DNA from: Arcobacter porcinus
GTDB taxonomy: Bacteria; Campylobacterota; Campylobacteria; Campylobacterales; Arcobacteraceae
NCBI RefSeq assembly: GCF_004299785.2
Contig: NZ_CP036246.2
Span: forward strand, 372,001 to 436,000
DNA: 64,000 bases
Reading direction: 5' to 3'
Shown here: positions 1-64,000 of the stretch, one piece after another
How positions within the stretch are numbered: the first letter of the stretch is position 1
Layout: each line of letters begins with the position of its first letter
Notes under the pieces: model-generated
Database searches by the model: none
What the model saw: only the letters and a program-made list of their open reading frames with translations
What the model was told of the DNA's origin: nothing
Program-made: the position numbers and the translations under genes

Positions 1-468
1 CATAACAAATGAAGATGAAACAGTATTTATACCAGGTGCTGTTTTGATTACTTGAATAGCAGCTTTTAATACATCAGCTGTTGTTGAGTTTGAACCAGCA
101 ACTAAACCATCTGCATCTCCAAGTCTTACCATCATACAACCAAAAAATCTAGATTCATTTAGCATTAAATTAGTAGCATCTTCTCTCGAAAGATTTTTAC
201 TTTTTCTAAGCTCAACTAACTCATCAATATATGACTCTATTTTGTCAAAATTTTTTGGATTTACAATTTTTGCACCTGAAATATCTACACCATATTTTTT
301 TGCATCCGCATTTATATTGTTTTCATCTCCAATTAAAACAATATTTGCAGTTTTTGCTTCTAAAACTTGAGCAGTAGCTCTTAAAACTCTTTCGTCTTCT
401 GTTTCAGGAAGAACAATAGTTCTTAATTTTTGTTTTGCCTTAGTTTTTATTTGATCTATTAATCCCAT
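1..468 (-). CDS. pta: Phosphate acetyltransferase, N-terminal part (cut by window edge)
   Basis: This gene runs off the left edge; 156 N-terminal residues are visible. It begins MGLIDQIKTKAK, then a typical phosphotransacetylase stretch (IVLPETEDERVLRAT), and ends in the window at GINTVSSFVM, matching the PTA family core. Pta interconverts acetyl-CoA and acetyl phosphate in the cytoplasm. An AAGGAT ribosome binding site lies at about 473-478, just upstream of the ATG. It follows ackA on the same strand, the usual acetate switch pair, so the two probably act in sequence. The C-terminal part is not visible, so total length is unknown. Confidence 0.93.
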   Translation of the reverse strand, partial: MGLIDQIKTKAKQKLRTIVLPETEDERVLRATAQVLEAKTANIVLIGDENNINADAKKYGVDISGAKIVNPKNFDKIESYIDELVELRKSKNLSREDATNLMLNESRFFGCMMVRLGDADGLVAGSNSTTADVLKAAIQVIKTAPGINTVSSSFVM

Positions 469-530
469 ATCTATCCTTTGAAATGAACTTTGGAATAGAT
501 TATAAATCAAAAATATAGCAAGAGAGTAGC

Positions 531-564
531 AAATTATCATATTCTATAAAGAATATGATAATTT
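531..564. repeat. Perfect 15-bp inverted repeat between ackA and pta
   Basis: Two 15-base arms (531-545 and 550-564) are exact reverse complements around a 4-base loop. The stem is almost all A/T, with only two G:C pairs. It sits in the 123-base gap after the ackA stop and before the pta start. There is no clear T-run on the minus strand. It may be a weak terminator, an mRNA processing or stability stem, or a protein binding palindrome. Confidence 0.55.
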
Positions 565-591
565 ACAAAAATGTGGTTTTTGTGATAGATA

Positions 592-1785
592 TTAGATGTT
601 TTTTACAAGATTATAAGTATCATTCGCAATTACTAACTCTTCATTTGTAGGAATTATATAGATTTTAGTTTTAGAGCTTTTAGTACTAATTTCTCTATTA
701 CCTTTTTCTCTTTTAGAATTTTTCTCTTTATCGATTTCTATACCCATAAATTCTAAACCTTCGCAAACTTTTTCTCTAATTAAATCAGAGTTTTCTCCAA
801 TACCAGCTGTGAAACAAATAGCATCAACTCCATGCATTAATCCAGCATAAGAGCATAGATATTTTTTAATTCTTTCACAAAGCATTGTAATAGCTATTTT
901 AGATCTTTTATCTCCATCATTTGCAGCTTTTATAACTTCTCTTAAATCTGAACTAACTCCTGAAACTCCCAAAATACCTGATTTTTTATTTAAGTAATCA
1001 ACTATTTGATCAGGTGTTAGATTTTTTCTTTTCATTAAATATGGAATAACACCAGCATCAATATCTCCACTTCTTGTACCCATTACTAAACCTTCAAGAG
1101 GAGTTAAGCCCATAGAAGTACTAATTGATTTTCCATCTTTAACGGCACAAACAGAAGAACCATTTCCAAGGTGACAAACAATAATTTTGCTATCTTTTTT
1201 CTTTAAAATATTAACTGCTTCATTTGAAACATAATAGTGGCTTGTTCCATGAAAACCATATTTTCTTAAGTGATGTTCTGAATAATCAGCATAAGGAACA
1301 GCATATAAAAAGTTTTCCATTGGCATTGTTTGGTGAAATGCTGTATCAAATGTTACAACATTTGGAACTTTTGGCATTAACTCTTTACAGATTTTAACTC
1401 CCATAATATTTGCAGGATTATGTAAAGGAGCAAGAGGAATTAGCTCTTCGATTTTTTTAATAACTTCTTCATCAACAATAACTGATTCTTTAAAATATTC
1501 TCCACCATGAACAACTCTGTGACCAATTGCTTTTATCTCACCAATAGAGTTTATAACTTTTGTTTCGTCATTTGTAAGAATTCTAAGAACTAGTTCAATA
1601 GCTTCTTTATGAGTTGGAATAGGAAGTTCAAAAGTTATTTTTTTATCTTCCCCTATCTCATGTTTTAAAATACCATCAATTCCTATTCTTTCTACCAAAC
1701 CACTTGCTTTTAGCTCTTTAGACTTTGTATCAATTAATTGATACTTTAAAGAAGAAGAGCCTGCATTTAATACAAAAACCAACAT
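592..1785 (-). CDS. ackA: Acetate kinase
   Basis: The 397-residue protein has the normal acetate kinase length. It carries the N-terminal phosphate-binding NAGSSSLK motif (residues 7-14), the VVHGG segment, the HLGNGSS loop, MGTRSGDIDAG and the late FTAGIGEN motif. It reversibly makes acetate and ATP from acetyl phosphate and ADP in the cytoplasm. AAAGGA lies close upstream of the ATG. With pta downstream on the same strand it forms the reversible acetate node, next to several ActP-like transporters, which fits a lineage that uses acetate heavily. Confidence 0.97.
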   Translation of the reverse strand: MLVFVLNAGSSSLKYQLIDTKSKELKASGLVERIGIDGILKHEIGEDKKITFELPIPTHKEAIELVLRILTNDETKVINSIGEIKAIGHRVVHGGEYFKESVIVDEEVIKKIEELIPLAPLHNPANIMGVKICKELMPKVPNVVTFDTAFHQTMPMENFLYAVPYADYSEHHLRKYGFHGTSHYYVSNEAVNILKKKDSKIIVCHLGNGSSVCAVKDGKSISTSMGLTPLEGLVMGTRSGDIDAGVIPYLMKRKNLTPDQIVDYLNKKSGILGVSGVSSDLREVIKAANDGDKRSKIAITMLCERIKKYLCSYAGLMHGVDAICFTAGIGENSDLIREKVCEGLEFMGIEIDKEKNSKREKGNREISTKSSKTKIYIIPTNEELVIANDTYNLVKNI

Positions 1786-1860
1786 TTAAATCCTTTATCT
1801 TAATTTAATATTAAAAATTTTAATTAGTTTTAAAATAATAGCAAACTATTACTTAAGAGA

Positions 1861-2484
1861 TTAATTAATTTTTACATTAGCACAATTTTTTAATTTTATA
1901 AAAATTAAAGCTGTCATTAGTGCATCATTGTATGAGTCATGAGTTCCAAAATTTGGTAGGTCTAGCTCTTCTAGAATTGATTTAAATCTTAAATCAACAA
2001 AACTTTGTGGAATTAAATCAATTTTAAAATCGTGATAAATTTCTGAAACTTCATACTTCTTGTTTGGTAAATTTATACCAATAAGAGGTTTTAAATATTT
2101 ATTTATCATTTTCAAATCAAAATCTAAAAAATATCCTACAATTTTTCTATTTCCAATAAAATTTACAAAATCTAAAATCACATCTTCTATTTGACAAGCA
2201 TTTTCTAAATCGCACTCTCTTAAGTGATGAATTTTTATAGAATGCTCATTTAGTTGATTTGATTTTGGTTTTACATATCTTATGAATTTTTCACTTGCAA
2301 TAATAGTGTTATCTTTTATGATTACTGCACCAATAGAGATAATATCATCAATTGAAGGATCTAATCCTGTTGTTTCACAATCAAAGCAAACATATTCATC
2401 ACTTATTGGTTTATCAAATAAGAAATTAAATTCTTTATTTTTTAATTTATGTTTGTAGAAGTTATTTTTGATTGAATTAAACAT
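1861..2484 (-). CDS. DEDDh-family 3'-5' exonuclease (DNA polymerase III epsilon-like), copy 1
   Basis: The 207-residue protein has the exonuclease I motif DCETTG (D35, E37), an internal aspartate segment (GYFLDFDLK) and the terminal H182/D187 pair (THDSYNDA), a full DEDDh metal-binding set. It resembles the epsilon subunit but is a stand-alone domain. The start overlaps the end of the upstream DUF294 gene by 8 bases, implying translational coupling. A second copy lies at 8697-9302. The substrate is unknown; the context (symporter, nucleotidyltransferase) suggests a role in nucleotide or RNA turnover tied to transport control rather than replication, which is inference. Confidence 0.85.
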   Translation of the reverse strand: MFNSIKNNFYKHKLKNKEFNFLFDKPISDEYVCFDCETTGLDPSIDDIISIGAVIIKDNTIIASEKFIRYVKPKSNQLNEHSIKIHHLRECDLENACQIEDVILDFVNFIGNRKIVGYFLDFDLKMINKYLKPLIGINLPNKKYEVSEIYHDFKIDLIPQSFVDLRFKSILEELDLPNFGTHDSYNDALMTALIFIKLKNCANVKIN

Positions 2485-4312
2485 AGTTAAGCTTAAAATG
2501 GTGCTCTAATCTTTTTTTCAGTTTATTAACTATTTTAAAAGAGTCTTTGAGTAGATCTTTTTCCATATTATTCAAAGTGTTTGGATTTACAAAATTATCA
2601 ATTTTCTCATTTTTATCAAGTTTAATTAAACTAATTTTTAATCTTAAATTATTTAAAAAATTAAAAGCTGTTATAAGCTCTTTTGCATTTTCATCATCAA
2701 ATACATTTAATTTATTAAGAGCTTGAATTCTTTTTATAGTATTTGTATTTAGAACTCTATTTTGAATACTTAAAGATCTTACTCCTTGAACTAAAATAAA
2801 GATTCCACCTCTTTTTATATCAATCTCTTTTTTATGTTTTTCATCTTTACTATTAAAAATAAAACCATCGAAAAAACCAAGTGGAACATCAAAACTAGAT
2901 ATTATTTTTGCAAAATTTGTATAAAAGCTTTGAGAATGAGAAGATATTTTAAACATATACTCTTTTAAGTCTTTTATCATATTTATATCTCCAGATACAC
3001 AAAGAGCATCATAGAATATTGCAATATTCATAAAGTTATCTCCACTTGGCTCATTTATCCATGAGAAAATTAGATCTTTAAAATCATCACTTTTTCTACA
3101 CCAATAAGGATTTGAAACCATAATGTTTCCTTCGCATCTTGGAAAACCAAAATCAACCAATGTTTCTGTAAAATTATGTGTAAAGGCCCTTAAATCTTCT
3201 TCACTAATAGTGCAATCATTTGATACAATTAAAGCATTATCTTGATCAGTTCTTAAAATTTGCTCAGCTCTTCCTTCACTTCCCATAACAAGTAAACAAG
3301 ATTTTCCAAGAAGTTCTTTTGGAGCTAAGAGTTTATATAGTTTATCAAGAAGTTTTTTATTTAATTGGTTAATTAATTTTGAGATAAATTCAATTTTAAC
3401 ACCTTTTGCATTTAGAGATTTTATTATTTTTATAAAATTATAAGATGCTTCTTTTAACTCTTCAAGAGTATTTGCATTTATTATTTGATTTGATACTGCA
3501 AAAGTATTTGTAGCAAAAAAAGATGATAAGGAAATTTGATCCAAAATTCCAACAATCTCTTTTTTATCATTCTCAACTACAACTCTTTTTAGACCATATT
3601 TTGCCATTTGAAGTTGTGCATCGAATAAAAAATCATCTTCATTTATATAGATTAAACCTTTACTTGCAATTTTTACAACTAAATCATCATAATCCATTCT
3701 ATTTAAAATAACTTTTTGTCTAAAATCAGAATCGGTTACAATATAAAGTTCACCATCTTCATCTTTTAATAAAAGAGTAGGAATTTTTTCCTCTTTTATA
3801 ATTGTTGCAGCTTCAAAAATAGTTTTATTTGTATCAGTAATTACAGCTTTATGTATTTTTGCATCTTTAACTTTTGCAATCATAATATTTGCCATATCTT
3901 TGTTTTTCTCATGCAATAAATTATTATTTAATTTGTCTGAGATACTTTGAAAAAAATAGTTTTCTAGCTCTGCATTTAAACTTAAAGTTTGCATAAAAAT
4001 CTCTTTTTTTAATGCATAACATATTGTCTCTTCAACAGCTACAAAACTATTTTTACTAAAATTTTTTATAAGAGAAACAGAATCAAATATTTCACCTTTT
4101 GTATAAACACTTGTTACTTCATCTTCATTTTTCTCTTGAACTAAACCTTTTAAAATAAAATATAAATAGCTTGGAGATGATGCACTTTCTTGAATTATAC
4201 TGTTTGCTTTAAAATAAATAACATCTAGAGAATCTACTAAATCGTCAAGCTCATAAGAAGTAAGGTTTCCAAAAGGATGAATTGAAGATATGAATTTTTT
4301 TTGTTCTTGCAT
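2477..4312 (-). CDS. cNMP-binding/CBS/DUF294 putative nucleotidyltransferase, copy 1
   Basis: The 611-residue protein has three visible parts. A cyclic-nucleotide-binding-like beta barrel spans about residues 10-130, a CBS pair about 145-265, and a GlnD-like nucleotidyltransferase domain has its GSEGR signature at 344-348 and metal-binding D356/D358. A helical DUF294 C-terminal domain follows. This architecture is common beside ActP-type symporters in proteobacteria, but its target is not established. I infer that it senses an adenine nucleotide and modifies a partner, perhaps the transporter. AAGGGA precedes the ATG. It overlaps the exonuclease gene downstream. Confidence 0.85.
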   Translation of the reverse strand: MQEQKKFISSIHPFGNLTSYELDDLVDSLDVIYFKANSIIQESASSPSYLYFILKGLVQEKNEDEVTSVYTKGEIFDSVSLIKNFSKNSFVAVEETICYALKKEIFMQTLSLNAELENYFFQSISDKLNNNLLHEKNKDMANIMIAKVKDAKIHKAVITDTNKTIFEAATIIKEEKIPTLLLKDEDGELYIVTDSDFRQKVILNRMDYDDLVVKIASKGLIYINEDDFLFDAQLQMAKYGLKRVVVENDKKEIVGILDQISLSSFFATNTFAVSNQIINANTLEELKEASYNFIKIIKSLNAKGVKIEFISKLINQLNKKLLDKLYKLLAPKELLGKSCLLVMGSEGRAEQILRTDQDNALIVSNDCTISEEDLRAFTHNFTETLVDFGFPRCEGNIMVSNPYWCRKSDDFKDLIFSWINEPSGDNFMNIAIFYDALCVSGDINMIKDLKEYMFKISSHSQSFYTNFAKIISSFDVPLGFFDGFIFNSKDEKHKKEIDIKRGGIFILVQGVRSLSIQNRVLNTNTIKRIQALNKLNVFDDENAKELITAFNFLNNLRLKISLIKLDKNEKIDNFVNPNTLNNMEKDLLKDSFKIVNKLKKRLEHHFKLNYV

Positions 4313-4333
4313 AATTATTCCCTTAAATTTTAT

Positions 4334-4361
4334 AAATAAAGAGAGTTTTCTCTCTTTATTT
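4334..4361 (-). terminator. Hairpin terminator after actP copy 1
   Basis: Two 12-base arms (4334-4345 and 4350-4361) pair perfectly around a 4-base loop. Read on the minus strand the stem ends in CTTTATTT and runs into AT-rich sequence. It overlaps the symporter stop codon and lies only about 20 bases before the DUF294 start, so it probably attenuates rather than separates transcription. Confidence 0.65.
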
Positions 4362-6028
4362 TAGTGTGAAACTGCTCCTGCTGAACCAATTCCAGTATTA
4401 GCTCTAATATTTTGAGCTTTAAATTTAGATCTATCTTCTTTTGCTCTTTTTGAATTATCAATAATAGAAAAAAACCAAATTCCAATAAAAGCAACACTTA
4501 CAGAGAATAGTGCAGGGTGTGCATAAGGGAAAATTGCTTTTTCATTTCCTAGAATTTGAACCCAAACATTTGGACCTAAAATTACTAGAGCAACTGCTGT
4601 GATTAATCCCATAAATCCACCAATAAATGCACCTCTTGTTGTAAGTTTTGACCAATAAATTGATAAAAAAAGTATTGGAAAATTTGCACTTGCAGCTATA
4701 CCAAAAGCAAGTCCAACCATATATGCTATATTTTGAGATTCAAAAGCAATTCCCAAACTTACTCCAACAATTCCTACAATTATAACAGTTATTTTTGAAA
4801 TTTTTACTACTTGCTCATCACTTGCTTTTGGATTTATTACATTTGCATAAATATCGTGTGAAATAGCCGATGCACCAGCTAGTGTAAGACCTGAAACAAC
4901 AGCTAGAATTGTAGCAAATGCAACTGCTGAAATAAATCCTAAGAAAGCATTTCCACCAAGCATATGAGAAAGATGTACTGAAGCCATATTTGAACCACCA
5001 AATAGTGTTCCACCATCAAGATATGCTTTTGCATCATTCATATATTGTGCACCATCTGCTGTATTTAGAAATGCAATTGCACCTAATCCAACAATAGAGA
5101 TAATTATCCAAAAGTATGCTACAAATCCTGTTGCGTAAACAACAGATTTTCTAGCTTCTTTTGCATTACCAACAGTAAAAAATCTCATTAACACGTGAGG
5201 AAGTCCAGCAGTTCCAAGCATTAATGCCATACCAAGAGAAATAGCAGAAATAGGATCAGATAAAAATCCACCTGGTTTTAAAATATCTTCACCTTTATTG
5301 TGGTGCTCAACAGCTTGAGATGCTAAAGATTCAAAATTAAAACCAAAATGCCATAAAACCATAAATGCCATAAAAGATACACCTGATAAAAGTAGAACAG
5401 CTTTAATAATTTGTACCCAAGTAGTTGCAAGCATTCCACCAAAAGTTACATAAATTATCATAAGTGCACCAACCATAAATACAGCATATTCATAATCCAT
5501 ACCAAATAAAATTTGAATAAGTTTTCCAGCTCCAACCATTTGAGCAATTAAATATAAAATAACAACAGATAAAGAACCAAATGCAGCTAAAGTTCTAATC
5601 TCTTTTTGACCTAATCTATATGCTGCAATATCAGCAAAAGTAAATTTACCTAAGTTTCTTAATTTTTCTGCCATAAAAAATAGAATAATTGGCCAACCAA
5701 CTAAGAATGAAACAGCATAAATAACTCCATCATATCCATTCATATAAATCAAACCAGAAACACCAAGAAATGCTGCTGCACTCATATAATCTCCAGCAAT
5801 TGCTAAACCATTTTGGAATCCTGTAATTCCTCCACCTGCTGTATAGAAGTCATTTGCAGATCTTGTTTTTTTTGCTGCCCAATAAGTTATTCCTAATGTT
5901 CCAGCAATAAAAACTAAGAACATAGCAATTGCTGAGATATTTAAATCTCTTTTACCTTCAAAGCTTGCATCACCTGCTGCGAATAGTGAAATAAATGTAA
6001 GTGAAATAAAGAATAATAATCTTAACAT
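4361..6028 (-). CDS. actP: Sodium:solute symporter, ActP (acetate permease)-like, copy 1
   Basis: The 555-residue inner membrane protein has about 13 hydrophobic segments, with a likely cleaved or signal-anchor N-terminus. It shows the SSS-family sequence of ActP: an early [20 protein letters not shown] region, [14 protein letters not shown], and TLAVVSG-type helices, with the C-terminus ending [10 protein letters not shown]. ActP takes up acetate and other short carboxylates with sodium or protons. The start overlaps the DUF485 stop in a TAATG arrangement, as in the yjcH-actP pair of other bacteria. A close paralogue is at 6592-8229, suggesting duplication. The actual substrate is not provable from sequence. 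Confidence 0.9.
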
Positions 6029-6345
6029 TATAATAAGTCCCTCACATCTTTTTTAATATCATTTGTTAAATCTTCAAACTCTCCATTTGCTCTTCTTGCA
6101 TAAATTAAAGTAGTTAAAAAGCTAATGATTAAAATAGCAAATGCAATAGGAAAACCTATCGTTGTAACACCGTCTTCCCAAACTTTTGTAGCAAATAAAT
6201 CTTTATTAAAAGCAACTATTGTAATGTAAGAGTAAAACATTACAAGTATAAAAATTCCTAATTTTAAAGAAAAACTATTTCTTTTTGAAACCAGCTCCTT
6301 ATATTTAGGATGGTTTTCAATTCTCTCAACTAATTTGTCTTCCAT
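6028..6345 (-). CDS. DUF485 (YjcH-like) membrane protein, copy 1
   Basis: The 105-residue protein has an N-terminal [10 protein letters not shown]-like motif, typical of DUF485, followed by two transmembrane segments and a charged tail. I chose the ATG at 6345 because a GGAG ribosome binding site is correctly spaced, although a TTG lies one codon upstream. It is the usual small partner encoded before actP and overlaps its start codon. Its role is unknown, probably assembly or modulation of the symporter. Confidence 0.87.
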
Positions 6346-6555
6346 CAATCTCTCCTTGACCTTTTTATATGGTAATCAAAAGTTATTCTAAAATTTGATT
6401 TCAGTTTGATTATACAAAAGAAATAATTTTTTATGAATCCAAAGTAAATAAATAGGGTATATTAAAAAATATAGATGTAAAAAAGTAACAAAAAATTTAT
6501 AAATAAATTATTAAAATTAGTGTTAAAAATTAAGTAAGATTTAAAGATATTAAAA

Positions 6556-6585
6556 AATACTAAAGAGAAAAATCTCTTTAGTATT
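6556..6585 (-). terminator. Rho-independent terminator after actP copy 2
   Basis: Arms of 13 bases (6556-6568 and 6573-6585) pair perfectly around a 4-base loop. On the minus strand the stem is followed by TTTTTTA, a good U-tract. It lies right after the symporter stop codon and separates the second transport module from the first DUF485-actP pair. The remaining sequence to 6349 is AT-rich and probably holds the promoter of the first pair. Confidence 0.85.
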
Positions 6586-6591
6586 AGTAGA

Positions 6592-8229
6592 TTAGTGAGA
6601 AACTGCTCCTTCTGCACCAATTCCAGTTTGAGCTCTAATATTTTGTGCTTCAAACCCAGCTTTATCTTGCTCTGCTCTAGCTGATTTATCAGTTATAGAG
6701 AAGAACCAAATTGCAACAAACGCTGCTGTTACAGAGAATAATGCAGGGTGAACATAAGGGAAGATTGCTTTTTCAAAATGGAAAATATCAACCCAAATAG
6801 TTTTACTTAAAACAACTAATGTAATAGCTGTAATTAATCCTACAAAACCACCGATAAATGCACCTCTTGTTGTTAATTTTGACCAATAGATTGATAAAAT
6901 TAATATAGGGAAGTTAGCTGATGCTGCAATAGCAAATGCTAAACCAACCATGAATGCAACGTTCATATTTTCAAATACAAATCCTAAAATAACAGCAACT
7001 AAACCAATTACAAGAACAGTTCTTTTAGAAACTTTCATCTCTTCAGCATCAGTTATGTTTCCTTTTCTAATAACAATTGCATATAAATCGTGTGCAATTG
7101 AGTTAGAAGCTGCAAGAGTAAGACCTGAAACAACTGCTAGAATTGTAGCAAATGAAACAGCTGCAATAAATCCTAAGAAAATATCTCCACCAACAGCTTG
7201 AGATAAGTGAACAGCAACCATATTTACTCCACCAATAACTCCACCTTCAGTAGTAAGATATAACTCTTTTCCAATATCACTATTTAAAAACACGATAGCA
7301 CCTAATCCAACGATACCAATTAGTAGGTAAAAGTAACCAATGAAACCAGTTGCATAAACAACAGACTTTCTAGCTTCTTTAGCATTTCCAACTGTAAAGA
7401 ATCTCATTAGAATATGAGGTAATCCAGCAGTTCCTAGCATTAAAGCTAATCCTAAAGATATAGCAGATACAGGATCAGATACAAACGGACCTGGTTTTAA
7501 AATATCAACACCTGATTTATGTAAACTTGTAGCTTCTGTTACTAATGCAGTAAGTGAGAAACCAGAATGAGCCATAACCATAAGTGCTATAAATGTAACT
7601 CCAGCTAAAATTAAACAAGCTTTAATAATTTGTACCCAAGTAGTTGCAAGCATACCACCAAAAGTTACATAAATAATCATTAATGCTCCAACTAAAGCAA
7701 CAGTCCAACCATAAGGAATATGGAATAGAACTTCAATAAGTTTTCCAGCACCAACCATTTGTGCAATTAGGTAGAATGTAACAACAGTTAATGAACCAAA
7801 TGCAGCTAAAATTCTAATCTTTTGCTCATCAAGTCTATATGCAGCAATATCTGTAAAGTTGAACTTTCCTAAGTTTCTTAATCTCTCAGCCATTAAGAAT
7901 AGAATAATTGGCCAACCAACTAGGAATCCAATAGCATAAATAATTCCATCATAACCTTGAAGATAAATCATACCTGAAATACCAAGGAATGAAGCAGCAG
8001 AAATATAATCTCCAGCAATTGCTAAACCATTTTGGAATCCTGTAATTCCTCCACCAGCTGTATAAAAATCTGAAGCAGATTTTGTTTTACTAGCTGCCCA
8101 CTTTGTGATACCCATAGTTCCAGCAATAAATACGAAGAACATAATAACGGCATTTATATTTACACCGCTTCCATCTTCTGCTAATAGTGCTAAAGATGAT
8201 AATCCTAATAAAGTAGCTATTTTAATCAT
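6592..8229 (-). CDS. actP: Sodium:solute symporter, ActP-like, copy 2
   Basis: The 545-residue SSS-family transporter is clearly paralogous to the protein at 4361-6028: it shares the [20 protein letters not shown] region, [14 protein letters not shown] and an almost identical C-terminus ([10 protein letters not shown]). The extracellular loops and the region after residue 170 differ most, so the copies may differ in affinity or substrate. It overlaps the DUF485 gene upstream by one base and ends in a strong terminator. It probably imports acetate or a similar carboxylate at the inner membrane. Confidence 0.9.
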
Positions 8230-8543
8230 TATAGAATATCCTTTACATCATTTTTAATAGACATTTCTAAGTCTTCAAACTCTCCATTTGCTCTTATAAC
8301 ATAGATAACAGTTGTTATAAATGCTAAAACAATAATTGTAGCACCAATAGGAATAGCAATTGTTATAATACTATCACCAATAGTATTTGCAAAAACTTCT
8401 TTATTAAAAGCTATAGTTAAAATAAAACTATAATAAACTACTAGCATAAAAACAGCTAGCTTAATAGCAAAAGAACTTCTTTTAGAAATTAACTCTTGAT
8501 ACTTTGGATTATTTTTAATCCGTTCTACTAATTTTTGATCCAT
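8229..8543 (-). CDS. DUF485 (YjcH-like) membrane protein, copy 2
   Basis: This 105-residue paralogue of the protein at 6028-6345 starts [16 protein letters not shown] and has two transmembrane segments. An upstream in-frame ATG at 8594 would add 17 residues, but the copy 1 alignment and a GGAG site before the ATG at 8543 support the shorter form. The stop overlaps the start of actP copy 2. It is probably an accessory subunit of that symporter. Confidence 0.87.
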
Positions 8544-8696
8544 TTTTTCTCCTAAAATAAGATTAACTGAAATCTTAAAGTATTTTAGTTGCAAAAAGAT
8601 AGCATTTGAATAAAGATATAGATAAATTGTGATTATTTACACAAAAGCCCTAGATTTTAGGAACTTTTGAAGGATTAAAATTATTAAATTTTGTAA

Positions 8697-9302
8697 TTAA
8701 ATATGTTTTTTTAACTTTAAAAATATCATTGCAGTCATAATTGCATCATTTAAAGCATCATGTTTTCCAAGAGTTGGGATATTTAAATTCTTCATAATAG
8801 TGTCAAATTTAAGATCTATAAAACCATAATTATCAATAGTTTTTTTACTATCATAATATATTGAAGATACTTCAAACTTTTTATTTGGTAGTTTTATGCC
8901 AATGAGTTTTTTTGTATATCTTGATATTATTGCTGTATCAAAATCTATATAATAACCAACAATTGGTCGTGAACCTATAAATTCAAGAAGTCTATAAATA
9001 GCTTCATCGGGATCTAAAGCATTTTTTAAATCAATCTCTCTTAAATGATGAATTTTTATTGATTCAATATTAATACTTTTTGATGGTTTAATATATACGC
9101 TAAAAGTATTTCTTGCTAATATTTTATTACCTTTTATGATAACTGCACCAATCGATAAAATTTCATCTTTTTTTGGATTTAAACCACTTGTTTCACAATC
9201 TAAACTCACATACTCATCTTGTGGAGAATCATCAAATAAAAAATCAAATCTTTTATCTAATAGTTTTTTTCTTTGCCATGCTTTTTTTATATTTTTAAAC
9301 AT
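8697..9302 (-). CDS. DEDDh-family 3'-5' exonuclease, copy 2
   Basis: The 201-residue protein has DCETSG with D35 and E37, GYYIDFDTA, and H181/D186 near the end, so the catalytic set is complete. It is a paralogue of the protein at 1861-2484 with the same order of motifs and equal spacing. It lies one base after the second DUF294 gene, so the two are surely co-transcribed. The ribosome binding site for it lies inside the end of the upstream gene. Function and substrate are not known. Confidence 0.85.
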   Translation of the reverse strand: MFKNIKKAWQRKKLLDKRFDFLFDDSPQDEYVSLDCETSGLNPKKDEILSIGAVIIKGNKILARNTFSVYIKPSKSINIESIKIHHLREIDLKNALDPDEAIYRLLEFIGSRPIVGYYIDFDTAIISRYTKKLIGIKLPNKKFEVSSIYYDSKKTIDNYGFIDLKFDTIMKNLNIPTLGKHDALNDAIMTAMIFLKLKKHI

Positions 9303-9303
9303 A

Positions 9304-11124
9304 TTAGTAGAACTTGTTTAGTTTGAAAATATAGCTAATATTGTTTTTAAATTCATTTACAATTTTAAAACTCTCTTTGAGTAAATCTCTCTCGATTTTT
9401 CCTAAGTTTTGCATATCTATATTATTGTTTAGCTCACTGTTTTGTTGTAAAAGTTCGATTTGATGTTTTAATCTAATATTATTTGCTATCTCAAAAGCTT
9501 CAATTAATTCAGCACTTATTTTATTATCCAAAATATTTTTTTGTTTTAAAATCTCTATTCTTTTAACAGTAGTTGTCTCTTTTATTCCATATTTTAAAGC
9601 TAAGCTTCTAATTCCATGAACTATTGGAAATATTGCAGCTTTTTTTATATTTATTAAATCATTCTTATTCATAAAGCTTGATAATGTAGCTGGAGTTTCA
9701 AAAGATGTTATAGATTTTGCAAAATATGCTAAAAATATATCATTATGCTGTTTATTATATAAAATATTTTTAAGTTCAATCAACATATTTTTATCTCCTG
9801 CAACAGCAAAAGAGTCTATAAAAATTGCTAAATCTAGAAATGATTTCATATTTGAAGTGTTTTCTAACCAAGAGTTTATATCTTTTTTAAATTGGTTAAA
9901 ATTTTTGCACCATGTAGGATTTGAAACCATAATATTTCCTTTACAAGGAGGATAACCTAAAAATATCAAAGAATCTGTGATCTCTTGCATATATTTTGTA
10001 TATAAGTTTACATCAATACCATCTTTTACTATCAAAGCATTATCTTGATCATTTTTTATGATTTGTTCATTTCTACCTTCGCTTCCCATTACAAATAAAC
10101 AAGCACTTTCTTGAAGCTCTTTTGGAAGAATCAATGAGTAAACTTTTTGATAAACTTTTGTATTTAATTGACCAATTAAATTTGAAATATGATGAATTTT
10201 TACACCTTTTGCTTGAAGACTAGTAATAATATCCATAAAATCTTTACTAGCATCTTTCAAATCTACTATGTTTTTTGCTTTACTTATTTTTGATTCTATT
10301 ACATAAGTATGATTTGCAAAGTGAGATAAAATATCTATTTGCTCTAAAATCCCAAGCATTTCTCCACTACTATTTACAACACCAACTCTTTTTATATTTT
10401 TTTTAACTAAGATTGTAAGTGCTTCAAATAAATAATCATCATTTTTAATTGTTAAAAGAGGAAAAATAGCAATATCTTTTACAGGAATAGATAAATCTCT
10501 ACCTTCTAAAAGAACTTTAACTTTTAGTAAAGAATCTGTAATTATTCCAAACTCTTTATTTTCTCCTTCAACTATAATTGTTGAGGTTTTAAATTTCATA
10601 GATTTATCGATGGCTTCAATAAGTTTTGTATCTTTTTGAACAATACAAGCTTCCCTTATTAAAGTATCTTCAACTTTTGCTATCATAAAAGATGATAGTT
10701 GTGAAGCATTCTCTTTCTCTTTAAGAGTTCTTAACTTATTTACTAAATCTTTTAAAAAGAAATCTTTAAAAGCTTGGTTTTTTTCAATTAATTCTAAAAA
10801 TATTTTTTTATCAATTTCGTAGCAAATAAGCTCTTCATTTACTTTGAAACTATTTTCACATTTATCATAAATAAGTGAATTTGAATCAAATGTATCTTCG
10901 CTTTGATAATCCATAACTACAACATTTTCATTATTGTATTCAAAAACAGAACCCTTTATAATAATAAAAAAACTCTTTGGAATATTATCTGGGCTTATTA
11001 AAACTGTCCCTTTTGGATAATAAGCTATGTCCATATTTTCTAAACATCTTGCCATTTGACTTGGGCTTAATAATTCAAATGGATGGATTTTTGATAAAAA
11101 AACCTCTTGATCTTGAATACTCAT
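9304..11124 (-). CDS. cNMP-binding/CBS/DUF294 putative nucleotidyltransferase, copy 2
   Basis: The 606-residue paralogue of the protein at 2477-4312 has the same layout: cyclic-nucleotide-binding-like domain, CBS pair, GSEGR at 347-351 with D359/D361, and a DUF294 C-terminal helical domain. The sequences have diverged considerably, including in the sensor half, so the two may answer different signals or partners. It lies 19 bases after a divergent symporter (11144-12727) and 1 base before the exonuclease, a tight three-gene unit. The modified target is unknown. Confidence 0.85.
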   Translation of the reverse strand: MSIQDQEVFLSKIHPFELLSPSQMARCLENMDIAYYPKGTVLISPDNIPKSFFIIIKGSVFEYNNENVVVMDYQSEDTFDSNSLIYDKCENSFKVNEELICYEIDKKIFLELIEKNQAFKDFFLKDLVNKLRTLKEKENASQLSSFMIAKVEDTLIREACIVQKDTKLIEAIDKSMKFKTSTIIVEGENKEFGIITDSLLKVKVLLEGRDLSIPVKDIAIFPLLTIKNDDYLFEALTILVKKNIKRVGVVNSSGEMLGILEQIDILSHFANHTYVIESKISKAKNIVDLKDASKDFMDIITSLQAKGVKIHHISNLIGQLNTKVYQKVYSLILPKELQESACLFVMGSEGRNEQIIKNDQDNALIVKDGIDVNLYTKYMQEITDSLIFLGYPPCKGNIMVSNPTWCKNFNQFKKDINSWLENTSNMKSFLDLAIFIDSFAVAGDKNMLIELKNILYNKQHNDIFLAYFAKSITSFETPATLSSFMNKNDLINIKKAAIFPIVHGIRSLALKYGIKETTTVKRIEILKQKNILDNKISAELIEAFEIANNIRLKHQIELLQQNSELNNNIDMQNLGKIERDLLKESFKIVNEFKNNISYIFKLNKFY

Positions 11125-11143
11125 ATTTTTTCCTTGAAATAGA

Positions 11144-12727
11144 CTAAACTTTTTTATTAAATATAAATTTTGAACAAAAAAGTGTTATTGAAATATTTAA
11201 AACTCCTATAATTGCCCCTATTGCTTCAGGACTTATAAAAAAATTGAAATAATCATAAATAAATATATAAGAGATAATTGAAATTAAAGAGATTAATAAA
11301 GCATAATAAATAGAATTTTTATCAATATCTTTAAACATTGTTAAAAATAGAATTGGGAAAATAGTCGATGCACTTATGCTAAAAGCTAGAATAACTATTT
11401 TTAAGATAGAAAAATCTTTTAAATTAAAGAATGTAGCAAATATTATAATTGTTGCCAAAAAGAGATTTAATATAAATTTATTTGGTTTTTTATCTTTAAA
11501 AATGAATTCATTTGCCAAAGTAGATTTTAAAAGAATTATTAGTGCTGTCATTGTTGATAAAGTTGCAGCAAGTGCACCAGAAATCACAAGTGCAATAATC
11601 CAGTTAGGCATATTTGCCATTTCACTATTTATTAGAAAAACAGTATCAGGATTTAAGCTTAATTCATTTAAAGAAATATTTTTATCACTATTTAAATCTT
11701 TAAATGACACAAGAGAAGTATCTTCCCAAGTTTTAAGCCACTTACCATTTTTTTGAACATTATTTTCATCTATATAATCATCTTGAATATAAGTTTTATA
11801 ATTAATATTTGAAATATTCTTAGAAAAGTTAAGAGCTGATAATGCAGGTAAACTAACAATAAAAGAGTAAATAATAGCTACAAAAAACAGTCCCCAAAGA
11901 GCACTTTTTTTACTGTTCTCTATACTTGATGTTGCAAAAAATTTTATTAAAATATGAGGTAAAGTAGCAACTCCTAATGCAACAGTAATAGCAAGTAAAA
12001 TATTATTGATTAAGCTATTTTTTTCAATAATATTAAATTCTAAAAAACTATCTTTAATTGCTATTAATAGCTCTTGATTATTTTCTAAAGTTGAAAACAT
12101 TAAGAGTTGAGGAAAATAACTGTTTGTTAAGTTAATAGTTAAAAATATTATTGGAGTTGCAAATGATATAAATACAATTATGTATTGAAAAATAAATGCA
12201 TAGCTAATATTTCTTCTCCCTGAAACACTTGCATAAAAAAGAGCAATAAAAAGAGCAATGAAAAGAGCTTTATCAAAAGTGACTTGAAAAATTCTTGATA
12301 AGATTATTCCACTTGCTTTTAATTGTGCATTTAAATATAAAAAAGTAATTAATAAAACTATTATAGTTGTAAGATTAGTTAAAATAGGGCTTTTATATTT
12401 TTTATTAAAATATGTAGGAATAGAAAATTCAGCCTCTTTTCTTAATTTTGGAACAATTAAAAATGATAAAAGTAGAAAACCAAAAATAACACCAAAGATA
12501 AAATAATTTGCAATAGAGTAAGAGTATAAAAATAAACCAGCAAAAGATAAGAATGTAGCCGCACTAATAAAATCAATTGCAATAGAAATACCATTTAAAC
12601 TAGGATGATTTGAATCTTTTACAATATAAAAATCTTTTGTTGAACTTGCTTTTGTCCATAAAGCTATACTAAAATAAATTGTAAATGATATAGCAACGAA
12701 AAGATAGATTAATGATTGTAGTTCCAT
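11144..12727 (-). CDS. Divergent sodium:solute symporter with EF-hand-like loop
   Basis: The 527-residue SSS-family protein has many hydrophobic helices, an N-terminal KDFYIVKD..NGISIAIDFISAATFL region and the PHILIKFFA segment that matches ActP's PHILMRFFT. It is far from the two ActP copies. A hydrophilic insert at about residues 310-370 contains DLNSDKNISLNE (344-355), which fits an EF-hand calcium loop with K in place of the usual G. I recall similar inserts in the VC_2705-like symporter subfamily. It probably imports a carboxylate; the substrate is unknown. It heads the second exonuclease/DUF294 unit. Confidence 0.82.
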   Translation of the reverse strand: MELQSLIYLFVAISFTIYFSIALWTKASSTKDFYIVKDSNHPSLNGISIAIDFISAATFLSFAGLFLYSYSIANYFIFGVIFGFLLLSFLIVPKLRKEAEFSIPTYFNKKYKSPILTNLTTIIVLLITFLYLNAQLKASGIILSRIFQVTFDKALFIALFIALFYASVSGRRNISYAFIFQYIIVFISFATPIIFLTINLTNSYFPQLLMFSTLENNQELLIAIKDSFLEFNIIEKNSLINNILLAITVALGVATLPHILIKFFATSSIENSKKSALWGLFFVAIIYSFIVSLPALSALNFSKNISNINYKTYIQDDYIDENNVQKNGKWLKTWEDTSLVSFKDLNSDKNISLNELSLNPDTVFLINSEMANMPNWIIALVISGALAATLSTMTALIILLKSTLANEFIFKDKKPNKFILNLFLATIIIFATFFNLKDFSILKIVILAFSISASTIFPILFLTMFKDIDKNSIYYALLISLISIISYIFIYDYFNFFISPEAIGAIIGVLNISITLFCSKFIFNKKV

Positions 12728-12819
12728 GTATAAAAAAACCTTTTAATGTATGCAATTTAAAAGCACTAAAAATTTGGAAATTATAGTAGAAAATTATAGC
12801 AAGGAAGTAGCATTAAGTT

Positions 12820-13482
12820 TTAGATAGAGTAATATCTATCTATTTTATAACCAAGTCCTCTTATATTTTTTATAAAATCCTCTTTTAATGATTTTTTTAA
12901 TCTTGAAATTTCTGCTCTGATTGTTGGGTTATCAATATTTTCTCCATCCCAAACATCCATTCTAAAGTGTTCAAAATCCACAATCATATTTATATTTAAA
13001 GCTAAAATATGAATAATTTCTAACTGTTTTTTTGTAAGATTTTGTGGCTCACCGTTAAAGTATAAAACTTGTTTGTCTTTTGAATATGAGTAGTTTTCTG
13101 AAAATTTTATATGAGAAGTATCTCTTTGCTCTTTTTTTAGAATAAGATTTATTTTAATACCAAGTTCTTCAAGATGAAATGGTTTTTTTAAATATTCTCT
13201 AGCTCCTAAAGAGTAGGCTTTTGTAATATCATCAATATCGCTTTGAGCAGATATAAATATTGTAGGAATATGAATTTTTCTATTATTTAAAGTATCTAAA
13301 ACTCCAAAGCCATCAATTGTAGGAACATTTACATCAAGTATTAATAAATCATATCTGTTCTCAATGTTTTCTAAAACTTCTTTACCATCAAAAAAGCTAT
13401 CAACCATATGACCAATGCCTTTTAAGTACTCTGTAATAGCACTATTTAGCATTATTTCATCTTCAAGTAGTAGTATCTTCAT
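12820..13482 (-). CDS. OmpR-family response regulator
   Basis: The 220-residue protein has an N-terminal receiver domain with the acidic pair near residues 8-9, phosphoacceptor D50 (LLILDVNVP) and conserved lysine in KKPF, then a winged-helix DNA-binding domain ending RGLGYKI. It overlaps the 3' end of the histidine kinase gene by 20 bases, so the two form a coupled pair. Position directly before the symporter gene suggests that it regulates transport genes, which is inference. Confidence 0.92.
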   Translation of the reverse strand: MKILLLEDEIMLNSAITEYLKGIGHMVDSFFDGKEVLENIENRYDLLILDVNVPTIDGFGVLDTLNNRKIHIPTIFISAQSDIDDITKAYSLGAREYLKKPFHLEELGIKINLILKKEQRDTSHIKFSENYSYSKDKQVLYFNGEPQNLTKKQLEIIHILALNINMIVDFEHFRMDVWDGENIDNPTIRAEISRLKKSLKEDFIKNIRGLGYKIDRYYSI

Positions 13483-15046
13483 TTAATTTAAACCTATAAA
13501 TAAATTTTGTATCTTTGTTATCTGACAAGACTTTTATTATAACTAAGTTTTTATCACAAATCTCTTTTACTATTTTTAAACCTAGTCCAAAACCACCTCT
13601 TGCACTATTTTCTCTATAAAAATCTTCAAATATTTTATCAATATAATCAATCTTTTTAGAATGAGTTGAGATTGAAAGCTCAACTTCATTATCATCTACA
13701 TAAAATAGTTTAATAAAAATTGGAGATTTTGGAAAAGAGTATTTAACAGCATTTGAAAGATTATTATCTATAACTCTTTGAAGTTCTAAAGAATTAAATT
13801 TAATATAAACATCTTCTTCAATATTTTTTATAATATAAAGGCTATTTGATTTTACTATCTCTTCAAAAAAGTTTAATCTTTTCTCTAAAAATTCACTAAT
13901 ATTTAAATACTCTTTTTCATAAGTAACTCTATCTTTTTTTATTAAAAAAGATAGATCATCATAAATATATTGAATTATTTTTGATCCAGCTTCAATATTT
14001 GTAATATAGCTATTGTGCTCAATTTTTGTTTTAAGTAAATCTAAATTTGTACGAATAATAGCTAAAGGTGTATTTATTTCATGAACAGAGTTCTTTATAA
14101 ATTGTTTTTGTGACTCAAGTAATTCTGAAAGCTCTTTTGTTTTTTCTTGAACTTTTTCTTCTAGATTTTTATTTAAACCAATCAAAACATTTGATCTCAA
14201 ATTCATATTTGTCATAGCATCAAAAGCGTAGTTTGCAATAACTTTAAACTCACCAAACATAAATCTACTTTGATTTATAGGATCATTTTTCTCTTGAGCC
14301 TCTTTAAAATATTTACCTATTTCTTTAACATCTTTTACAATTAATATTGTTGCATTTTTATATATAAAAACAGAGTAAAGAATTAGTAAAATTGTAAGAG
14401 ATGTTATTTGAAGAGTATAGTTTGATATTTTTTTAATATACTCTTCTTCTTTTTCTTTTATTAATTTATCTATTTCATCAAGATAGACACCTTTTCCAAT
14501 AGTCCATGAAAGAGGTTCATAAGATGATACAAAAGATATTTTATTTGTCTCTTTTGTAATTTCTGGTTTTGTCCAAAAATAGTTTACAAAACCACCATTT
14601 TTCTCTTTTGATACTTCAATAAGCTCTTTAATTACCTCTTTTTTATTAAAGTCTTTAAGATTTAGAAAATTTTGCCCAATTCTACTTTTATCGTGTGAGT
14701 TATCAACTAAATTACCATCAAAATCATAAATAAAGATATAGTCATTGTTATTTGAGTTTAAATTTATTTTATTAAGAGCATATATTATTTCTTGTTTAAT
14801 ATTTTCTACTGATTCTATATCTTTGTTCTCTAAGTAGAAGTAATCAATTAGTTTAATTGTACTTTTAATCTCATTTTCTAAAAGTGTTTTTTGGTTGTTT
14901 GAATAATCTTCTTTTAAATTCATTATTTTTTCTTGTAGCTCATCGTGAGCATTGTTTATAATAATAAATGTAAAAGAGGATATGAGGATAATAATAAAAA
15001 ATATACTATAAACTATTAGATGATATAAACTTTTTGCTTTTAACAT
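13463..15046 (-). CDS. Cache-domain sensor histidine kinase
   Basis: The 527-residue inner membrane kinase has a transmembrane helix at about 12-32, a periplasmic sCache_2-like domain (YIFIYDFDGNLVDNS, then FVNYFWTKP) to about residue 195, a second helix at about 210-230, a coiled coil, a HisKA box with H322 (SVHEINTP) and a C-terminal ATPase with GGFGLGLKIVKE. sCache_2 domains often bind small carboxylates or amines. Placed beside ackA-pta and three carboxylate-type symporters, an organic acid signal is plausible but unproven. AAGG lies 10 bases before the ATG. Confidence 0.92.
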   Translation of the reverse strand: MLKAKSLYHLIVYSIFFIIILISSFTFIIINNAHDELQEKIMNLKEDYSNNQKTLLENEIKSTIKLIDYFYLENKDIESVENIKQEIIYALNKINLNSNNNDYIFIYDFDGNLVDNSHDKSRIGQNFLNLKDFNKKEVIKELIEVSKEKNGGFVNYFWTKPEITKETNKISFVSSYEPLSWTIGKGVYLDEIDKLIKEKEEEYIKKISNYTLQITSLTILLILYSVFIYKNATILIVKDVKEIGKYFKEAQEKNDPINQSRFMFGEFKVIANYAFDAMTNMNLRSNVLIGLNKNLEEKVQEKTKELSELLESQKQFIKNSVHEINTPLAIIRTNLDLLKTKIEHNSYITNIEAGSKIIQYIYDDLSFLIKKDRVTYEKEYLNISEFLEKRLNFFEEIVKSNSLYIIKNIEEDVYIKFNSLELQRVIDNNLSNAVKYSFPKSPIFIKLFYVDDNEVELSISTHSKKIDYIDKIFEDFYRENSARGGFGLGLKIVKEICDKNLVIIKVLSDNKDTKFIYRFKLNEDTTT

Positions 15047-15115
15047 AAAAATAAAACCTTGATTTAAAATAATTTAATAGTAGCTATATTTATATAATAA
15101 AGAGTTAAAATAAAA

Positions 15116-15192
15116 TGGCGCGGCCAACGAGACTCGAACTCGCGACCTCCTGCGTGACAGGCAGGCATTCTAACCAACTAAACTATGGCCGC
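15116..15192 (-). tRNA. tRNA-Asp (GTC), copy 1
   Basis: A 77-base cloverleaf with acceptor GCGGCCA pairing to TGGCCGC, anticodon GTC, a normal GTTCGAGTC T-loop and encoded CCA. It is the last gene of the eight-tRNA cluster in transcription order. Confidence 0.96.
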
Positions 15193-15206
15193 ACCAGAAT
15201 AATAAA

Positions 15207-15282
15207 TGGTGGTCGATAAAAGACTCGAACTTTTGACATCTACCTTGTAAGGGTAGCGCTCTACCAACTGAGCTAATCGACC
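15207..15282 (-). tRNA. tRNA-Val (TAC), copy 1
   Basis: A 76-base cloverleaf with acceptor GGTCGAT, anticodon TAC, the usual D-loop TAGCTCAGTTGGTAGAGC and encoded CCA. The 14-base spacer to tRNA-Asp is identical in both cluster copies. Confidence 0.96.
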
Positions 15283-15316
15283 AAATAAAAATGGAGATAA
15301 ATTGTGTATTTACTCT

Positions 15317-15391
15317 TGGTGACCCCTAGGGGATTCGAACCCCTGTGGCATGGATGAAAACCATGAATCCTAACCGTTAGATGAAGGGGCC
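15317..15391 (-). tRNA. tRNA-Glu (TTC), copy 1
   Basis: A 75-base cloverleaf with acceptor GGCCCCT, anticodon TTC, T-arm GGGGTTCGAATCCCC and encoded CCA. A 34-base spacer separates it from tRNA-Val, against 18 bases in the other copy. Confidence 0.96.
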
Positions 15392-15412
15392 AAGATTAAA
15401 TAACAATATAAG

Positions 15413-15488
15413 TGGTGACCTGTGATGGATTCGAACCATCGGCCTCCTCATTAAAAGTGAGATGCTCTACCGACTGAGCTAACAAGTC
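15413..15488 (-). tRNA. tRNA-Lys (TTT), copy 1
   Basis: A 76-base cloverleaf with acceptor GACTTGT, anticodon TTT, T-arm with GGTTCGAATCC and encoded CCA. It starts the downstream half of the duplicated cluster, 11 bases after tRNA-Asp copy 2. Confidence 0.96.
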
Positions 15489-15499
15489 AAAAAATAAAA

Positions 15500-15576
15500 T
15501 GGCGCGGCCAACGAGACTCGAACTCGCGACCTCCTGCGTGACAGGCAGGCATTCTAACCAACTAAACTATGGCCGC
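15500..15576 (-). tRNA. tRNA-Asp (GTC), copy 2
   Basis: Identical over its 77 bases to the copy at 15116-15192, with anticodon GTC and encoded CCA. It closes the upstream half of the duplicated Lys-Glu-Val-Asp unit. Confidence 0.96.
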
Positions 15577-15590
15577 ACCAGAATAATAAA

Positions 15591-15666
15591 TGGTGGTCGA
15601 TAAAAGACTCGAACTTTTGACATCTACCTTGTAAGGGTAGCGCTCTACCAACTGAGCTAATCGACC
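15591..15666 (-). tRNA. tRNA-Val (TAC), copy 2
   Basis: Same sequence and anticodon (TAC) as the copy at 15207-15282, with the same spacer to tRNA-Asp and encoded CCA. Confidence 0.96.
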
Positions 15667-15684
15667 GTTTGTATATTTTAGTCT

Positions 15685-15759
15685 TGGTGACCCCTAGGGG
15701 ATTCGAACCCCTGTGGCATGGATGAAAACCATGAATCCTAACCGTTAGATGAAGGGGCC
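15685..15759 (-). tRNA. tRNA-Glu (TTC), copy 2
   Basis: Same 75-base sequence as the copy at 15317-15391, anticodon TTC, encoded CCA. The flanking spacers differ from those of copy 1. Confidence 0.96.
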
Positions 15760-15772
15760 AAGATATACAAAA

Positions 15773-15848
15773 TGGTGACCTGTGATGGATTCGAACCATC
15801 GGCCTCCTCATTAAAAGTGAGATGCTCTACCGACTGAGCTAACAAGTC
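15773..15848 (-). tRNA. tRNA-Lys (TTT), copy 2
   Basis: Same 76-base sequence as the copy at 15413-15488, anticodon TTT, encoded CCA. It is the first gene of the cluster, about 55 bases downstream of the promoter -10 box. Confidence 0.96.
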
Positions 15849-15902
15849 ATTTTATATCTTTGAAATTATGAATTAACGTTCATAAACTCAAAATGGACTG
15901 GA

Positions 15903-15931
15903 ATTATAGTGCAATTAAAATTAATTGTCAA
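15903..15931 (-). promoter_or_regulatory. Near-consensus sigma-70 promoter of the tRNA cluster
   Basis: On the minus strand TTGACA (15926-15931) and TATAAT (15903-15908) are separated by exactly 17 bases. This perfect match points at the tRNA cluster. The -35 box overlaps the last codons and the stop region of the pncC gene, so the promoter is partly inside a coding sequence. Confidence 0.88.
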
Positions 15932-16427
15932 GAGTTTTTTGAATAAATTTGAGAATTTTTTTTAAAGATGTTTTTGCAGCCTTTTTTTGGATAGATTCTC
16001 TACAGCCTTTAAACTTATATATTTTTATATTTTTCTTACTAGATTTACTTGAAATACCTATTACAACTGTACCTACTGGTTTGTTTTTTGTTCCACCATT
16101 TGGACCAGCAACTCCTGAAATTGCTATTGCATAGTCTGCATTAAATTTATCTAATACTCCATCTAACATCTCACTTACAGTTTCAATACTAACTGCACCA
16201 AATTTATTTAGAGTATCATATGAAACATTTAACTCTTTATGCTTTATTTCATTTGAATAGCTTACTAAACTACCATTGAAAATTTCGCTTGAACCAGATA
16301 TTTTAGTTATTAAACTAGCTACTAAACCACCTGTACAAGACTCTGCACAAGTTATAGTTTTTTTTGATTTTTTTAAAATATTTTGAAGCTTTAGCATATC
16401 TTTTTTTGAGAATAGTTTTTTTTGCAT
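15921..16427 (-). CDS. pncC: CinA C-terminal domain protein (nicotinamide-nucleotide amidase, PncC type)
   Basis: The 168-residue protein has only the CinA C-terminal amidase domain, with TCAESCTGG near residue 40, ISGVAGPNGG and KPVGTVVIGI. In other bacteria this domain deamidates NMN to nicotinate mononucleotide for pyridine nucleotide recycling. The N-terminal MoaB-like COG1058 domain is absent, as in E. coli PncC. It lies about 90 bases after mqo on the same strand, with a stem-loop between. The gene end carries the promoter for the tRNA cluster. Confidence 0.88.
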   Translation of the reverse strand: MQKKLFSKKDMLKLQNILKKSKKTITCAESCTGGLVASLITKISGSSEIFNGSLVSYSNEIKHKELNVSYDTLNKFGAVSIETVSEMLDGVLDKFNADYAIAISGVAGPNGGTKNKPVGTVVIGISSKSSKKNIKIYKFKGCRESIQKKAAKTSLKKILKFIQKTLDN

Positions 16428-16470
16428 GCTTGTTCCTTAATTATAATATTAAGTTATATTATTTGAGAGC

Positions 16471-16501
16471 TTAGGGTATCAATAACATATTGATACCCTA
16501 A
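16471..16501. terminator. Stem-loop between mqo and pncC
   Basis: Arms of 14 bases (16471-16484 and 16488-16501) pair perfectly around a 3-base loop. It lies just after the mqo stop in the minus direction, but no strong T-run follows. It is probably a terminator or mRNA 3' stem for mqo. Confidence 0.6.
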
Positions 16502-16519
16502 ATTAATAAATGTTTTTTG

Positions 16520-17878
16520 TTATTTATCGTCCGTAAAATCTGCTAAAAACTTATCTTCATAGAAAGTTTTTCCAAGATATTTTGTAACTAATTTTATATC
16601 TCTTTCTGCATTTCCTAAACAAGAAGTAGCTCCTGGAGATGGAGTCATATTATAAATAATTCCTTCTTCTTCAGTAATAGAAGCTTCTCCTAACATTAGT
16701 TTCTTTTCAGTTTTATTTAAAACTTGTGGTCTTACTCCACCAAAGTTTTTTGCATATTCAATATCTTCAACACTTAATGAAGGTACGATTTTTTGTGCAT
16801 CTTTTACAAATAGTTTTTTATTTATTCCAGGTACTTCAAATAAGAAGTTTTTGAAAATATAGTTTCTAATATCACTATCTTTTAATAAGTCCCAGAAAAT
16901 TTTTAGGATACTTCCATCAAAATTTAAAGTTTTTAAACATTGGAAGAAAGATTTTCCACCTTTATATCTTTCTAAAACAAGAAGTGCTAGAGCTGTTGGT
17001 CCAAATCTTGTTTTACCGTCACATAGAATATCTGGATCTCCATGAAGAGCAGCAAATGGTAATTTATCATTTTGTACCATATAAACTTTACCATTTAGGT
17101 ATGTTCCATTTGTAATGTAAAAAGAACCAGCCATAGATAGTGAACCCATATGTTTTCCATGACCCATTTTATGAGCTAGATATAGTGAGTGAGCACCTGC
17201 ATTTACAACAACAAAATCAGCTGTATAAACTGTACCATTTTTAGTAGTTACTTTGAATTTTTTATCAATTTTTTCTATTTCATCAACTTCTGAGTTAAAA
17301 AATACATCAGTAGTTTTATTTGAATCAGCTTCTGTAGCAGCTTTTACAAGCTCTTTTGTCATAGCACCAAAATCAACAGTTGTATATTGATTATTTGTTC
17401 CCATTGCAACAATAGGCTCAGGTCTTTCTATAGTTTTATTTTTATCTGCATATACTAAAAGAGGTTCTTTCCCTTTTAAAGTTTCTTTATCCCAAAGTTC
17501 TAAATAAGGGAAAATCTCTTTAAATTGATTATATCTGTTTGTTATAAACTCAACTTCTTTTTCACCAACACCTAAAGCCATTTTTTGGTGTTTGAACATA
17601 ATTTTATCTTGAAGATTATACATTAAGTTAAACTTCTCGATCATTTTCGCAGTTCTTTTTGTGATTTTAGCTTTTTCAAAAGTATAGTTTGTCTCAATAT
17701 CTCCAACGTGGATTGTTTGAGAGTTACTTGTTCCTTTTGAATTTAAAGTTGCCAAATCTTCATATTTTTCTAATAGACAAATATTGTTAATATCTGAATA
17801 TTTTGCTAACTCAAAAAATAGAGCTGCTCCAGAAATTCCACCACCTACAACAATTACTTCATAGTGTTTTGCACTCAT
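16520..17878 (-). CDS. mqo: Malate:quinone oxidoreductase
   Basis: The 452-residue FAD enzyme starts with a dinucleotide-binding GGGISG (residues 12-17), then NSQTIHVGDIETNYTFEKA, GSFYITNG, LPFAALHGDPD, RFGPTALALLVLERY and a final MTPSPGATSCL. These match what I recall of the short epsilonproteobacterial Mqo of Helicobacter pylori, rather than the longer E. coli form. It oxidises malate to oxaloacetate and passes electrons to the quinone pool at the inner membrane face, replacing or adding to malate dehydrogenase in the TCA cycle. It is divergent from ileS. Confidence 0.9.
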   Translation of the reverse strand: MSAKHYEVIVVGGGISGAALFFELAKYSDINNICLLEKYEDLATLNSKGTSNSQTIHVGDIETNYTFEKAKITKRTAKMIEKFNLMYNLQDKIMFKHQKMALGVGEKEVEFITNRYNQFKEIFPYLELWDKETLKGKEPLLVYADKNKTIERPEPIVAMGTNNQYTTVDFGAMTKELVKAATEADSNKTTDVFFNSEVDEIEKIDKKFKVTTKNGTVYTADFVVVNAGAHSLYLAHKMGHGKHMGSLSMAGSFYITNGTYLNGKVYMVQNDKLPFAALHGDPDILCDGKTRFGPTALALLVLERYKGGKSFFQCLKTLNFDGSILKIFWDLLKDSDIRNYIFKNFLFEVPGINKKLFVKDAQKIVPSLSVEDIEYAKNFGGVRPQVLNKTEKKLMLGEASITEEEGIIYNMTPSPGATSCLGNAERDIKLVTKYLGKTFYEDKFLADFTDDK

Positions 17879-18016
17879 TTTCCTATCCTATATTAATGTA
17901 AAAAAATTTTGCAAAGATTCTAACATATAAACTTTTTAATTAAGATAAAGTATAAAATAAAATTATAAATTTAAGCAAGCTAATTATTCATAAATTTAAT
18001 TTTAAAACTTTTTCGA

Positions 18017-18022
18017 TATAAT
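18017..18022 (+). promoter_or_regulatory. Probable -10 box of ileS
   Basis: TATAAT lies 36 bases upstream of the ileS ATG in an AT-rich stretch with T-runs upstream. There is no clear -35 box, which is normal for sigma-70 promoters in this lineage. Confidence 0.5.
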
Positions 18023-18058
18023 CTTCGATTTAGTAAATAATATTTTAAGGTATGAATT

Positions 18059-20788
18059 ATGGATTATAAAGATAGCTTACTTCTTCCAAAGACAAATTTT
18101 CCAATGAGAGGAAATCTTCCAAATAATGAACCAACAAGGTACAAAAAATGGGATGAAGAAAAAGTATATGAGAAAATGAAATCAAATAGAGTTGGATGTG
18201 AAAGTTTCACACTTCATGATGGACCTCCTTACGCAAATGGAAATATTCACATAGGACATGCACTAAATAAAGTTTTAAAAGATATTATAAATAAGTATCA
18301 CTATTTTAATGGAAAAAGTATAAGATATACTCCAGGGTGGGATTGTCATGGTCTTCCAATTGAACAAAAAGTGGAAGAGAAAATAGGTAGTCAAAAGAAA
18401 AAAGAGCTTCCAAAATCTAAATTAAGAGAGCTTTGTAGAGAACATGCTACAAAATTTATTGATATTCAAAAAGATGAGTTTAAACAATTAGGAGTAATCG
18501 CTGATTGGGAAAATCCATATTTAACAATGGATTTTAAATTTGAAGCAAATATATATAGAGAACTTTGTGAAATTGCAAAACAAGGATTACTAGTTCAAAG
18601 AAGCAAACCTGTATATTGGTCTTGGGCTGCTCAAACTGCATTAGCAGAAGCAGAAGTTGAGTATGAAGATAAAATATCTCCATCTATTTATGTTGCATTT
18701 AAACTTCAAAATATAGATGCAAGTATTATTATTTGGACTACAACTCCTTGGACATTACCAGCAAACCAAGCAATAGCTTTAAATAGTGAAGAAGAGTATG
18801 TTTTAACAAGTGATAAATATATTGTTGCAAAAAAATTATATAACTCTTTAATTGAGCAAGAAGTTATATCTGGAAATATTGAAAAAACAATAGATGTAAA
18901 ATCTTTAGAAAAAACAAAAGCGATAAACCCACTTAATGGAAGAGACTCTTTGATTATATTTGGAGAGCATGTAGAGATGAGTGCTGGAACAGGTGCAGTT
19001 CATACAGCCCCAGGACATGGAGAAGATGACTATAAAGTATCTTTACAATATGGAATAGAAGTTATTATGCCTGTTGATTCATATGGAAAATATGATGAAA
19101 CAATTGTTAGAGAAAAGTTATTAAAAGATACAGATAAATATCTTGGAATGAATGTTTTAAAAGCAAATGATTTGATTCTTGAAGATTTAGGAAGTGCACT
19201 ACTTAAAAAAGTAGATATAAAACACTCATATCCACACTGTTGGAGAACTCATACTCCAATTATTTTTAGAGCTACAAAACAGTGGTTTATTTCTATTGAT
19301 GATAAATATGGAAAACAGAATAAAACATTAAGACAAAATGCACTTGAGGTTGTTGAAAATCTTACATTTTATCCTGAATGGGGAAGAAATAGATTAAGAT
19401 CAATGCTTGATGGAAGACCTGATTGGTGTATTTCAAGACAGAGAGATTGGGGAGTTCCAATAGCATTTTTCAGAAATAAGAAAACAGATGAAATTATTTT
19501 TGATGAAAAAGTTTTAAACTTTACTGCAATGATTTTTGAACAACATGGTTGTGATGCTTGGTATGATATGGATATTAAAGATTTACTATATCCAGGAAGT
19601 GGATTAAATCCTGATGATTTAGAGAAAACTCTAGATATTTTAGATGTTTGGTTTGATAGTGGAAGTACACAAAATGCTGTATTAAGAAGTGGAAACTATG
19701 ATGCTGGAACTTTCCCTGCTGATATGTATCTTGAAGGAAGTGATCAACATAGAGGTTGGTTCCAATCTTCACTTTTAACAACACTTGCTTCAAGCGAAGT
19801 TGCACCATATAAAGCTATTTTAACTCATGGATTCACTGTTGATGAAAAAGGTGAAAAAATGAGTAAATCAAAAGGGAATGTTGTTGCTCCTGATAAAGTT
19901 TTAAAAGAGTATGGAAGTGAGATATTAAGAGTTTGGGTTGCTATGAGTGATTATCAAGGAGATCTAAAAATTTCTGATAATATTTTAAAACAAAATGCTG
20001 AATTATATAGAAAAATAAGAAATACAATAAGATTTTTGTTAGCAAATATTGATGGACTTGAAACAGTAGTTGATGTTGATAAAATGGGAGTTTTAGATAA
20101 GTGGATATTAGCAAAGGCAAAAAGGGTTTTTGATGATATTGAAGCTTCATTTAAAGTATATGAATTTTCAAAAGGTTTAAATAAATTAAATAATTTCTTA
20201 GTTGCAGATTTATCAGGAATATATCTTGATGTTTGTAAAGATAGATTATATTGTGATGACAAAAATGATATTCATAGAGTTGCATCTCAAAGTGCAATGG
20301 CAATGATTACTAAAAAATTAATCAGCACATTAGCTTGTATTTTAACTTATACAATGGATGAATTATTAGATTTTGCTCCAACAATTATAAAAGGTAATGC
20401 AAAAGATATTTATGATTTTGAAAAGTTTAATCTACCTGAAGTTAAATCAGATATAAATGATGGGTTATTTATTGAAGCAAAAGAGAAGTTTTCTGAGATA
20501 AAAGATGCTTTAAGCAAAGAAAAACTTATAAAATCTACTTTAGAATTAGAAATATCTACAAATAGTAAAGAGTTTTTATCTTTAGATGAAGTTGAAGCTA
20601 GTGATTGGTTTTTAGTTAGTAAACTTTCAAATGATAGTTCAAATAGTGAACTTGTAGGAAGCTTTAAAATTGAAAACAGTGAGTTTAAAGTATTCAAAAC
20701 AAGTGGACATAAGTGTCCAAGATGTTGGAAATTTACAGCTCCTAAAGAAGATGAATTATGTTCAAGATGTGAAGAAGTGGTTAAATAA
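18059..20788 (+). CDS. ileS: Isoleucyl-tRNA synthetase
   Basis: The 909-residue class I synthetase has HIGH at residues 64-67, the WDCHGLPIE segment, the editing-domain TTTPWTLPAN region, DVWFDSGS and KMSKS at 600-604. A C-terminal zinc-binding motif (CPRCW... CSRCE) is complete. It charges tRNA-Ile in the cytoplasm. AAGG lies before the ATG. The stop overlaps the start of a 37-codon membrane peptide gene, followed by an NfuA-like gene, so the three are likely co-transcribed. Confidence 0.97.
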   Translation: MDYKDSLLLPKTNFPMRGNLPNNEPTRYKKWDEEKVYEKMKSNRVGCESFTLHDGPPYANGNIHIGHALNKVLKDIINKYHYFNGKSIRYTPGWDCHGLPIEQKVEEKIGSQKKKELPKSKLRELCREHATKFIDIQKDEFKQLGVIADWENPYLTMDFKFEANIYRELCEIAKQGLLVQRSKPVYWSWAAQTALAEAEVEYEDKISPSIYVAFKLQNIDASIIIWTTTPWTLPANQAIALNSEEEYVLTSDKYIVAKKLYNSLIEQEVISGNIEKTIDVKSLEKTKAINPLNGRDSLIIFGEHVEMSAGTGAVHTAPGHGEDDYKVSLQYGIEVIMPVDSYGKYDETIVREKLLKDTDKYLGMNVLKANDLILEDLGSALLKKVDIKHSYPHCWRTHTPIIFRATKQWFISIDDKYGKQNKTLRQNALEVVENLTFYPEWGRNRLRSMLDGRPDWCISRQRDWGVPIAFFRNKKTDEIIFDEKVLNFTAMIFEQHGCDAWYDMDIKDLLYPGSGLNPDDLEKTLDILDVWFDSGSTQNAVLRSGNYDAGTFPADMYLEGSDQHRGWFQSSLLTTLASSEVAPYKAILTHGFTVDEKGEKMSKSKGNVVAPDKVLKEYGSEILRVWVAMSDYQGDLKISDNILKQNAELYRKIRNTIRFLLANIDGLETVVDVDKMGVLDKWILAKAKRVFDDIEASFKVYEFSKGLNKLNNFLVADLSGIYLDVCKDRLYCDDKNDIHRVASQSAMAMITKKLISTLACILTYTMDELLDFAPTIIKGNAKDIYDFEKFNLPEVKSDINDGLFIEAKEKFSEIKDALSKEKLIKSTLELEISTNSKEFLSLDEVEASDWFLVSKLSNDSSNSELVGSFKIENSEFKVFKTSGHKCPRCWKFTAPKEDELCSRCEEVVK

Positions 20789-20901
20789 TGTTTGAAAACC
20801 CACCAACACTTACATTTATATTTCAAACAATAGCAGTAGTTTTAGCACTATCTGCTATTGGAGTATATTTTGTAAAGAGATATGAAAAAAAGGAAAAATA
20901 G
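20788..20901 (+). CDS. Small single-pass membrane peptide (37 aa), unknown
   Basis: The reading frame starts in a TAATG overlap with the ileS stop and encodes 37 residues. Residues 8-29 form one strong hydrophobic helix, followed by a basic tail (KRYEKKEK), giving a likely N-out, C-in topology. It ends two bases before the NfuA-like ATG, so it fills the gap fully, which argues that it is real. I recognise no family. It could be an anchor or a small regulator. Confidence 0.6.
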   Translation: MFENPPTLTFIFQTIAVVLALSAIGVYFVKRYEKKEK

Positions 20902-20903
20902 AG

Positions 20904-21179
20904 ATGTTTCCATTTACAGATGAAGATTTACAAGAGCCAGTAAAAAATATAATTACAAATAAAATTTCACCAATGCTTGCAAGAGATGGTGGAGCAATTG
21001 AGTTATTAAATATAAGAAACTCAAAAGTTTACATACAGCTACAAGGTGCATGTGTAGGATGTAGTGCAAGTGGAAGCACTTTGAAATATGTAGTTGAAAA
21101 AGAGTTAAAAAGTGCTATTCATCCAGATTTAAAAATAATTAATGTTCCTATTGGAAAAACAGATTATTTAGAGGATTAA
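20904..21179 (+). CDS. NifU C-terminal domain protein (Fe-S scaffold, NfuA-like)
   Basis: The 91-residue protein has only the NifU C-terminal domain, with MLARDGGAIEL and the metal-binding GACVGC (C50, C53). Such proteins carry iron-sulfur clusters to apo-proteins in the cytoplasm. The AAGGA site lies inside the small upstream ORF. The stop is one base before the next gene, so it belongs to the ileS-murE operon. Confidence 0.9.
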   Translation: MFPFTDEDLQEPVKNIITNKISPMLARDGGAIELLNIRNSKVYIQLQGACVGCSASGSTLKYVVEKELKSAIHPDLKIINVPIGKTDYLED

Positions 21180-21180
21180 A

Positions 21181-21777
21181 TTGTTAAACGAAAATAGATT
21201 ATTTAATGATGCAAATTCACTATTTTTTCAAAAAAGATTTGAAGAAGCTTTAGTTTTATATTCTGAATTATGTTTTCATTTCCCACAAAAAGATGAGTAT
21301 AGGATTTATGCATTACTTTGTGATATAGCTTTTGAAGATGTTAATAAAGCAATCTCTTTATATGATTATTTCTCAATTTTAAAAGAGGAAAATAAAGAAG
21401 AAGCTATAAAATATGTAGAAGATACAATTGATGCATATGATGGAAATATAGAAAAAATGATGAATATTCTAAAAGATATAAATGATTCAAACATTGAACA
21501 ATTAGATGCTATAAAATATGAAGAGTTTAAGAAAATAATTGAAAAAAGAGGTTCTTTTAAAAGAGCTTTTGAAGATATTATGTTTTCAACAAAAGTAGCA
21601 ATAGATAGTAAAGTAGATTTTTATGATTTTGTAAATAATCTAATAGATAATGGATTTGATACAACTGCTTATACATATTTAGAAGGTTTTAATGAGTATT
21701 TCTCTTTTGATAAAGAGATAGAAGAGTTATTTAAAAAACTTGAAAAGAGACAAAATGAAGCTAATCATAAAAGATAA
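21181..21777 (+). CDS. TPR-like hypothetical protein
   Basis: The 198-residue protein starts at a TTG one base after the NfuA-like stop. Its first third has a TPR-like helical pair (DANSLFFQKRFEEALVLYSEL), and the rest is helical and acidic, without signal peptide or membrane segment. I do not recognise a named family. It overlaps murE by 23 bases. It is likely a cytoplasmic scaffold or regulator; no function can be given. Confidence 0.75.
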   Translation: MLNENRLFNDANSLFFQKRFEEALVLYSELCFHFPQKDEYRIYALLCDIAFEDVNKAISLYDYFSILKEENKEEAIKYVEDTIDAYDGNIEKMMNILKDINDSNIEQLDAIKYEEFKKIIEKRGSFKRAFEDIMFSTKVAIDSKVDFYDFVNNLIDNGFDTTAYTYLEGFNEYFSFDKEIEELFKKLEKRQNEANHKR

Positions 21778-23032
21778 AATATTTACAGATAATACAAATG
21801 AATTAGAAAAAGATAGTATATTTGTTGTTTCAAAACAGAATTCAAAGTTTGAAAATATAGCAAAAGATGGCGGATTTCAAACAATATCTTCAAATGAACT
21901 AAAAAATTATTTAGATATGAGTAGTATTAAAATCATTGGAATAACTGGAACAAATGGTAAAACAACAACAGCTACTACAATATATAATATATTTTTAGCT
22001 CTTGGATATAAAGTTGCTTTACAAGGAACAAGAGGATTTTTTATAAATGGAAAACAAGAAGAGGAGTACTCTTTAACAACTCCTGTTCAAATTGGGAATT
22101 TTGTGAATATCCAAAAAGCTATAAATAGCTCTTGTGAATTTTTTATTATGGAAGTAAGTTCTCATGCAATTGAACAAAATAGAATTGAGGGTTTGAATTT
22201 TGCACTAAAAATCCATACAAATATAACAAGAGATCATCTTGATTATCATAAAACAGTAGAAGAGTATATAAATATAAAAAATCTTTTTTTAAGTGATGAG
22301 TCTTTAAAACTTGTAAATATAGATGATAAAGTTCTAAAATATAATCCTAAAAATGCTTATAGATATTCAATAAATAGTAGTTCAGATTTTAAAGTAGATT
22401 CATACAATCTTGAAAATATGATGAAAGTTGAATTTATAAATGAAAATAAAAGATATAATTTTTCATCAAAAATGCTAGGAGTTTTTAATATTTATAATCT
22501 TATGGCATCAATTTCTGCTGTAAAACTACTTACGAAAAATAGCTTTGAAGAGATTTGTGAAACTTTGAAAAATTATTGTGGAGTTAGTGGAAGAGTAGAA
22601 ATTGTATCTTTAAATCCACTTGTAATTGTAGATTTTGCTCATACACCTGATGGAATGGAAGAGGTTCTTAAAAGTTTCCCAAATAAAGAGATTATCTGTC
22701 TATTTGGAGCTGGTGGAAATCGTGATAGTGCAAAAAGACCACTTATGGGAAAAGTTGCAGAGAAATATTCTAAGCAAATAGTTATAACAAGTGACAATCC
22801 AAGATTTGAAGAGCCAAAAGCTATCATAGAAGATATTTTATCTGGAATAGAGAATAAAAGAGATGTTTTAGTAGAAGAGAATAGAAAAGAAGCCTTAAAA
22901 AAAGCTATCTCTTTAGCAGATGAAAATAGTGTTGTCTTAGTTTTAGGAAAAGGTGATGAAGCAACACAGATTATAAAAGATGAGAAGATACATTTTTCAG
23001 ATAAAGAGGAGATAATCAAGCTATTAAAATAG
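21755..23032 (+). CDS. murE: UDP-N-acetylmuramoyl-tripeptide synthetase (MurE)
   Basis: The 425-residue Mur ligase has the P-loop GITGTNGKTT, MEVSSHAIEQNR, HTNITRDHLDYH, VDFAHTPDGM and TSDNPRFEEP. The DNPR motif is typical of the meso-diaminopimelate-adding type. It adds the third amino acid to the peptidoglycan precursor. A TTG at 21740 is in frame, but the ATG at 21755 with AAGAGA upstream gives the normal N-terminus MKLIIKDK. The protein is shorter at the N-terminus than in E. coli, as is usual in this lineage. Confidence 0.95.
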   Translation: MKLIIKDKIFTDNTNELEKDSIFVVSKQNSKFENIAKDGGFQTISSNELKNYLDMSSIKIIGITGTNGKTTTATTIYNIFLALGYKVALQGTRGFFINGKQEEEYSLTTPVQIGNFVNIQKAINSSCEFFIMEVSSHAIEQNRIEGLNFALKIHTNITRDHLDYHKTVEEYINIKNLFLSDESLKLVNIDDKVLKYNPKNAYRYSINSSSDFKVDSYNLENMMKVEFINENKRYNFSSKMLGVFNIYNLMASISAVKLLTKNSFEEICETLKNYCGVSGRVEIVSLNPLVIVDFAHTPDGMEEVLKSFPNKEIICLFGAGGNRDSAKRPLMGKVAEKYSKQIVITSDNPRFEEPKAIIEDILSGIENKRDVLVEENRKEALKKAISLADENSVVLVLGKGDEATQIIKDEKIHFSDKEEIIKLLK

Positions 23033-23043
23033 CTTGATTATCT
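23010..23043 (+). terminator. Terminator overlapping the murE stop
   Basis: Arms of 15 bases (23010-23024 and 23029-23043) pair perfectly around 4 bases, and TTGGTTTTC follows. The left arm encodes the last murE residues and the stop lies in the right arm. Confidence 0.75.
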
Positions 23044-23124
23044 ATTGGTTTTCTTGATTAATCAAAATATTATAGTTGTTACAAGCTTGTCTCAATCAAC
23101 CATCACAACTTTTTTTAAATAATC

Positions 23125-23253
23125 TTATTTTACATGAATACCGTTTGCACACATAACTCCAATATTTAATTGAATTGTAGGTTTTACTTTATTTAAGAAT
23201 CCTTGAAAAAATAGTGCAAGTAATAAAAAGCTTAAATTTAATATTTTTTTCAT
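23125..23253 (-). CDS. Small exported peptide (42 aa), unknown
   Basis: In the 450-base gap between murE and rpsB, a minus-strand frame starts with ATG after AAGGAAAATT and encodes 42 residues. The first 20 residues look like a signal peptide (MKKILNLSFLLLALFF), and the remainder contains one cysteine and ends GIHVK. The good ribosome binding site and signal-like N-terminus support it, but length is small. No family is recognised. It faces away from the rpsB promoter region. Confidence 0.45.
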   Translation of the reverse strand: MKKILNLSFLLLALFFQGFLNKVKPTIQLNIGVMCANGIHVK

Positions 23254-23331
23254 AATTTTCCTTATTAGCTCTAATATAGAATTTGGATTTCATCTAAAAC
23301 ACAATTAAACAAATATTAAAAAACTTTTAGC

Positions 23332-23337
23332 TAGAAT
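23332..23337 (+). promoter_or_regulatory. Possible -10 box of rpsB-tsf
   Basis: TAGAAT lies about 150 bases before the rpsB ATG, leaving room for the structured leader. There is no recognisable -35, so this is tentative. The sequence between 23254 and 23331 shows nothing else that I can name. Confidence 0.35.
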
Positions 23338-23393
23338 CACCGTTCTATTTTTAAAATTAAATTTAGAAACCTCACATGTATCAATCCTTGCTC

Positions 23394-23442
23394 GGGTTGT
23401 ATTAAGACTTTCTTAATATTAAGGGATACAGAGGCTAAACCC
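23394..23442 (+). ncRNA. Structured 5' leader of rpsB-tsf (candidate ribosomal protein leader)
   Basis: Three nested paired segments are visible: GGGTT (23394-23398) with AACCC (23438-23442), TGTAT (23398-23402) with ATACA (23426-23430), and TTAAGA (23402-23407) with TCTTAA (23411-23416); the shared base at each junction can only pair once. The leader lies 42 bases before the rpsB ATG and is G/C-richer than its surroundings. S2-binding leaders that autoregulate rpsB-tsf are known in gammaproteobacteria; equivalence here is inference. Confidence 0.45.
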
Positions 23443-23483
23443 TAGAAAAAAATAAAAACAAACATAATTCAAGGAGAATTACC

Positions 23484-24284
23484 ATGGTTACAATGAAAGA
23501 CCTATTAGAGTGCGGAGTACACTTCGGACACCAAACAAGAAGATGGAATCCAAAAATGAAAAAATTCATTTTCGGTGTTAGAAAAAATATCTATATTATA
23601 GATTTACAAAAAACTCTAAGATACTTTAGATATACATACAATGTTGTAAAAGATAGAGCTGCTGAAGGTCAAACAATGATTTTCGTAGGTACTAAAAAAC
23701 AAGCTAGTGAAACAATCAAAAAAGCTGCTGAATCTTGTGGAATGCCATATGTAAACCACAGATGGTTAGGTGGAATGCTTACAAACTTTGGAACAATTAA
23801 AAAATCAATTAGAAAATTAGAAATTATTAAAAAAATGAGAGAAGAAGGGCAATTAGACCTTTTAACTAAAAAAGAAGCTTTAATGCTTACAAGAAAAGAG
23901 GAAAAACTAGAGTTATATCTTGGTGGAATTAAAGAGATGCACAAACTTCCAGATATGATGTTTGTTCTTGATGCTGTTAAAGAAAAAATTGCTATTGCAG
24001 AAGCTAGAAGATTAGGAATTACTGTTATTGCACCATTAGATACAAACTGTGATCCAGATGTTGTTGATTTACCAATTCCAGGAAATGATGATGCAATTAG
24101 ATCAATTCACTTATTCTGCAACGAAATGGCTGCGGCTATGAATGAAGGTAAAGCAATTTTAGCTGAGAATAATGGTGAAGAAGTAGTTGAGCCAGTATCA
24201 CAAGCTGAGCAAGATGAAGTTTTAGCTGAAGCTGTTGCAGAAGGTGAAGCTGAAGGAATTAATGTAGAAGGAGAAGAGGCATAA
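23484..24284 (+). CDS. rpsB: 30S ribosomal protein S2
   Basis: The 266-residue protein starts [24 protein letters not shown], typical S2, followed by [19 protein letters not shown] and DTNCDP. The C-terminus has an acidic extension of about 35 residues rich in E and A. AAGGAG precedes the ATG. It is followed with a one-base overlap by tsf, the standard pair, and the leader may autoregulate both. Confidence 0.98.
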
Positions 24285-25330
24285 TGGCAGGAGCAACACC
24301 ACAACTAATTAAGGAGTTAAGAGAACTTACTGGTGCTGGTATGATGGATTGTAAAAATGCATTAAACGAAACTGGTGGGGATATTGAAAAAGCTGTTCAA
24401 GCTTTAAGAGAAGCAGGACTTGGAAAAGCTGCTAAAAAAGCTGGGAACGTAGCTGCTGAAGGACTTATTGCTATTGAGATTAATAACAATAATACAAAAG
24501 CTGTTATTTTAGAGTTAAACTCTCAAACAGATTTTGTTGCAAAAAATGAGAATTTTATTAATCTTACTAAAGAGATTACAGCTCATGCTTTAAATTCAAA
24601 TATCTCTGATGCAGAAGCATTAAATGCTTCAACTATTGCAGGTCAAGAGTTTCAAACATATTTAGCAGAAAAAATTGCAACAATTGGTGAAAATTTAGTT
24701 GCTAGAAAACTAGAGACAATTGAAGGTAGTGTTGTAAATGGTTATGTACACGTTACAGGAAGAACAGGAGTTATTTTAGCTGCAAAATGTGATGAAGCAG
24801 CAAAAGAAAAAACAACTGCTCTTTTAAGAAATATTGCTATGCATGCATCTGCTATGAAACCAACAGTTATTTCATATAAAGATTTAGATCAAGCATTTGT
24901 TGAGTCTGAAAACAGAGCTATTAGAGCAGAAATTGAAGCTGAAAATGATGAGTTAAGAAGACTTGGAAAACCTCAAAAGAAAATTCCAGACTTTGTTTCT
25001 AAATCACAATTAACGCAAGAAGCAATTGCAAATGCAAAAGCTAAATTTGAAGAAGAGCTAAAAGCTCAAGGTAAACCAGAAAAAATCTGGGCAAATATTA
25101 TTCCAGGGCAAATTGAGAGATTTATCACTGATAATACTCAATTAGATACAAGATTCGCTCTTTTATCACAAGCTTATGTAATGAATGATAAACAAACAGT
25201 AGAACAAGCAATTGCTGAAGTTGATGCTTCTATTGAAATTACATCTTATATCAGATTTGAACTTGGTGAAGGTATTGAGAAAAAAGAAGAAGATTTTGCA
25301 GCAGAAGTTGCAAAACAAATGGGAAAATAA
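24284..25330 (+). CDS. tsf: Elongation factor Ts
   Basis: The 348-residue protein begins with the EF-Ts UBA-like module (LIKELRELTGAGMMDCKNAL) and has the core NSQTDFVAKNE segment. It exchanges GDP on EF-Tu in the cytoplasm. It is about 65 residues longer than the E. coli protein, mainly a helical insert at about 205-290, seen also in other epsilonproteobacteria. It overlaps rpsB by one base. Confidence 0.98.
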   Translation: MAGATPQLIKELRELTGAGMMDCKNALNETGGDIEKAVQALREAGLGKAAKKAGNVAAEGLIAIEINNNNTKAVILELNSQTDFVAKNENFINLTKEITAHALNSNISDAEALNASTIAGQEFQTYLAEKIATIGENLVARKLETIEGSVVNGYVHVTGRTGVILAAKCDEAAKEKTTALLRNIAMHASAMKPTVISYKDLDQAFVESENRAIRAEIEAENDELRRLGKPQKKIPDFVSKSQLTQEAIANAKAKFEEELKAQGKPEKIWANIIPGQIERFITDNTQLDTRFALLSQAYVMNDKQTVEQAIAEVDASIEITSYIRFELGEGIEKKEEDFAAEVAKQMGK

Positions 25331-25365
25331 TCTTATAGTTATTTAACTATAAAAAAGGGGATGCA

Positions 25366-26049
25366 GTGAGTGAAAAATTGAAAAATAGTGAAACTCCTGC
25401 ATCTTTACTACTTGAAGCAAAAAATATATCACACAATTTTGACTATGAACTTTTTAAAGATATAAATTTAAAAGTAAATTCTAAAGAATCGATTGCAATT
25501 ATTGGTACTAGTGGAAGTGGAAAATCTACATTTTTAAATATTTTATCTTCACTTTTAAAGCCAACAACTGGAAATGTTGTTTTTAAAAGTAAAGATATAT
25601 ATTCATTAAAACAAAATGATGTATTAAAAATAAGAAGAGAAGATTTTGGAATTATTTTTCAAGCACATTACTTATTTAGAGGTTTTAGTGCAGAAGAGAA
25701 TTTGGAAGTTGCAAAATATTTAAGTAATAAAGAGATAGACTATGATTTTCTAAAAGAGCTTGATATAGCTCATGTATTGAATCAAGGAGTTGGAGAACTT
25801 AGTGGAGGACAACAACAAAGATTGTCTATTGCTAGGATTCTTTTAAAAAAACCAAAAATTATTTTTGCAGATGAACCAACAGGAAATTTGGATAAATATA
25901 CAGCACTTTTGGTTATGAATGCTCTATTTAAATATGTAAAAGAACAAGATGCCGCTTTAGTTCTTGTAACTCATGAAGAGAGTTTAGCTTTTATGTGTGA
26001 TAGAGTTTTAAAACTTGAAGAGCTTAAATTAAAGGAGATAAAAGAGTGA
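25366..26049 (+). CDS. ABC transporter ATP-binding protein, LolD/FtsE-like
   Basis: The 227-residue protein starts at GTG after AGGGG and has Walker A GTSGSGKS, the LSGGQQQR signature, Walker B IIFADEPTGN and an H-loop in LVTHE. It resembles LolD-type ATPases. No permease lies nearby, so the partner must be encoded elsewhere. The same gene follows tsf in Campylobacter, so the order is conserved. It overlaps the next gene by 4 bases. Confidence 0.88.
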   Translation: MSEKLKNSETPASLLLEAKNISHNFDYELFKDINLKVNSKESIAIIGTSGSGKSTFLNILSSLLKPTTGNVVFKSKDIYSLKQNDVLKIRREDFGIIFQAHYLFRGFSAEENLEVAKYLSNKEIDYDFLKELDIAHVLNQGVGELSGGQQQRLSIARILLKKPKIIFADEPTGNLDKYTALLVMNALFKYVKEQDAALVLVTHEESLAFMCDRVLKLEELKLKEIKE

Positions 26050-26885
26050 AACTGCTTTTGATTTGTAATACAGCAATTATAGAGCATATTTTTAATCTAG
26101 TTTGTAAAAGATTAAGTATTGATTTAATTATTGAAAAAAATACTAAGATAAAAGATAAATATGACTTTATAGTAGTGGATCAACCTTTTATTGGAAATGA
26201 CTCAGCAAGTTTAAGAAAACTTGCAAAAATGTTGTTGTTTATTAGTTCAGAAGAGATTGACTACAAACTACAAAAAGATTATTTGATTCCAAGACCTTTT
26301 TTACCAACAAAGCTTGAAGCTATTTTAAAAGAGCAAATTGAAATATTAAAACAAAAAATAGAAAATAATCATAACCTAGTAGATTTTGTGGAAGAGACTA
26401 AAGTTAATTTTGAAGCTAAAAGTAGTGAAATAGTAGAAGAAAAAGAGGATGAAACATTAAGTGAAGATTTTTTTGAAACTTTAATTGATGATGATTTTGA
26501 TAGTAGCTTTTTTAGTGATGACAAAAATAGTGATGATGAAAGTATAATTTCACTTGATAGTATTAGACAAGGTGGAGTTTTAGATGCAAATGAAATTAAA
26601 AAAATAAATAATGTTTTAAATGAAGATTCTGAAGCCACTGAAGAAGTTGAAGTAAAAGTTATAGATGATTCAGATTGGAAAGATATATCTGAAATAATAG
26701 ATGATGCTTTAGAAGAGGTAAAAGAGTTTGAATTTGATATAAGTAAAGAGGATTATCATCTAATATTAAATAGACATAAGATGGATGATATAAAACCACT
26801 TTTATTAAAATTAAATCAGGATTTAATTGATAGATTAACAAAAAATGAAACAATAAATCTAAAAATATCTTTGAAGGAGTCTTAG
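26046..26885 (+). CDS. Acidic hypothetical protein
   Basis: The 279-residue protein starts like a small alpha/beta domain (MKLLLICNTAIIEHIF, residues 1-90). A disordered, very acidic middle, rich in D, E and S (about 115-185), follows, then a helical C-terminus. There is no signal peptide or membrane helix. It overlaps the ABC ATPase gene and ends one base before gmk, so it is part of this operon. I do not recognise the family. Confidence 0.72.
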   Translation: MKLLLICNTAIIEHIFNLVCKRLSIDLIIEKNTKIKDKYDFIVVDQPFIGNDSASLRKLAKMLLFISSEEIDYKLQKDYLIPRPFLPTKLEAILKEQIEILKQKIENNHNLVDFVEETKVNFEAKSSEIVEEKEDETLSEDFFETLIDDDFDSSFFSDDKNSDDESIISLDSIRQGGVLDANEIKKINNVLNEDSEATEEVEVKVIDDSDWKDISEIIDDALEEVKEFEFDISKEDYHLILNRHKMDDIKPLLLKLNQDLIDRLTKNETINLKISLKES

Positions 26886-26886
26886 A

Positions 26887-27510
26887 ATGTATGAAATAAA
26901 AGGTGCTATTTTAATTGTCTCAGGACCAAGTGGATGTGGAAAATCAACTCTTTTAAGAGATGTTTTTAAAAATATCCCAAATAGCTATTTTTCTATTTCA
27001 ACAACAACAAGAGCCCCAAGAGAGGGAGAAGTAAATGGAATCGATTACTTTTTTGTTAGCAAAGAGGAGTTTGAAAAAGATATTAAAAATGCAAATTTTT
27101 TAGAGTATGCAAAAGTTCATGATAATTATTATGGAACTTCTTTAAAACCTGTTATTGAAGCATTAAATGAAGGTAAATTAGTTGTTTTTGATATAGATGT
27201 TCAAGGGCATAAGATTATTAGAAAAAAACTACACAATGTAGTAACTTCTGTTTTTATAACAACTCCAACTCTAAAAATATTAGAGCAAAGATTAACTTCA
27301 AGAGATACAGATAGCCAAGATATTATTGCAAAAAGAATTAAAAATGCTAAAAATGAAGTAGAAGAATTTTTAGATTATGATTATTTAATTATAAATGAAA
27401 AACTTGATAAAGCTTCAAATGAGTTAGTCTCAATTGCTAGAGTTGCTAGAATTAAATCAAAATTATTTGAAAAAGATGAGATTTTAAATAGTTGGCTAGA
27501 AAGTAAGTAG
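26887..27510 (+). CDS. gmk: Guanylate kinase
   Basis: The 207-residue kinase has P-loop GPSGCGKS (13-20), SISTTTRAPREGEVNGIDYFFV, EYAKVHDNYYGTS and DIDVQGHK, all typical. It phosphorylates GMP to GDP in the cytoplasm. AAGGAG lies before the ATG. It is the last gene of the rpsB operon and ends in a stem-loop shared with the convergent EAL gene. Confidence 0.97.
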   Translation: MYEIKGAILIVSGPSGCGKSTLLRDVFKNIPNSYFSISTTTRAPREGEVNGIDYFFVSKEEFEKDIKNANFLEYAKVHDNYYGTSLKPVIEALNEGKLVVFDIDVQGHKIIRKKLHNVVTSVFITTPTLKILEQRLTSRDTDSQDIIAKRIKNAKNEVEEFLDYDYLIINEKLDKASNELVSIARVARIKSKLFEKDEILNSWLESK

Positions 27511-27524
27511 TTTTCTACTTACTT
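27501..27524. terminator. Bidirectional stem-loop between gmk and the EAL gene
   Basis: Arms of 10 bases (27501-27510 and 27515-27524) pair around TTTT. A second palindrome, 9-base arms without loop, lies at 27528-27545. They sit between convergent genes and overlap the gmk 3' end. Confidence 0.7.
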
Positions 27525-27534
27525 AAAAGATAAT

Positions 27535-29154
27535 TTAAATTATCTCTTCAAAAGTTAAAGGCATATCGAAAAAATACCCCTGAGAACAATCTATATTTAG
27601 TTCATTTACTTTATTATAAATACTCTCTGTTGCTACAAACTCTGCTACTGTTTTTATTCCAAAATTCTTAGCAATACTTACAATTGTTTTTACAATTACT
27701 TCTAAATCTTTTGAATTATGAACATCTTTTATTAAAGAGCCATCAATTTTTACAAAATCTATTGCTAATTTTGATAAAATATGAAAATTTGAGTAACCAG
27801 CACCAAAATCATCAATTCCAACAATACAACCATATTTAGAGACATTAGATATAAACTCTTTTATTAAATTAAAATCAGATATCTCTTCAGATTCTAAAAC
27901 TTCAAATTCAAAACTATTTGCATATTTCTTATTTTTTTCTAAAAAATCATAAATATATTTTGTAGTTTTTTCATCAATTAAATCTATATAAGAGATATTT
28001 ACAGATACTTTTTTATTTTTCTCTTTTATAAGTTTTAATGAATCATCAAGAATTACTTTTATTATATTTGGATACATTTTTGTTTTCTTTGCAACTTCTA
28101 AAAACTCAAATGGTCCATGAACTTTACCACAAGGAGCTATATATCTGATTAGTGCTTCATATTTTAGTGTTTCTTTTGTATTTGTGTCTACAATTGGTTG
28201 AAAATAAGCTTTTAAAAGATTCTCCTTGAATCCTATTTTTAACTGTTTTATCCAAGTAATATTATCTTCAAATGATTTATGAATATTGTAAGAATCATCA
28301 TAAATCATAATTTTTTGGAATTTTTTTCTAGCATAATTTATAATTCTTTTTGTATATTTATATGCTTTTTCACCTTTTCCATTTGCTAATCCTATTGTTA
28401 TGTTTACATCAATTTCATTATCATCAATTAAAAAGACATCATTTTCTATTTTTTCTAAAAACTCTTTACAAATAGCAAAAAAAGTCTCTATTTCTAAATA
28501 GTCTTTTGGAACTATTGCAAATTTATCTGACTCTATTCTATATAATAAAAATCTACTTTGAGAAAAGAACTCTTTCATCTTTTTTGCAAATGATATTAAA
28601 ATCTTATCACCTATAACTTCTCCAAAAAGGTCATTTGTAGCTACAAATTCATCTATATCTAGTAAAGCCATAAGATCACTATTTGAGTTATTAAAATCTC
28701 TTAATAATTTATTTTTATTTGCAAGATTTGTAAGATTGTCTGTATATAAATCTTTTAATTCATGATAATTTAATGATTGATTCATAGCTTGAAGAAGTTT
28801 TGAAATATCAACAGGTTTTAAAACATATTTATCTACACCAATATTAATAGCTTCAAGTAAATACTCTTTATTTGAAAAAGCAGTTGTGATAATAATAGGA
28901 ATTTTTCTATTTATCTCTTTGATTTTTTTTATCATATCCATACCATTTAAGTGAGGCATATTTATATCAGTTATTATTAGGTCTATACTATCTTGATGCT
29001 CTAAAAATAGATTAAAAGCTTCTTCTCCATCAGAAGCTATATATTGAACTTTTGTAAATGATTCTAAAAAACCAGCGGTAACATCTCTCAACTCTTTTTC
29101 ATCTTCAGCATATAAAACTGTAATATTTTTTAGTGTTTCTATCTCTTTATTCAT
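27535..29154 (-). CDS. Response regulator with degenerate GGDEF and intact EAL domain
   Basis: The 539-residue protein has a receiver domain (D63 in IITDINMPHL, KP at KPVD), a GGDEF-like domain whose motif is degenerate (IESDKF instead of GGDEF), and an EAL domain. The EAL residues are present: YEALIRY, the N in VNISY, E in LESEE, DDFGAGYS and KIDGSLI. I expect c-di-GMP hydrolysis controlled by phosphorylation, with the GGDEF domain perhaps binding GTP. No kinase lies next to it. Confidence 0.88.
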   Translation of the reverse strand: MNKEIETLKNITVLYAEDEKELRDVTAGFLESFTKVQYIASDGEEAFNLFLEHQDSIDLIITDINMPHLNGMDMIKKIKEINRKIPIIITTAFSNKEYLLEAINIGVDKYVLKPVDISKLLQAMNQSLNYHELKDLYTDNLTNLANKNKLLRDFNNSNSDLMALLDIDEFVATNDLFGEVIGDKILISFAKKMKEFFSQSRFLLYRIESDKFAIVPKDYLEIETFFAICKEFLEKIENDVFLIDDNEIDVNITIGLANGKGEKAYKYTKRIINYARKKFQKIMIYDDSYNIHKSFEDNITWIKQLKIGFKENLLKAYFQPIVDTNTKETLKYEALIRYIAPCGKVHGPFEFLEVAKKTKMYPNIIKVILDDSLKLIKEKNKKVSVNISYIDLIDEKTTKYIYDFLEKNKKYANSFEFEVLESEEISDFNLIKEFISNVSKYGCIVGIDDFGAGYSNFHILSKLAIDFVKIDGSLIKDVHNSKDLEVIVKTIVSIAKNFGIKTVAEFVATESIYNKVNELNIDCSQGYFFDMPLTFEEII

Positions 29155-29230
29155 TAAACCACTCTTTGAAAATTAATAAGATATAATACTAAAAGTTTTT
29201 TATAGCAAGTTGAATTATTATATAGGAGAT

Positions 29231-31663
29231 ATGTTTTTGTCAAAAATAGTATGTAATCACTGTCATTTGTCGTTTGAACAGAGTATTATGATAAAAGATG
29301 GCGATATGAATTTTTGTTGTGCTGGTTGCCAAACTGTTTTTCATATATTAAAAGAAGAAAACCTTGATTCATTTTATGAGAAGTTAGGAAACAAAAGTAT
29401 AAAAGCACCTTTACAAGTATCAAATAGAGATTTAGAAAAATTTGATTCACAAAATTTTCTAAATAACTATACAACAAAAACAAAAGATGGCTTTACTCAA
29501 ATTGATCTTATTCTTGAAGGTATTCATTGTGCTGCTTGTGTTTGGTTAAATGAAAAGATTTTATATGATACAAAAGGTGTTGTTCAAGCAGATATAAATT
29601 TTACTACAAATAAAGCTAGAGTTGTTTTTAATAAAGAGTTAATAAACTTAAGTGAAATTATAAAAAAGATTAGAAGTATAGGTTACAACGCTTATGCTTA
29701 TGATTCAACCCTTGCAAATGAACAAGCAAATAAAGCAAAACAAGAGTTCTTTGTAAAAATTATGGTTGCAGTTGTTTGTACTATGAATATTATGATGTTA
29801 AGTGTTGGAAAATATACAGGATTTTTTACAGGAATGAGCAATGATGTAAAAGATATGATACATTTTGCTGAGTTTATTCTTACAACGCCAGTTTTATTTT
29901 ATAGTGGATTTGTATTCTATAAAGGTGCATATTATGGAATAAGAAATCGTATGGTAAATATGGATTTACTAGTAAGTACGGGTGCTAGTTTAACTTATCT
30001 TTACTCTTTGAGTGTTTTGTTTGGTGCAAAAGGAGAGAGCTATTTTGATTCAGTTGCAATGATTATTACTTTTGTATTAATTGGAAAATATCTTGAAGTA
30101 ATTGGTAAAAAGTCAGCAATTGATACTTTGGATAAAATAAAATCAACTCTCCCTCTTGAGGCAACAGTTATTAAAAATGGAATAAAAGAGACAAAAGCTT
30201 TAAATGAGATAGAAATAGGGGATATTGTTGAAGTTAAGATTGGAGAAAAAGTACCAGTTGATGGAAAAATAGTTTTTGGTTCTTCATCTTTTGATGAATC
30301 AAGCTTAACAGGAGAATCTCTTCCAGTTTATAAAAAACTTGGAGATACTTTATATAGTGGAACAATTATTTTAGACTCTTTAGTTCATTATGAAGTTACA
30401 AAAGATTTTAAAAACTCAACTTTTTCATCAATTGTTACACTTTTAGAAGACTCTTTAAACTCAAAACCAAAAATTCAAACTTTGGCAAATCAACTTTCAA
30501 GAGGATTTAGTTTAATTATTTTATCTATTGCATTTGCTACATTCTTAGTTTGGTACTATTTTGGACTTGATTTAGGATTTTATTTTGAAAATACAAATCA
30601 GTTTGAAAGATCATTTATAACAGCTATTTCTGTTGTAGTTATCGCATGTCCTTGTGCTTTGGCACTTGCAACTCCAATGGCAAGTTTAGTAGGAATTAGT
30701 GAATTGGCAAAAAAATCTCTACTCTTTAAAGAGGCAAAATATATTGAAACTTTAGCAAATGCAAATCTTGTAGTTTTTGATAAAACAGGAACTCTTACAA
30801 AAGGAGAATTAGAAGTTAGTCATGTAGATTTTTTCTCAAAAAAGCAAGAAAATATTGATATTCTTTACTCTTTACTTGATAGTTCAACTCATCCAGTTAG
30901 CCTTGCAGTTAAAAGATATATTGAAGATAATTTTGAGATAAAAAATCAAATATTATTAGAAGATATACAAAATGTTGAAGCAAAAGGATTAAAAGCAAAA
31001 TATAAAGATATTGAAGTTTTAGGTGGAAATCAAGCTTTAATAGATGATTTTAATATAGCTTTTAATAGTGAATCAAAAACTACACAATATATATTTGCTT
31101 TAAGTAATAAAGTTATTGCAAATTTTGAATTAAAAGATGAGATAAAAGATGATGCAAAAGAGTTAATAGATTATCTAAAATCACAAAATATTGAAATTAT
31201 GATGCTTACAGGTGATAATGAATTTGTAGCAAAAAGTGTTGCAAATAGTTTAGATATCAAAAACTACAAAGCACACTTAAGCCCAAAAGATAAAGCAGAT
31301 TTTATAAAATCACAAAAAGATATTGGGAAAACTGTTGTTATGGTTGGAGATGGAGTAAATGATAGTGTTGCTTTAAGTTTTAGTGATGTTGCAATCGCTA
31401 TGGGAAATGGAGCAGATGTTTCTATGATGGTTTCAGATGTTGTTTTATTAAGCTCAAAATTAAAATCTTTAAAAGATGCATTTATAATCTCTAAAAAAAC
31501 ATATAAACATATAAAACAAAATCTATCTTTCTCTTTGATTTACAATGCACTTACAATTCCAATAGCAATGGCTGGATATATAATCCCACTATTTGCAGCA
31601 CTTTCAATGAGTTTAAGCTCTTTGGTGGTAGTATTTAATTCACTAAGAATAAGATTAAAATAA
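29231..31663 (+). CDS. ccoI: Copper P1B-type ATPase, CcoI/FixI type
   Basis: The gene encodes an 810-residue ATPase for copper delivery to cbb3 cytochrome oxidase. It has an N-terminal cysteine-rich segment (CNHCH, FCCAGC), an HMA domain with GIHCAACVW, CPCAL at 473, the phosphorylation site DKTGT, and MVGDGVNDS. The segment before HMA and the ccoS neighbour set it apart from CopA. The AGGAG at 29224-29228 is only 2 bases before ATG 29231 and 8 before TTG 29237, so the true start may be the TTG. A TTG at 29210 is less likely. Confidence 0.92.
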   Translation: MFLSKIVCNHCHLSFEQSIMIKDGDMNFCCAGCQTVFHILKEENLDSFYEKLGNKSIKAPLQVSNRDLEKFDSQNFLNNYTTKTKDGFTQIDLILEGIHCAACVWLNEKILYDTKGVVQADINFTTNKARVVFNKELINLSEIIKKIRSIGYNAYAYDSTLANEQANKAKQEFFVKIMVAVVCTMNIMMLSVGKYTGFFTGMSNDVKDMIHFAEFILTTPVLFYSGFVFYKGAYYGIRNRMVNMDLLVSTGASLTYLYSLSVLFGAKGESYFDSVAMIITFVLIGKYLEVIGKKSAIDTLDKIKSTLPLEATVIKNGIKETKALNEIEIGDIVEVKIGEKVPVDGKIVFGSSSFDESSLTGESLPVYKKLGDTLYSGTIILDSLVHYEVTKDFKNSTFSSIVTLLEDSLNSKPKIQTLANQLSRGFSLIILSIAFATFLVWYYFGLDLGFYFENTNQFERSFITAISVVVIACPCALALATPMASLVGISELAKKSLLFKEAKYIETLANANLVVFDKTGTLTKGELEVSHVDFFSKKQENIDILYSLLDSSTHPVSLAVKRYIEDNFEIKNQILLEDIQNVEAKGLKAKYKDIEVLGGNQALIDDFNIAFNSESKTTQYIFALSNKVIANFELKDEIKDDAKELIDYLKSQNIEIMMLTGDNEFVAKSVANSLDIKNYKAHLSPKDKADFIKSQKDIGKTVVMVGDGVNDSVALSFSDVAIAMGNGADVSMMVSDVVLLSSKLKSLKDAFIISKKTYKHIKQNLSFSLIYNALTIPIAMAGYIIPLFAALSMSLSSLVVVFNSLRIRLK

Positions 31664-31673
31664 GGGAATAATA

Positions 31674-31898
31674 ATGATTGATGATACACTATTTTTTATG
31701 CTAATGGTAGGATTAGCAGTTTCTGGATTAATGCTTTTACTTTTTATTTGGGCTGCAAAATCAGGACAATTTGATGATTCAAGTAAAGTTACTCAAGGAT
31801 TATTATTTGATAGTGAAGATGATTTAAATGATGCAGTAAAAAAAGAGAATTCTATAAAAGAAGCAAAATCTCAAGCAAATAAAAAAAGGAAAGAGTAA
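31674..31898 (+). CDS. ccoS: cbb3-type cytochrome oxidase assembly protein CcoS
   Basis: The 74-residue protein has one transmembrane helix at about residues 7-28 and a FIWAAKSGQFDD motif, the CcoS hallmark, then a charged tail. It follows ccoI by 10 bases, the usual ccoIS order. It assists maturation of the cbb3 terminal oxidase in the inner membrane. Confidence 0.92.
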   Translation: MIDDTLFFMLMVGLAVSGLMLLLFIWAAKSGQFDDSSKVTQGLLFDSEDDLNDAVKKENSIKEAKSQANKKRKE

Positions 31899-31916
31899 AA
31901 CTCCCTCCCTTTTTTT
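31881..31916 (+). terminator. Probable terminator after ccoS
   Basis: An A-run plus GG (31881-31889) can pair with CCTTTTTTT (31908-31916), GAG with CTC, with an internal mismatch. A T7 run ends the element. Confidence 0.5.
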
Positions 31917-31935
31917 AAGATAAATAATATTTAAA

Positions 31936-32226
31936 TTATTTACCCATATAGTCAGCTAAAGCTTGAATATCAGCATCTGATAATCTAGCAACTTGACCTT
32001 TCATAAGACCTTTTAAAGCTCCACCATAAGAACCATCTTTATAACCATTAAGAGACTTTACAATCTCTGCTTTTGTTAAGTTAGCTGGGATATGAGATTT
32101 GTTTTGAGTAGTGATATTTGTCTCACCTTTAACACCATGACATGCTTTACATGCATTATATGAAGCTGGGGCAGCAGCAAATGCAAAACCTGCTAAAGCA
32201 ACTGTAGCTAAAACGATTTTTTTCAT
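31936..32226 (-). CDS. Monohaem cytochrome c (c553-like), periplasmic
   Basis: The 96-residue precursor has a signal peptide (MKKIVLATVALAGFAFAAA, cut near A19) and a haem-binding CKACH at 26-30, with a late methionine in MKGQVARLSD as likely sixth ligand. It is convergent with ccoS. It probably carries electrons to the cbb3 oxidase or to another terminal enzyme in the periplasm. ATCC leader with AAGGATG lies before the ATG. Confidence 0.92.
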   Translation of the reverse strand: MKKIVLATVALAGFAFAAAPASYNACKACHGVKGETNITTQNKSHIPANLTKAEIVKSLNGYKDGSYGGALKGLMKGQVARLSDADIQALADYMGK

Positions 32227-32393
32227 TTTTCATCCTTAATTTTTAATAAGCCGTATCTTAACTTATTTTTCTTTTTATTTATCTTAATAAAAATAAGATA
32301 ATTTATAAGAAAATCTTAATTTAAGTATCCAAATATAAATTAAGAATAAAGGCTATATTTAATATATTACAAAATAAAATAGAAGGAATTTGT

Positions 32394-32987
32394 TTGAAAG
32401 ATTTTGTTTTGAATATAAAAAATCTTAATTTTGCTTATAAAAAAAATCATCTAATATTTGAAAACTTTAATTTAAATATAAAAAAAGGTGAACTAAAAAC
32501 AATTTTAGGAAAAAGTGGAAGTGGAAAAACTACACTTTTTGAGCTAATTTTAGGAAATTTAAAAGCACAAAGTGGAGAGATTAATAAAAAATCAGTATCA
32601 ATTATATTTCAAGATCCATTTTCATCTTTTCATCCAACATATACAATTTATGAGCAGATAAAAGATGTATTAAAAAGAGATTTTAAAGACGAAGTTGATA
32701 CTATTTTGCCAAAATTAAAACTAGAAGAAAGTTTTTTATATAAAAAACCATTTGAATTAAGTGGTGGACAATTGCAAAGATGTTCAATCTTAAGAGCAGT
32801 TTTGCAAAAGCCTGATTTGATTTTACTTGATGAACCGACTTCAGCACTTGATAATGTAACAGCTTATGAAACAATGAAGTTGATTTTAACCCTGCTTGAT
32901 AGTTGTGCTATTTTATTGGTAACACATGATTTAGACTTGGCTTCTTGGTGCAGTGATAATATTATAAGGTTAGAAAATGGAAAATAG
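32394..32987 (+). CDS. ABC transporter ATP-binding protein (nickel/peptide-type), orphan
   Basis: The 197-residue ATPase starts at TTG after AAGGA. It has Walker A GKSGSGKT, a Q-loop in FQDPFSSFHPT, signature LSGGQLQR, Walker B LILLDEPTSA and VTHDLD. The Q-loop pattern is of the dipeptide/nickel family. The short length leaves no C-terminal oligopeptide domain. There is no permease beside it. It overlaps hemH by 11 bases, an unexpected partner. Confidence 0.8.
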   Translation: MKDFVLNIKNLNFAYKKNHLIFENFNLNIKKGELKTILGKSGSGKTTLFELILGNLKAQSGEINKKSVSIIFQDPFSSFHPTYTIYEQIKDVLKRDFKDEVDTILPKLKLEESFLYKKPFELSGGQLQRCSILRAVLQKPDLILLDEPTSALDNVTAYETMKLILTLLDSCAILLVTHDLDLASWCSDNIIRLENGK

Positions 32988-33912
32988 AAAAAAAGCATTA
33001 GTTCTACTAAATATGGGTGGAGCAAGAAATAAAGATGAATTAAAAATGTTTTTAACAAATATGTTTAATGATAAAAATATTTTAACAATTAATTCAAATC
33101 TTTTAAGAAAACTTATAGCTTTTATAATCACAAAAAGAAGATTAAATGAAGCTTGGAAAAATTATGAATTAATTGGAAATAAATCTCCAATTAATCCTTT
33201 GACAGAAAAACTTGTAGATAGATGCAATGAAGAGATAAAAGAGTTTAAAACATATCAAGTTATGAGATATACTCCACCATTTGCACAAGATGTAATAAAA
33301 GAGATTCTAGAAGATGAAATTGAAGAGATAGTTTTACTTCCACTTTATCCACAATATTCAACAACAACTACAAAATCATCTGTTGAAGATTTTATAGATT
33401 ATTTACCATATAGTTTTGGACAAAATATAAGATATATAGATAATTTTTATAAAAATGAAGCTTTTAATAGCTGTATCATAGATGAAATTGAAAAAAATAT
33501 TGAAAAAGAAGATGATTTTAATATAGTGTTTTCAGCTCATGGTTTACCACAAAAAATAGTTGATAAAGGTGATCCTTATGAAGAACAGATGAAAGAGCAT
33601 GTGGAGATATTATCAAAAATGCTTAAAGAAAAAGGATTGAATTTTAAATCAATAAATCTTGCATATCAATCAAAAGTTGGACCAATGAAATGGCTTGAGC
33701 CATCTTTAGATGAAAAGTTAAAAGAGTTTAAAAATGAAAAAGTTTTGATATATCCACTATCATTTATAGTTGATAATTCTGAAACAGATTTTGAACTAGC
33801 TATTGAATACAAACATATTGCAGATAATTTAGGAATCAAAGAGTATAAAGTTTGTAAATGCGTGAATGATAGTAATGCTTTTATAGAAGCTATAAAAGAT
33901 ATTATAAAATGA
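32977..33912 (+). CDS. hemH: Ferrochelatase
   Basis: The 311-residue protein starts MENRKKALVLLNMGGARN and has PLYPQYS, FSAHGLPQKIVDKGDPY and LAYQSKVGPMKWLEP, the typical ferrochelatase signature. It inserts Fe2+ into protoporphyrin IX at the inner membrane face. It overlaps the ABC ATPase gene by 11 bases, so its translation is coupled. Neighbouring cytochrome genes fit haem demand. Confidence 0.96.
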   Translation: MENRKKALVLLNMGGARNKDELKMFLTNMFNDKNILTINSNLLRKLIAFIITKRRLNEAWKNYELIGNKSPINPLTEKLVDRCNEEIKEFKTYQVMRYTPPFAQDVIKEILEDEIEEIVLLPLYPQYSTTTTKSSVEDFIDYLPYSFGQNIRYIDNFYKNEAFNSCIIDEIEKNIEKEDDFNIVFSAHGLPQKIVDKGDPYEEQMKEHVEILSKMLKEKGLNFKSINLAYQSKVGPMKWLEPSLDEKLKEFKNEKVLIYPLSFIVDNSETDFELAIEYKHIADNLGIKEYKVCKCVNDSNAFIEAIKDIIK

Positions 33913-33934
33913 ATAAAATATCAAAGGGAAAATT

Positions 33935-34708
33935 ATGAAAAAAAGATTGATAAAAATAGTAAAGAAAGCTGGAAAAATCTTAAAAAAAGGTTACTATTCT
34001 GATAAGTCTGTAAGATTTAAAGCTAAAAAAGATTTGGTAACAATTTATGATTTAGCAGTAGAAAAATATTTAAAAAAAGAGTTTAGTAAATATTTTAAAG
34101 AGTTTAATATAATAGCAGAAGAATCAAATAATAATAGTGTTGAATTTGGAAATTCAATAATAATAGATCCAATAGATGGAACTACAAACTTTGTAAATAA
34201 AGTTCCACATACAGCAATAAGTGTGGGAGTTTATAAAGATAAAAAACCTTTTATGGCTATTGTTTATAATCCAATTTTAAATGAGCTTTATTATGCAAAA
34301 AAAGATTGTGGTGCTTTTTTAAACGGTAAAAAAATAAGAGTAAGCAAAGAAGATGATTTACAAAAATCACTTTTAGCAACAGGTTTTCCATATAGCAGTG
34401 GAGAAAATGTAGATGATTTAAATGATGTTGCAAAGAAGATAAAAAGTGTTTTACCACATTGTCAAGATATAAGAAGACTTGGAAGTGCTTCAATAGATCT
34501 TTGTATGGTTGCAAAAGGTGTTTTTGAAGGATATTATGAGATGAATTTAAAAGCTTGGGATGTAAGTGCTGGGATTCTAATTTTAAGTGAAGCTGGTGGA
34601 AAAGTTACAAACATAAATGGACAAGAGTATAAATTATTTGAAGATAAATATATAGTTGCTACAAATTCAAAGATTCATGAGAAACTATTAAATAAACTGG
34701 ATATTTAG
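33935..34708 (+). CDS. Inositol monophosphatase family protein
   Basis: The 257-residue protein has the lithium-sensitive phosphatase signatures IIAEES, DPIDGTTNFVNKVP, the RRLGSASIDLC helix and WDVSAGILILSEAGG. It removes phosphate from myo-inositol phosphate or related sugar phosphates, or from 3'-phosphoadenosine phosphate. AGGGAAA lies before the ATG. It probably shares a transcript with hemH. Confidence 0.9.
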   Translation: MKKRLIKIVKKAGKILKKGYYSDKSVRFKAKKDLVTIYDLAVEKYLKKEFSKYFKEFNIIAEESNNNSVEFGNSIIIDPIDGTTNFVNKVPHTAISVGVYKDKKPFMAIVYNPILNELYYAKKDCGAFLNGKKIRVSKEDDLQKSLLATGFPYSSGENVDDLNDVAKKIKSVLPHCQDIRRLGSASIDLCMVAKGVFEGYYEMNLKAWDVSAGILILSEAGGKVTNINGQEYKLFEDKYIVATNSKIHEKLLNKLDI

Positions 34709-34780
34709 TAAGTTTTAGATATTATCTTAACTTTTAATAAATAAAATACTTAATAAAAAATATATGTAAGGGAAATAAAT

Positions 34781-36583
34781 ATGTGTGGAATTGTTGGATA
34801 TATTGGTAAACAAGATAGTTGTAAAATTCTACTTGATGGATTAAAAGAGCTAGAATATAGAGGATATGATAGTGCAGGAATTGCAGCTTTAAATGATAAA
34901 GGAATAGATGTATTTAAAGCAGTTGGTAAACTTGTAAACCTTGAAGATAAAGTAAATGAGTGTAAAAATGGTATTTATAATCTTGGAATTGGTCATACAA
35001 GATGGGCAACTCATGGAAAACCAACAGAAGTAAATGCACATCCACATCTAGGAGAGTACTCTTATGTTGTTCATAATGGAATTATAGAAAATTATAAAGA
35101 GCTAAAAGATGAACTTTTATCACTTGGACATAAATTTGTATCTCAAACTGATACAGAAGTTATAGTTCATCTTTTCGAACACTACAACAACAATTTAAAA
35201 GATTCGAAAAAAGCATTTCAAGAGACTATAAAAAGACTTGAAGGTGCTTTTGCAATACTTCTAATTACAAAAGATGAACCAGAAAAAATATTTTTCTATA
35301 AGTTAGGAAGTCCAATGATTGTGGCTAAAGGATTAGAAAAAGATGAAGTATTATTTGCTTCATCAGATTCAGCTTTAATTGGACTTGCAAGTGATGTTGT
35401 ATATCTTGATGATAGAGTTGGTGGAATTGCTACGAAAAACAATATTGAATTTTTCTCACAAAACATTGTTTGGTCAAAACTTCCAAGTTCAAAACAGACT
35501 GCACAAAAAAATGGTTTTAGATATTTTATGGAAAAAGAGATTTATGAGCAAAGTGTAGTTGTAAGTGATACAATGCTAGGGCGTGTAAAAGATAGTGAAA
35601 TAGATTTTGATGAGATAAATGCATCTATTCTTGATGGAATTACAGAGATTAAAATTTGTGCTTGTGGAACTTCATATCATGCTGGTTTAGTATCTTCATA
35701 TCTTTTTGAAAGAGTTGCAAAATTAAAATGTTCTGTTGAGGTTGCAAGTGAATTTAGATACAAAGAACCTCTTTTAACAAAAAATACACTTTTTATAGTA
35801 ATCTCACAAAGCGGTGAAACAGCTGATACTTTGGAAGCTTTAAAAATGGCAAAAGAAGTTGGACTTAAAACATTGGTTATTTGTAATGTTGATAACTCAT
35901 CAATGACAAGAGTTGCAGAACATACAATCCTAACAAGAGCAGGTATTGAAAAAGGTGTTGCTTCAACTAAAGCATTTTCAACTCAAACTGTTGTTTTATG
36001 GATGTTAAGTTTATATTTTGCAAAACTTAAAAATAGTGTTTCAAAAGAGTTTTTAGAAAAAGAGATTAAGACTTTAAGAGAAGTTCCAAAAGCTTTAAAA
36101 GTTTATGAAAATATTCATGAAAAAGCAAAAAGATTATCAAAAAGATACCTTCATGGGCATGGATTCTTCTTTATAGGAAGAGATGTGTTTTATCCTTTAG
36201 CACTTGAAGGGGCTTTAAAATTAAAAGAGATATCTTATTTACATGCTGAAGGTTATCCAGCTGGTGAGATGAAACATGGTCCAATAGCTCTTGCAGATCC
36301 AGAACTATTTACAATTGCTTTAATGCCAAAAACTATGTTATACGATAAAATTAAATCAAATGTTGAAGAATTAAGTGCAAGAGATAGTACAATTTGTGCA
36401 ATTTCTCCACTTGATTTTGAATTAGCAGATGATTTTATAAAAATTAATGATTGTGATCATTATATGCTTGAGTTTTTTGAAATGCTTATTGCTTTACAAC
36501 TATTATCAATGGAAATTTCAATCAGACTTGAGAATGATGTTGATATGCCAAGAAATTTAGCAAAATCAGTAACTGTTGAATAA
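34781..36583 (+). CDS. glmS: Glutamine-fructose-6-phosphate aminotransferase
   Basis: The 600-residue enzyme has Cys2 as nucleophile (MCGIVGYIGK), RGYDSAG, HTRWATHG, then two SIS isomerase domains with CGTSYHA and SQSGETADT, and ends with LAKSVTVE. It makes glucosamine-6-phosphate for peptidoglycan and LPS. AGGGAAATAAAT lies before the ATG. No glmS ribozyme is visible upstream. A strong terminator follows. Confidence 0.98.
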   Translation: MCGIVGYIGKQDSCKILLDGLKELEYRGYDSAGIAALNDKGIDVFKAVGKLVNLEDKVNECKNGIYNLGIGHTRWATHGKPTEVNAHPHLGEYSYVVHNGIIENYKELKDELLSLGHKFVSQTDTEVIVHLFEHYNNNLKDSKKAFQETIKRLEGAFAILLITKDEPEKIFFYKLGSPMIVAKGLEKDEVLFASSDSALIGLASDVVYLDDRVGGIATKNNIEFFSQNIVWSKLPSSKQTAQKNGFRYFMEKEIYEQSVVVSDTMLGRVKDSEIDFDEINASILDGITEIKICACGTSYHAGLVSSYLFERVAKLKCSVEVASEFRYKEPLLTKNTLFIVISQSGETADTLEALKMAKEVGLKTLVICNVDNSSMTRVAEHTILTRAGIEKGVASTKAFSTQTVVLWMLSLYFAKLKNSVSKEFLEKEIKTLREVPKALKVYENIHEKAKRLSKRYLHGHGFFFIGRDVFYPLALEGALKLKEISYLHAEGYPAGEMKHGPIALADPELFTIALMPKTMLYDKIKSNVEELSARDSTICAISPLDFELADDFIKINDCDHYMLEFFEMLIALQLLSMEISIRLENDVDMPRNLAKSVTVE

Positions 36584-36596
36584 TAAAATCTATATC

Positions 36597-36633
36597 AAAG
36601 AAAAAGTTTGTTAAAGTTACAAACTTTTTCTTT
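36597..36633 (+). terminator. Terminator after glmS
   Basis: Arms of 15 bases (36597-36611 and 36619-36633) pair perfectly around a 7-base loop. The right arm holds TTTTTCTTT, and AAATTTT follows, so a T-rich exit is present. Confidence 0.75.
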
Positions 36634-36705
36634 AAATTTTAATATTTTTAGAAAAAATAATTCTTTATATTTTATTTTAGTTTCTTAATAAAAGAACTTT
36701 TTAAA

Positions 36706-36769
36706 TGGAAAACAAAGGATGGAAAACAATTCAAGCAAAAGCTTGTGGAAAACAAAGGATGGAAAACAA
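36706..36769 (+). repeat. Tandem 24-bp repeat in the metK leader
   Basis: A 24-base unit (36706-36729 and 36746-36769) is repeated exactly with a 40-base period. Each copy contains AAAGGATG, like a ribosome binding site fused to a start codon. The block includes three in-frame ATGs (36705, 36759, 36771). Confidence 0.8.
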
Positions 36770-36770
36770 A

Positions 36771-37979
36771 ATGGAAAAAAAATCACAATATTTATTTACA
36801 AGTGAAGTAGTAAGCCCTGGTCACCCAGATAAGTGTGCAGATATAATTGCAGACTCAATAGTTGATAGGCTAATAATAGAAGATAGTAATAGCAGAGTTG
36901 CTAGTGAAGTTTTTGTTGCTGGAAAACATGTTGTTATTGGTGGAGAAGTTAAATCTAAGGCAAATTTATCACAAAATGATTATGAGAAAATCGTAAAAGA
37001 TGCTTTAGCAAAAATTGGTTACGACGGAAAAGGTGCTTTTTCTAAAGAGCAAGCACTTCATCCTGATGATGTAAAAGTTCAAGTATTATTAAACCAACAA
37101 AGTCCAGATATTAGCCAAGGTGTTGATCAAACAACTGGAGAAATTGGTGCTGGAGATCAAGGAATTATGTTTGGTTTTGCTTCAAATGAAGCAGATGAAT
37201 ATATGCCAGCAGCAATTGTTTATGCTAGAAAATTAAGTGATACAGTTTATAACTATGCACTTAAAAATAAAGATAAATTTGGAGTTGATATTAAGACTCA
37301 AGTTACAATAGATTATGGAACAAAAGAGAATTTTGAAAATGGAATTCCAAAAAGAATTCATACAATAGTTGTATCAGCACCAAGTGTTGAAACTATGAAG
37401 ATAGAAGAAGTTAGAGCTATTATTCAAGATTTAATTGATAATTCAGGTTTACCAGAAAATCTATATGATAAGAAAAATACAATAATACATATAAATCCAA
37501 CAGGAAGATATGTAAATCACTCATCTTTACATGATAGTGGATTAACAGGAAGAAAACTAATAGTTGATAGCTTTGGTGGATATGCACCAATTGGTGGTGG
37601 AGCACAAAGTAGTAAAGATTATACAAAAGTTGATAGAAGTGGATTATATGCAGCAAGATGGATTGCGAAACATATCGTTGCTTCAGGCTTAGCAAAAAAA
37701 GCTATTGTTCAAATATCTTATGCAATAGGAGTTGCAAAACCAACTTCAGTAGCAGTTGATACAATGGGAACATTTACAAAACATAATGATGATGTATTAT
37801 CTGAGTTTGTAATGAATAACTTTTCTTTAACACCAAAATGGATTACAGATAAATTTAAACTTGATAAACCAAGTCTTAATACATTTTTATATGCAGATGT
37901 AGCTGCACGTGGACAAGTTGGTCAGTCTGATTATCCTTGGGAAAAATTAGATGAATTGGATAAATTTAAAAACATTTAG
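36771..37979 (+). CDS. metK: S-adenosylmethionine synthetase
   Basis: The 402-residue enzyme starts MEKKSQYLFTSEVVSPGHPDK and has GAGDQG, the GGGAFSGKD-like GGGAQSSKDYTK segment and a C-terminal IGVAKP. It makes S-adenosylmethionine from methionine and ATP. The frame is open from 36705, but the extra 22 residues come from a duplicated leader and do not resemble MetK, so ATG 36771 is favoured. GGCA-like HGG motif is replaced by S/A in GAQSSKD, a slight oddity in a normally strict motif. Confidence 0.95.
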   Translation: MEKKSQYLFTSEVVSPGHPDKCADIIADSIVDRLIIEDSNSRVASEVFVAGKHVVIGGEVKSKANLSQNDYEKIVKDALAKIGYDGKGAFSKEQALHPDDVKVQVLLNQQSPDISQGVDQTTGEIGAGDQGIMFGFASNEADEYMPAAIVYARKLSDTVYNYALKNKDKFGVDIKTQVTIDYGTKENFENGIPKRIHTIVVSAPSVETMKIEEVRAIIQDLIDNSGLPENLYDKKNTIIHINPTGRYVNHSSLHDSGLTGRKLIVDSFGGYAPIGGGAQSSKDYTKVDRSGLYAARWIAKHIVASGLAKKAIVQISYAIGVAKPTSVAVDTMGTFTKHNDDVLSEFVMNNFSLTPKWITDKFKLDKPSLNTFLYADVAARGQVGQSDYPWEKLDELDKFKNI

Positions 37980-38026
37980 TAATATTTATATATAATAACA
38001 CTTTAGAAAAAGAAGGAGAATAGGTC

Positions 38027-38893
38027 GTGGATTTAAAAAATCTATTTAGTAAAATATCATTTGATAATACAAGTAAAGAGCAAGCTAAAAAAAGTGAAGC
38101 TCCAAGCCACTGGATTAAGTGTACTAGTTGTAGTTCTTTAATGTTCATTAAAGAGATTGAAAATCAAGATAATGTATGTCCAAAATGTGGATATCACTTA
38201 AGAATTGGTGCAAAAAGAAGAATAGAGATATTAGCAGATGAGAATAGCTTTGTAGAGTTTGATACGAATCTAAGACCAAATGACCCTTTAAATTTTGTGG
38301 ATAAACTATCTTATAAAAAGAAAGTAGAAGATGCTCTTGCGAAAACTGGAAGAGTTTCAAGTGTTATTAGTGGTGAATGTACAATAAATAGTATTCCTGT
38401 TCAACTTGTAGTTTTTGATTTTGCTTTTATGGGTGGAAGTTTAGGTTCGGTTGAGGGTGAAAAAATAGTAAGAGCAGTAAATAGAGCTATTGAAAAAAGA
38501 GAAGCAGTTATTATTGTTTCAGCTTCGGGTGGAGCTAGAATGCAAGAATCAACTTTTGCTTTAATGCAAATGGCAAAAACAAGTGCAGCATTAAAAAAAC
38601 TTGATGATGAAAAACTTCCTTATATCTCGATTCTAACAGATCCAACATTTGGTGGAGTTTCTGCATCTTTTGCTCTATTAGGAGATATAATAATGGCTGA
38701 ACCAGGAGCTTTAATTGGATTTGCTGGACAAAGAGTTATTAAGCAAACTATTGGAGCTGATCTACCTGAAAACTTCCAAAGAGCAGAATTCTTATTAGAA
38801 AAAGGTTCTATTGATATGGTTGTAAATAGAAGAGATATGAAAAAGACAATTAGTGATTTACTAAGTATTTTTGGACAAAAGAAAATCAGCTAA
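38027..38893 (+). CDS. accD: Acetyl-CoA carboxylase carboxyltransferase subunit beta
   Basis: The 288-residue protein starts at GTG after AAGGAG. It has a zinc ribbon (C32, C35, C51, C54) and the carboxyltransferase core with SASGGARMQES and GGVSASFA. With AccA it transfers carboxyl groups to acetyl-CoA for fatty acid synthesis. It is followed after one base by a thiamin-phosphate-synthase-like gene. Confidence 0.97.
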   Translation: MDLKNLFSKISFDNTSKEQAKKSEAPSHWIKCTSCSSLMFIKEIENQDNVCPKCGYHLRIGAKRRIEILADENSFVEFDTNLRPNDPLNFVDKLSYKKKVEDALAKTGRVSSVISGECTINSIPVQLVVFDFAFMGGSLGSVEGEKIVRAVNRAIEKREAVIIVSASGGARMQESTFALMQMAKTSAALKKLDDEKLPYISILTDPTFGGVSASFALLGDIIMAEPGALIGFAGQRVIKQTIGADLPENFQRAEFLLEKGSIDMVVNRRDMKKTISDLLSIFGQKKIS

Positions 38894-38894
38894 A

Positions 38895-39500
38895 ATGCTT
38901 TCAATTTTAGAAAAATCTTTGGGCTTTTCGCTCAATGATTTTAACTACTTATATATTCTATGTGACTACGAAACGCTACAAAAAAAAGATATAACTTTAG
39001 AAGATTTTGTTAAAAAAGTAAAAAATAGTAATGCAAAATTACTTCAATATAGAGATAAAATTTCAGATGAAAATATCATTATAAAAAATCTTAAATATCT
39101 AAAAGAAAACCTAAATATTCCTATAATTATAAATGATAAATTAGAGCTAATAGAGTTTGCAGATGGTCTTCATTTAGGTCAAGAAGATATTTATAAAATA
39201 CATCAAGATAAAAAAATAGCTATAAAACTTTTAAGAGCAAAAATTAAAGATAAACTTCTTGGAATATCAACTCATAATGAATTTGAAATACTTGAAGCAA
39301 ACTCTTTAGATATTGATATGATAGGACTTGGAGCATATAAAAATACAAGCACAAAAGATATATCAAATATTTTAGGTGATAAATTATCCTATCTAGCAAA
39401 AATATCAAAACATCCAGTTTGTGCAATTGGTGGAGTAAAAGTTGATGATAAGATAGATAATGCAAGATTTAATTGTGTTGGGAGTGATTTTTTAAATTGA
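38895..39500 (+). CDS. Thiamine-phosphate synthase-like protein (ThiE/TenI fold)
   Basis: The 201-residue protein has LLQYRDK, IIINDKLELIEFADGLHLGQEDI, LLGISTHN, IGLGAYKNTSTK and AIGGV, matching the ThiE/TenI TIM-barrel. It would join HMP-PP and thiazole phosphate, or be a TenI-type aromatase. I chose ATG 38895, since the longer frame begins inside accD. No other thiamin gene is nearby and no TPP riboswitch is seen. It overlaps rlmH by 4 bases. Confidence 0.8.
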   Translation: MLSILEKSLGFSLNDFNYLYILCDYETLQKKDITLEDFVKKVKNSNAKLLQYRDKISDENIIIKNLKYLKENLNIPIIINDKLELIEFADGLHLGQEDIYKIHQDKKIAIKLLRAKIKDKLLGISTHNEFEILEANSLDIDMIGLGAYKNTSTKDISNILGDKLSYLAKISKHPVCAIGGVKVDDKIDNARFNCVGSDFLN

Positions 39501-39952
39501 AAATAAATATCTATATAATTGCAAAAAAATCAAATGATACTTATGATAAATTAATAAATGATTTTATAAAAATGTCTAGCAAATTTGCAAATATATCTAT
39601 ACATTATCTATTTAATAATGAGATATCAAAAGCACAAAATATAAATGAATTCGAGGCTCAGAAAGTATATACAAAAGTATATACACCTTATTTAAAAGGA
39701 TTTAATATAGCTCTTGATGTATTAGGAAAACAAGTTGATACTTTTGCTTTTTCTAAATTATTAGAAGATAAAAATGAAGTTAATTTTTTTATAGGTGGAG
39801 CTTATGGTTTTCAAAGAGAGTTTTTAGACCTTTGTGACCATACAATATCATTAAGTAATCTTACTTTTGCACATAAAATTGCAACTTTAGTATTGGGTGA
39901 ACAAATATTTAGGTCTCTAAGTATTTTAAATAATCATCCGTATCATAAGTAA
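39497..39952 (+). CDS. rlmH: 23S rRNA pseudouridine-1915 N3-methyltransferase
   Basis: The 151-residue SPOUT protein has FFIGGAYGF and ends with SLSNLTFAHKIATLVLGEQIFRS and HPYHK, the RlmH hallmark. It methylates pseudouridine 1915 of 23S rRNA. The TTG start overlaps the stop of the thiE-like gene (TTGA). It is shorter in the middle than it appears in the E. coli version, but complete. Confidence 0.93.
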   Translation: MKINIYIIAKKSNDTYDKLINDFIKMSSKFANISIHYLFNNEISKAQNINEFEAQKVYTKVYTPYLKGFNIALDVLGKQVDTFAFSKLLEDKNEVNFFIGGAYGFQREFLDLCDHTISLSNLTFAHKIATLVLGEQIFRSLSILNNHPYHK

Positions 39953-40011
39953 TTTATAAATATTTAAGTATAATAAATTGACTAAAAAAAACAATAAAAG
40001 GAATAAAGACA

Positions 40012-41019
40012 ATGGGTCTTAAAAATTATATCATTGCTACAATTTTGTTGATGGTTGTTGTATATGCTTTTGTACATAGCCTACAATTAAGTGCTTATAC
40101 TCTTACTCTATTAGGAAACTCATGGACAATGCCAGCTGAACTTTGGATTTTAGTTCCAATGCTTTTCTTAGTTCTTTTAACATATTTACATATGGCTTTT
40201 TATACATTAGTTGAAGGTTTTAAAAGTAGATTTTTAAAACAAGATATCAAAAATATGTTTGATTTAATAAGAACAAAACTAATAGAAGATGATAAAAAAG
40301 TAATATTTAAAACAAAAGAGTTTAAAGAGTTATCAAAAGTTGTATCTAATATAAATTTTGATTTAAAATCTACTATTTCAAACTTTTCAAATGAAGATTT
40401 AAATATTGCTATTAGAACTATAAATGATATAAATGCTGGAGCTTATATAAAAGATTTAAAAAGCAAACAAGGCTCAAAACTTTATGAGAAAAATATAAAA
40501 AATAGAATTAAAAATGATGCTGATTTTGCTGTTGAAGTTGTAAAAAGAGCAGATAAATATTGTTATGATTTACAAAAAACTGCACTTTTAAAAGTTATTG
40601 AAGATAAGAGTTTAACAACAGTTAAAAAAGCTTATACATATGTAAAACTTGATAAAGAGCTAGTTACAGCTATTCTTAAAAAAGATATTGCAACAGATGA
40701 TTTCTCTTTAGGATATGAAGAGGTAATTAGAATTTTAAAAGATTTAAAACTTTCAAAAGAGGATTTTGTAGAGTTTGCAAAACTATATGAAGATAGTGAA
40801 AAACCAGATATTCTGATTTTACTTTTTGAAAAACTTTCAAGTGAAAATGAAGATGCAACAGATGCATATTTATATGTATTAAATAAATTTGAGATGAAAG
40901 ATAAATTAAGAGAGTTTTTAATTGGTTCAGCAGATGATGAATATGTTGCATTTAAAGCACTTTTAGATTTAAAAGATGCTGGAAAATTATATAGTTTGGA
41001 AAGTATAAGTTATAAATAA
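40012..41019 (+). CDS. Membrane-anchored hypothetical protein
   Basis: The 335-residue protein has two N-terminal transmembrane helices (about residues 6-28 and 45-68). A long cytoplasmic helical domain without cysteines follows, rich in K, E and D. No catalytic motif is recognised. AAAGGAAT precedes the ATG. The stop overlaps the dus start by one base, so the genes are coupled. Possibly a lineage-specific cell envelope protein. Confidence 0.72.
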   Translation: MGLKNYIIATILLMVVVYAFVHSLQLSAYTLTLLGNSWTMPAELWILVPMLFLVLLTYLHMAFYTLVEGFKSRFLKQDIKNMFDLIRTKLIEDDKKVIFKTKEFKELSKVVSNINFDLKSTISNFSNEDLNIAIRTINDINAGAYIKDLKSKQGSKLYEKNIKNRIKNDADFAVEVVKRADKYCYDLQKTALLKVIEDKSLTTVKKAYTYVKLDKELVTAILKKDIATDDFSLGYEEVIRILKDLKLSKEDFVEFAKLYEDSEKPDILILLFEKLSSENEDATDAYLYVLNKFEMKDKLREFLIGSADDEYVAFKALLDLKDAGKLYSLESISYK

Positions 41020-41951
41020 TGCAAAAAAAACTTGATTTTTCAAAGCCACTAGTGGTTTTAGCACCACTTGCTGGATATACAGATTTACCTTTTAGAAGTG
41101 TAGTAAAAAAATTTGGAGCAGATTTAACAATATCTGAGATGATAAGCTCAAATGCACTTGTATATAAAAGTGCAAGAACATTAAAAATGGTTGAGAAATC
41201 TCCAAGTGAAGATCCATATTTTGTACAAATTGCTGGAAATAGTGTTGATTTAGTAAGAGCTGCCGTTGAGATATTAAATGATGTTGAAGGAATTGATGGA
41301 ATTGATTTAAACTGTGGTTGTCCAGCACCAAAAGTTTTTAATCATGGTTCAGGTTCAAATCTTTTAGGGGATTTAAATAAGCTTGAAGAGATATTAAGTA
41401 CAGTAAAAAAATACTCTAAAAAACAATACACAAGTGCAAAGGTAAGACTTGGTGTAAATGATAAAATTCCAGTGGAAATTGGAAAAGCAGTTGAAGCTTG
41501 TGGAGTTGATTTTGTATCTGTTCATGGACGAACAAGAGCAGGAAAATACAAAGCTCCAGTTGATTATGATGCAATAAAACAGATGAAAGATGCTATTTCT
41601 ATACCAGTTATTGCAAATGGAGATATAAAAGATTATAAAAAAGCAAAAGAGGTTTTAGAGTATACAAAAGCTGATGGTGTGATGATAGGTCGAGGAGCCA
41701 TTGGAAAACCTTGGGTATTTTATCAATTAAAACATCAACTTGAAGATATTGATAATAATATTAAAAAAGAGATTATTTTAGAACATTATGACAAGATGTT
41801 AGAGTTTCATGGACCTTATGGAGCAATAATTTTTAGAAAGCTTCTGCATGCATATTCAAAGGGCTATACAGGAGCAAATGAGTTTAGAGATTTAGTAAAT
41901 CAAGTAAGTGATGTAGATATTATGAGGGATTTAATAGATAACTTTTTTTAA
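41019..41951 (+). CDS. tRNA-dihydrouridine synthase (DusB-like)
   Basis: The 310-residue flavoenzyme has the core LAPLAGYTDLPFR, EMISSNAL, GIDLNCGCPAPKV, SAKVRLG, VHGRTRAGKY, ANGDIKD and GVMIGRGAIGKPW. It reduces uridines in tRNA to dihydrouridine using NADPH and FMN. It overlaps the membrane protein gene by one base. Residue C in NCGCP is the catalytic cysteine. Confidence 0.93.
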   Translation: MQKKLDFSKPLVVLAPLAGYTDLPFRSVVKKFGADLTISEMISSNALVYKSARTLKMVEKSPSEDPYFVQIAGNSVDLVRAAVEILNDVEGIDGIDLNCGCPAPKVFNHGSGSNLLGDLNKLEEILSTVKKYSKKQYTSAKVRLGVNDKIPVEIGKAVEACGVDFVSVHGRTRAGKYKAPVDYDAIKQMKDAISIPVIANGDIKDYKKAKEVLEYTKADGVMIGRGAIGKPWVFYQLKHQLEDIDNNIKKEIILEHYDKMLEFHGPYGAIIFRKLLHAYSKGYTGANEFRDLVNQVSDVDIMRDLIDNFF

Positions 41952-42021
41952 TTTTAATATTAGTAAAAAGATTTTTAGATAAAATATCCAAATTTTATAA
42001 AAAATATAAAAGGAAATTTTT

Positions 42022-42843
42022 TTGACACAAAAATATTTTGAATTGGAAATAAAACCAAAGAAAGATTATGATGTTTTTTTAGATTTAATAGAATCAATTG
42101 TTGCTGATGCAATAGAAGAGAGTGAAAATAAATCAATAATAATTAGAAGTGAAGAGAGTTTAGAAGATATCAAAAGTGCTGTTGTTAAATTTAGTGAAGC
42201 ATTAGATATTGAGTGTGAAATATCTTATTTCAAAAAAGATAGTATAGATTGGATAAAAAACTATCAAGATTCAATAAAACCTGTTATTGTAGGTAGTTTT
42301 TATATAAGACCATCTTGGGAAAAAAGTATTGATGATAAAATAAATATCTTAATTGACCCAGCTTTAGCTTTTGGTTCAGGGCATCATGAAACAACATCTT
42401 CTTGTATTGAAGCTATTGATAAATATGTAAAAAAAGATGATGAGCTTTTAGATGTTGGTACAGGAAGTGGGATTTTAGCAATAGCATCTGCAAAAAAAGG
42501 TGCAAAAGTAGATATTTGTGATACAGATGAGATCTGTATAGATAGCTCTATCTCAAATTTTAAAATAAATAATGAAACTATAAACAACTCTTGGGTTGGT
42601 TCAGTAAATAGTGCAAAGTCAAAATATGATGTAGTAATTGCAAATATTATTGCAGATATATTAGTTATGATTTCAAATGATTTAAAAAATAGTATAAAAG
42701 ATGATGGAATACTTATTCTATCTGGAATTTTAGATAAATATGAAAATAGAGTAAAACAATCTTTTAATGATTTAGAATTAAAAGAGAGAATACAAAAAAA
42801 TGAGTGGTTAACACTTGTATTTAAAAAAACTAAGGAGATATAG
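42022..42843 (+). CDS. prmA: Ribosomal protein L11 methyltransferase
   Basis: The 273-residue protein starts at TTG after AAGGAA. It has LIDPALAFGSGHHETTSS, then the SAM-binding LLDVGTGSGILAIASAKKGA and VIANIIADIL. It methylates L11 in the cytoplasm. The stop is 4 bases before the ftsH start. The N-terminal domain is smaller than in E. coli PrmA. Confidence 0.92.
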   Translation: MTQKYFELEIKPKKDYDVFLDLIESIVADAIEESENKSIIIRSEESLEDIKSAVVKFSEALDIECEISYFKKDSIDWIKNYQDSIKPVIVGSFYIRPSWEKSIDDKINILIDPALAFGSGHHETTSSCIEAIDKYVKKDDELLDVGTGSGILAIASAKKGAKVDICDTDEICIDSSISNFKINNETINNSWVGSVNSAKSKYDVVIANIIADILVMISNDLKNSIKDDGILILSGILDKYENRVKQSFNDLELKERIQKNEWLTLVFKKTKEI

Positions 42844-42847
42844 ATTT

Positions 42848-44872
42848 ATGAATAAACAACAAAACAATAATTCAAATAATCAAAACAATCAAAATAACAA
42901 TAACAACAATAATTTTTTTAATAATAATCCACTTTTGATATTTGTAATTTTTTCATTGCTTACAATATTTGCATTTAAAGCAATTTTCCCTGATAACAAT
43001 GAAACTGGAACAAATTCACAAATTCAAGCATTTGGAAGTAGCACAAATAAAACTGTTCCATATTCTGAACTTAAAAAGCTGATTCCAAGTGGAAAAATTG
43101 AGTATGTTGGAATTGGTAATACTATTATTAAAGCAATTAGCAAACATGATGGTATGCAAAGAGTTACATATAATGCAAGAAGAGTTGTTCCTGATGAAAC
43201 TTTAATAAAAGAGTTAGAATCTAATGGTATAGCTTATGGTGGAATAAATGAAGAGAATGTTTTATCTGATATTCTTTTTGGATGGGTTCTTCCAATATTT
43301 TTATTTTTTGCTATTTGGATGTTTTTGGTTAAAAGAATGCAAAAATCTATGGGTGGTGGATCAGGAGGAATTCTTGGAATTGGTTCATCTAAGAAAATGA
43401 TTAATTCTGAAAAACCAAATGTAAAATTTGATGATATGGCTGGAAATAAAGAAGCAAAAGAGGAAGTAAGAGAAGTTGTTGATTTCCTTAGAGATCCAGA
43501 TAGATATGTAAGACTTGGAGCACAGATTCCAAAAGGTGTATTACTTGTAGGTCCTCCAGGTACAGGTAAAACTCTTTTAGCAAAAGCAGTTGCTGGTGAA
43601 GCTGATGTTCAATTTTTATCAGTTTCAGGTTCTGCTTTTATTGAGATGTTTGTTGGAGTTGGTGCAAGTAGAGTTAGAGATCTGTTTGAACAAGCAAAAA
43701 AAGTAGCTCCTGCTATTATTTTTATCGATGAGATTGATGCTATTGGTAAAAGTAGAGCAAGTGGTGGTCCAATGGGTGGAAATGATGAAAGAGAACAGAC
43801 TTTAAATCAACTTTTGGCTGAAATGGATGGATTTTCAACAGAAACTGCACCTGTAATTGTACTTGCTGCTACAAATAGACCAGAAGTTTTAGATCCAGCT
43901 CTTTTAAGACCAGGAAGATTTGACAGACAAGTTTTAGTTGATAAACCTGATTATGAAGGAAGAATCGAGATTTTAAATGTACATATTAAAGGTGTTAAAA
44001 TTGCTAAAGATGTAGATTTAAAAGAAGTTGCAAAGATGACAGCAGGACTTGCTGGGGCTGATTTAGCAAATATTATAAATGAAGCTGCTTTACTTGCAGG
44101 AAGAGTTAATAAAAACTATGTAGAAGCAAGTGACTTTAAAGAAGCAGTTGAAAGACAAATCGCTGGACTTGAGAAAAAATCAAGAAGAATATCTCCAAAA
44201 GAGAGAAAAATCGTTGCATATCATGAAAGTGGTCATGCTTTAATGGCTGAAATTACAAAAGGTGCAAAAAGAGTAAATAAAGTTTCAATTGTTCCAAGAG
44301 GACTAGCAGCTTTAGGTTATACTTTAAATACACCAGAAGAGAATAAATATTTAATGCAAAAACATGAACTTATAGCTGAAGTTGATGTTTTACTTGGTGG
44401 AAGAGCAGCTGAAGAGGTATTTATTGGTGAAATAAGTACAGGTGCTGGAAATGATTTAGAAAGAGCAACAAATATTATTAAATCTATGGCAACAATATAT
44501 GGAATGAGTGATATTGCTGGATTAATGGTACTTGAAAGAAGAACAAATCAATTTTTAGGTGGACAAACTCAAAAAGATTTCTCAGATTCAATGGCAAAAG
44601 AGCTTGATGATCATGTTAAAGATACTTTAAACGAAAGATATAAAGTAGTTCTTCAATCTTTAAGAGATAATAGTGAATCAATTGAACAAATGACAGCTGA
44701 GCTACTTGATATTGAAGTAATATCAGGTGAAAGAGTAAGAGAAATCATAAAAGAAAATGGTGGAACTGTTTTTGAAGATGAAGATTTACATAGTGAAGCT
44801 ATAAAAGAAAAAGAGAATGAAAAAAGTAGTTCTGAAAATAAAGAAGATAGTAAATCACAAGATAAAGAGTAA
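42848..44872 (+). CDS. ftsH: ATP-dependent zinc metalloprotease FtsH
   Basis: The 674-residue inner membrane protease has two transmembrane helices (about 30-47 and 138-158), an AAA domain with Walker A from G235 (GPPGTGKT), DEIDAIG, and the zinc site HESGH at 459-463. It degrades unassembled membrane proteins. The first 28 residues are almost only N and Q, an unusual low-complexity cap. The frame is open from 42815, but ATG 42848 follows AAGGAG and gives a normal protein. A terminator follows. Confidence 0.97.
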   Translation: MNKQQNNNSNNQNNQNNNNNNNFFNNNPLLIFVIFSLLTIFAFKAIFPDNNETGTNSQIQAFGSSTNKTVPYSELKKLIPSGKIEYVGIGNTIIKAISKHDGMQRVTYNARRVVPDETLIKELESNGIAYGGINEENVLSDILFGWVLPIFLFFAIWMFLVKRMQKSMGGGSGGILGIGSSKKMINSEKPNVKFDDMAGNKEAKEEVREVVDFLRDPDRYVRLGAQIPKGVLLVGPPGTGKTLLAKAVAGEADVQFLSVSGSAFIEMFVGVGASRVRDLFEQAKKVAPAIIFIDEIDAIGKSRASGGPMGGNDEREQTLNQLLAEMDGFSTETAPVIVLAATNRPEVLDPALLRPGRFDRQVLVDKPDYEGRIEILNVHIKGVKIAKDVDLKEVAKMTAGLAGADLANIINEAALLAGRVNKNYVEASDFKEAVERQIAGLEKKSRRISPKERKIVAYHESGHALMAEITKGAKRVNKVSIVPRGLAALGYTLNTPEENKYLMQKHELIAEVDVLLGGRAAEEVFIGEISTGAGNDLERATNIIKSMATIYGMSDIAGLMVLERRTNQFLGGQTQKDFSDSMAKELDDHVKDTLNERYKVVLQSLRDNSESIEQMTAELLDIEVISGERVREIIKENGGTVFEDEDLHSEAIKEKENEKSSSENKEDSKSQDKE

Positions 44873-44878
44873 AAAAAT

Positions 44879-44906
44879 AGGTTTTAGAATAAAAATTCTA
44901 AAACCT
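44879..44906 (+). terminator. Terminator after ftsH
   Basis: Arms of 11 bases (44879-44889 and 44896-44906) pair perfectly around 6 bases, a few bases after the ftsH stop. The T-tract is weak. Confidence 0.6.
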
Positions 44907-44926
44907 CTAAATAATAAAAATTATCC

Positions 44927-44955
44927 TTGACAAAAAAGATAAAAATAAATATACT
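44927..44955 (+). promoter_or_regulatory. Strong sigma-70 promoter upstream of the leuA leader
   Basis: TTGACA (44927-44932) and TATACT (44950-44955) are separated by exactly 17 bases, about 30 bases before the leader peptide ATG. This is one of two near-consensus promoters seen in the window. Confidence 0.85.
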
Positions 44956-44984
44956 TTCGGACTTATATAAAAAAGGAGAGTAAT

Positions 44985-45059
44985 ATGAAAATATTTAATA
45001 TTTCACAAAACAATTTCATTCAAAGTGCTAACTCTCTACTCCTCTTAAAACTTCTCTAA
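44985..45059 (+). CDS. Leucine-rich leader peptide of leuA (attenuator)
   Basis: After AGGAG, an ATG opens a 24-codon frame, MKIFNISQNNFIQSANS then LLLLKLL. Six of the last seven codons are leucine: CTA, CTC, CTC, TTA, CTT and CTC, with one AAA between. CTC looks rare elsewhere in this AT-rich window, so ribosomes should pause when charged tRNA-Leu is low. The peptide ends 92 bases before leuA. Such leaders regulate leu operons by attenuation elsewhere. I do not see a clean terminator hairpin in the gap, only AT-rich stems. Confidence 0.8.
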   Translation: MKIFNISQNNFIQSANSLLLLKLL

Positions 45060-45151
45060 AATATAATTTTAATTATTTCGTTTCAGCTTTAGTTTTTCTT
45101 TTTTTATAGAAAAAAAGATATAATCAATTGTTAATTTAAAAGGTAAATATT

Positions 45152-46705
45152 ATGGATAAAAATAAAATTATTGTATTTGATACAACTTTAAGAGATGGTG
45201 AGCAAAGTCCTGGATGCTCTATGAATACTGATGAGAAGATAAAAGTAGCATTACAGTTAGAGAAATTAGGTGTTGATGTTATTGAAGCTGGATTTGCAGC
45301 TGCAAGTCCAGGTGATTTTGATGCAGTTAGTCAAATTGCAAAAATTATAAAAAACTCAACAATCTGTTCATTAAGTAGAGCAATAGATAATGATATAAAA
45401 CAAGCAGGATTAGCTGTTTCTCATGCTTCAAAACATAGAATTCATACTTTTATTGCAACGAGTCCAATTCATATGCAATATAAATTAAAAATGACTCCAG
45501 ATGAAGTTATTAAAAGAGCTGTTAAAGCTGTACAATATGCTAAAACTTTTGTAGATGATGTTGAATTTTCTTGTGAAGATGCAGGAAGAAGTGAAATACC
45601 ATTTTTAAAAGAGGTTATTGATGCGGTTATTGATGCAGGTGCAAAAACAATAAATTTACCAGATACAGTAGGATATAGATTACCAACAGAATTATCTTCA
45701 ATGATAAAAGAGTTAAGTGCTTATACAGGAGATAGAGCAATAATCTCTGTACATAATCATAATGATTTAGGATTAGCAACAGCAAATACTTTAGCTTCAG
45801 TATTAAATGGAGCTAGACAAATTGAAGTTACAATAAATGGATTAGGTGAAAGAGCTGGAAACTCTGCTTTAGAAGAAGCTGTTATGGCAATAAAAGTTAG
45901 AAAAGATATTTTTGGTGATTTATATACAAATATTAATACTCCTGAATTATATGCTACTTCAAGATTAGTTGCAACAATTACAGGTGTTGAACCACAACAA
46001 AACAAAGCAATTGTTGGTAAAAATGCTTTTGCTCACGAAAGTGGAATACACCAAGATGGTGTTTTAAAACATCAAGAAACATATGAAATTATGAGACCTG
46101 AAGATGTTGGTGTTATTAAAGATAGCACTTTGATTTTAGGGAAACATAGTGGAAGAGCTGCATTTAAAGATAAAATTGCACAATTAGGTTTTGATAATGT
46201 AAGTGAAGAAGAGTTAAATAATGCATTTGAAAGATTTAAAATTTTAGCTGATAAGAAAAAAGATATAACAGATGATGATGTAAGAATGTTAATAACTGAT
46301 GAAGCTTTAAATCATGATAAAATTTTTGATTTAGTTGGATTACAAATTAGTGATTGTTCAAATGGTTTACCAATGGCAGCTGTAACAATTAAACACAATA
46401 ATGAGATTTTAAAAGATGCAGCTTTAGGTGATGGAACTATGGATGCTATATTTAAAACAATTGATAGATTAACAGGTTACTCAGGACAATTAAAAGATTA
46501 TAAAGTTGTATCTGTTAGTGAAGGAAAAGACTCTTTAGCAAAAGTAACAACAAGAGTTAGTTTTGAAGAAAATAGCCAAACATTTGTTGGACATGGATTA
46601 AGTATTGATACAATGTTAGCAACTGCAAAAGCATATTTGGGAGCATTAAACTCATATTTATCACAAAAAGATAGACTTACAAAAAATTGTGGTCATCAAA
46701 TATAG
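45152..46705 (+). CDS. leuA: 2-isopropylmalate synthase
   Basis: The 517-residue enzyme has [37 protein letters not shown], and a C-terminal leucine-binding regulatory domain of about 120 residues. It joins acetyl-CoA and 2-ketoisovalerate, the first step of leucine synthesis. The leader peptide upstream and feedback by leucine give two control layers. AAAAGG lies before the ATG. TATAAT at 45119-45124 could be a second promoter that bypasses attenuation. Confidence 0.96.
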
Positions 46706-46721
46706 ATATTTGTGATATAAA

Positions 46722-47042
46722 ATGACTAGAGTTAATAAATTAGAGGATATTAAAATTCTTTTAGAAGAAAATAGATTTATATTACTCTATTTTGGTGCAG
46801 AGAATTGTTCAGTTTGTGAAGTTTTAAGACCAAAAATTGAAGATAGTTTAAAAGAGAATTTTCCTAAAATAAAATCACTATTTATAGAAAATTTAATAGA
46901 TATAAATGTAGAGTTTGGAGTATTTTCAAATCCTACAATTATCTTAATGATTGATAAAAAAGAGTTTAAAAGATATGGAAGAAATATCTCTTTAAATATT
47001 TTCAATAGTGAAATTAAAAGATTATATGATATGGTGTATTAA
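46722..47042 (+). CDS. Thioredoxin-like protein with CSVC motif
   Basis: The 106-residue protein has a thioredoxin fold start with LYFGAENCSVC (C29, C32) and a cis-proline-like NPTIILMI segment. It has no signal peptide, so it is probably cytoplasmic. The active-site CxxC has a serine-valine pair, unlike standard CGPC. It lies 17 bases after leuA and is followed immediately by a haem-binding protein gene. Confidence 0.82.
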   Translation: MTRVNKLEDIKILLEENRFILLYFGAENCSVCEVLRPKIEDSLKENFPKIKSLFIENLIDINVEFGVFSNPTIILMIDKKEFKRYGRNISLNIFNSEIKRLYDMVY

Positions 47043-47465
47043 ATGATAAGAGCAATTATAATTATAATAGTAATATTTGGATTAATGCAGTTTATTAGAC
47101 CTGAAAAAGTTGAGTATATTGAGAATAGTAAAAAAGAGTTAAAAACTGATTTAGAGACAATGCAAGTTTTGAAACAAGCTTGTTATGATTGTCATTCAAA
47201 TAGTATAAACTATCCTTGGTATTCGCATATTGCACCTTTTTCTTGGGTTATTGCAAATCATACAAATGAAGGTGTAAAAGCTTTGAATTTCTCTTTATGG
47301 GAAGATTATACAGCAAGTGAAAAGAGTGATAAATTAAAATCAATATATAGAACAGTTTATGCATCAATGCCTTTACCTTCGTATATGTGGGCACATAAAG
47401 ATGCTCAACTTACAAAAGAACAAAGAGAGAAAATAAGAGATTGGACAGGAGTTCGTTCTAGGTGA
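47043..47465 (+). CDS. Haem-binding domain protein, single CxxCH, membrane anchored
   Basis: The 140-residue protein has an N-terminal hydrophobic helix (about 3-19) followed by a haem-binding CYDCH at C47-H51, then SNSINYPWYSHIAPFSWVI, typical of the Haem_bd domain family. The anchor places the haem on the periplasmic side. It starts directly at the stop of the thioredoxin-like gene, and overlaps mutS by 4 bases. The partner enzyme is unknown. Confidence 0.85.
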   Translation: MIRAIIIIIVIFGLMQFIRPEKVEYIENSKKELKTDLETMQVLKQACYDCHSNSINYPWYSHIAPFSWVIANHTNEGVKALNFSLWEDYTASEKSDKLKSIYRTVYASMPLPSYMWAHKDAQLTKEQREKIRDWTGVRSR

Positions 47466-50428
47466 GAATAGAGTTTGAAGAGTTATTAGAAAATAGAAAT
47501 GAACTTCTAACAATCACTTACTTTAAACTTCAAAAGTTATTTGAAGAAAGATATGGTGAAAATGCACTTGTCCTGATGGAAATAGGAACTTTTTTTGAAG
47601 TTTATGAAGTAAATAATGATAAAGAACAAATAGGAAAAGCAAAAGAGATTGCTGAATTACTAAATATACAACTCACTAGAAAAAATAAAAATATCTTAGA
47701 AAATTCAAAAGAAAATCCAATAATGGCTGGTGTTCCTTCAATCTCATTTGAGAAACATTTAGCAAGGATTATTGCTGAACAAAAATATACAATTGCAATA
47801 GTAAGACAAAAAGGTGTTCCACCAAATGTAAGCAGGTATCTTGATGTTGTTGTAAGTCCAGGAACAAATTTCGATTTTGTAGTTGATCAAGATGAAAATT
47901 TTATAACTTCTTTGGTAGTTGATCAAATAAGAGGAAACTACTTTCTAGGATATAGTGCTGTTGATGTAACAACTGGAAAATGCTATTACAACGAAATTTT
48001 TGGAACTTTAGAAGATAAGTTTTTTGCTTTAGATGAAGTATTTAACTATATGAATATACATAAAACAAGTGAAGTTATATTGACTATTGCAGATAAAAAT
48101 ATTGATACAAAAGAGATAGTTGATTATTTAGAGCTATCTATGAAAAGTTATCATATAAGAACATATAGACCAAAAATCTCATATCAAAATGAGCTTTTCA
48201 AAAATATATTTAATATAGAATCACTTTTAACTCCAATAGAGCATCTTGATATGGAAAGAACACCACTTTGTAGTGAATCTTTAGCTATTTTGATAGATTT
48301 TATAATAGCACATGATTCTAATATCATTCAAAAGCTATCAGCTCCAAATAGACTTGATATAAGTAAATATATCTATCTTGGGAATAATGCTTTAGAGCAG
48401 TTAAATATAATTGATAGTTCTCATAATCCAAGTTTAATTAAACTAATAAACAATACAGCAACAGCAATGGGAAAAAGACTTTTAAAAGAGAGACTTACAA
48501 ATCCTGTAAAAGATAGTAAAGAGCTTTTAAGAAGATATAATCTTTCAAAAGAGCTTTATGATTATCATAATCCAATAGAAAATGAATTAGCAAATATCTA
48601 TGATATTGAAAGACTTACAAGAAGAATAAAGCTAAATAGACTTCATCCTTTTGAACTTAATTACCTTTTTGATTCATTATTAAGTATTAAAGAACTTGTA
48701 AAATTTATGGAAAACTATAAGTTTATAACTCCTCCTTGCAGTAGCAAAGAGATAGAGATTTTTATAGAATCTATAAACTCTACTTTTGATTTAAGTACAA
48801 GTGCTAGATTTATGTTAAAAGATATTGATACAAATATGATATCAGGTGGAATAAATCATAAAATAGATGAATTAAATAGAAAGAATATTGAGCTTTTTAC
48901 AAAACTAGAGATTTTAAAGGAGCATATTTCAAGTTTTTTTAAAACAGATGAAAATAGTTTTGTAACAATAAATAGACTAGATAAAGAGGGTTTTTTTATA
49001 TCAATTACAAAAAACAGATTTAATTTAATAAAAGATGAACTTCTAAAATCGCATCTAATAGTAGATGATAAACTTTTACTATTTAAAGATTTTATTATAA
49101 AAACACAAACAAATAATGTAAAGATATTTTGTGATTTGACAAGTGATGTTTCTGATAAATATATACATAATCTTAAAAAGATAGTTGAATTAAATAAACT
49201 TGTATTTAAAGAAAAGATCTCAGAGTTTGAGCATAAATTTGCAAATTTACTTCAAGAATTAGTTCTTTTTATTGCAGAGATTGATCTTACTGTTTCAAAT
49301 ATAAAAACAGCGAAGAAATATAATTTTTCTTGTCCAAAAATAGTAAAAACAGAAGAAAATGAAAATTTTTTAGAGTTAATTGAACTAAGACATCCAATTA
49401 TAGAATCAAATGAAGAGAAGGGAATATATGTTCCAAATGATATTATTTTGGGTGAATTGTCTTATGCTTCAAAAGAGTATAAAGATAATATTATAATAAA
49501 AAATTCAAATCCTACAACTTTACAAAGTAATAAAATGCATGGAGTTTTACTTTTTGGAATAAATAGTTCAGGAAAATCTTCACTTATGAAAGCAATTGGA
49601 ATAAGTGTTATTTTAGCTCAGGCTGGTTTTTTTGTTCCTTGTAAAAGTATGAGATTTTCTATATTTGATTCAATATTTACTCGAATTAGTGGAGCTGATA
49701 ATATTGCAAAAGGATTATCAAGTTTTGCTGTTGAGATGATGGATTTAAAAAATATTTTTAATCGTGCAAATAAAAAATCACTTATTTTAGGAGATGAAAT
49801 AAGTCATAGTACAGAAACTTTAAGTGGTTTAAGTATTGTTGCAAGTGCTATTTTAAAGTTAGCAAAACTTGAAGCTCTTTTTGTATTTGCAACTCATCTT
49901 CATCAATTACCAAAACTAAAAGAGATTGAAGAGTTAAAAAATATTATATGTTTGCATCTTGCAGTTTTTTATCAAGATGAAGAGGATAAATTAATATTTA
50001 ATAGAAAATTAGCTTTTGGAAGTGGTTCATCTGTATATGGATTGGAGTTTGCAAAATCTTTACATATGGATAGTGAATTTTTGAATATTGCAAATAGTAT
50101 TAGAAAAAGATTAGCAGATGATTATACAAAAGTAGAAAGAATTACACAAAAGACAAGTTCAAAATATAATAGTAATTTATATACAAGCACTTGTACTATT
50201 TGTGGAAGAGTTTGTGATGAAGTTCATCATATAAAAGAACAAGCAAAAGCAGATGAAAAAGGATTTATTGGACATATAAATGCTAATCATAAATATAATT
50301 TAATTCCTCTTTGTAAACTTCATCACAAAATGGTACATGATGGAAAAATCAATATAAATGGATTTGTTGCAACTTCTAAGGGACTTGAACTTCATTATAC
50401 AATAGTTGATGAAGAGAACTACATTTAA
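47462..50428 (+). CDS. mutS: MutS7-type DNA mismatch repair protein with C-terminal HNH nuclease
   Basis: The 988-residue protein starts at GTG overlapping the previous stop. It has an N-terminal mismatch-binding domain with F44-F-E46 (GTFFEVYE), a long clamp/lever region, the ABC-like ATPase with Walker A from G699 (GINSSGKSS), GDEISHSTET and ATHLH. After residue 900 a zinc-binding HNH domain follows, with CTIC from 911, VHHIKEQ and NLIPLCKLHHKMVH. This is the MutS7 architecture, also known from octocoral mitochondria and giant viruses. It may bind and nick mismatched DNA alone, without MutL. Confidence 0.92.
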   Translation: MRIEFEELLENRNELLTITYFKLQKLFEERYGENALVLMEIGTFFEVYEVNNDKEQIGKAKEIAELLNIQLTRKNKNILENSKENPIMAGVPSISFEKHLARIIAEQKYTIAIVRQKGVPPNVSRYLDVVVSPGTNFDFVVDQDENFITSLVVDQIRGNYFLGYSAVDVTTGKCYYNEIFGTLEDKFFALDEVFNYMNIHKTSEVILTIADKNIDTKEIVDYLELSMKSYHIRTYRPKISYQNELFKNIFNIESLLTPIEHLDMERTPLCSESLAILIDFIIAHDSNIIQKLSAPNRLDISKYIYLGNNALEQLNIIDSSHNPSLIKLINNTATAMGKRLLKERLTNPVKDSKELLRRYNLSKELYDYHNPIENELANIYDIERLTRRIKLNRLHPFELNYLFDSLLSIKELVKFMENYKFITPPCSSKEIEIFIESINSTFDLSTSARFMLKDIDTNMISGGINHKIDELNRKNIELFTKLEILKEHISSFFKTDENSFVTINRLDKEGFFISITKNRFNLIKDELLKSHLIVDDKLLLFKDFIIKTQTNNVKIFCDLTSDVSDKYIHNLKKIVELNKLVFKEKISEFEHKFANLLQELVLFIAEIDLTVSNIKTAKKYNFSCPKIVKTEENENFLELIELRHPIIESNEEKGIYVPNDIILGELSYASKEYKDNIIIKNSNPTTLQSNKMHGVLLFGINSSGKSSLMKAIGISVILAQAGFFVPCKSMRFSIFDSIFTRISGADNIAKGLSSFAVEMMDLKNIFNRANKKSLILGDEISHSTETLSGLSIVASAILKLAKLEALFVFATHLHQLPKLKEIEELKNIICLHLAVFYQDEEDKLIFNRKLAFGSGSSVYGLEFAKSLHMDSEFLNIANSIRKRLADDYTKVERITQKTSSKYNSNLYTSTCTICGRVCDEVHHIKEQAKADEKGFIGHINANHKYNLIPLCKLHHKMVHDGKININGFVATSKGLELHYTIVDEENYI

Positions 50429-50490
50429 AAATTAAGAAGCTATAAATAATAATTAGTTAGAATATAATATATATTTTCAAAGGATACATC

Positions 50491-51054
50491 TTGGCATATT
50501 TCCCTGCTTTTCTTAAGTTTGATGATAAAAGAATTTTGATAGTTGGTGGTGGAAAAGTTGCTTTAGAGAAGCTCGAACACCTTTTAAACTTTTCTAAAAA
50601 CATAACACTTTTGGCAAAAGAGTTCTCTGAAGAGATAAATAGTTTAATAGATACAAACAATTTAAAATTTTTTATAAAAGAGTATGAAAAAGGTGATATA
50701 AAAGATTTTGATATAGTAATTGCAGCTATTGATGATTTTGCTTTGCAATCAGATATATATTTTGAGACAAGAGATTATAAAATACTTTGTAATTGTGTAG
50801 ATTTAAAACAGTATTGTGATTTTATTTTTCCAGCATATATAAAAGATGGAGATTTAACTATTGCAATATCTACAAATGGTAGTTCACCAGCTTTTGCAAA
50901 AAATTTAAAAGAGTATATAAAAAATCTTCTTCCAAAAGGAATAGATGTTTTTTTAAAAGAGTTAAAAGAACTTAGACAAACTATGCCAAAAGGAAAAGAG
51001 CGAATGCTATTTTTTGAAGAGAAAGTAAAAGAATATTTTAAGAATAAAGGATAA
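50491..51054 (+). CDS. Siroheme synthase domain (precorrin-2 dehydrogenase, Met8/CysG N-terminal type)
   Basis: The 187-residue protein begins at TTG and has the Rossmann motif ILIVGGGKVALEKLEHLL, then LKQYCDFIFPAYIKDGDLTIAISTNGSSPAFAKNLKEYI. It oxidises precorrin-2 to sirohydrochlorin and may insert iron, making siroheme. It lies 62 bases after mutS and ends two bases before the next small gene. The methylase domain of CysG is absent, so a separate CobA-like enzyme would be needed. Confidence 0.9.
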   Translation: MAYFPAFLKFDDKRILIVGGGKVALEKLEHLLNFSKNITLLAKEFSEEINSLIDTNNLKFFIKEYEKGDIKDFDIVIAAIDDFALQSDIYFETRDYKILCNCVDLKQYCDFIFPAYIKDGDLTIAISTNGSSPAFAKNLKEYIKNLLPKGIDVFLKELKELRQTMPKGKERMLFFEEKVKEYFKNKG

Positions 51055-51056
51055 AT

Positions 51057-51443
51057 ATGAGAAAAACTCTATTAGTATTAGCACCTATATTTATTGTTAT
51101 TATTGTTGGATTATTATTAATTAATGAAGAAAAAGAGATTAAAGTAGAAGATAATAGAAATCAGAATCTTTATAAAATTCTACAAGAACATTTTCCTTAT
51201 ACTATAAAAAAGATGGATGAAGATAATTCTGAGATAATTTTTAAAGATGGAAGAGAGATTGAAGAGAGTTCAAATTCTCAACTTTTTCATATAATTGATC
51301 AAATTGAAAAAGATTGGGCACATAAATATCTTTTACTTGATGGCTCAATTTTAGTTATTTTAGATGATTATCAACAAGAAAAAAGAAGAATACAGTTGAA
51401 TGAAGAAGAGACAAACTGGATAAAAGAATATTTTGGAATGTAG
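51057..51443 (+). CDS. Hypothetical membrane-anchored protein
   Basis: The 128-residue protein has an N-terminal transmembrane or signal-anchor helix (about residues 4-23), followed by a charged soluble domain. No cysteines and no known motif are visible. It starts 2 bases after the siroheme gene, so it is probably co-transcribed. No function can be given. Confidence 0.65.
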   Translation: MRKTLLVLAPIFIVIIVGLLLINEEKEIKVEDNRNQNLYKILQEHFPYTIKKMDEDNSEIIFKDGREIEESSNSQLFHIIDQIEKDWAHKYLLLDGSILVILDDYQQEKRRIQLNEEETNWIKEYFGM

Positions 51444-51466
51444 ATTATAAATAGTTTAGGAAATAT

Positions 51467-51967
51467 ATGAAAAAAATAGCTTTCTTACTTTTGTTTTTTA
51501 TTACAATATCTTTATCAAAAGGTGTAGATGATGGAGTTTATGCTTTAGATGAGAAAGATTATAAAAGTGCATTTCAGATATTTTCTAAATATGCTAAATA
51601 TAAAAACTCTTTTGCCCAGTATAATTTGGGATTGATGTATTATGAAGGATTGTGGGTAAAAAAAGATTTACAAAAAGCTATTCTTAACTTCACAAATTCA
51701 GCAAATAGAGGCAACTTAGAAGCACAAAATATTTTAGGATTTATCTATTATGAAGGAGATAAATCTTTACAAAATTATAAAAAAGCTTTGTATTGGTATG
51801 AAAAAGCAAGTGCTCAAGATGATGCTATTGCTCAATATTATATTGCCAAAATATATCTTCTTGGTCTTGAAGTAAAACAAAACATTCAAAAAGCAAAAGA
51901 GATGTTTGAGAAATCTTGTGAAAATGGATATGAAAAAGCTTGTATTGAAAGAGATAAATTGGATTAG
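51467..51967 (+). CDS. Sel1-repeat (TPR-like) exported protein
   Basis: The 166-residue protein has a signal peptide (MKKIAFLLLFFITISLSKG) and then three Sel1 repeats, with AQYNLGLMYYEGLWVKKDLQ, AQNILGFIYYEGD and AQYYIAKIYLLGLEVKQNI. Such proteins are often beta-lactamase-like HcpA relatives in this lineage, but there are too few cysteines for that class. AGGAAAT lies before the ATG. It is probably a periplasmic scaffold. Confidence 0.82.
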   Translation: MKKIAFLLLFFITISLSKGVDDGVYALDEKDYKSAFQIFSKYAKYKNSFAQYNLGLMYYEGLWVKKDLQKAILNFTNSANRGNLEAQNILGFIYYEGDKSLQNYKKALYWYEKASAQDDAIAQYYIAKIYLLGLEVKQNIQKAKEMFEKSCENGYEKACIERDKLD

Positions 51968-51983
51968 AATAGTAATCCAATTT
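51956..51983. terminator. Stem-loop at the convergent end of the Sel1 gene and hisA
   Basis: Arms of 11 bases (51956-51966 and 51973-51983) pair perfectly around a 6-base loop, overlapping the stop of the Sel1 gene. TTT ends the right arm. Confidence 0.7.
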
Positions 51984-51987
51984 AAAA

Positions 51988-52695
51988 TTAAAGAATTTTA
52001 AAAGCTTCTTCTAAATCTAAAGTTCCTTCATAAAATGCTTTACCAATTATTACTCCACCAATATTTCCATTTTCTTTGCAATTTTTAATATCAGAGATGT
52101 CTTTTACTCCACCACTTGCTATTGTGTAAACTTTACTTGAAAGAGCAATCTCTTCAGTAAAATCTACATTTACTCCACAAAGCATACCATCTTTACTAAT
52201 ATCTGTACAAATAATAGCTTCAACACCAGCATTTGCAAACTCTTTAGCTAAAGTAGTTGCTTTCATTGTTGAAACTTCTGCCCAACCTTCAACAGCAACC
52301 ATTCCATTTATTGCATCAATTCCAACAGCAATTGGATATTTTTTTGCCATATCTTTTACAAATTGAGGATCTTTAACTGCAATAGAACCAAGAATTAATC
52401 TATCAACACCAAGTTCAAGATACATTTGAATAGTTTTCTCATCTCTTATTCCACCACCAAGCTCTATTTTTAAATTACAATTTTCTCTTATTTTTTTAAT
52501 TTGTTCTAAATTTGCTGGTTTACCTTCGAAAGCTCCATTTAAATCAACAATATGAACCCACTTGCTTCCAAGTTCTTCAAACCTAAGTGCAACTTGCCAA
52601 GGTTCGTCTGAATAGATTTTTGCACTATCCATAACTCCTTTACTTAATCTTACAGCTTTTCCATCTTTTAGATCTATTGCTGGTAATATATCCAT
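51988..52695 (-). CDS. hisA: Phosphoribosylformimino-5-aminoimidazole carboxamide ribotide isomerase
   Basis: The 235-residue TIM-barrel protein starts [17 protein letters not shown] with the catalytic aspartate D8, has [10 protein letters not shown], and a late [10 protein letters not shown], typical of HisA. It performs the fourth step of histidine biosynthesis. GGAG precedes the ATG. It follows hisH after 48 bases, with a weak stem between. Confidence 0.96.
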
Positions 52696-52713
52696 CTTTT
52701 CTCCTTAATAAAT

Positions 52714-52736
52714 AGTTCCTAAATTAAAAAGGAACT
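52714..52736 (-). terminator. Weak stem-loop between hisH and hisA
   Basis: Arms of 7 bases (52714-52720 and 52730-52736) pair around a 9-base loop. On the minus strand ATTTATT follows. It may modulate hisH-hisA read-through rather than stop it. Confidence 0.45.
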
Positions 52737-52743
52737 GTTTTTC

Positions 52744-53346
52744 TTATAAATTTATAAAATTTTCTAAAACTTTTAAACCATTTGAATGTGATTTTTCTGG
52801 ATGTGCTTGAAATCCATAAATATTATTTTTGTTTACAGCACTTGTAAAATTGTAACCATAATCTGTATTTGCAATACTATATTCATCTTTTGTAACAACA
52901 TGAAAAGAGTGAACAAAATACAAATAAGGGTTTTCTAGATCTTTAAACAGAGGATTCACTTTATTTATAGCTTTGTTCCATCCCATGTGAGGAACTTTTA
53001 AATTATTCATTTTACTTCTATCAAATTGAATAACTTTACCTTCAATTAAAGCTAAGCCATCTGTATTTCCAAACTCTTCACTATTTTCAAACAAAAGTTG
53101 CATTCCAAGACATATTCCAAGAAGTGGTTTTTTGCTATTTGCAAACTTTATAATCTCTTCTTTTAATCCACTCTTTTCTAAATGTTCCATAGCATCTTTA
53201 AATGCTCCAACTCCTGGAAGAATTAGTTTATCAAATTTTTGTATATCATCTGGATTTTGTACTATTTTTAAATCGTTTGTAAATTTTGAACAAGCATTAT
53301 AAACACTTGCTAAGTTTCCCATATTGTAGTCAATAATTCCTAGCAT
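52744..53346 (-). CDS. hisH: Imidazole glycerol phosphate synthase glutamine amidotransferase subunit
   Basis: The 200-residue class I amidotransferase has LLGICLGMQLLF with the nucleophilic cysteine, and GFQAHPEKSH near the end for the H/E pair. It provides ammonia to HisF for imidazole glycerol phosphate formation. AAGGAAG lies before the ATG at 53346. hisF is not in this window. It is transcribed together with hisA. Confidence 0.95.
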   Translation of the reverse strand: MLGIIDYNMGNLASVYNACSKFTNDLKIVQNPDDIQKFDKLILPGVGAFKDAMEHLEKSGLKEEIIKFANSKKPLLGICLGMQLLFENSEEFGNTDGLALIEGKVIQFDRSKMNNLKVPHMGWNKAINKVNPLFKDLENPYLYFVHSFHVVTKDEYSIANTDYGYNFTSAVNKNNIYGFQAHPEKSHSNGLKVLENFINL

Positions 53347-53468
53347 TAACTTCCTTTTAAAGATATAAGTATATCCTATAAGATATTTGATTTAGTTAAA
53401 ATTTTTTAATCGTTTAAAGAAATTAGGATAGATGGAATATAATACATAAAATTTTAAGGAAGAAAAGT

Positions 53469-55211
53469 ATGATAAAAAAAGTTTTATTTCCTCTACTTTT
53501 TCTGGTATTAGCATATTTTGTGCTCAGTTATGAGAGTGCAAAAGAGATTATTGCGGGAATATCTATATTTTTAGTTGGAATGTTTTTTATGGAAGATGGT
53601 TTTAAACTATTTTCTGGTGGTTTTTTAGAAAAAATTCTTGAAAAATTTACAAATAGTATGCCAAAAGCAATTTTAAATGGTTTTTTAATAAGTTCCATTG
53701 TTCAAAGTTCATCTTTGACAAGTGTTATTATAATATCATTTTTAGGGGCTTCTTTAATAGCTTTAGAGAGTGCAGTTTATGTACTTTTAGGTTCTAGTTT
53801 AGGTTCATCAACAACGGCGTGGATAATTGCTTTGTTTGGATTAAAAATTAAAATTTCTCACTATGCTATGCCTATAATTGTTTTTGGAATATTTTTCAGA
53901 TTTTCAAAGAAAGAGAGATTTAAAGGTTTAGGTCATGTTTTATTAGGATTAGGATTCATTTTCTTAGGAATATCATATATGGTAAATGGATTTTATGAAT
54001 TAAAAGATAGTGTTGATCTTACTTTATATTCATTTGATGGTTTTTTAGGGCTTTTTATATTTTTTATAATTGGTGCACTTATGACTTTTGTTGTTCAATC
54101 AAGTTCTGCAAGTACAGCTATTGTTCTTGTAGCTTTGGCAAGTGGACAAATATTTTATTTAAATGCTATTGCTACAATCATTGGTGGGAAAATTGGAAGT
54201 ACAACAACTACTGTTTTAGGAGCTTTAAATTCAAATGCAAATGGTAAAAGATTGGCCTATGCTCAATTTTTATTAAACCTTATTGCGACACTCTTTGGAA
54301 TAATTTTGTTTTATCCAATAGTAAATTTTATAGAGATAATTTCAAATTATTTTGAGATTACAAGTGATGCTATAAAATTATCAATATTTATTACAATTTT
54401 AAATTTGAGTGCTGTTATTATTATGATTCCATTTTTAAAACTGATTGTGAAAAAAATTCAAAAAATGTTTATTCCAAAAGTAAAATCATGGTCAAAGCTT
54501 GAATTCCTTGACTCTTCATCTTTAGAGAGTTCAAAATCTATTGTTGCTGGAGTTAAAAAAGAGAATATAATTTTGTATGAAAACTTCTTAAAAGCTTCTA
54601 AGCATTTACTTCAAATAAATGATGAAGATTTATATTGGTATAAGAATAATAATAAAGCAAAATCTCCGCAAAATCATAAGATTGATAAAATTTATAAAGA
54701 TAGATTAAGAGTATTACATGATGAGATTTTAGATTTTTTAAGTTTTGCAAATAAAGGAATAAGTGAAAGTGATCTAAAAATTATAGATAATCAAAAAACA
54801 ATTACAAAAAAAATATACTCTTTGTTAAAAAACATTAGAAATATAAATAAAAAAATAGATGAATCAAATTTCTATAGAGAAGCTATAAAAAATGAGTATG
54901 TTTACTTAAGAGAGATATTAACAATCTGTATAAAAGAGATAGAAAACATTATAAGTAATAAAACTTTTGATGATTTAGATAAGATTTTCAAAATAAAAAC
55001 ACTTCAACAAAAACTAAACTCTTTGGATAGTTTGACAACTCAAAGAGTAAAAAAGTTAATTGATGAGAAAAAAATTGATGCAAATGTATCTACAAAGATA
55101 ATAAAAGATATTTCTTTTGCTATACTATTGTCTCAAGAGTTAATAAAATTAACTATATCTTTGTATGTAGAAGATAGTATCTTAATAGAGGAAGATGAAG
55201 ATGAAGCTTAA
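53469..55211 (+). CDS. Na/Pi cotransporter family protein
   Basis: The 580-residue protein has about eight hydrophobic helices in two repeats with the duplicated QSSSLTSVII and QSSSASTAIVLV motifs, typical of the NptA/Na-Pi family. A cytoplasmic PhoU-like helical region covers the last 230 residues. It probably takes up phosphate with sodium, or has a regulatory function as proposed for YjbB. AGGAAG lies before the ATG. It overlaps the next small gene. Confidence 0.9.
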   Translation: MIKKVLFPLLFLVLAYFVLSYESAKEIIAGISIFLVGMFFMEDGFKLFSGGFLEKILEKFTNSMPKAILNGFLISSIVQSSSLTSVIIISFLGASLIALESAVYVLLGSSLGSSTTAWIIALFGLKIKISHYAMPIIVFGIFFRFSKKERFKGLGHVLLGLGFIFLGISYMVNGFYELKDSVDLTLYSFDGFLGLFIFFIIGALMTFVVQSSSASTAIVLVALASGQIFYLNAIATIIGGKIGSTTTTVLGALNSNANGKRLAYAQFLLNLIATLFGIILFYPIVNFIEIISNYFEITSDAIKLSIFITILNLSAVIIMIPFLKLIVKKIQKMFIPKVKSWSKLEFLDSSSLESSKSIVAGVKKENIILYENFLKASKHLLQINDEDLYWYKNNNKAKSPQNHKIDKIYKDRLRVLHDEILDFLSFANKGISESDLKIIDNQKTITKKIYSLLKNIRNINKKIDESNFYREAIKNEYVYLREILTICIKEIENIISNKTFDDLDKIFKIKTLQQKLNSLDSLTTQRVKKLIDEKKIDANVSTKIIKDISFAILLSQELIKLTISLYVEDSILIEEDEDEA

Positions 55212-55452
55212 AAAATTTCTGAAAAATGTTAAAGAGTTTTTTCAAGAGAATAAGAATGAAGAGAGAGCTTTAGAAGAAGCTTTAGAAAAATTAAGAGCAA
55301 AAAGAACTGAAATAAAAGAGAATATTTCAAATAAAGAGTATATAAAAGAGGATAAAGAGTCTTTAAAAAATAAGATAAAAATTGTTGATGATTTAATTGA
55401 GAAGATTATAAAAAAACAGAATAAACTTAAGATAAAAAACAACAAAGAGTAA
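55201..55452 (+). CDS. Small coiled-coil protein
   Basis: The 83-residue protein consists almost only of charged helix (K, E, N) with no signal peptide, fitting a coiled coil. ATG 55201 is 7 bases after AGAGGA; an ATG at 55195 is possible but too close. It overlaps the cotransporter end by 11 bases and its own end overlaps comF by 26 bases in the opposite direction. Possibly an accessory to the transporter. Confidence 0.65.
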   Translation: MKLKKFLKNVKEFFQENKNEERALEEALEKLRAKRTEIKENISNKEYIKEDKESLKNKIKIVDDLIEKIIKKQNKLKIKNNKE

Positions 55453-55999
55453 TAGCAAAAAGCACATTTACTCCTTGTTTTTTTAGTAGTTTTTTTGCTT
55501 CTAAAATAGTTGTTCCTGTAGTAATTACATCATCAACTAAAATTACATCACAATTTGTCTCTCCACTATAGATAAATTTTCGTGGGTTTTTTTGTCTAAA
55601 TTCTAGATTTTTTCCAGCATATTTGACAATATTTGAAGCTTTTAGGGTATTGAAAACTGGTTTTATAAAAGAACTTTTTAAATGCTTTGCCAAAATAGCA
55701 GTTTGAGAGAAATCGTGTCTTGTATGGTCATCTATTGGAAGAGCCAAAATAGGGTGAGTGAACTCAAAGTTTAAAGCAAATTTAGCAAAACTTAGTTTTG
55801 CTAAAATATTAAAAACTCTATCTCCATAAAAGTGGTATTTGCTTTGGATTAAATCTTCTAAATCTTTGTAATCATAAAAAGAGTAGACAAAAAAATCTTT
55901 CTCTAGCTCTTTTTTATAAAAGTTTGGAGCAAGAAGTTGTTTTTGACAAGTTTTACAAATGATTTGTAAAGATATTGAATTACAAGTTATGCACAACAT
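55427..55999 (-). CDS. ComF family phosphoribosyltransferase-like protein
   Basis: The 190-residue protein starts with cysteine pairs (CITC, CKTC) that may bind zinc and has the PRPP-binding VILVDDVITTGTTILEAKK. ComF is needed for DNA uptake in several bacteria and belongs to the type I phosphoribosyltransferase family, with activity uncertain. The first codon overlaps the stop of the AraC-type gene upstream by one base. No other competence genes lie here. Confidence 0.88.
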   Translation of the reverse strand: MLCITCNSISLQIICKTCQKQLLAPNFYKKELEKDFFVYSFYDYKDLEDLIQSKYHFYGDRVFNILAKLSFAKFALNFEFTHPILALPIDDHTRHDFSQTAILAKHLKSSFIKPVFNTLKASNIVKYAGKNLEFRQKNPRKFIYSGETNCDVILVDDVITTGTTILEAKKLLKKQGVNVLFAITLCCFLS

Positions 56000-56940
56000 T
56001 AAGAAAAATTCACAGTTTGTTGAAATCTTTTTCTAAAATCTTTTGGATTTAAAGATGTCTCTTGTTTGAAAAGTTTTCTAAAACTATTTTCATCAAAATA
56101 TCCAACTTCCAAAGTAATATCGCTAAAGCTTCTATTTGTAGAGATTAAAAGATCTTTTGCTTTTTCAACTCTTAAATTTTTTAGATATTGTAAAGGCGAA
56201 ATATTAAGAGCTTTTTTAAATCTTCTTGAGAATGTTTTTTCTGTAAGATTTATATTGTTGGCTAAGTCAAAAATATTTAACTGTTTGTGTAAATTCTCTT
56301 TCATATATGAGATACTGTTTTTTATATCTTCATCATCAAAAAGTAAAATTGTAGAGAATGCCTTATACGATTTTTGCGATTCTCTAGCTCTATCAATTAG
56401 CATTAAATTTGCTAGTTGAGTTGCAGTTTTACAGCTATGAAATTTCTCAATAATATATAAACACAAATCTAAATAAGCATTTATTCCACCAACAGTTATG
56501 ATATTTTTCTCATCTACTAAGATTTTATCTATATCAAGATTGACATTTGGGTACTCTTTTTTAAACAACTCTTCAGAAGCCCAATGAGTTGTTGCTGATT
56601 TATTATCTAATAAACCAGTTTTTGCTAATATAAAACTTCCCAAACAAGCTGAAGATAAAATGGCTTTATTGTTGTATTGATATTTTAACCACTCAATAAT
56701 TTGCCAGTTTATATTAAAAACTCCATTTTGAAGTGTTGGTGGAATAATAACTACATCATAAATAGTGTTTGATATAGAAGTTGTTTCAAAATATTTTGTA
56801 TCTTCTAAGCTTACAAAAATAGTTTTTATCTCAACTTCTTCTTTTGATTTACAAGAAATATTGTTCAGATGAAATAACTCTTCTATCCCATAAGCAGTCG
56901 ATTTCAATACATCTTTTAAAATTAAAATAGCTATATTCAT
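55999..56940 (-). CDS. AraC-family regulator with DJ-1/PfpI-like domain (GATase1-AraC)
   Basis: The 313-residue protein has an N-terminal glutamine-amidotransferase-like domain (VIIPP, SSACLGSFILAKTGLL with cysteine, TTHW) to about residue 185, and two AraC helix-turn-helix motifs (FDLANNINLTEKTFSRRFKK, FSDITLEVGYFDENSFRKLF). Related proteins (FtrA, GlxA, CdhR) sense carbohydrates or amines. It is divergent from the metallo-hydrolase gene, which is the likely target. It is coupled to comF by a one-base overlap. Confidence 0.9.
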   Translation of the reverse strand: MNIAILILKDVLKSTAYGIEELFHLNNISCKSKEEVEIKTIFVSLEDTKYFETTSISNTIYDVVIIPPTLQNGVFNINWQIIEWLKYQYNNKAILSSACLGSFILAKTGLLDNKSATTHWASEELFKKEYPNVNLDIDKILVDEKNIITVGGINAYLDLCLYIIEKFHSCKTATQLANLMLIDRARESQKSYKAFSTILLFDDEDIKNSISYMKENLHKQLNIFDLANNINLTEKTFSRRFKKALNISPLQYLKNLRVEKAKDLLISTNRSFSDITLEVGYFDENSFRKLFKQETSLNPKDFRKRFQQTVNFS

Positions 56941-57034
56941 AATTTGTCCTAAATAACCTTTTATATGTCAAAAACACCTATTTTAAATTGTAGCATAATA
57001 TGAAATAATTACAAAATAAAAAAAAGGATAGAAT

Positions 57035-57886
57035 ATGTTAAAAAATAGTTTAAATAAATTTGCGAAAAGTGTTTTGCTTTCATCTTTTTTGTTGGGTTCA
57101 CACTTACTTGCTTCTGAAGTTACTCAAATAAGAAATGCTACAGTTAAAATAAATTATGGTGGAAAAGTTTTTTTAGTAGATCCAATGTTTGCACCAAAAG
57201 ATGCTTACAAAGGTTTTGAAGGAACTCTAAATAGCCATTTAAATTGGCCAAGAGTTGAGCTACCTTTTTCTACAAATGAGATTTTAAAAGATGTAGATGC
57301 TGTAATTATAACTCACACACATCTTGACCACTTAGATGAAACTGCTATTAAAGCGATTCCAAAAGATATTTTGATGTTTTCTCAAGATGAAAAAGATAAA
57401 GCATATTTAGAAAAATCAGGTTTTAAAAATGTAAAAATTATGACAAAAAATAGCTCTATTGGAGATGTAAAACTTTCAATAACTGGTGGATTGCATGGAA
57501 GTCAAGAGTTAGTTTCTAAATATAAAGAACTTTTAGGAGAAGTTAGTGGTGTTGTTTTTAGTGCAAAAAATGAAAAAACTATATATTTAGCAGGAGATAC
57601 AGTTTTTAATAAAGATGTAGAAGATGTAATCAAAAATTATAATCCAGAGATTATTATATTAAATTCAGGAGATGCACAATTAGGAGATGGAAGCTCAATC
57701 TTGATGACAAAAGAGGAAGTTTTGGCTACTCATAAAGTTGCACCAAAAGCTAAAATTATTGCTGTTCATATGGAAGCTGTAAATCATAGTGCTTTAAGTA
57801 GATATGAGTTAAAAGAGTACTCAAAACAAAAGGGAATGGAAGATTTTGTATTTATCCCAAAAGATGGAGAAAGTTTGAAGTTTTAA
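57035..57886 (+). CDS. Exported metallo-beta-lactamase-fold hydrolase (UlaG-like)
   Basis: The 283-residue precursor has a signal peptide (about residues 1-27, ending LLAS) and an MBL core with THTHLDH at 93-99, then GLHGSQ, LAGDTVF and VHMEAVNH. It resembles UlaG-type L-ascorbate-6-phosphate lactonase-like proteins, but with an exported signal. The substrate is unknown. AAAGGAT lies before the ATG. It is divergent from the AraC/DJ-1 gene. A terminator shared with lepA lies at its end. Confidence 0.87.
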   Translation: MLKNSLNKFAKSVLLSSFLLGSHLLASEVTQIRNATVKINYGGKVFLVDPMFAPKDAYKGFEGTLNSHLNWPRVELPFSTNEILKDVDAVIITHTHLDHLDETAIKAIPKDILMFSQDEKDKAYLEKSGFKNVKIMTKNSSIGDVKLSITGGLHGSQELVSKYKELLGEVSGVVFSAKNEKTIYLAGDTVFNKDVEDVIKNYNPEIIILNSGDAQLGDGSSILMTKEEVLATHKVAPKAKIIAVHMEAVNHSALSRYELKEYSKQKGMEDFVFIPKDGESLKF

Positions 57887-57911
57887 TATATAGAGAAATT
57901 CTCTATATATT
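57885..57911. terminator. Bidirectional terminator between the MBL gene and lepA
   Basis: Arms of 11 bases (57885-57895 and 57901-57911) pair around a 5-base loop. ATATTTTTA follows on the plus strand. It spans the stops of both convergent genes. Confidence 0.75.
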
Positions 57912-59697
57912 ATATTTTTAAAACAGCCATAAAAGCCTCTTGAGGAACATTTACTTTTCCAATAGCTTTCATTCTTTTTTTACCCTCTTTTTGTTTCTCA
58001 AGAAGTTTTCTTTTTCTTGTAATATCTCCACCATAACACTTTGCAGTTACATTTTTCCCCATAGATTTTACAGTCTCTCTTGCAATTATTGTGCTTCCAA
58101 TACTAGCTTGTACTGCAACTTCAAAAAGTTGTCTAGGAATTAGCTCTTTTAGTGCTTTTACAAACTCTCTTCCTCTTGAAACAGCTTTATCTTCAGGAAC
58201 TATAATAGATAGTGCATCAACTATATCTCCAGCAACTCTAACATCAAGTTTTTTTAAGTTTCCTGGTCTAAATCCAACAGGTTCATAATCAAAAGATGCA
58301 TAACCTTTTGTTGTAGATTTTAACTTATCATAAAAATCCATTACAATCTCATTCATAGGTAAATCATACTCAAGAAGAACTCTTTTTCCTATGTAATCCA
58401 TTTTTAATTGAATTCCTCTTTTATCATTTAAAAGTTTTATAACATTTCCCAAAAATTCATCAGGAACTAAAATTGTAGATTTTACATAAGGCTCAAAAAT
58501 TGTCTCTATATAGTTTGGCTCAGGAAGTTCGCTTGGATTTTGAATAGTTATTTTTTCTCCATCTCTTTTTAAAACTTCATAAATAACTGTTGGAGCAGTT
58601 GCAATTAAATCTAAATCAAACTCTCGCTCTAATCTCTCTTTTATTACTTCCATATGAAGCATTCCTAAAAAACCTGTTCTAAATCCACTTCCAAGAGCCA
58701 TTGAGCTTTCAGGTTCAAAAGAGATTGAAGAGTCATTTAATTTTAGTTTATTCAAAGCCTCTCTTAAATCTTCAAATTTATCTGTCTCTATTGGATAAAG
58801 CCCTGCAAATACAAATGGTTTTGCAGGTTCAAAACCATCAATAACCATTTTAGTTGGATTTTTTGCATCAGTCATTGTATCTCCCACAGCAATTCCATCT
58901 AAAGTTTTAAGACCTAATACAACAATACCTATTTCACCTGTTTTTATCTCTAAAGTATCTTCTCTTTTTAGTGGATGAGGATACATCAAACTTAAAACTT
59001 GATGCTCAACTTTTGTATTCATCATACGAAGAAGTTGTCCTTTTTTTATACTTCCTTCATAAACTCTTACAAGAGCTAAAGCCCCCAAATAGTTATCAAA
59101 CCAAGAGTCATAAATAAGTGCTTTTGTAGGTGCATTTTCATCTCCTTTGGGTGCTGGAACTCTTTTAATTATTGATTCAATTAAATCTTTTACTCCAAGA
59201 CCTGTTTTTGCACTTATTAAATTGTGTTCTGTACAATCAATCCCAATAGCCTCTTCAACTTCTCCTAAAACTCTCATTGGATCGGCACTTGGTAAATCAA
59301 TTTTATTTACCACTGGAAGAAGTTCTAAATCATTATCCATAGCTATATAAACATTTGCAATAGTTTGTGCTTCAACACCTTGAGTTGAATCAACAATTAA
59401 TAAAGCACCTTCAGATGAAGCCAAAGAACGACTAACTTCATAAGAAAAATCTACGTGACCTGGAGTATCTATAAGATTTAAAACATATTTTTGCCCATCA
59501 AGATTGTAAGTTAGTCTTACACTTTGAGCTTTTATTGTAATTCCTCTTTCCTTTTCTATGTCCATATTATCCATAACTTGTGAAGTCATTTCTCTATCAC
59601 TAATTCCTCCACACTCTTGAATAATTCTATCTGCTAAAGTTGATTTTCCATGATCAATATGTGCAATAATACTAAAGTTTCTAATATTTTTTTGCAA
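57910..59697 (-). CDS. lepA: Elongation factor 4 (LepA)
   Basis: The 595-residue GTPase has G1 [37 protein letters not shown], the [14 protein letters not shown] segment, and a C-terminal [25 protein letters not shown], a clear LepA tail. It back-translocates or helps initiation on ribosomes. It is convergent with the MBL gene. The ATG at 59697 follows GGAAT. Confidence 0.97.
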
Positions 59698-59828
59698 TTT
59701 CTATTCCTAATAATTTAATCTTTTTTTCTAAAATATTGCGATTATATCTAAAAAACTGTAATTTCTGTTTAAAGTTTTTTCTCTTTTATTTTTGATTAAA
59801 CTTATATTTGTTAAGATTCACAATCCTT

Positions 59829-59845
59829 ATCCCCTAGTGGGGGAT
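59829..59845 (+). promoter_or_regulatory. Candidate CsoR operator
   Basis: ATCCCC and GGGGAT are exact inverted 6-base arms (59829-59834 and 59840-59845) with a 5-base centre, 22 bases before the csoR ATG. GC-tract dyads flanked by A/T are typical CsoR/RcnR-type operators. In this AT-rich genome it stands out. Confidence 0.75.
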
Positions 59846-59867
59846 TAAATAAAATTAGGAGCTTTAT

Positions 59868-60134
59868 ATGAATGAAGAGAAGAAAAAAGCTTTACAAACA
59901 TTAAAAATTGCAAAAGGACAAATTGAAGCTGTTATTAAAATGATTGAAGATGGAAGATATTGTATTGATATTTCAAATCAAATCTTAGCAGTTTCATCTT
60001 TGGTTAAAAAATCAAATATGCTGATTTTAAAGCAACATATGAATAGTTGTGTTTTAGAAGCTGTAAATAGTGGAAATAGTGCTGAGAAAATTGATGAAAT
60101 TACAAAAATATTATCAAAAATAGTTGATAAATAA
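59868..60134 (+). CDS. csoR: Copper-sensing transcriptional repressor CsoR
   Basis: The 88-residue DUF156 protein has the copper ligand set C32, H57 and C61 (RYCID, KQHMNSC), spaced as in CsoR. As copper(I) binds, it releases DNA and copA is expressed. TTAGGAGC precedes the ATG. The dyad 22 bases upstream would give autoregulation. copA starts 10 bases after its stop. Confidence 0.93.
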   Translation: MNEEKKKALQTLKIAKGQIEAVIKMIEDGRYCIDISNQILAVSSLVKKSNMLILKQHMNSCVLEAVNSGNSAEKIDEITKILSKIVDK

Positions 60135-60143
60135 AGGCTAAAA

Positions 60144-62654
60144 ATGAAATCACAAAAATTTGATATTAAAGGTATGACTTGTAGTGCTTGTTCAAATGCT
60201 GTTGATAGAAGTATCAAAAAGCTTGAAGGAATAAGTGAAGTAAATGTAAATTTACTTAGTAATAGTATGATTGTTAAATATGATGATAAATTTTTAAATG
60301 ATGAGAAAATTATAAAAACAGTAGAAGATGCTGGATATGAAGCTGTATTAACTCAAGATAAAAACATAAAAAAAGAGAAAAAAGAAAACATTGCACAAAA
60401 TGAGATAAATGAGCTAAAAAATAGGCTGATTGTATCATTGATCTTTGCAATACCACTGTTTTATATAGCTATGGGACATATGTTAAATTGGTCACTTCCA
60501 TCATATTTTCTTGGAGAAAAAAATGCAATAACATTTGCCTTTACTCAGTTTTTATTGGCTATTCCAATTGTATTTATAAATATAAAGTATTATAAAGTAG
60601 GGTTTAAAACTCTTTTTAAAGCTTCACCAAATATGGACTCTTTAATAGCAATTGGTACAGGAGCTGCTATGCTTTATGGAGTTTTTGCAATATATAAAAT
60701 TGGCTTTGCTTTAGGAATTAATGATTTAAATATGCTTCAACAATACTCAATGAATCTATATTTTGAAAGTGCAGCTATTGTTTTGACTTTAATAACTTTT
60801 GGAAAATATCTTGAAGCTAGAGCAAAAGGAAAAACTAGCGAAGCTATAAATAAACTTATGGATTTAGCTCCAAAAAAAGCTTTAGTATTAAGAGATAATA
60901 AAGAAGTTGAAATATCAATTGATGAACTAAAACTAAAAGATATTGTAATTGTAAAACCAGGAGCTAGTATTCCTGCTGATGGTGTTATAGTTTTTGGAAA
61001 CACTGCAATAGATGAATCAATGCTTACAGGAGAGAGTTTACCTGTTTCAAAAAAAATTGGAGATAAAGTTATTGGAGCTAGTATAAATAAATATGGTTCT
61101 ATAAAATTTGAAGTTACAAAACTTGGTTCTGATACGGTTTTATCACAGATTATAAAATTGGTTGAAGAAGCTAGTTCATCAAAAGCACCAATTTCAAAAC
61201 TTGCAGATAAGATAAGTTCTATTTTTGTACCAACTGTTATTTTGATTTCAATAATAGCAACAATTACTTGGTTATTTCTTGGATATGACTTTGAATTTGC
61301 TTTAGGAATAGGAATTGCAATTTTGGTTATATCTTGCCCTTGTGCCTTAGGTTTAGCAACTCCAACAGCTATTATGGTTGGAACTGGAAGAGGTGCACAA
61401 AATGGTATTTTAATAAAAAATGCTGAAGCATTAGAACTTGCAGAAAAGATTGATACTATTGTTTTGGATAAAACAGGAACTATAACAGAAGGAAAACCAA
61501 AAGTCACAGATATTATAGTAAATAGTGAAATAAGTGAAAACAGACTTCTTCAAATAGCTTATTCTCTTGAAAAGAATTCAGAGCATCCTTTAGCTGATGC
61601 AGTTGTAAAAAAAGCAGAAGATGAGAAATTAGATTTATTGGAAGTAAAAGAGTTTAAAGCATTAAATGGTTTAGGAATTAAAGCAAAAATAGAAGATGAA
61701 ACTATATTTATAGGGAATAAAAAGCTACTTGAAAACAATAATATATCATTAGATGAATTTTTTCCAATAAGTGAAAAACTTGCAAGTAGCGGAAAAACTC
61801 CAATATTTATCTCTAATAGTAAAAAAATATTAGGACTTATTGCTATTGCTGATGTTGTAAAAGCTACAAGTAAACAAGCAATTGAAAAGTTTTATAAAAT
61901 GAATTTAGAAGTAATTATGCTAACAGGTGATAATCAAAAAACAGCCCAAGCAATAGCAAATGAGCTAAATATTAGAAATTTTATAGCTGAAGTTTTACCA
62001 GAAGATAAAGACAAAGTTATTAAAAAGCTTCAAGAAGAGGGTAAAAAAGTTGCAATGGTTGGGGATGGAATAAATGATGCTCCAGCTTTAGCAAGATCAG
62101 ATGTAGCAATAGCAATTGGAGCTGGAACTGATATAGCAATAGAGTCTGCAAATATTGTATTAGTAAGAAATGATTTACTAGATGTTGTAAGAGCAATAGA
62201 ACTTAGCACTGCAACACTTAAAAATATAAAGCAAAACCTATTTTGGGCATTTATTTATAATATTATTGGTATTCCATTAGCAGCAGGAGTATTTTACTCT
62301 TTCTTAGGATGGAAATTAAATCCAATGTTTGCAGGTGCTGCCATGAGTTTAAGTAGTGTTTCTGTGGTTTTAAATGCCTTAAGATTAAGGTTTTTTAAAT
62401 CAACAATAGATAAAAATATGATAAATAATCAAAATATAAAAGGAGTTAATATGACAAAAGTTTTAAAAGTAGATGGAATGAGTTGTGGACATTGTAGTGG
62501 AAGAGTTGAAAAGGCTTTAAATAGTTTAGATGAAGTTAAAAGTGTAGAAATTGATTTATCAACAAAAGAAGTTGTAATTAATTGTAATGAAGAGATTTCT
62601 GAAAAAATATTAGAAGATAAGATTAAAGAAGCTGGATACGAAGTAATAAAATAA
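60144..62654 (+). CDS. copA: Copper P1B-type ATPase CopA with C-terminal CopZ-like domain
   Basis: The 836-residue ATPase has an N-terminal HMA domain (C13, C16 in GMTCSAC), CPCAL at C398-C400, DKTGT with D442, MLTGDN and MVGDGINDAPAL. After the usual last helix (LRLRFF) it has a linker of about 20 residues and a second complete HMA domain, GMSCGHCSGRVEK. It exports copper(I) from the cytoplasm. The tail looks like a CopZ gene fused in frame, and carries its own ribosome binding site and ATG. Confidence 0.95.
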   Translation: MKSQKFDIKGMTCSACSNAVDRSIKKLEGISEVNVNLLSNSMIVKYDDKFLNDEKIIKTVEDAGYEAVLTQDKNIKKEKKENIAQNEINELKNRLIVSLIFAIPLFYIAMGHMLNWSLPSYFLGEKNAITFAFTQFLLAIPIVFINIKYYKVGFKTLFKASPNMDSLIAIGTGAAMLYGVFAIYKIGFALGINDLNMLQQYSMNLYFESAAIVLTLITFGKYLEARAKGKTSEAINKLMDLAPKKALVLRDNKEVEISIDELKLKDIVIVKPGASIPADGVIVFGNTAIDESMLTGESLPVSKKIGDKVIGASINKYGSIKFEVTKLGSDTVLSQIIKLVEEASSSKAPISKLADKISSIFVPTVILISIIATITWLFLGYDFEFALGIGIAILVISCPCALGLATPTAIMVGTGRGAQNGILIKNAEALELAEKIDTIVLDKTGTITEGKPKVTDIIVNSEISENRLLQIAYSLEKNSEHPLADAVVKKAEDEKLDLLEVKEFKALNGLGIKAKIEDETIFIGNKKLLENNNISLDEFFPISEKLASSGKTPIFISNSKKILGLIAIADVVKATSKQAIEKFYKMNLEVIMLTGDNQKTAQAIANELNIRNFIAEVLPEDKDKVIKKLQEEGKKVAMVGDGINDAPALARSDVAIAIGAGTDIAIESANIVLVRNDLLDVVRAIELSTATLKNIKQNLFWAFIYNIIGIPLAAGVFYSFLGWKLNPMFAGAAMSLSSVSVVLNALRLRFFKSTIDKNMINNQNIKGVNMTKVLKVDGMSCGHCSGRVEKALNSLDEVKSVEIDLSTKEVVINCNEEISEKILEDKIKEAGYEVIK
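62441..62654 (+). CDS. copZ: CopZ-like copper chaperone, possible internal start within copA
   Basis: Inside the copA frame AGGAG (62441-62445) lies 5 bases before an ATG at 62451, the start of a full 67-residue HMA domain protein MTKVLKVDGMSCGHC. That is the size of a normal CopZ. Both fused and free forms could be made from one mRNA. The preceding linker resembles an intergenic spacer. The start site here includes the ribosome binding site; the coding part is 62451-62654. Confidence 0.6.
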
Positions 62655-62655
62655 A

Positions 62656-62681
62656 AAGTTAGAAGTAAGAACTTCTAACTT
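62656..62681. terminator. Stem-loop between copA and prs
   Basis: Arms of 11 bases (62656-62666 and 62671-62681) pair perfectly around 4 bases, between convergent genes. On the minus strand TTTTTATT follows, so it is a good terminator for prs and also ends copA. Confidence 0.75.
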
Positions 62682-62692
62682 AAATAGATTAA

Positions 62693-63625
62693 TTAAACAT
62701 TAAAAATTGAGTTTACAGATTCGTTATTGTAGATTCTTCTAATAGCTTCACCAATTATTGAAGAAGCAGTTAAAACTGTGATATTTTTTGCATTCTCTTT
62801 AGTAGGAATAGTATCTGATATTACAAGTTCGTCTAAAACACCATTTGCAATTCTTTCATAAGCAGGACCACTTAAAACACCGTGAGTACAACATGCCATA
62901 ACACTTGTAGCACCTTTTTGTTTTAAAACTTCAGCAGCTTTTACTAAAGTTCCAGCAGTATCAACCATATCATCAACTAAAATAACATCTTTACCTTCAA
63001 CATCACCAATTATATTCATAACTTGAGATTCATTTGCTTTTTCTCTTTTTTTATCAACTATTACTAAATCATAACCAAGCTTATCTGCATACATTCTAGC
63101 TCTAGCAACTCCACCAATATCTGGACTTGCAATAATTGGATTTTTTAGATTTTTACTTTTTATATAGTTTACAAAAAGAATTGAACCAAAAAGGTTATCA
63201 GCAGGAATATTGAAAAAACCTTGAATTTGTGCTGCGTGAAGATCTATTGTTACTATTCTATGAATTCCTGCAGCTTCAAGTAAATCAGCTACTAATTTTG
63301 CAGAAATTGGAACTCTAGGAGCTGCTTTTCTATCTTGTCTTGCATATCCATAATATGGAATAACAGCATTTATTGATTTTGCACTTGATCTTTTTAGAGC
63401 ATCAATCATTATTAAAAGTTCCATTAAATTGTCATTTGCTGGAGAACATGTTGGTTGTATTATAAAAACATCTTGACCTCTTACACTTTGTGTAATCTGA
63501 ACAGACATCTCTCCATCACTAAATTTTGTTAAAGTTGCATCTGAAACTTTCATTCCTAAATAATCAGCGACCTTTTTTGCAAAGGCTGGATTTGCACTTC
63601 CACTAAAGAGCTTAAAAGTTGACAT
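62693..63625 (-). CDS. prs: Ribose-phosphate pyrophosphokinase
   Basis: The 310-residue protein has FSGSANPAFAKKVADYLG, the DGEMSVQI segment, PYYGYARQDRKAAPRVPI, and VLVDDMVDTAGT, the PRPP-binding loop. It makes PRPP from ribose-5-phosphate and ATP for nucleotides, histidine and tryptophan. GAGGAAA lies before the ATG at 63625. It is divergent from the porin gene. Confidence 0.97.
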   Translation of the reverse strand: MSTFKLFSGSANPAFAKKVADYLGMKVSDATLTKFSDGEMSVQITQSVRGQDVFIIQPTCSPANDNLMELLIMIDALKRSSAKSINAVIPYYGYARQDRKAAPRVPISAKLVADLLEAAGIHRIVTIDLHAAQIQGFFNIPADNLFGSILFVNYIKSKNLKNPIIASPDIGGVARARMYADKLGYDLVIVDKKREKANESQVMNIIGDVEGKDVILVDDMVDTAGTLVKAAEVLKQKGATSVMACCTHGVLSGPAYERIANGVLDELVISDTIPTKENAKNITVLTASSIIGEAIRRIYNNESVNSIFNV

Positions 63626-63749
63626 AAGTTTTTCCTCATTCTAATCTAAATTTATTTTTAAAATTTTATCAAAAAAGCTCTTAAGTAATTGAGTTTAAAA
63701 AGAATTAATGAAAGATTAATGTAAATTTAATATTTTTTTAAATAGAGTA

Positions 63750-63778
63750 TTGCCTAAAAATTATAGATTTTTTATAAA
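63750..63778 (+). promoter_or_regulatory. Probable promoter of the porin gene
   Basis: TTGCCT (63750-63755) and TATAAA (63773-63778) are 17 bases apart and 24 bases before the porin ATG. The region also has a long A/T-rich upstream element. Confidence 0.55.
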
Positions 63779-63801
63779 TAAAAAATAAACAAGGAAGAAA
63801 A

Positions 63802-64000
63802 ATGAGAAAATTAAGAATCTCTTTAGCAAGTGCAACAATACTAGCAAGTATTGCAAATGCTGATATATTAACAGATGCAATAACTCAAGGAGTTTTTGAA
63901 GGAAGTGTTGGAGTTTATGGTCAATCACAAAAGAATAAAAATGATAGAAATAGCTCTTATTTAAATACAAATTTGACACTTTCTTATAATACGGCAGATG
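63802..64000 (+). CDS. Outer membrane porin (OprD-like), N-terminal part (cut by window edge)
   Basis: After AAGGAAG, an ATG opens a frame of 66 visible residues that leaves the window. A signal peptide (MRKLRISLASATILASIANA) is followed by DILTDAITQGVFEGSVGVYGQ, similar to the start of OprD-type porins of this lineage. Then SYLNTNLTLSYNTAD fits a first beta strand. The rest of the barrel cannot be seen, so the family call is moderate. Confidence 0.7.
   Translation, partial: MRKLRISLASATILASIANADILTDAITQGVFEGSVGVYGQSQKNKNDRNSSYLNTNLTLSYNTAD

Follow-up and report, generated by a model that had tools for sequence, protein, structure and literature searches.

That a single gene, by frameshifting, gives rise to both a copper pump and a copper chaperone came as a surprise in E. 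coli copA, and the frameshifting that produces CopA(Z) was reportedly studied by Meydan and by Drees in 2017. Two papers (PMC9548414, PMC5009743) describe the E. coli gene as yielding the pump together with a small soluble HMA chaperone, CopA(Z), through programmed -1 frameshifting. The locus described here resembles that system in that one copA gene would supply a pump and a chaperone. The two differ in how this is done: in E. coli the chaperone is the N-terminal HMA domain, made by -1 frameshifting, whereas here it would be the C-terminal HMA domain, predicted to be made by in-frame internal initiation. In-frame internal starts are described for infB (IF2), clpA and speA in a further source (PMC13245402). 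Like copA as read here, these genes give two proteins in one frame through an internal start, but their short form is a truncated variant, whereas the second product of copA would be a complete protein family member with a different role.

Split operons (e.g., loci L056-L068 and L147) share with the present gene the CopZ-like domain, its position and the strength of its ribosome-binding site (RBS; 47/47), but differ in that a stop codon ends copA first, without a fusion protein. CopA of Archaeoglobus fulgidus has a C-terminal metal-binding domain and is thus similar in carrying an HMA domain at the CopA C-terminus. In a literature search that left most subscription journals outside its reach, we recognized no report of a copZ start inside copA. 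The predicted arrangement would share its outcome with E. coli copA while differing in mechanism.

Organization of the copA locus

The gene, which we call copA(Z), lies at 60144-62654 on the plus strand of a 64,000-nucleotide stretch of the Arcobacter porcinus genome, referred to below as the window. One open frame encodes an 836-aa copper P1B ATPase with an HMA domain at both ends (matches to TIGR01511, PF00122 and PF00702, and two to PF00403), arranged as N-terminal HMA, P1B ATPase core, linker and CopZ-like HMA tail. The single frame and the PF00403 match at either end bear out the in-frame CopA-CopZ fusion of the original prediction, and the sequence anatomy of the locus is well established. 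CopA scores 612 bits against TIGR01511, for which the curated cut-off is 397, placing it among the Cu(I) P1B-1 ATPases, and its translation shows the CPC and DKTGT motifs (SCPCALG and DKTGT). The N-terminal HMA domain (GMTCSAC; 60159-60341, plus strand; PF00403 at residues 6-66) stands in cis with the pump.

A gene for a csoR-type metal-sensing repressor (59868-60134, plus strand; Pfam Trns_repr_metal, 1.8e-25; NCBIfam RicR match below its cut-off) ends 9 nt upstream of copA, and likely exerts copper-responsive control over the copA operon. The RBS of copA's own start at 60144 is weak, at -3.3 kcal/mol. Taken together, this weak RBS and the position of the start 9 nt past the csoR stop (60135-60144) suggest that copA translation is coupled to csoR.

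The conserved part of CopA closes with the residues NALRL, at 62387. The linker that follows, up to the internal start (62388-62450, plus strand), resembles a former intergenic spacer when compared with split relatives. It runs into the sequence AAAGGAG-TTAAT-ATG (62439-62453), in which a putative internal Shine-Dalgarno (SD) sequence, AAAGGAG (62439-62445, plus strand), forms a conserved block 5 nt before the ATG at 62451. Sites of this kind were scored as the pairing energy of the 16 nt preceding a start with the 16S tail, whose 3' end, GGATCACCTCCTT, has four occurrences in this genome. The duplex energy at ATG 62451 is -8.4 kcal/mol. None of the 314 other in-frame internal ATGs in the 38 open reading frames of the window is as strong, and just 2 of the 38 gene starts are, so that the internal SD surpasses the remaining 36. 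The AGGAG and well-placed ATG that had first drawn attention to this site exceed what chance would give.

The ATG opens a nested in-frame copZ (62451-62654, plus strand), predicted to encode a 67-aa cytoplasmic copper chaperone (MTKVLKVDGMSCGHC...). Taken alone, the tail matches PF00403 at 1e-16 and carries GMSCGHC, a motif of the GMxCxxC type, in line with the HMA fold profile and motif of CopZ/Atx1-like chaperones; the CopZ entry 6ff2 of the PDB matches it at 1e-11. The best NCBIfam model for the 67 residues is chaper_CopZ_Bs (2.7e-17), yet the score lies below the cut-off of each NCBIfam CopZ model considered (62.7/91 for chaper_CopZ_Bs, 55.9/85 for CopZ_AFE_1862 and 52.2/62 for TIGR00003), and we therefore call the tail CopZ-like.

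Five HMA matches were found in this genome: the two ends of CopA, a further pair of ATPases and a single small protein. The small protein is a 96-aa frame beside a MerT-like gene and has a signal-peptide-like N-terminus, which leaves the CopA tail as the only cytoplasmic CopZ candidate in this genome. The pair lies at L005:1480-2099, outside the window; judging by the sequences, we take this HMA protein to be MerP-like and its neighbour to be a MerT-like membrane protein. Across 36 chosen genomes, standalone small HMA proteins present a mixed picture, with several fused genomes holding some elsewhere. Within the genus, neither G027 nor G013 yielded a small HMA protein at E <= 1e-6, but several Clostridia do have one. 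One of these, at L248:198-575, is a 126-aa frame whose N-terminus resembles a membrane anchor; it has a cysteine-rich stretch as well as a CopZ-like HMA domain. At G847:C1:2415728-2415907, an HMA match within a 139-aa frame ends ~70 nt ahead of the start of a fused copA match, and may represent either an additional chaperone or a regulator that is fused.

Conservation of the internal start among fused relatives

The comparison began with 244 loci, of which 238 had a CopA frame; 23 at bits <= 650 were set aside, leaving 215. These comprised 146 fused and 69 non-fused loci, and removal of 2 duplicate proteins left 144 distinct fused proteins. One hundred of the relatives' regions were hand-picked, mostly as stop-free rows, and the fused share of this set is accordingly not the prevalence of the fusion.

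An ATG lies 3-14 codons ahead of the tail GMxCxxC motif in 142 of the 144 fused proteins, most commonly at position -8, and an ATG together with an SD score <= -5 precedes the tail in 141 of them (mean SD -9.83). The own copA starts of these genes average -9.50 (n=124), and ATGs in the core reach <= -5 in 568 of 3430 cases, with a mean of -2.37. With a conserved in-frame start behind a properly spaced SD in 141/144, copA shows the sequence hallmark of genes with in-frame internal initiation. The RBS and ATG look functional, consistent with the proposal in the original prediction that internal initiation could be the source of CopZ.

This conservation holds against several controls. After clustering at 80% identity, the internal ATG and SD are present in 80 of 82 representatives. 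Choosing the best-scoring ATG was considered as a source of bias, and with a fixed ATG in its place the site is still found in 133/136. The upstream nucleotide profile shows a single sharp peak, AAGGAGG at -15 to -9, on an A-rich background, and the peak includes third codon positions. The residues encoded at the SD vary among relatives (e.g., KG, KD, KE, EE, EV, RE), indicating that nucleotides rather than amino acids are kept. Glutamate codons at the SD are used at a GAG:GAA ratio of 133:97, compared with 1843:4421 in the core. Synonymous recoding of the site gives a background mean of -5.04, short of the observed -9.83, and we rejected an SD due to amino acids alone on this basis; shuffling of the linker gives a mean of -2.08. 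In 139 of 142 fused genes the actual SD outscores the average synonymous recoding, and the same test reaches p<0.05 gene by gene in only 38/142, the site being short and its codons purine-rich. A methionine demanded by the HMA fold was likewise rejected, with an ATG at -9 to -6 in 136/144 tails versus 2/39 internal (non-first) N-terminal HMA domains from tandem arrangements. In 125/141 the internal site also shows less pairing than a core ATG taken at random. Fused linkers are hypervariable, with a median length of 72 nt and a range of 24-234 nt (141 of 142 linkers, one outside the length bounds having been dropped).

Three of the 144 fusions (L047, L208 and L219) are without the ATG and SD site, and the tail remains in frame even in these. 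In L219 (genome G580) the internal SD is lost and a separate 84-aa copZ lies directly downstream (139-393, minus strand), in effect a naturally evolved substitute for the nested start. That L219 keeps its tail despite having its own copZ hints that the tail also plays a role in cis. No adjacent copZ was found beside copA in L047 or L208. As for the other exception genomes, G468 holds an apparently membrane-anchored 126-aa HMA protein elsewhere, and G048 just a weak 67-aa frame.

Age and spread of the fusion

Comparison of copA 3' ends across the genus, as had been proposed, showed that 9 of its 31 genomes have the fusion at full length and stop-free, with Arcobacter vandammei (L036) among the fused congeners. 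Nine other congeners (L015-L023) carry a different CopA, at 41-43% identity, without a tail or an adjacent copZ. Among the 199 genomes of the window's order, six match at E <= 1e-205, four belonging to the genus and two to another family and lacking the tail. A Clostridial fused match (L037) shows 57% identity. Fused matches are many in the order of a Lachnospiraceae MAG (G034), and the fusion also occurs in the orders of a Treponema MAG (G036) and an Oscillospiraceae MAG (G035). With so patchy a distribution, and with relatives in the Clostridia, it seems probable that the fusion entered Aliarcobacter by horizontal transfer, the Clostridia being the presumed source. The recurrence of the same fusion in 9/31 congeneric genomes and in Clostridia also disposes of a recent indel or a sequencing error as its origin.

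Fused copA and split copA-stop-copZ both occur among the relatives. In split relatives, CopA ends a few residues past NALRL, and a median of 50 nt separates its stop from copZ, whose SD score is <= -5 in 47/47 (mean -9.56). From this short spacer and equal RBS we infer that the linker is a former spacer in which the copA stop was lost and the copZ start retained, in keeping with its earlier description as resembling an intergenic spacer. Relatives with a separate copZ behind a stop, which had been named as a possible sign of a sequencing error here, do exist (the 47 split cases), but the recurrence of the fusion in congeners speaks against such an error here.

A FastTree phylogeny of 223 rows, drawn with a looser bound (bits >= 480), contains 145 fused rows, 47 split rows with copZ within ~500 nt and 31 with neither; one fused row (L235) lies outside the 144. 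The fused and non-fused states require 8 changes on this tree, with 8 forced by starred branches. The ATG and SD are kept in the largest all-fused clades, in 45/45, 32/34, 11/11 and 9/9 members, the last being Aliarcobacter, and the total branch length of the 45-member clade is 7.0. Judged from these sequences, the fusion is old.

A proposed dual-product gene and its alternatives

We consider it probable (about 0.86) that copA is a dual-product gene, yielding a pump and a CopZ-type chaperone by conserved internal initiation. Ribosomes starting at 60144 would produce the pump of 836 aa, which carries a metal-binding domain at each end, and ribosomes binding the internal SD and starting at ATG 62451 would make a separate 67-aa CopZ-type chaperone, both from one mRNA and in one frame. 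The conserved site points to initiation at the internal ATG in cells. The product would then be a soluble chaperone feeding CopA, its free form being predicted from the conserved start. Such a gene would descend from a copA-copZ operon that lost its copA stop but, under selection, kept the copZ start, and would have reached Aliarcobacter by horizontal transfer, probably from Clostridia.

The internal ATG and SD could instead be mere relics. The in-frame tails of L047, L208 and L219, where the start or SD is lost, would fit such a reading, as would linkers that stay open when shuffled linkers are open in 15%, a comparison biased by rows mostly chosen as open. Relics are expected to decay, yet the site persists in every member of the 45-row clade over a branch length of 7.0, linkers vary almost tenfold in length while the ATG and SD stay, and third codon positions are conserved; we regard relics as improbable. 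Decay would not be expected if there had been many young, independent fusions, in which the copA stop was lost recently and the copZ start had no time to erode. The interleaving of fused and split forms on the tree and the equal RBS of split copZ (47/47) agree with this, but the large all-fused clades (45, 34, 11 and 9 rows) and their long total branch lengths make it very unlikely, and internal initiation would be expected even if it were true. There are already signs that the fusions predate the saturation of synonymous sites.

Conservation of a strong SD at a domain boundary might also reflect a programmed elongation pause, during which the membrane part folds before the tail is made, with no start involved. 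A pause needs no ATG at SD-proper spacing, yet one is present in 142/144, and low structure around the ATG is a feature of initiation, so we give this reading hardly any credence. The original prediction further proposed programmed slippage at a T6A3 run (62391-62399, plus strand), giving CopA without its tail. The run does sit at the old CopA end and shifts in both directions there meet stops quickly, but neither the run nor the quick stops are unusual: the window holds 23 copies of T6A3 on both strands, and a stop follows within six codons of both a -1 and a +1 shift at 251 of the 771 codon positions of copA. Moreover, the run is kept in only 4/9 congeners, and its phase, TTT TTT AAA, is by inspection not a canonical in-phase X XXY YYZ heptamer. 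The conserved slippery heptamer expected of programmed -1 frameshifting of the E. coli copA type was not found in these congeners. We reject programmed slippage as extremely unlikely and judge the run incidental.

Returning to the dual-product gene, we think it quite likely that the nesting of copZ in frame within copA is stable and under selection in several phyla (Clostridia, the order of Treponema, and Aliarcobacter) and evolved as a second independent route to a pump plus a chaperone, in which, in this genome, the strong internal RBS (-8.4) next to the weak copA RBS (-3.3) would set the chaperone-over-pump ratio. Internal initiation would then answer this need in a second way, across many sampled genomes, and many genomes may carry an overlooked chaperone inside an annotated ATPase. 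The arrangement is open to testing in gut bacteria that grow in culture, and it offers a natural set for asking why fused and split forms both persist. More broadly, it suggests that two genes may fuse without loss of the separate product.
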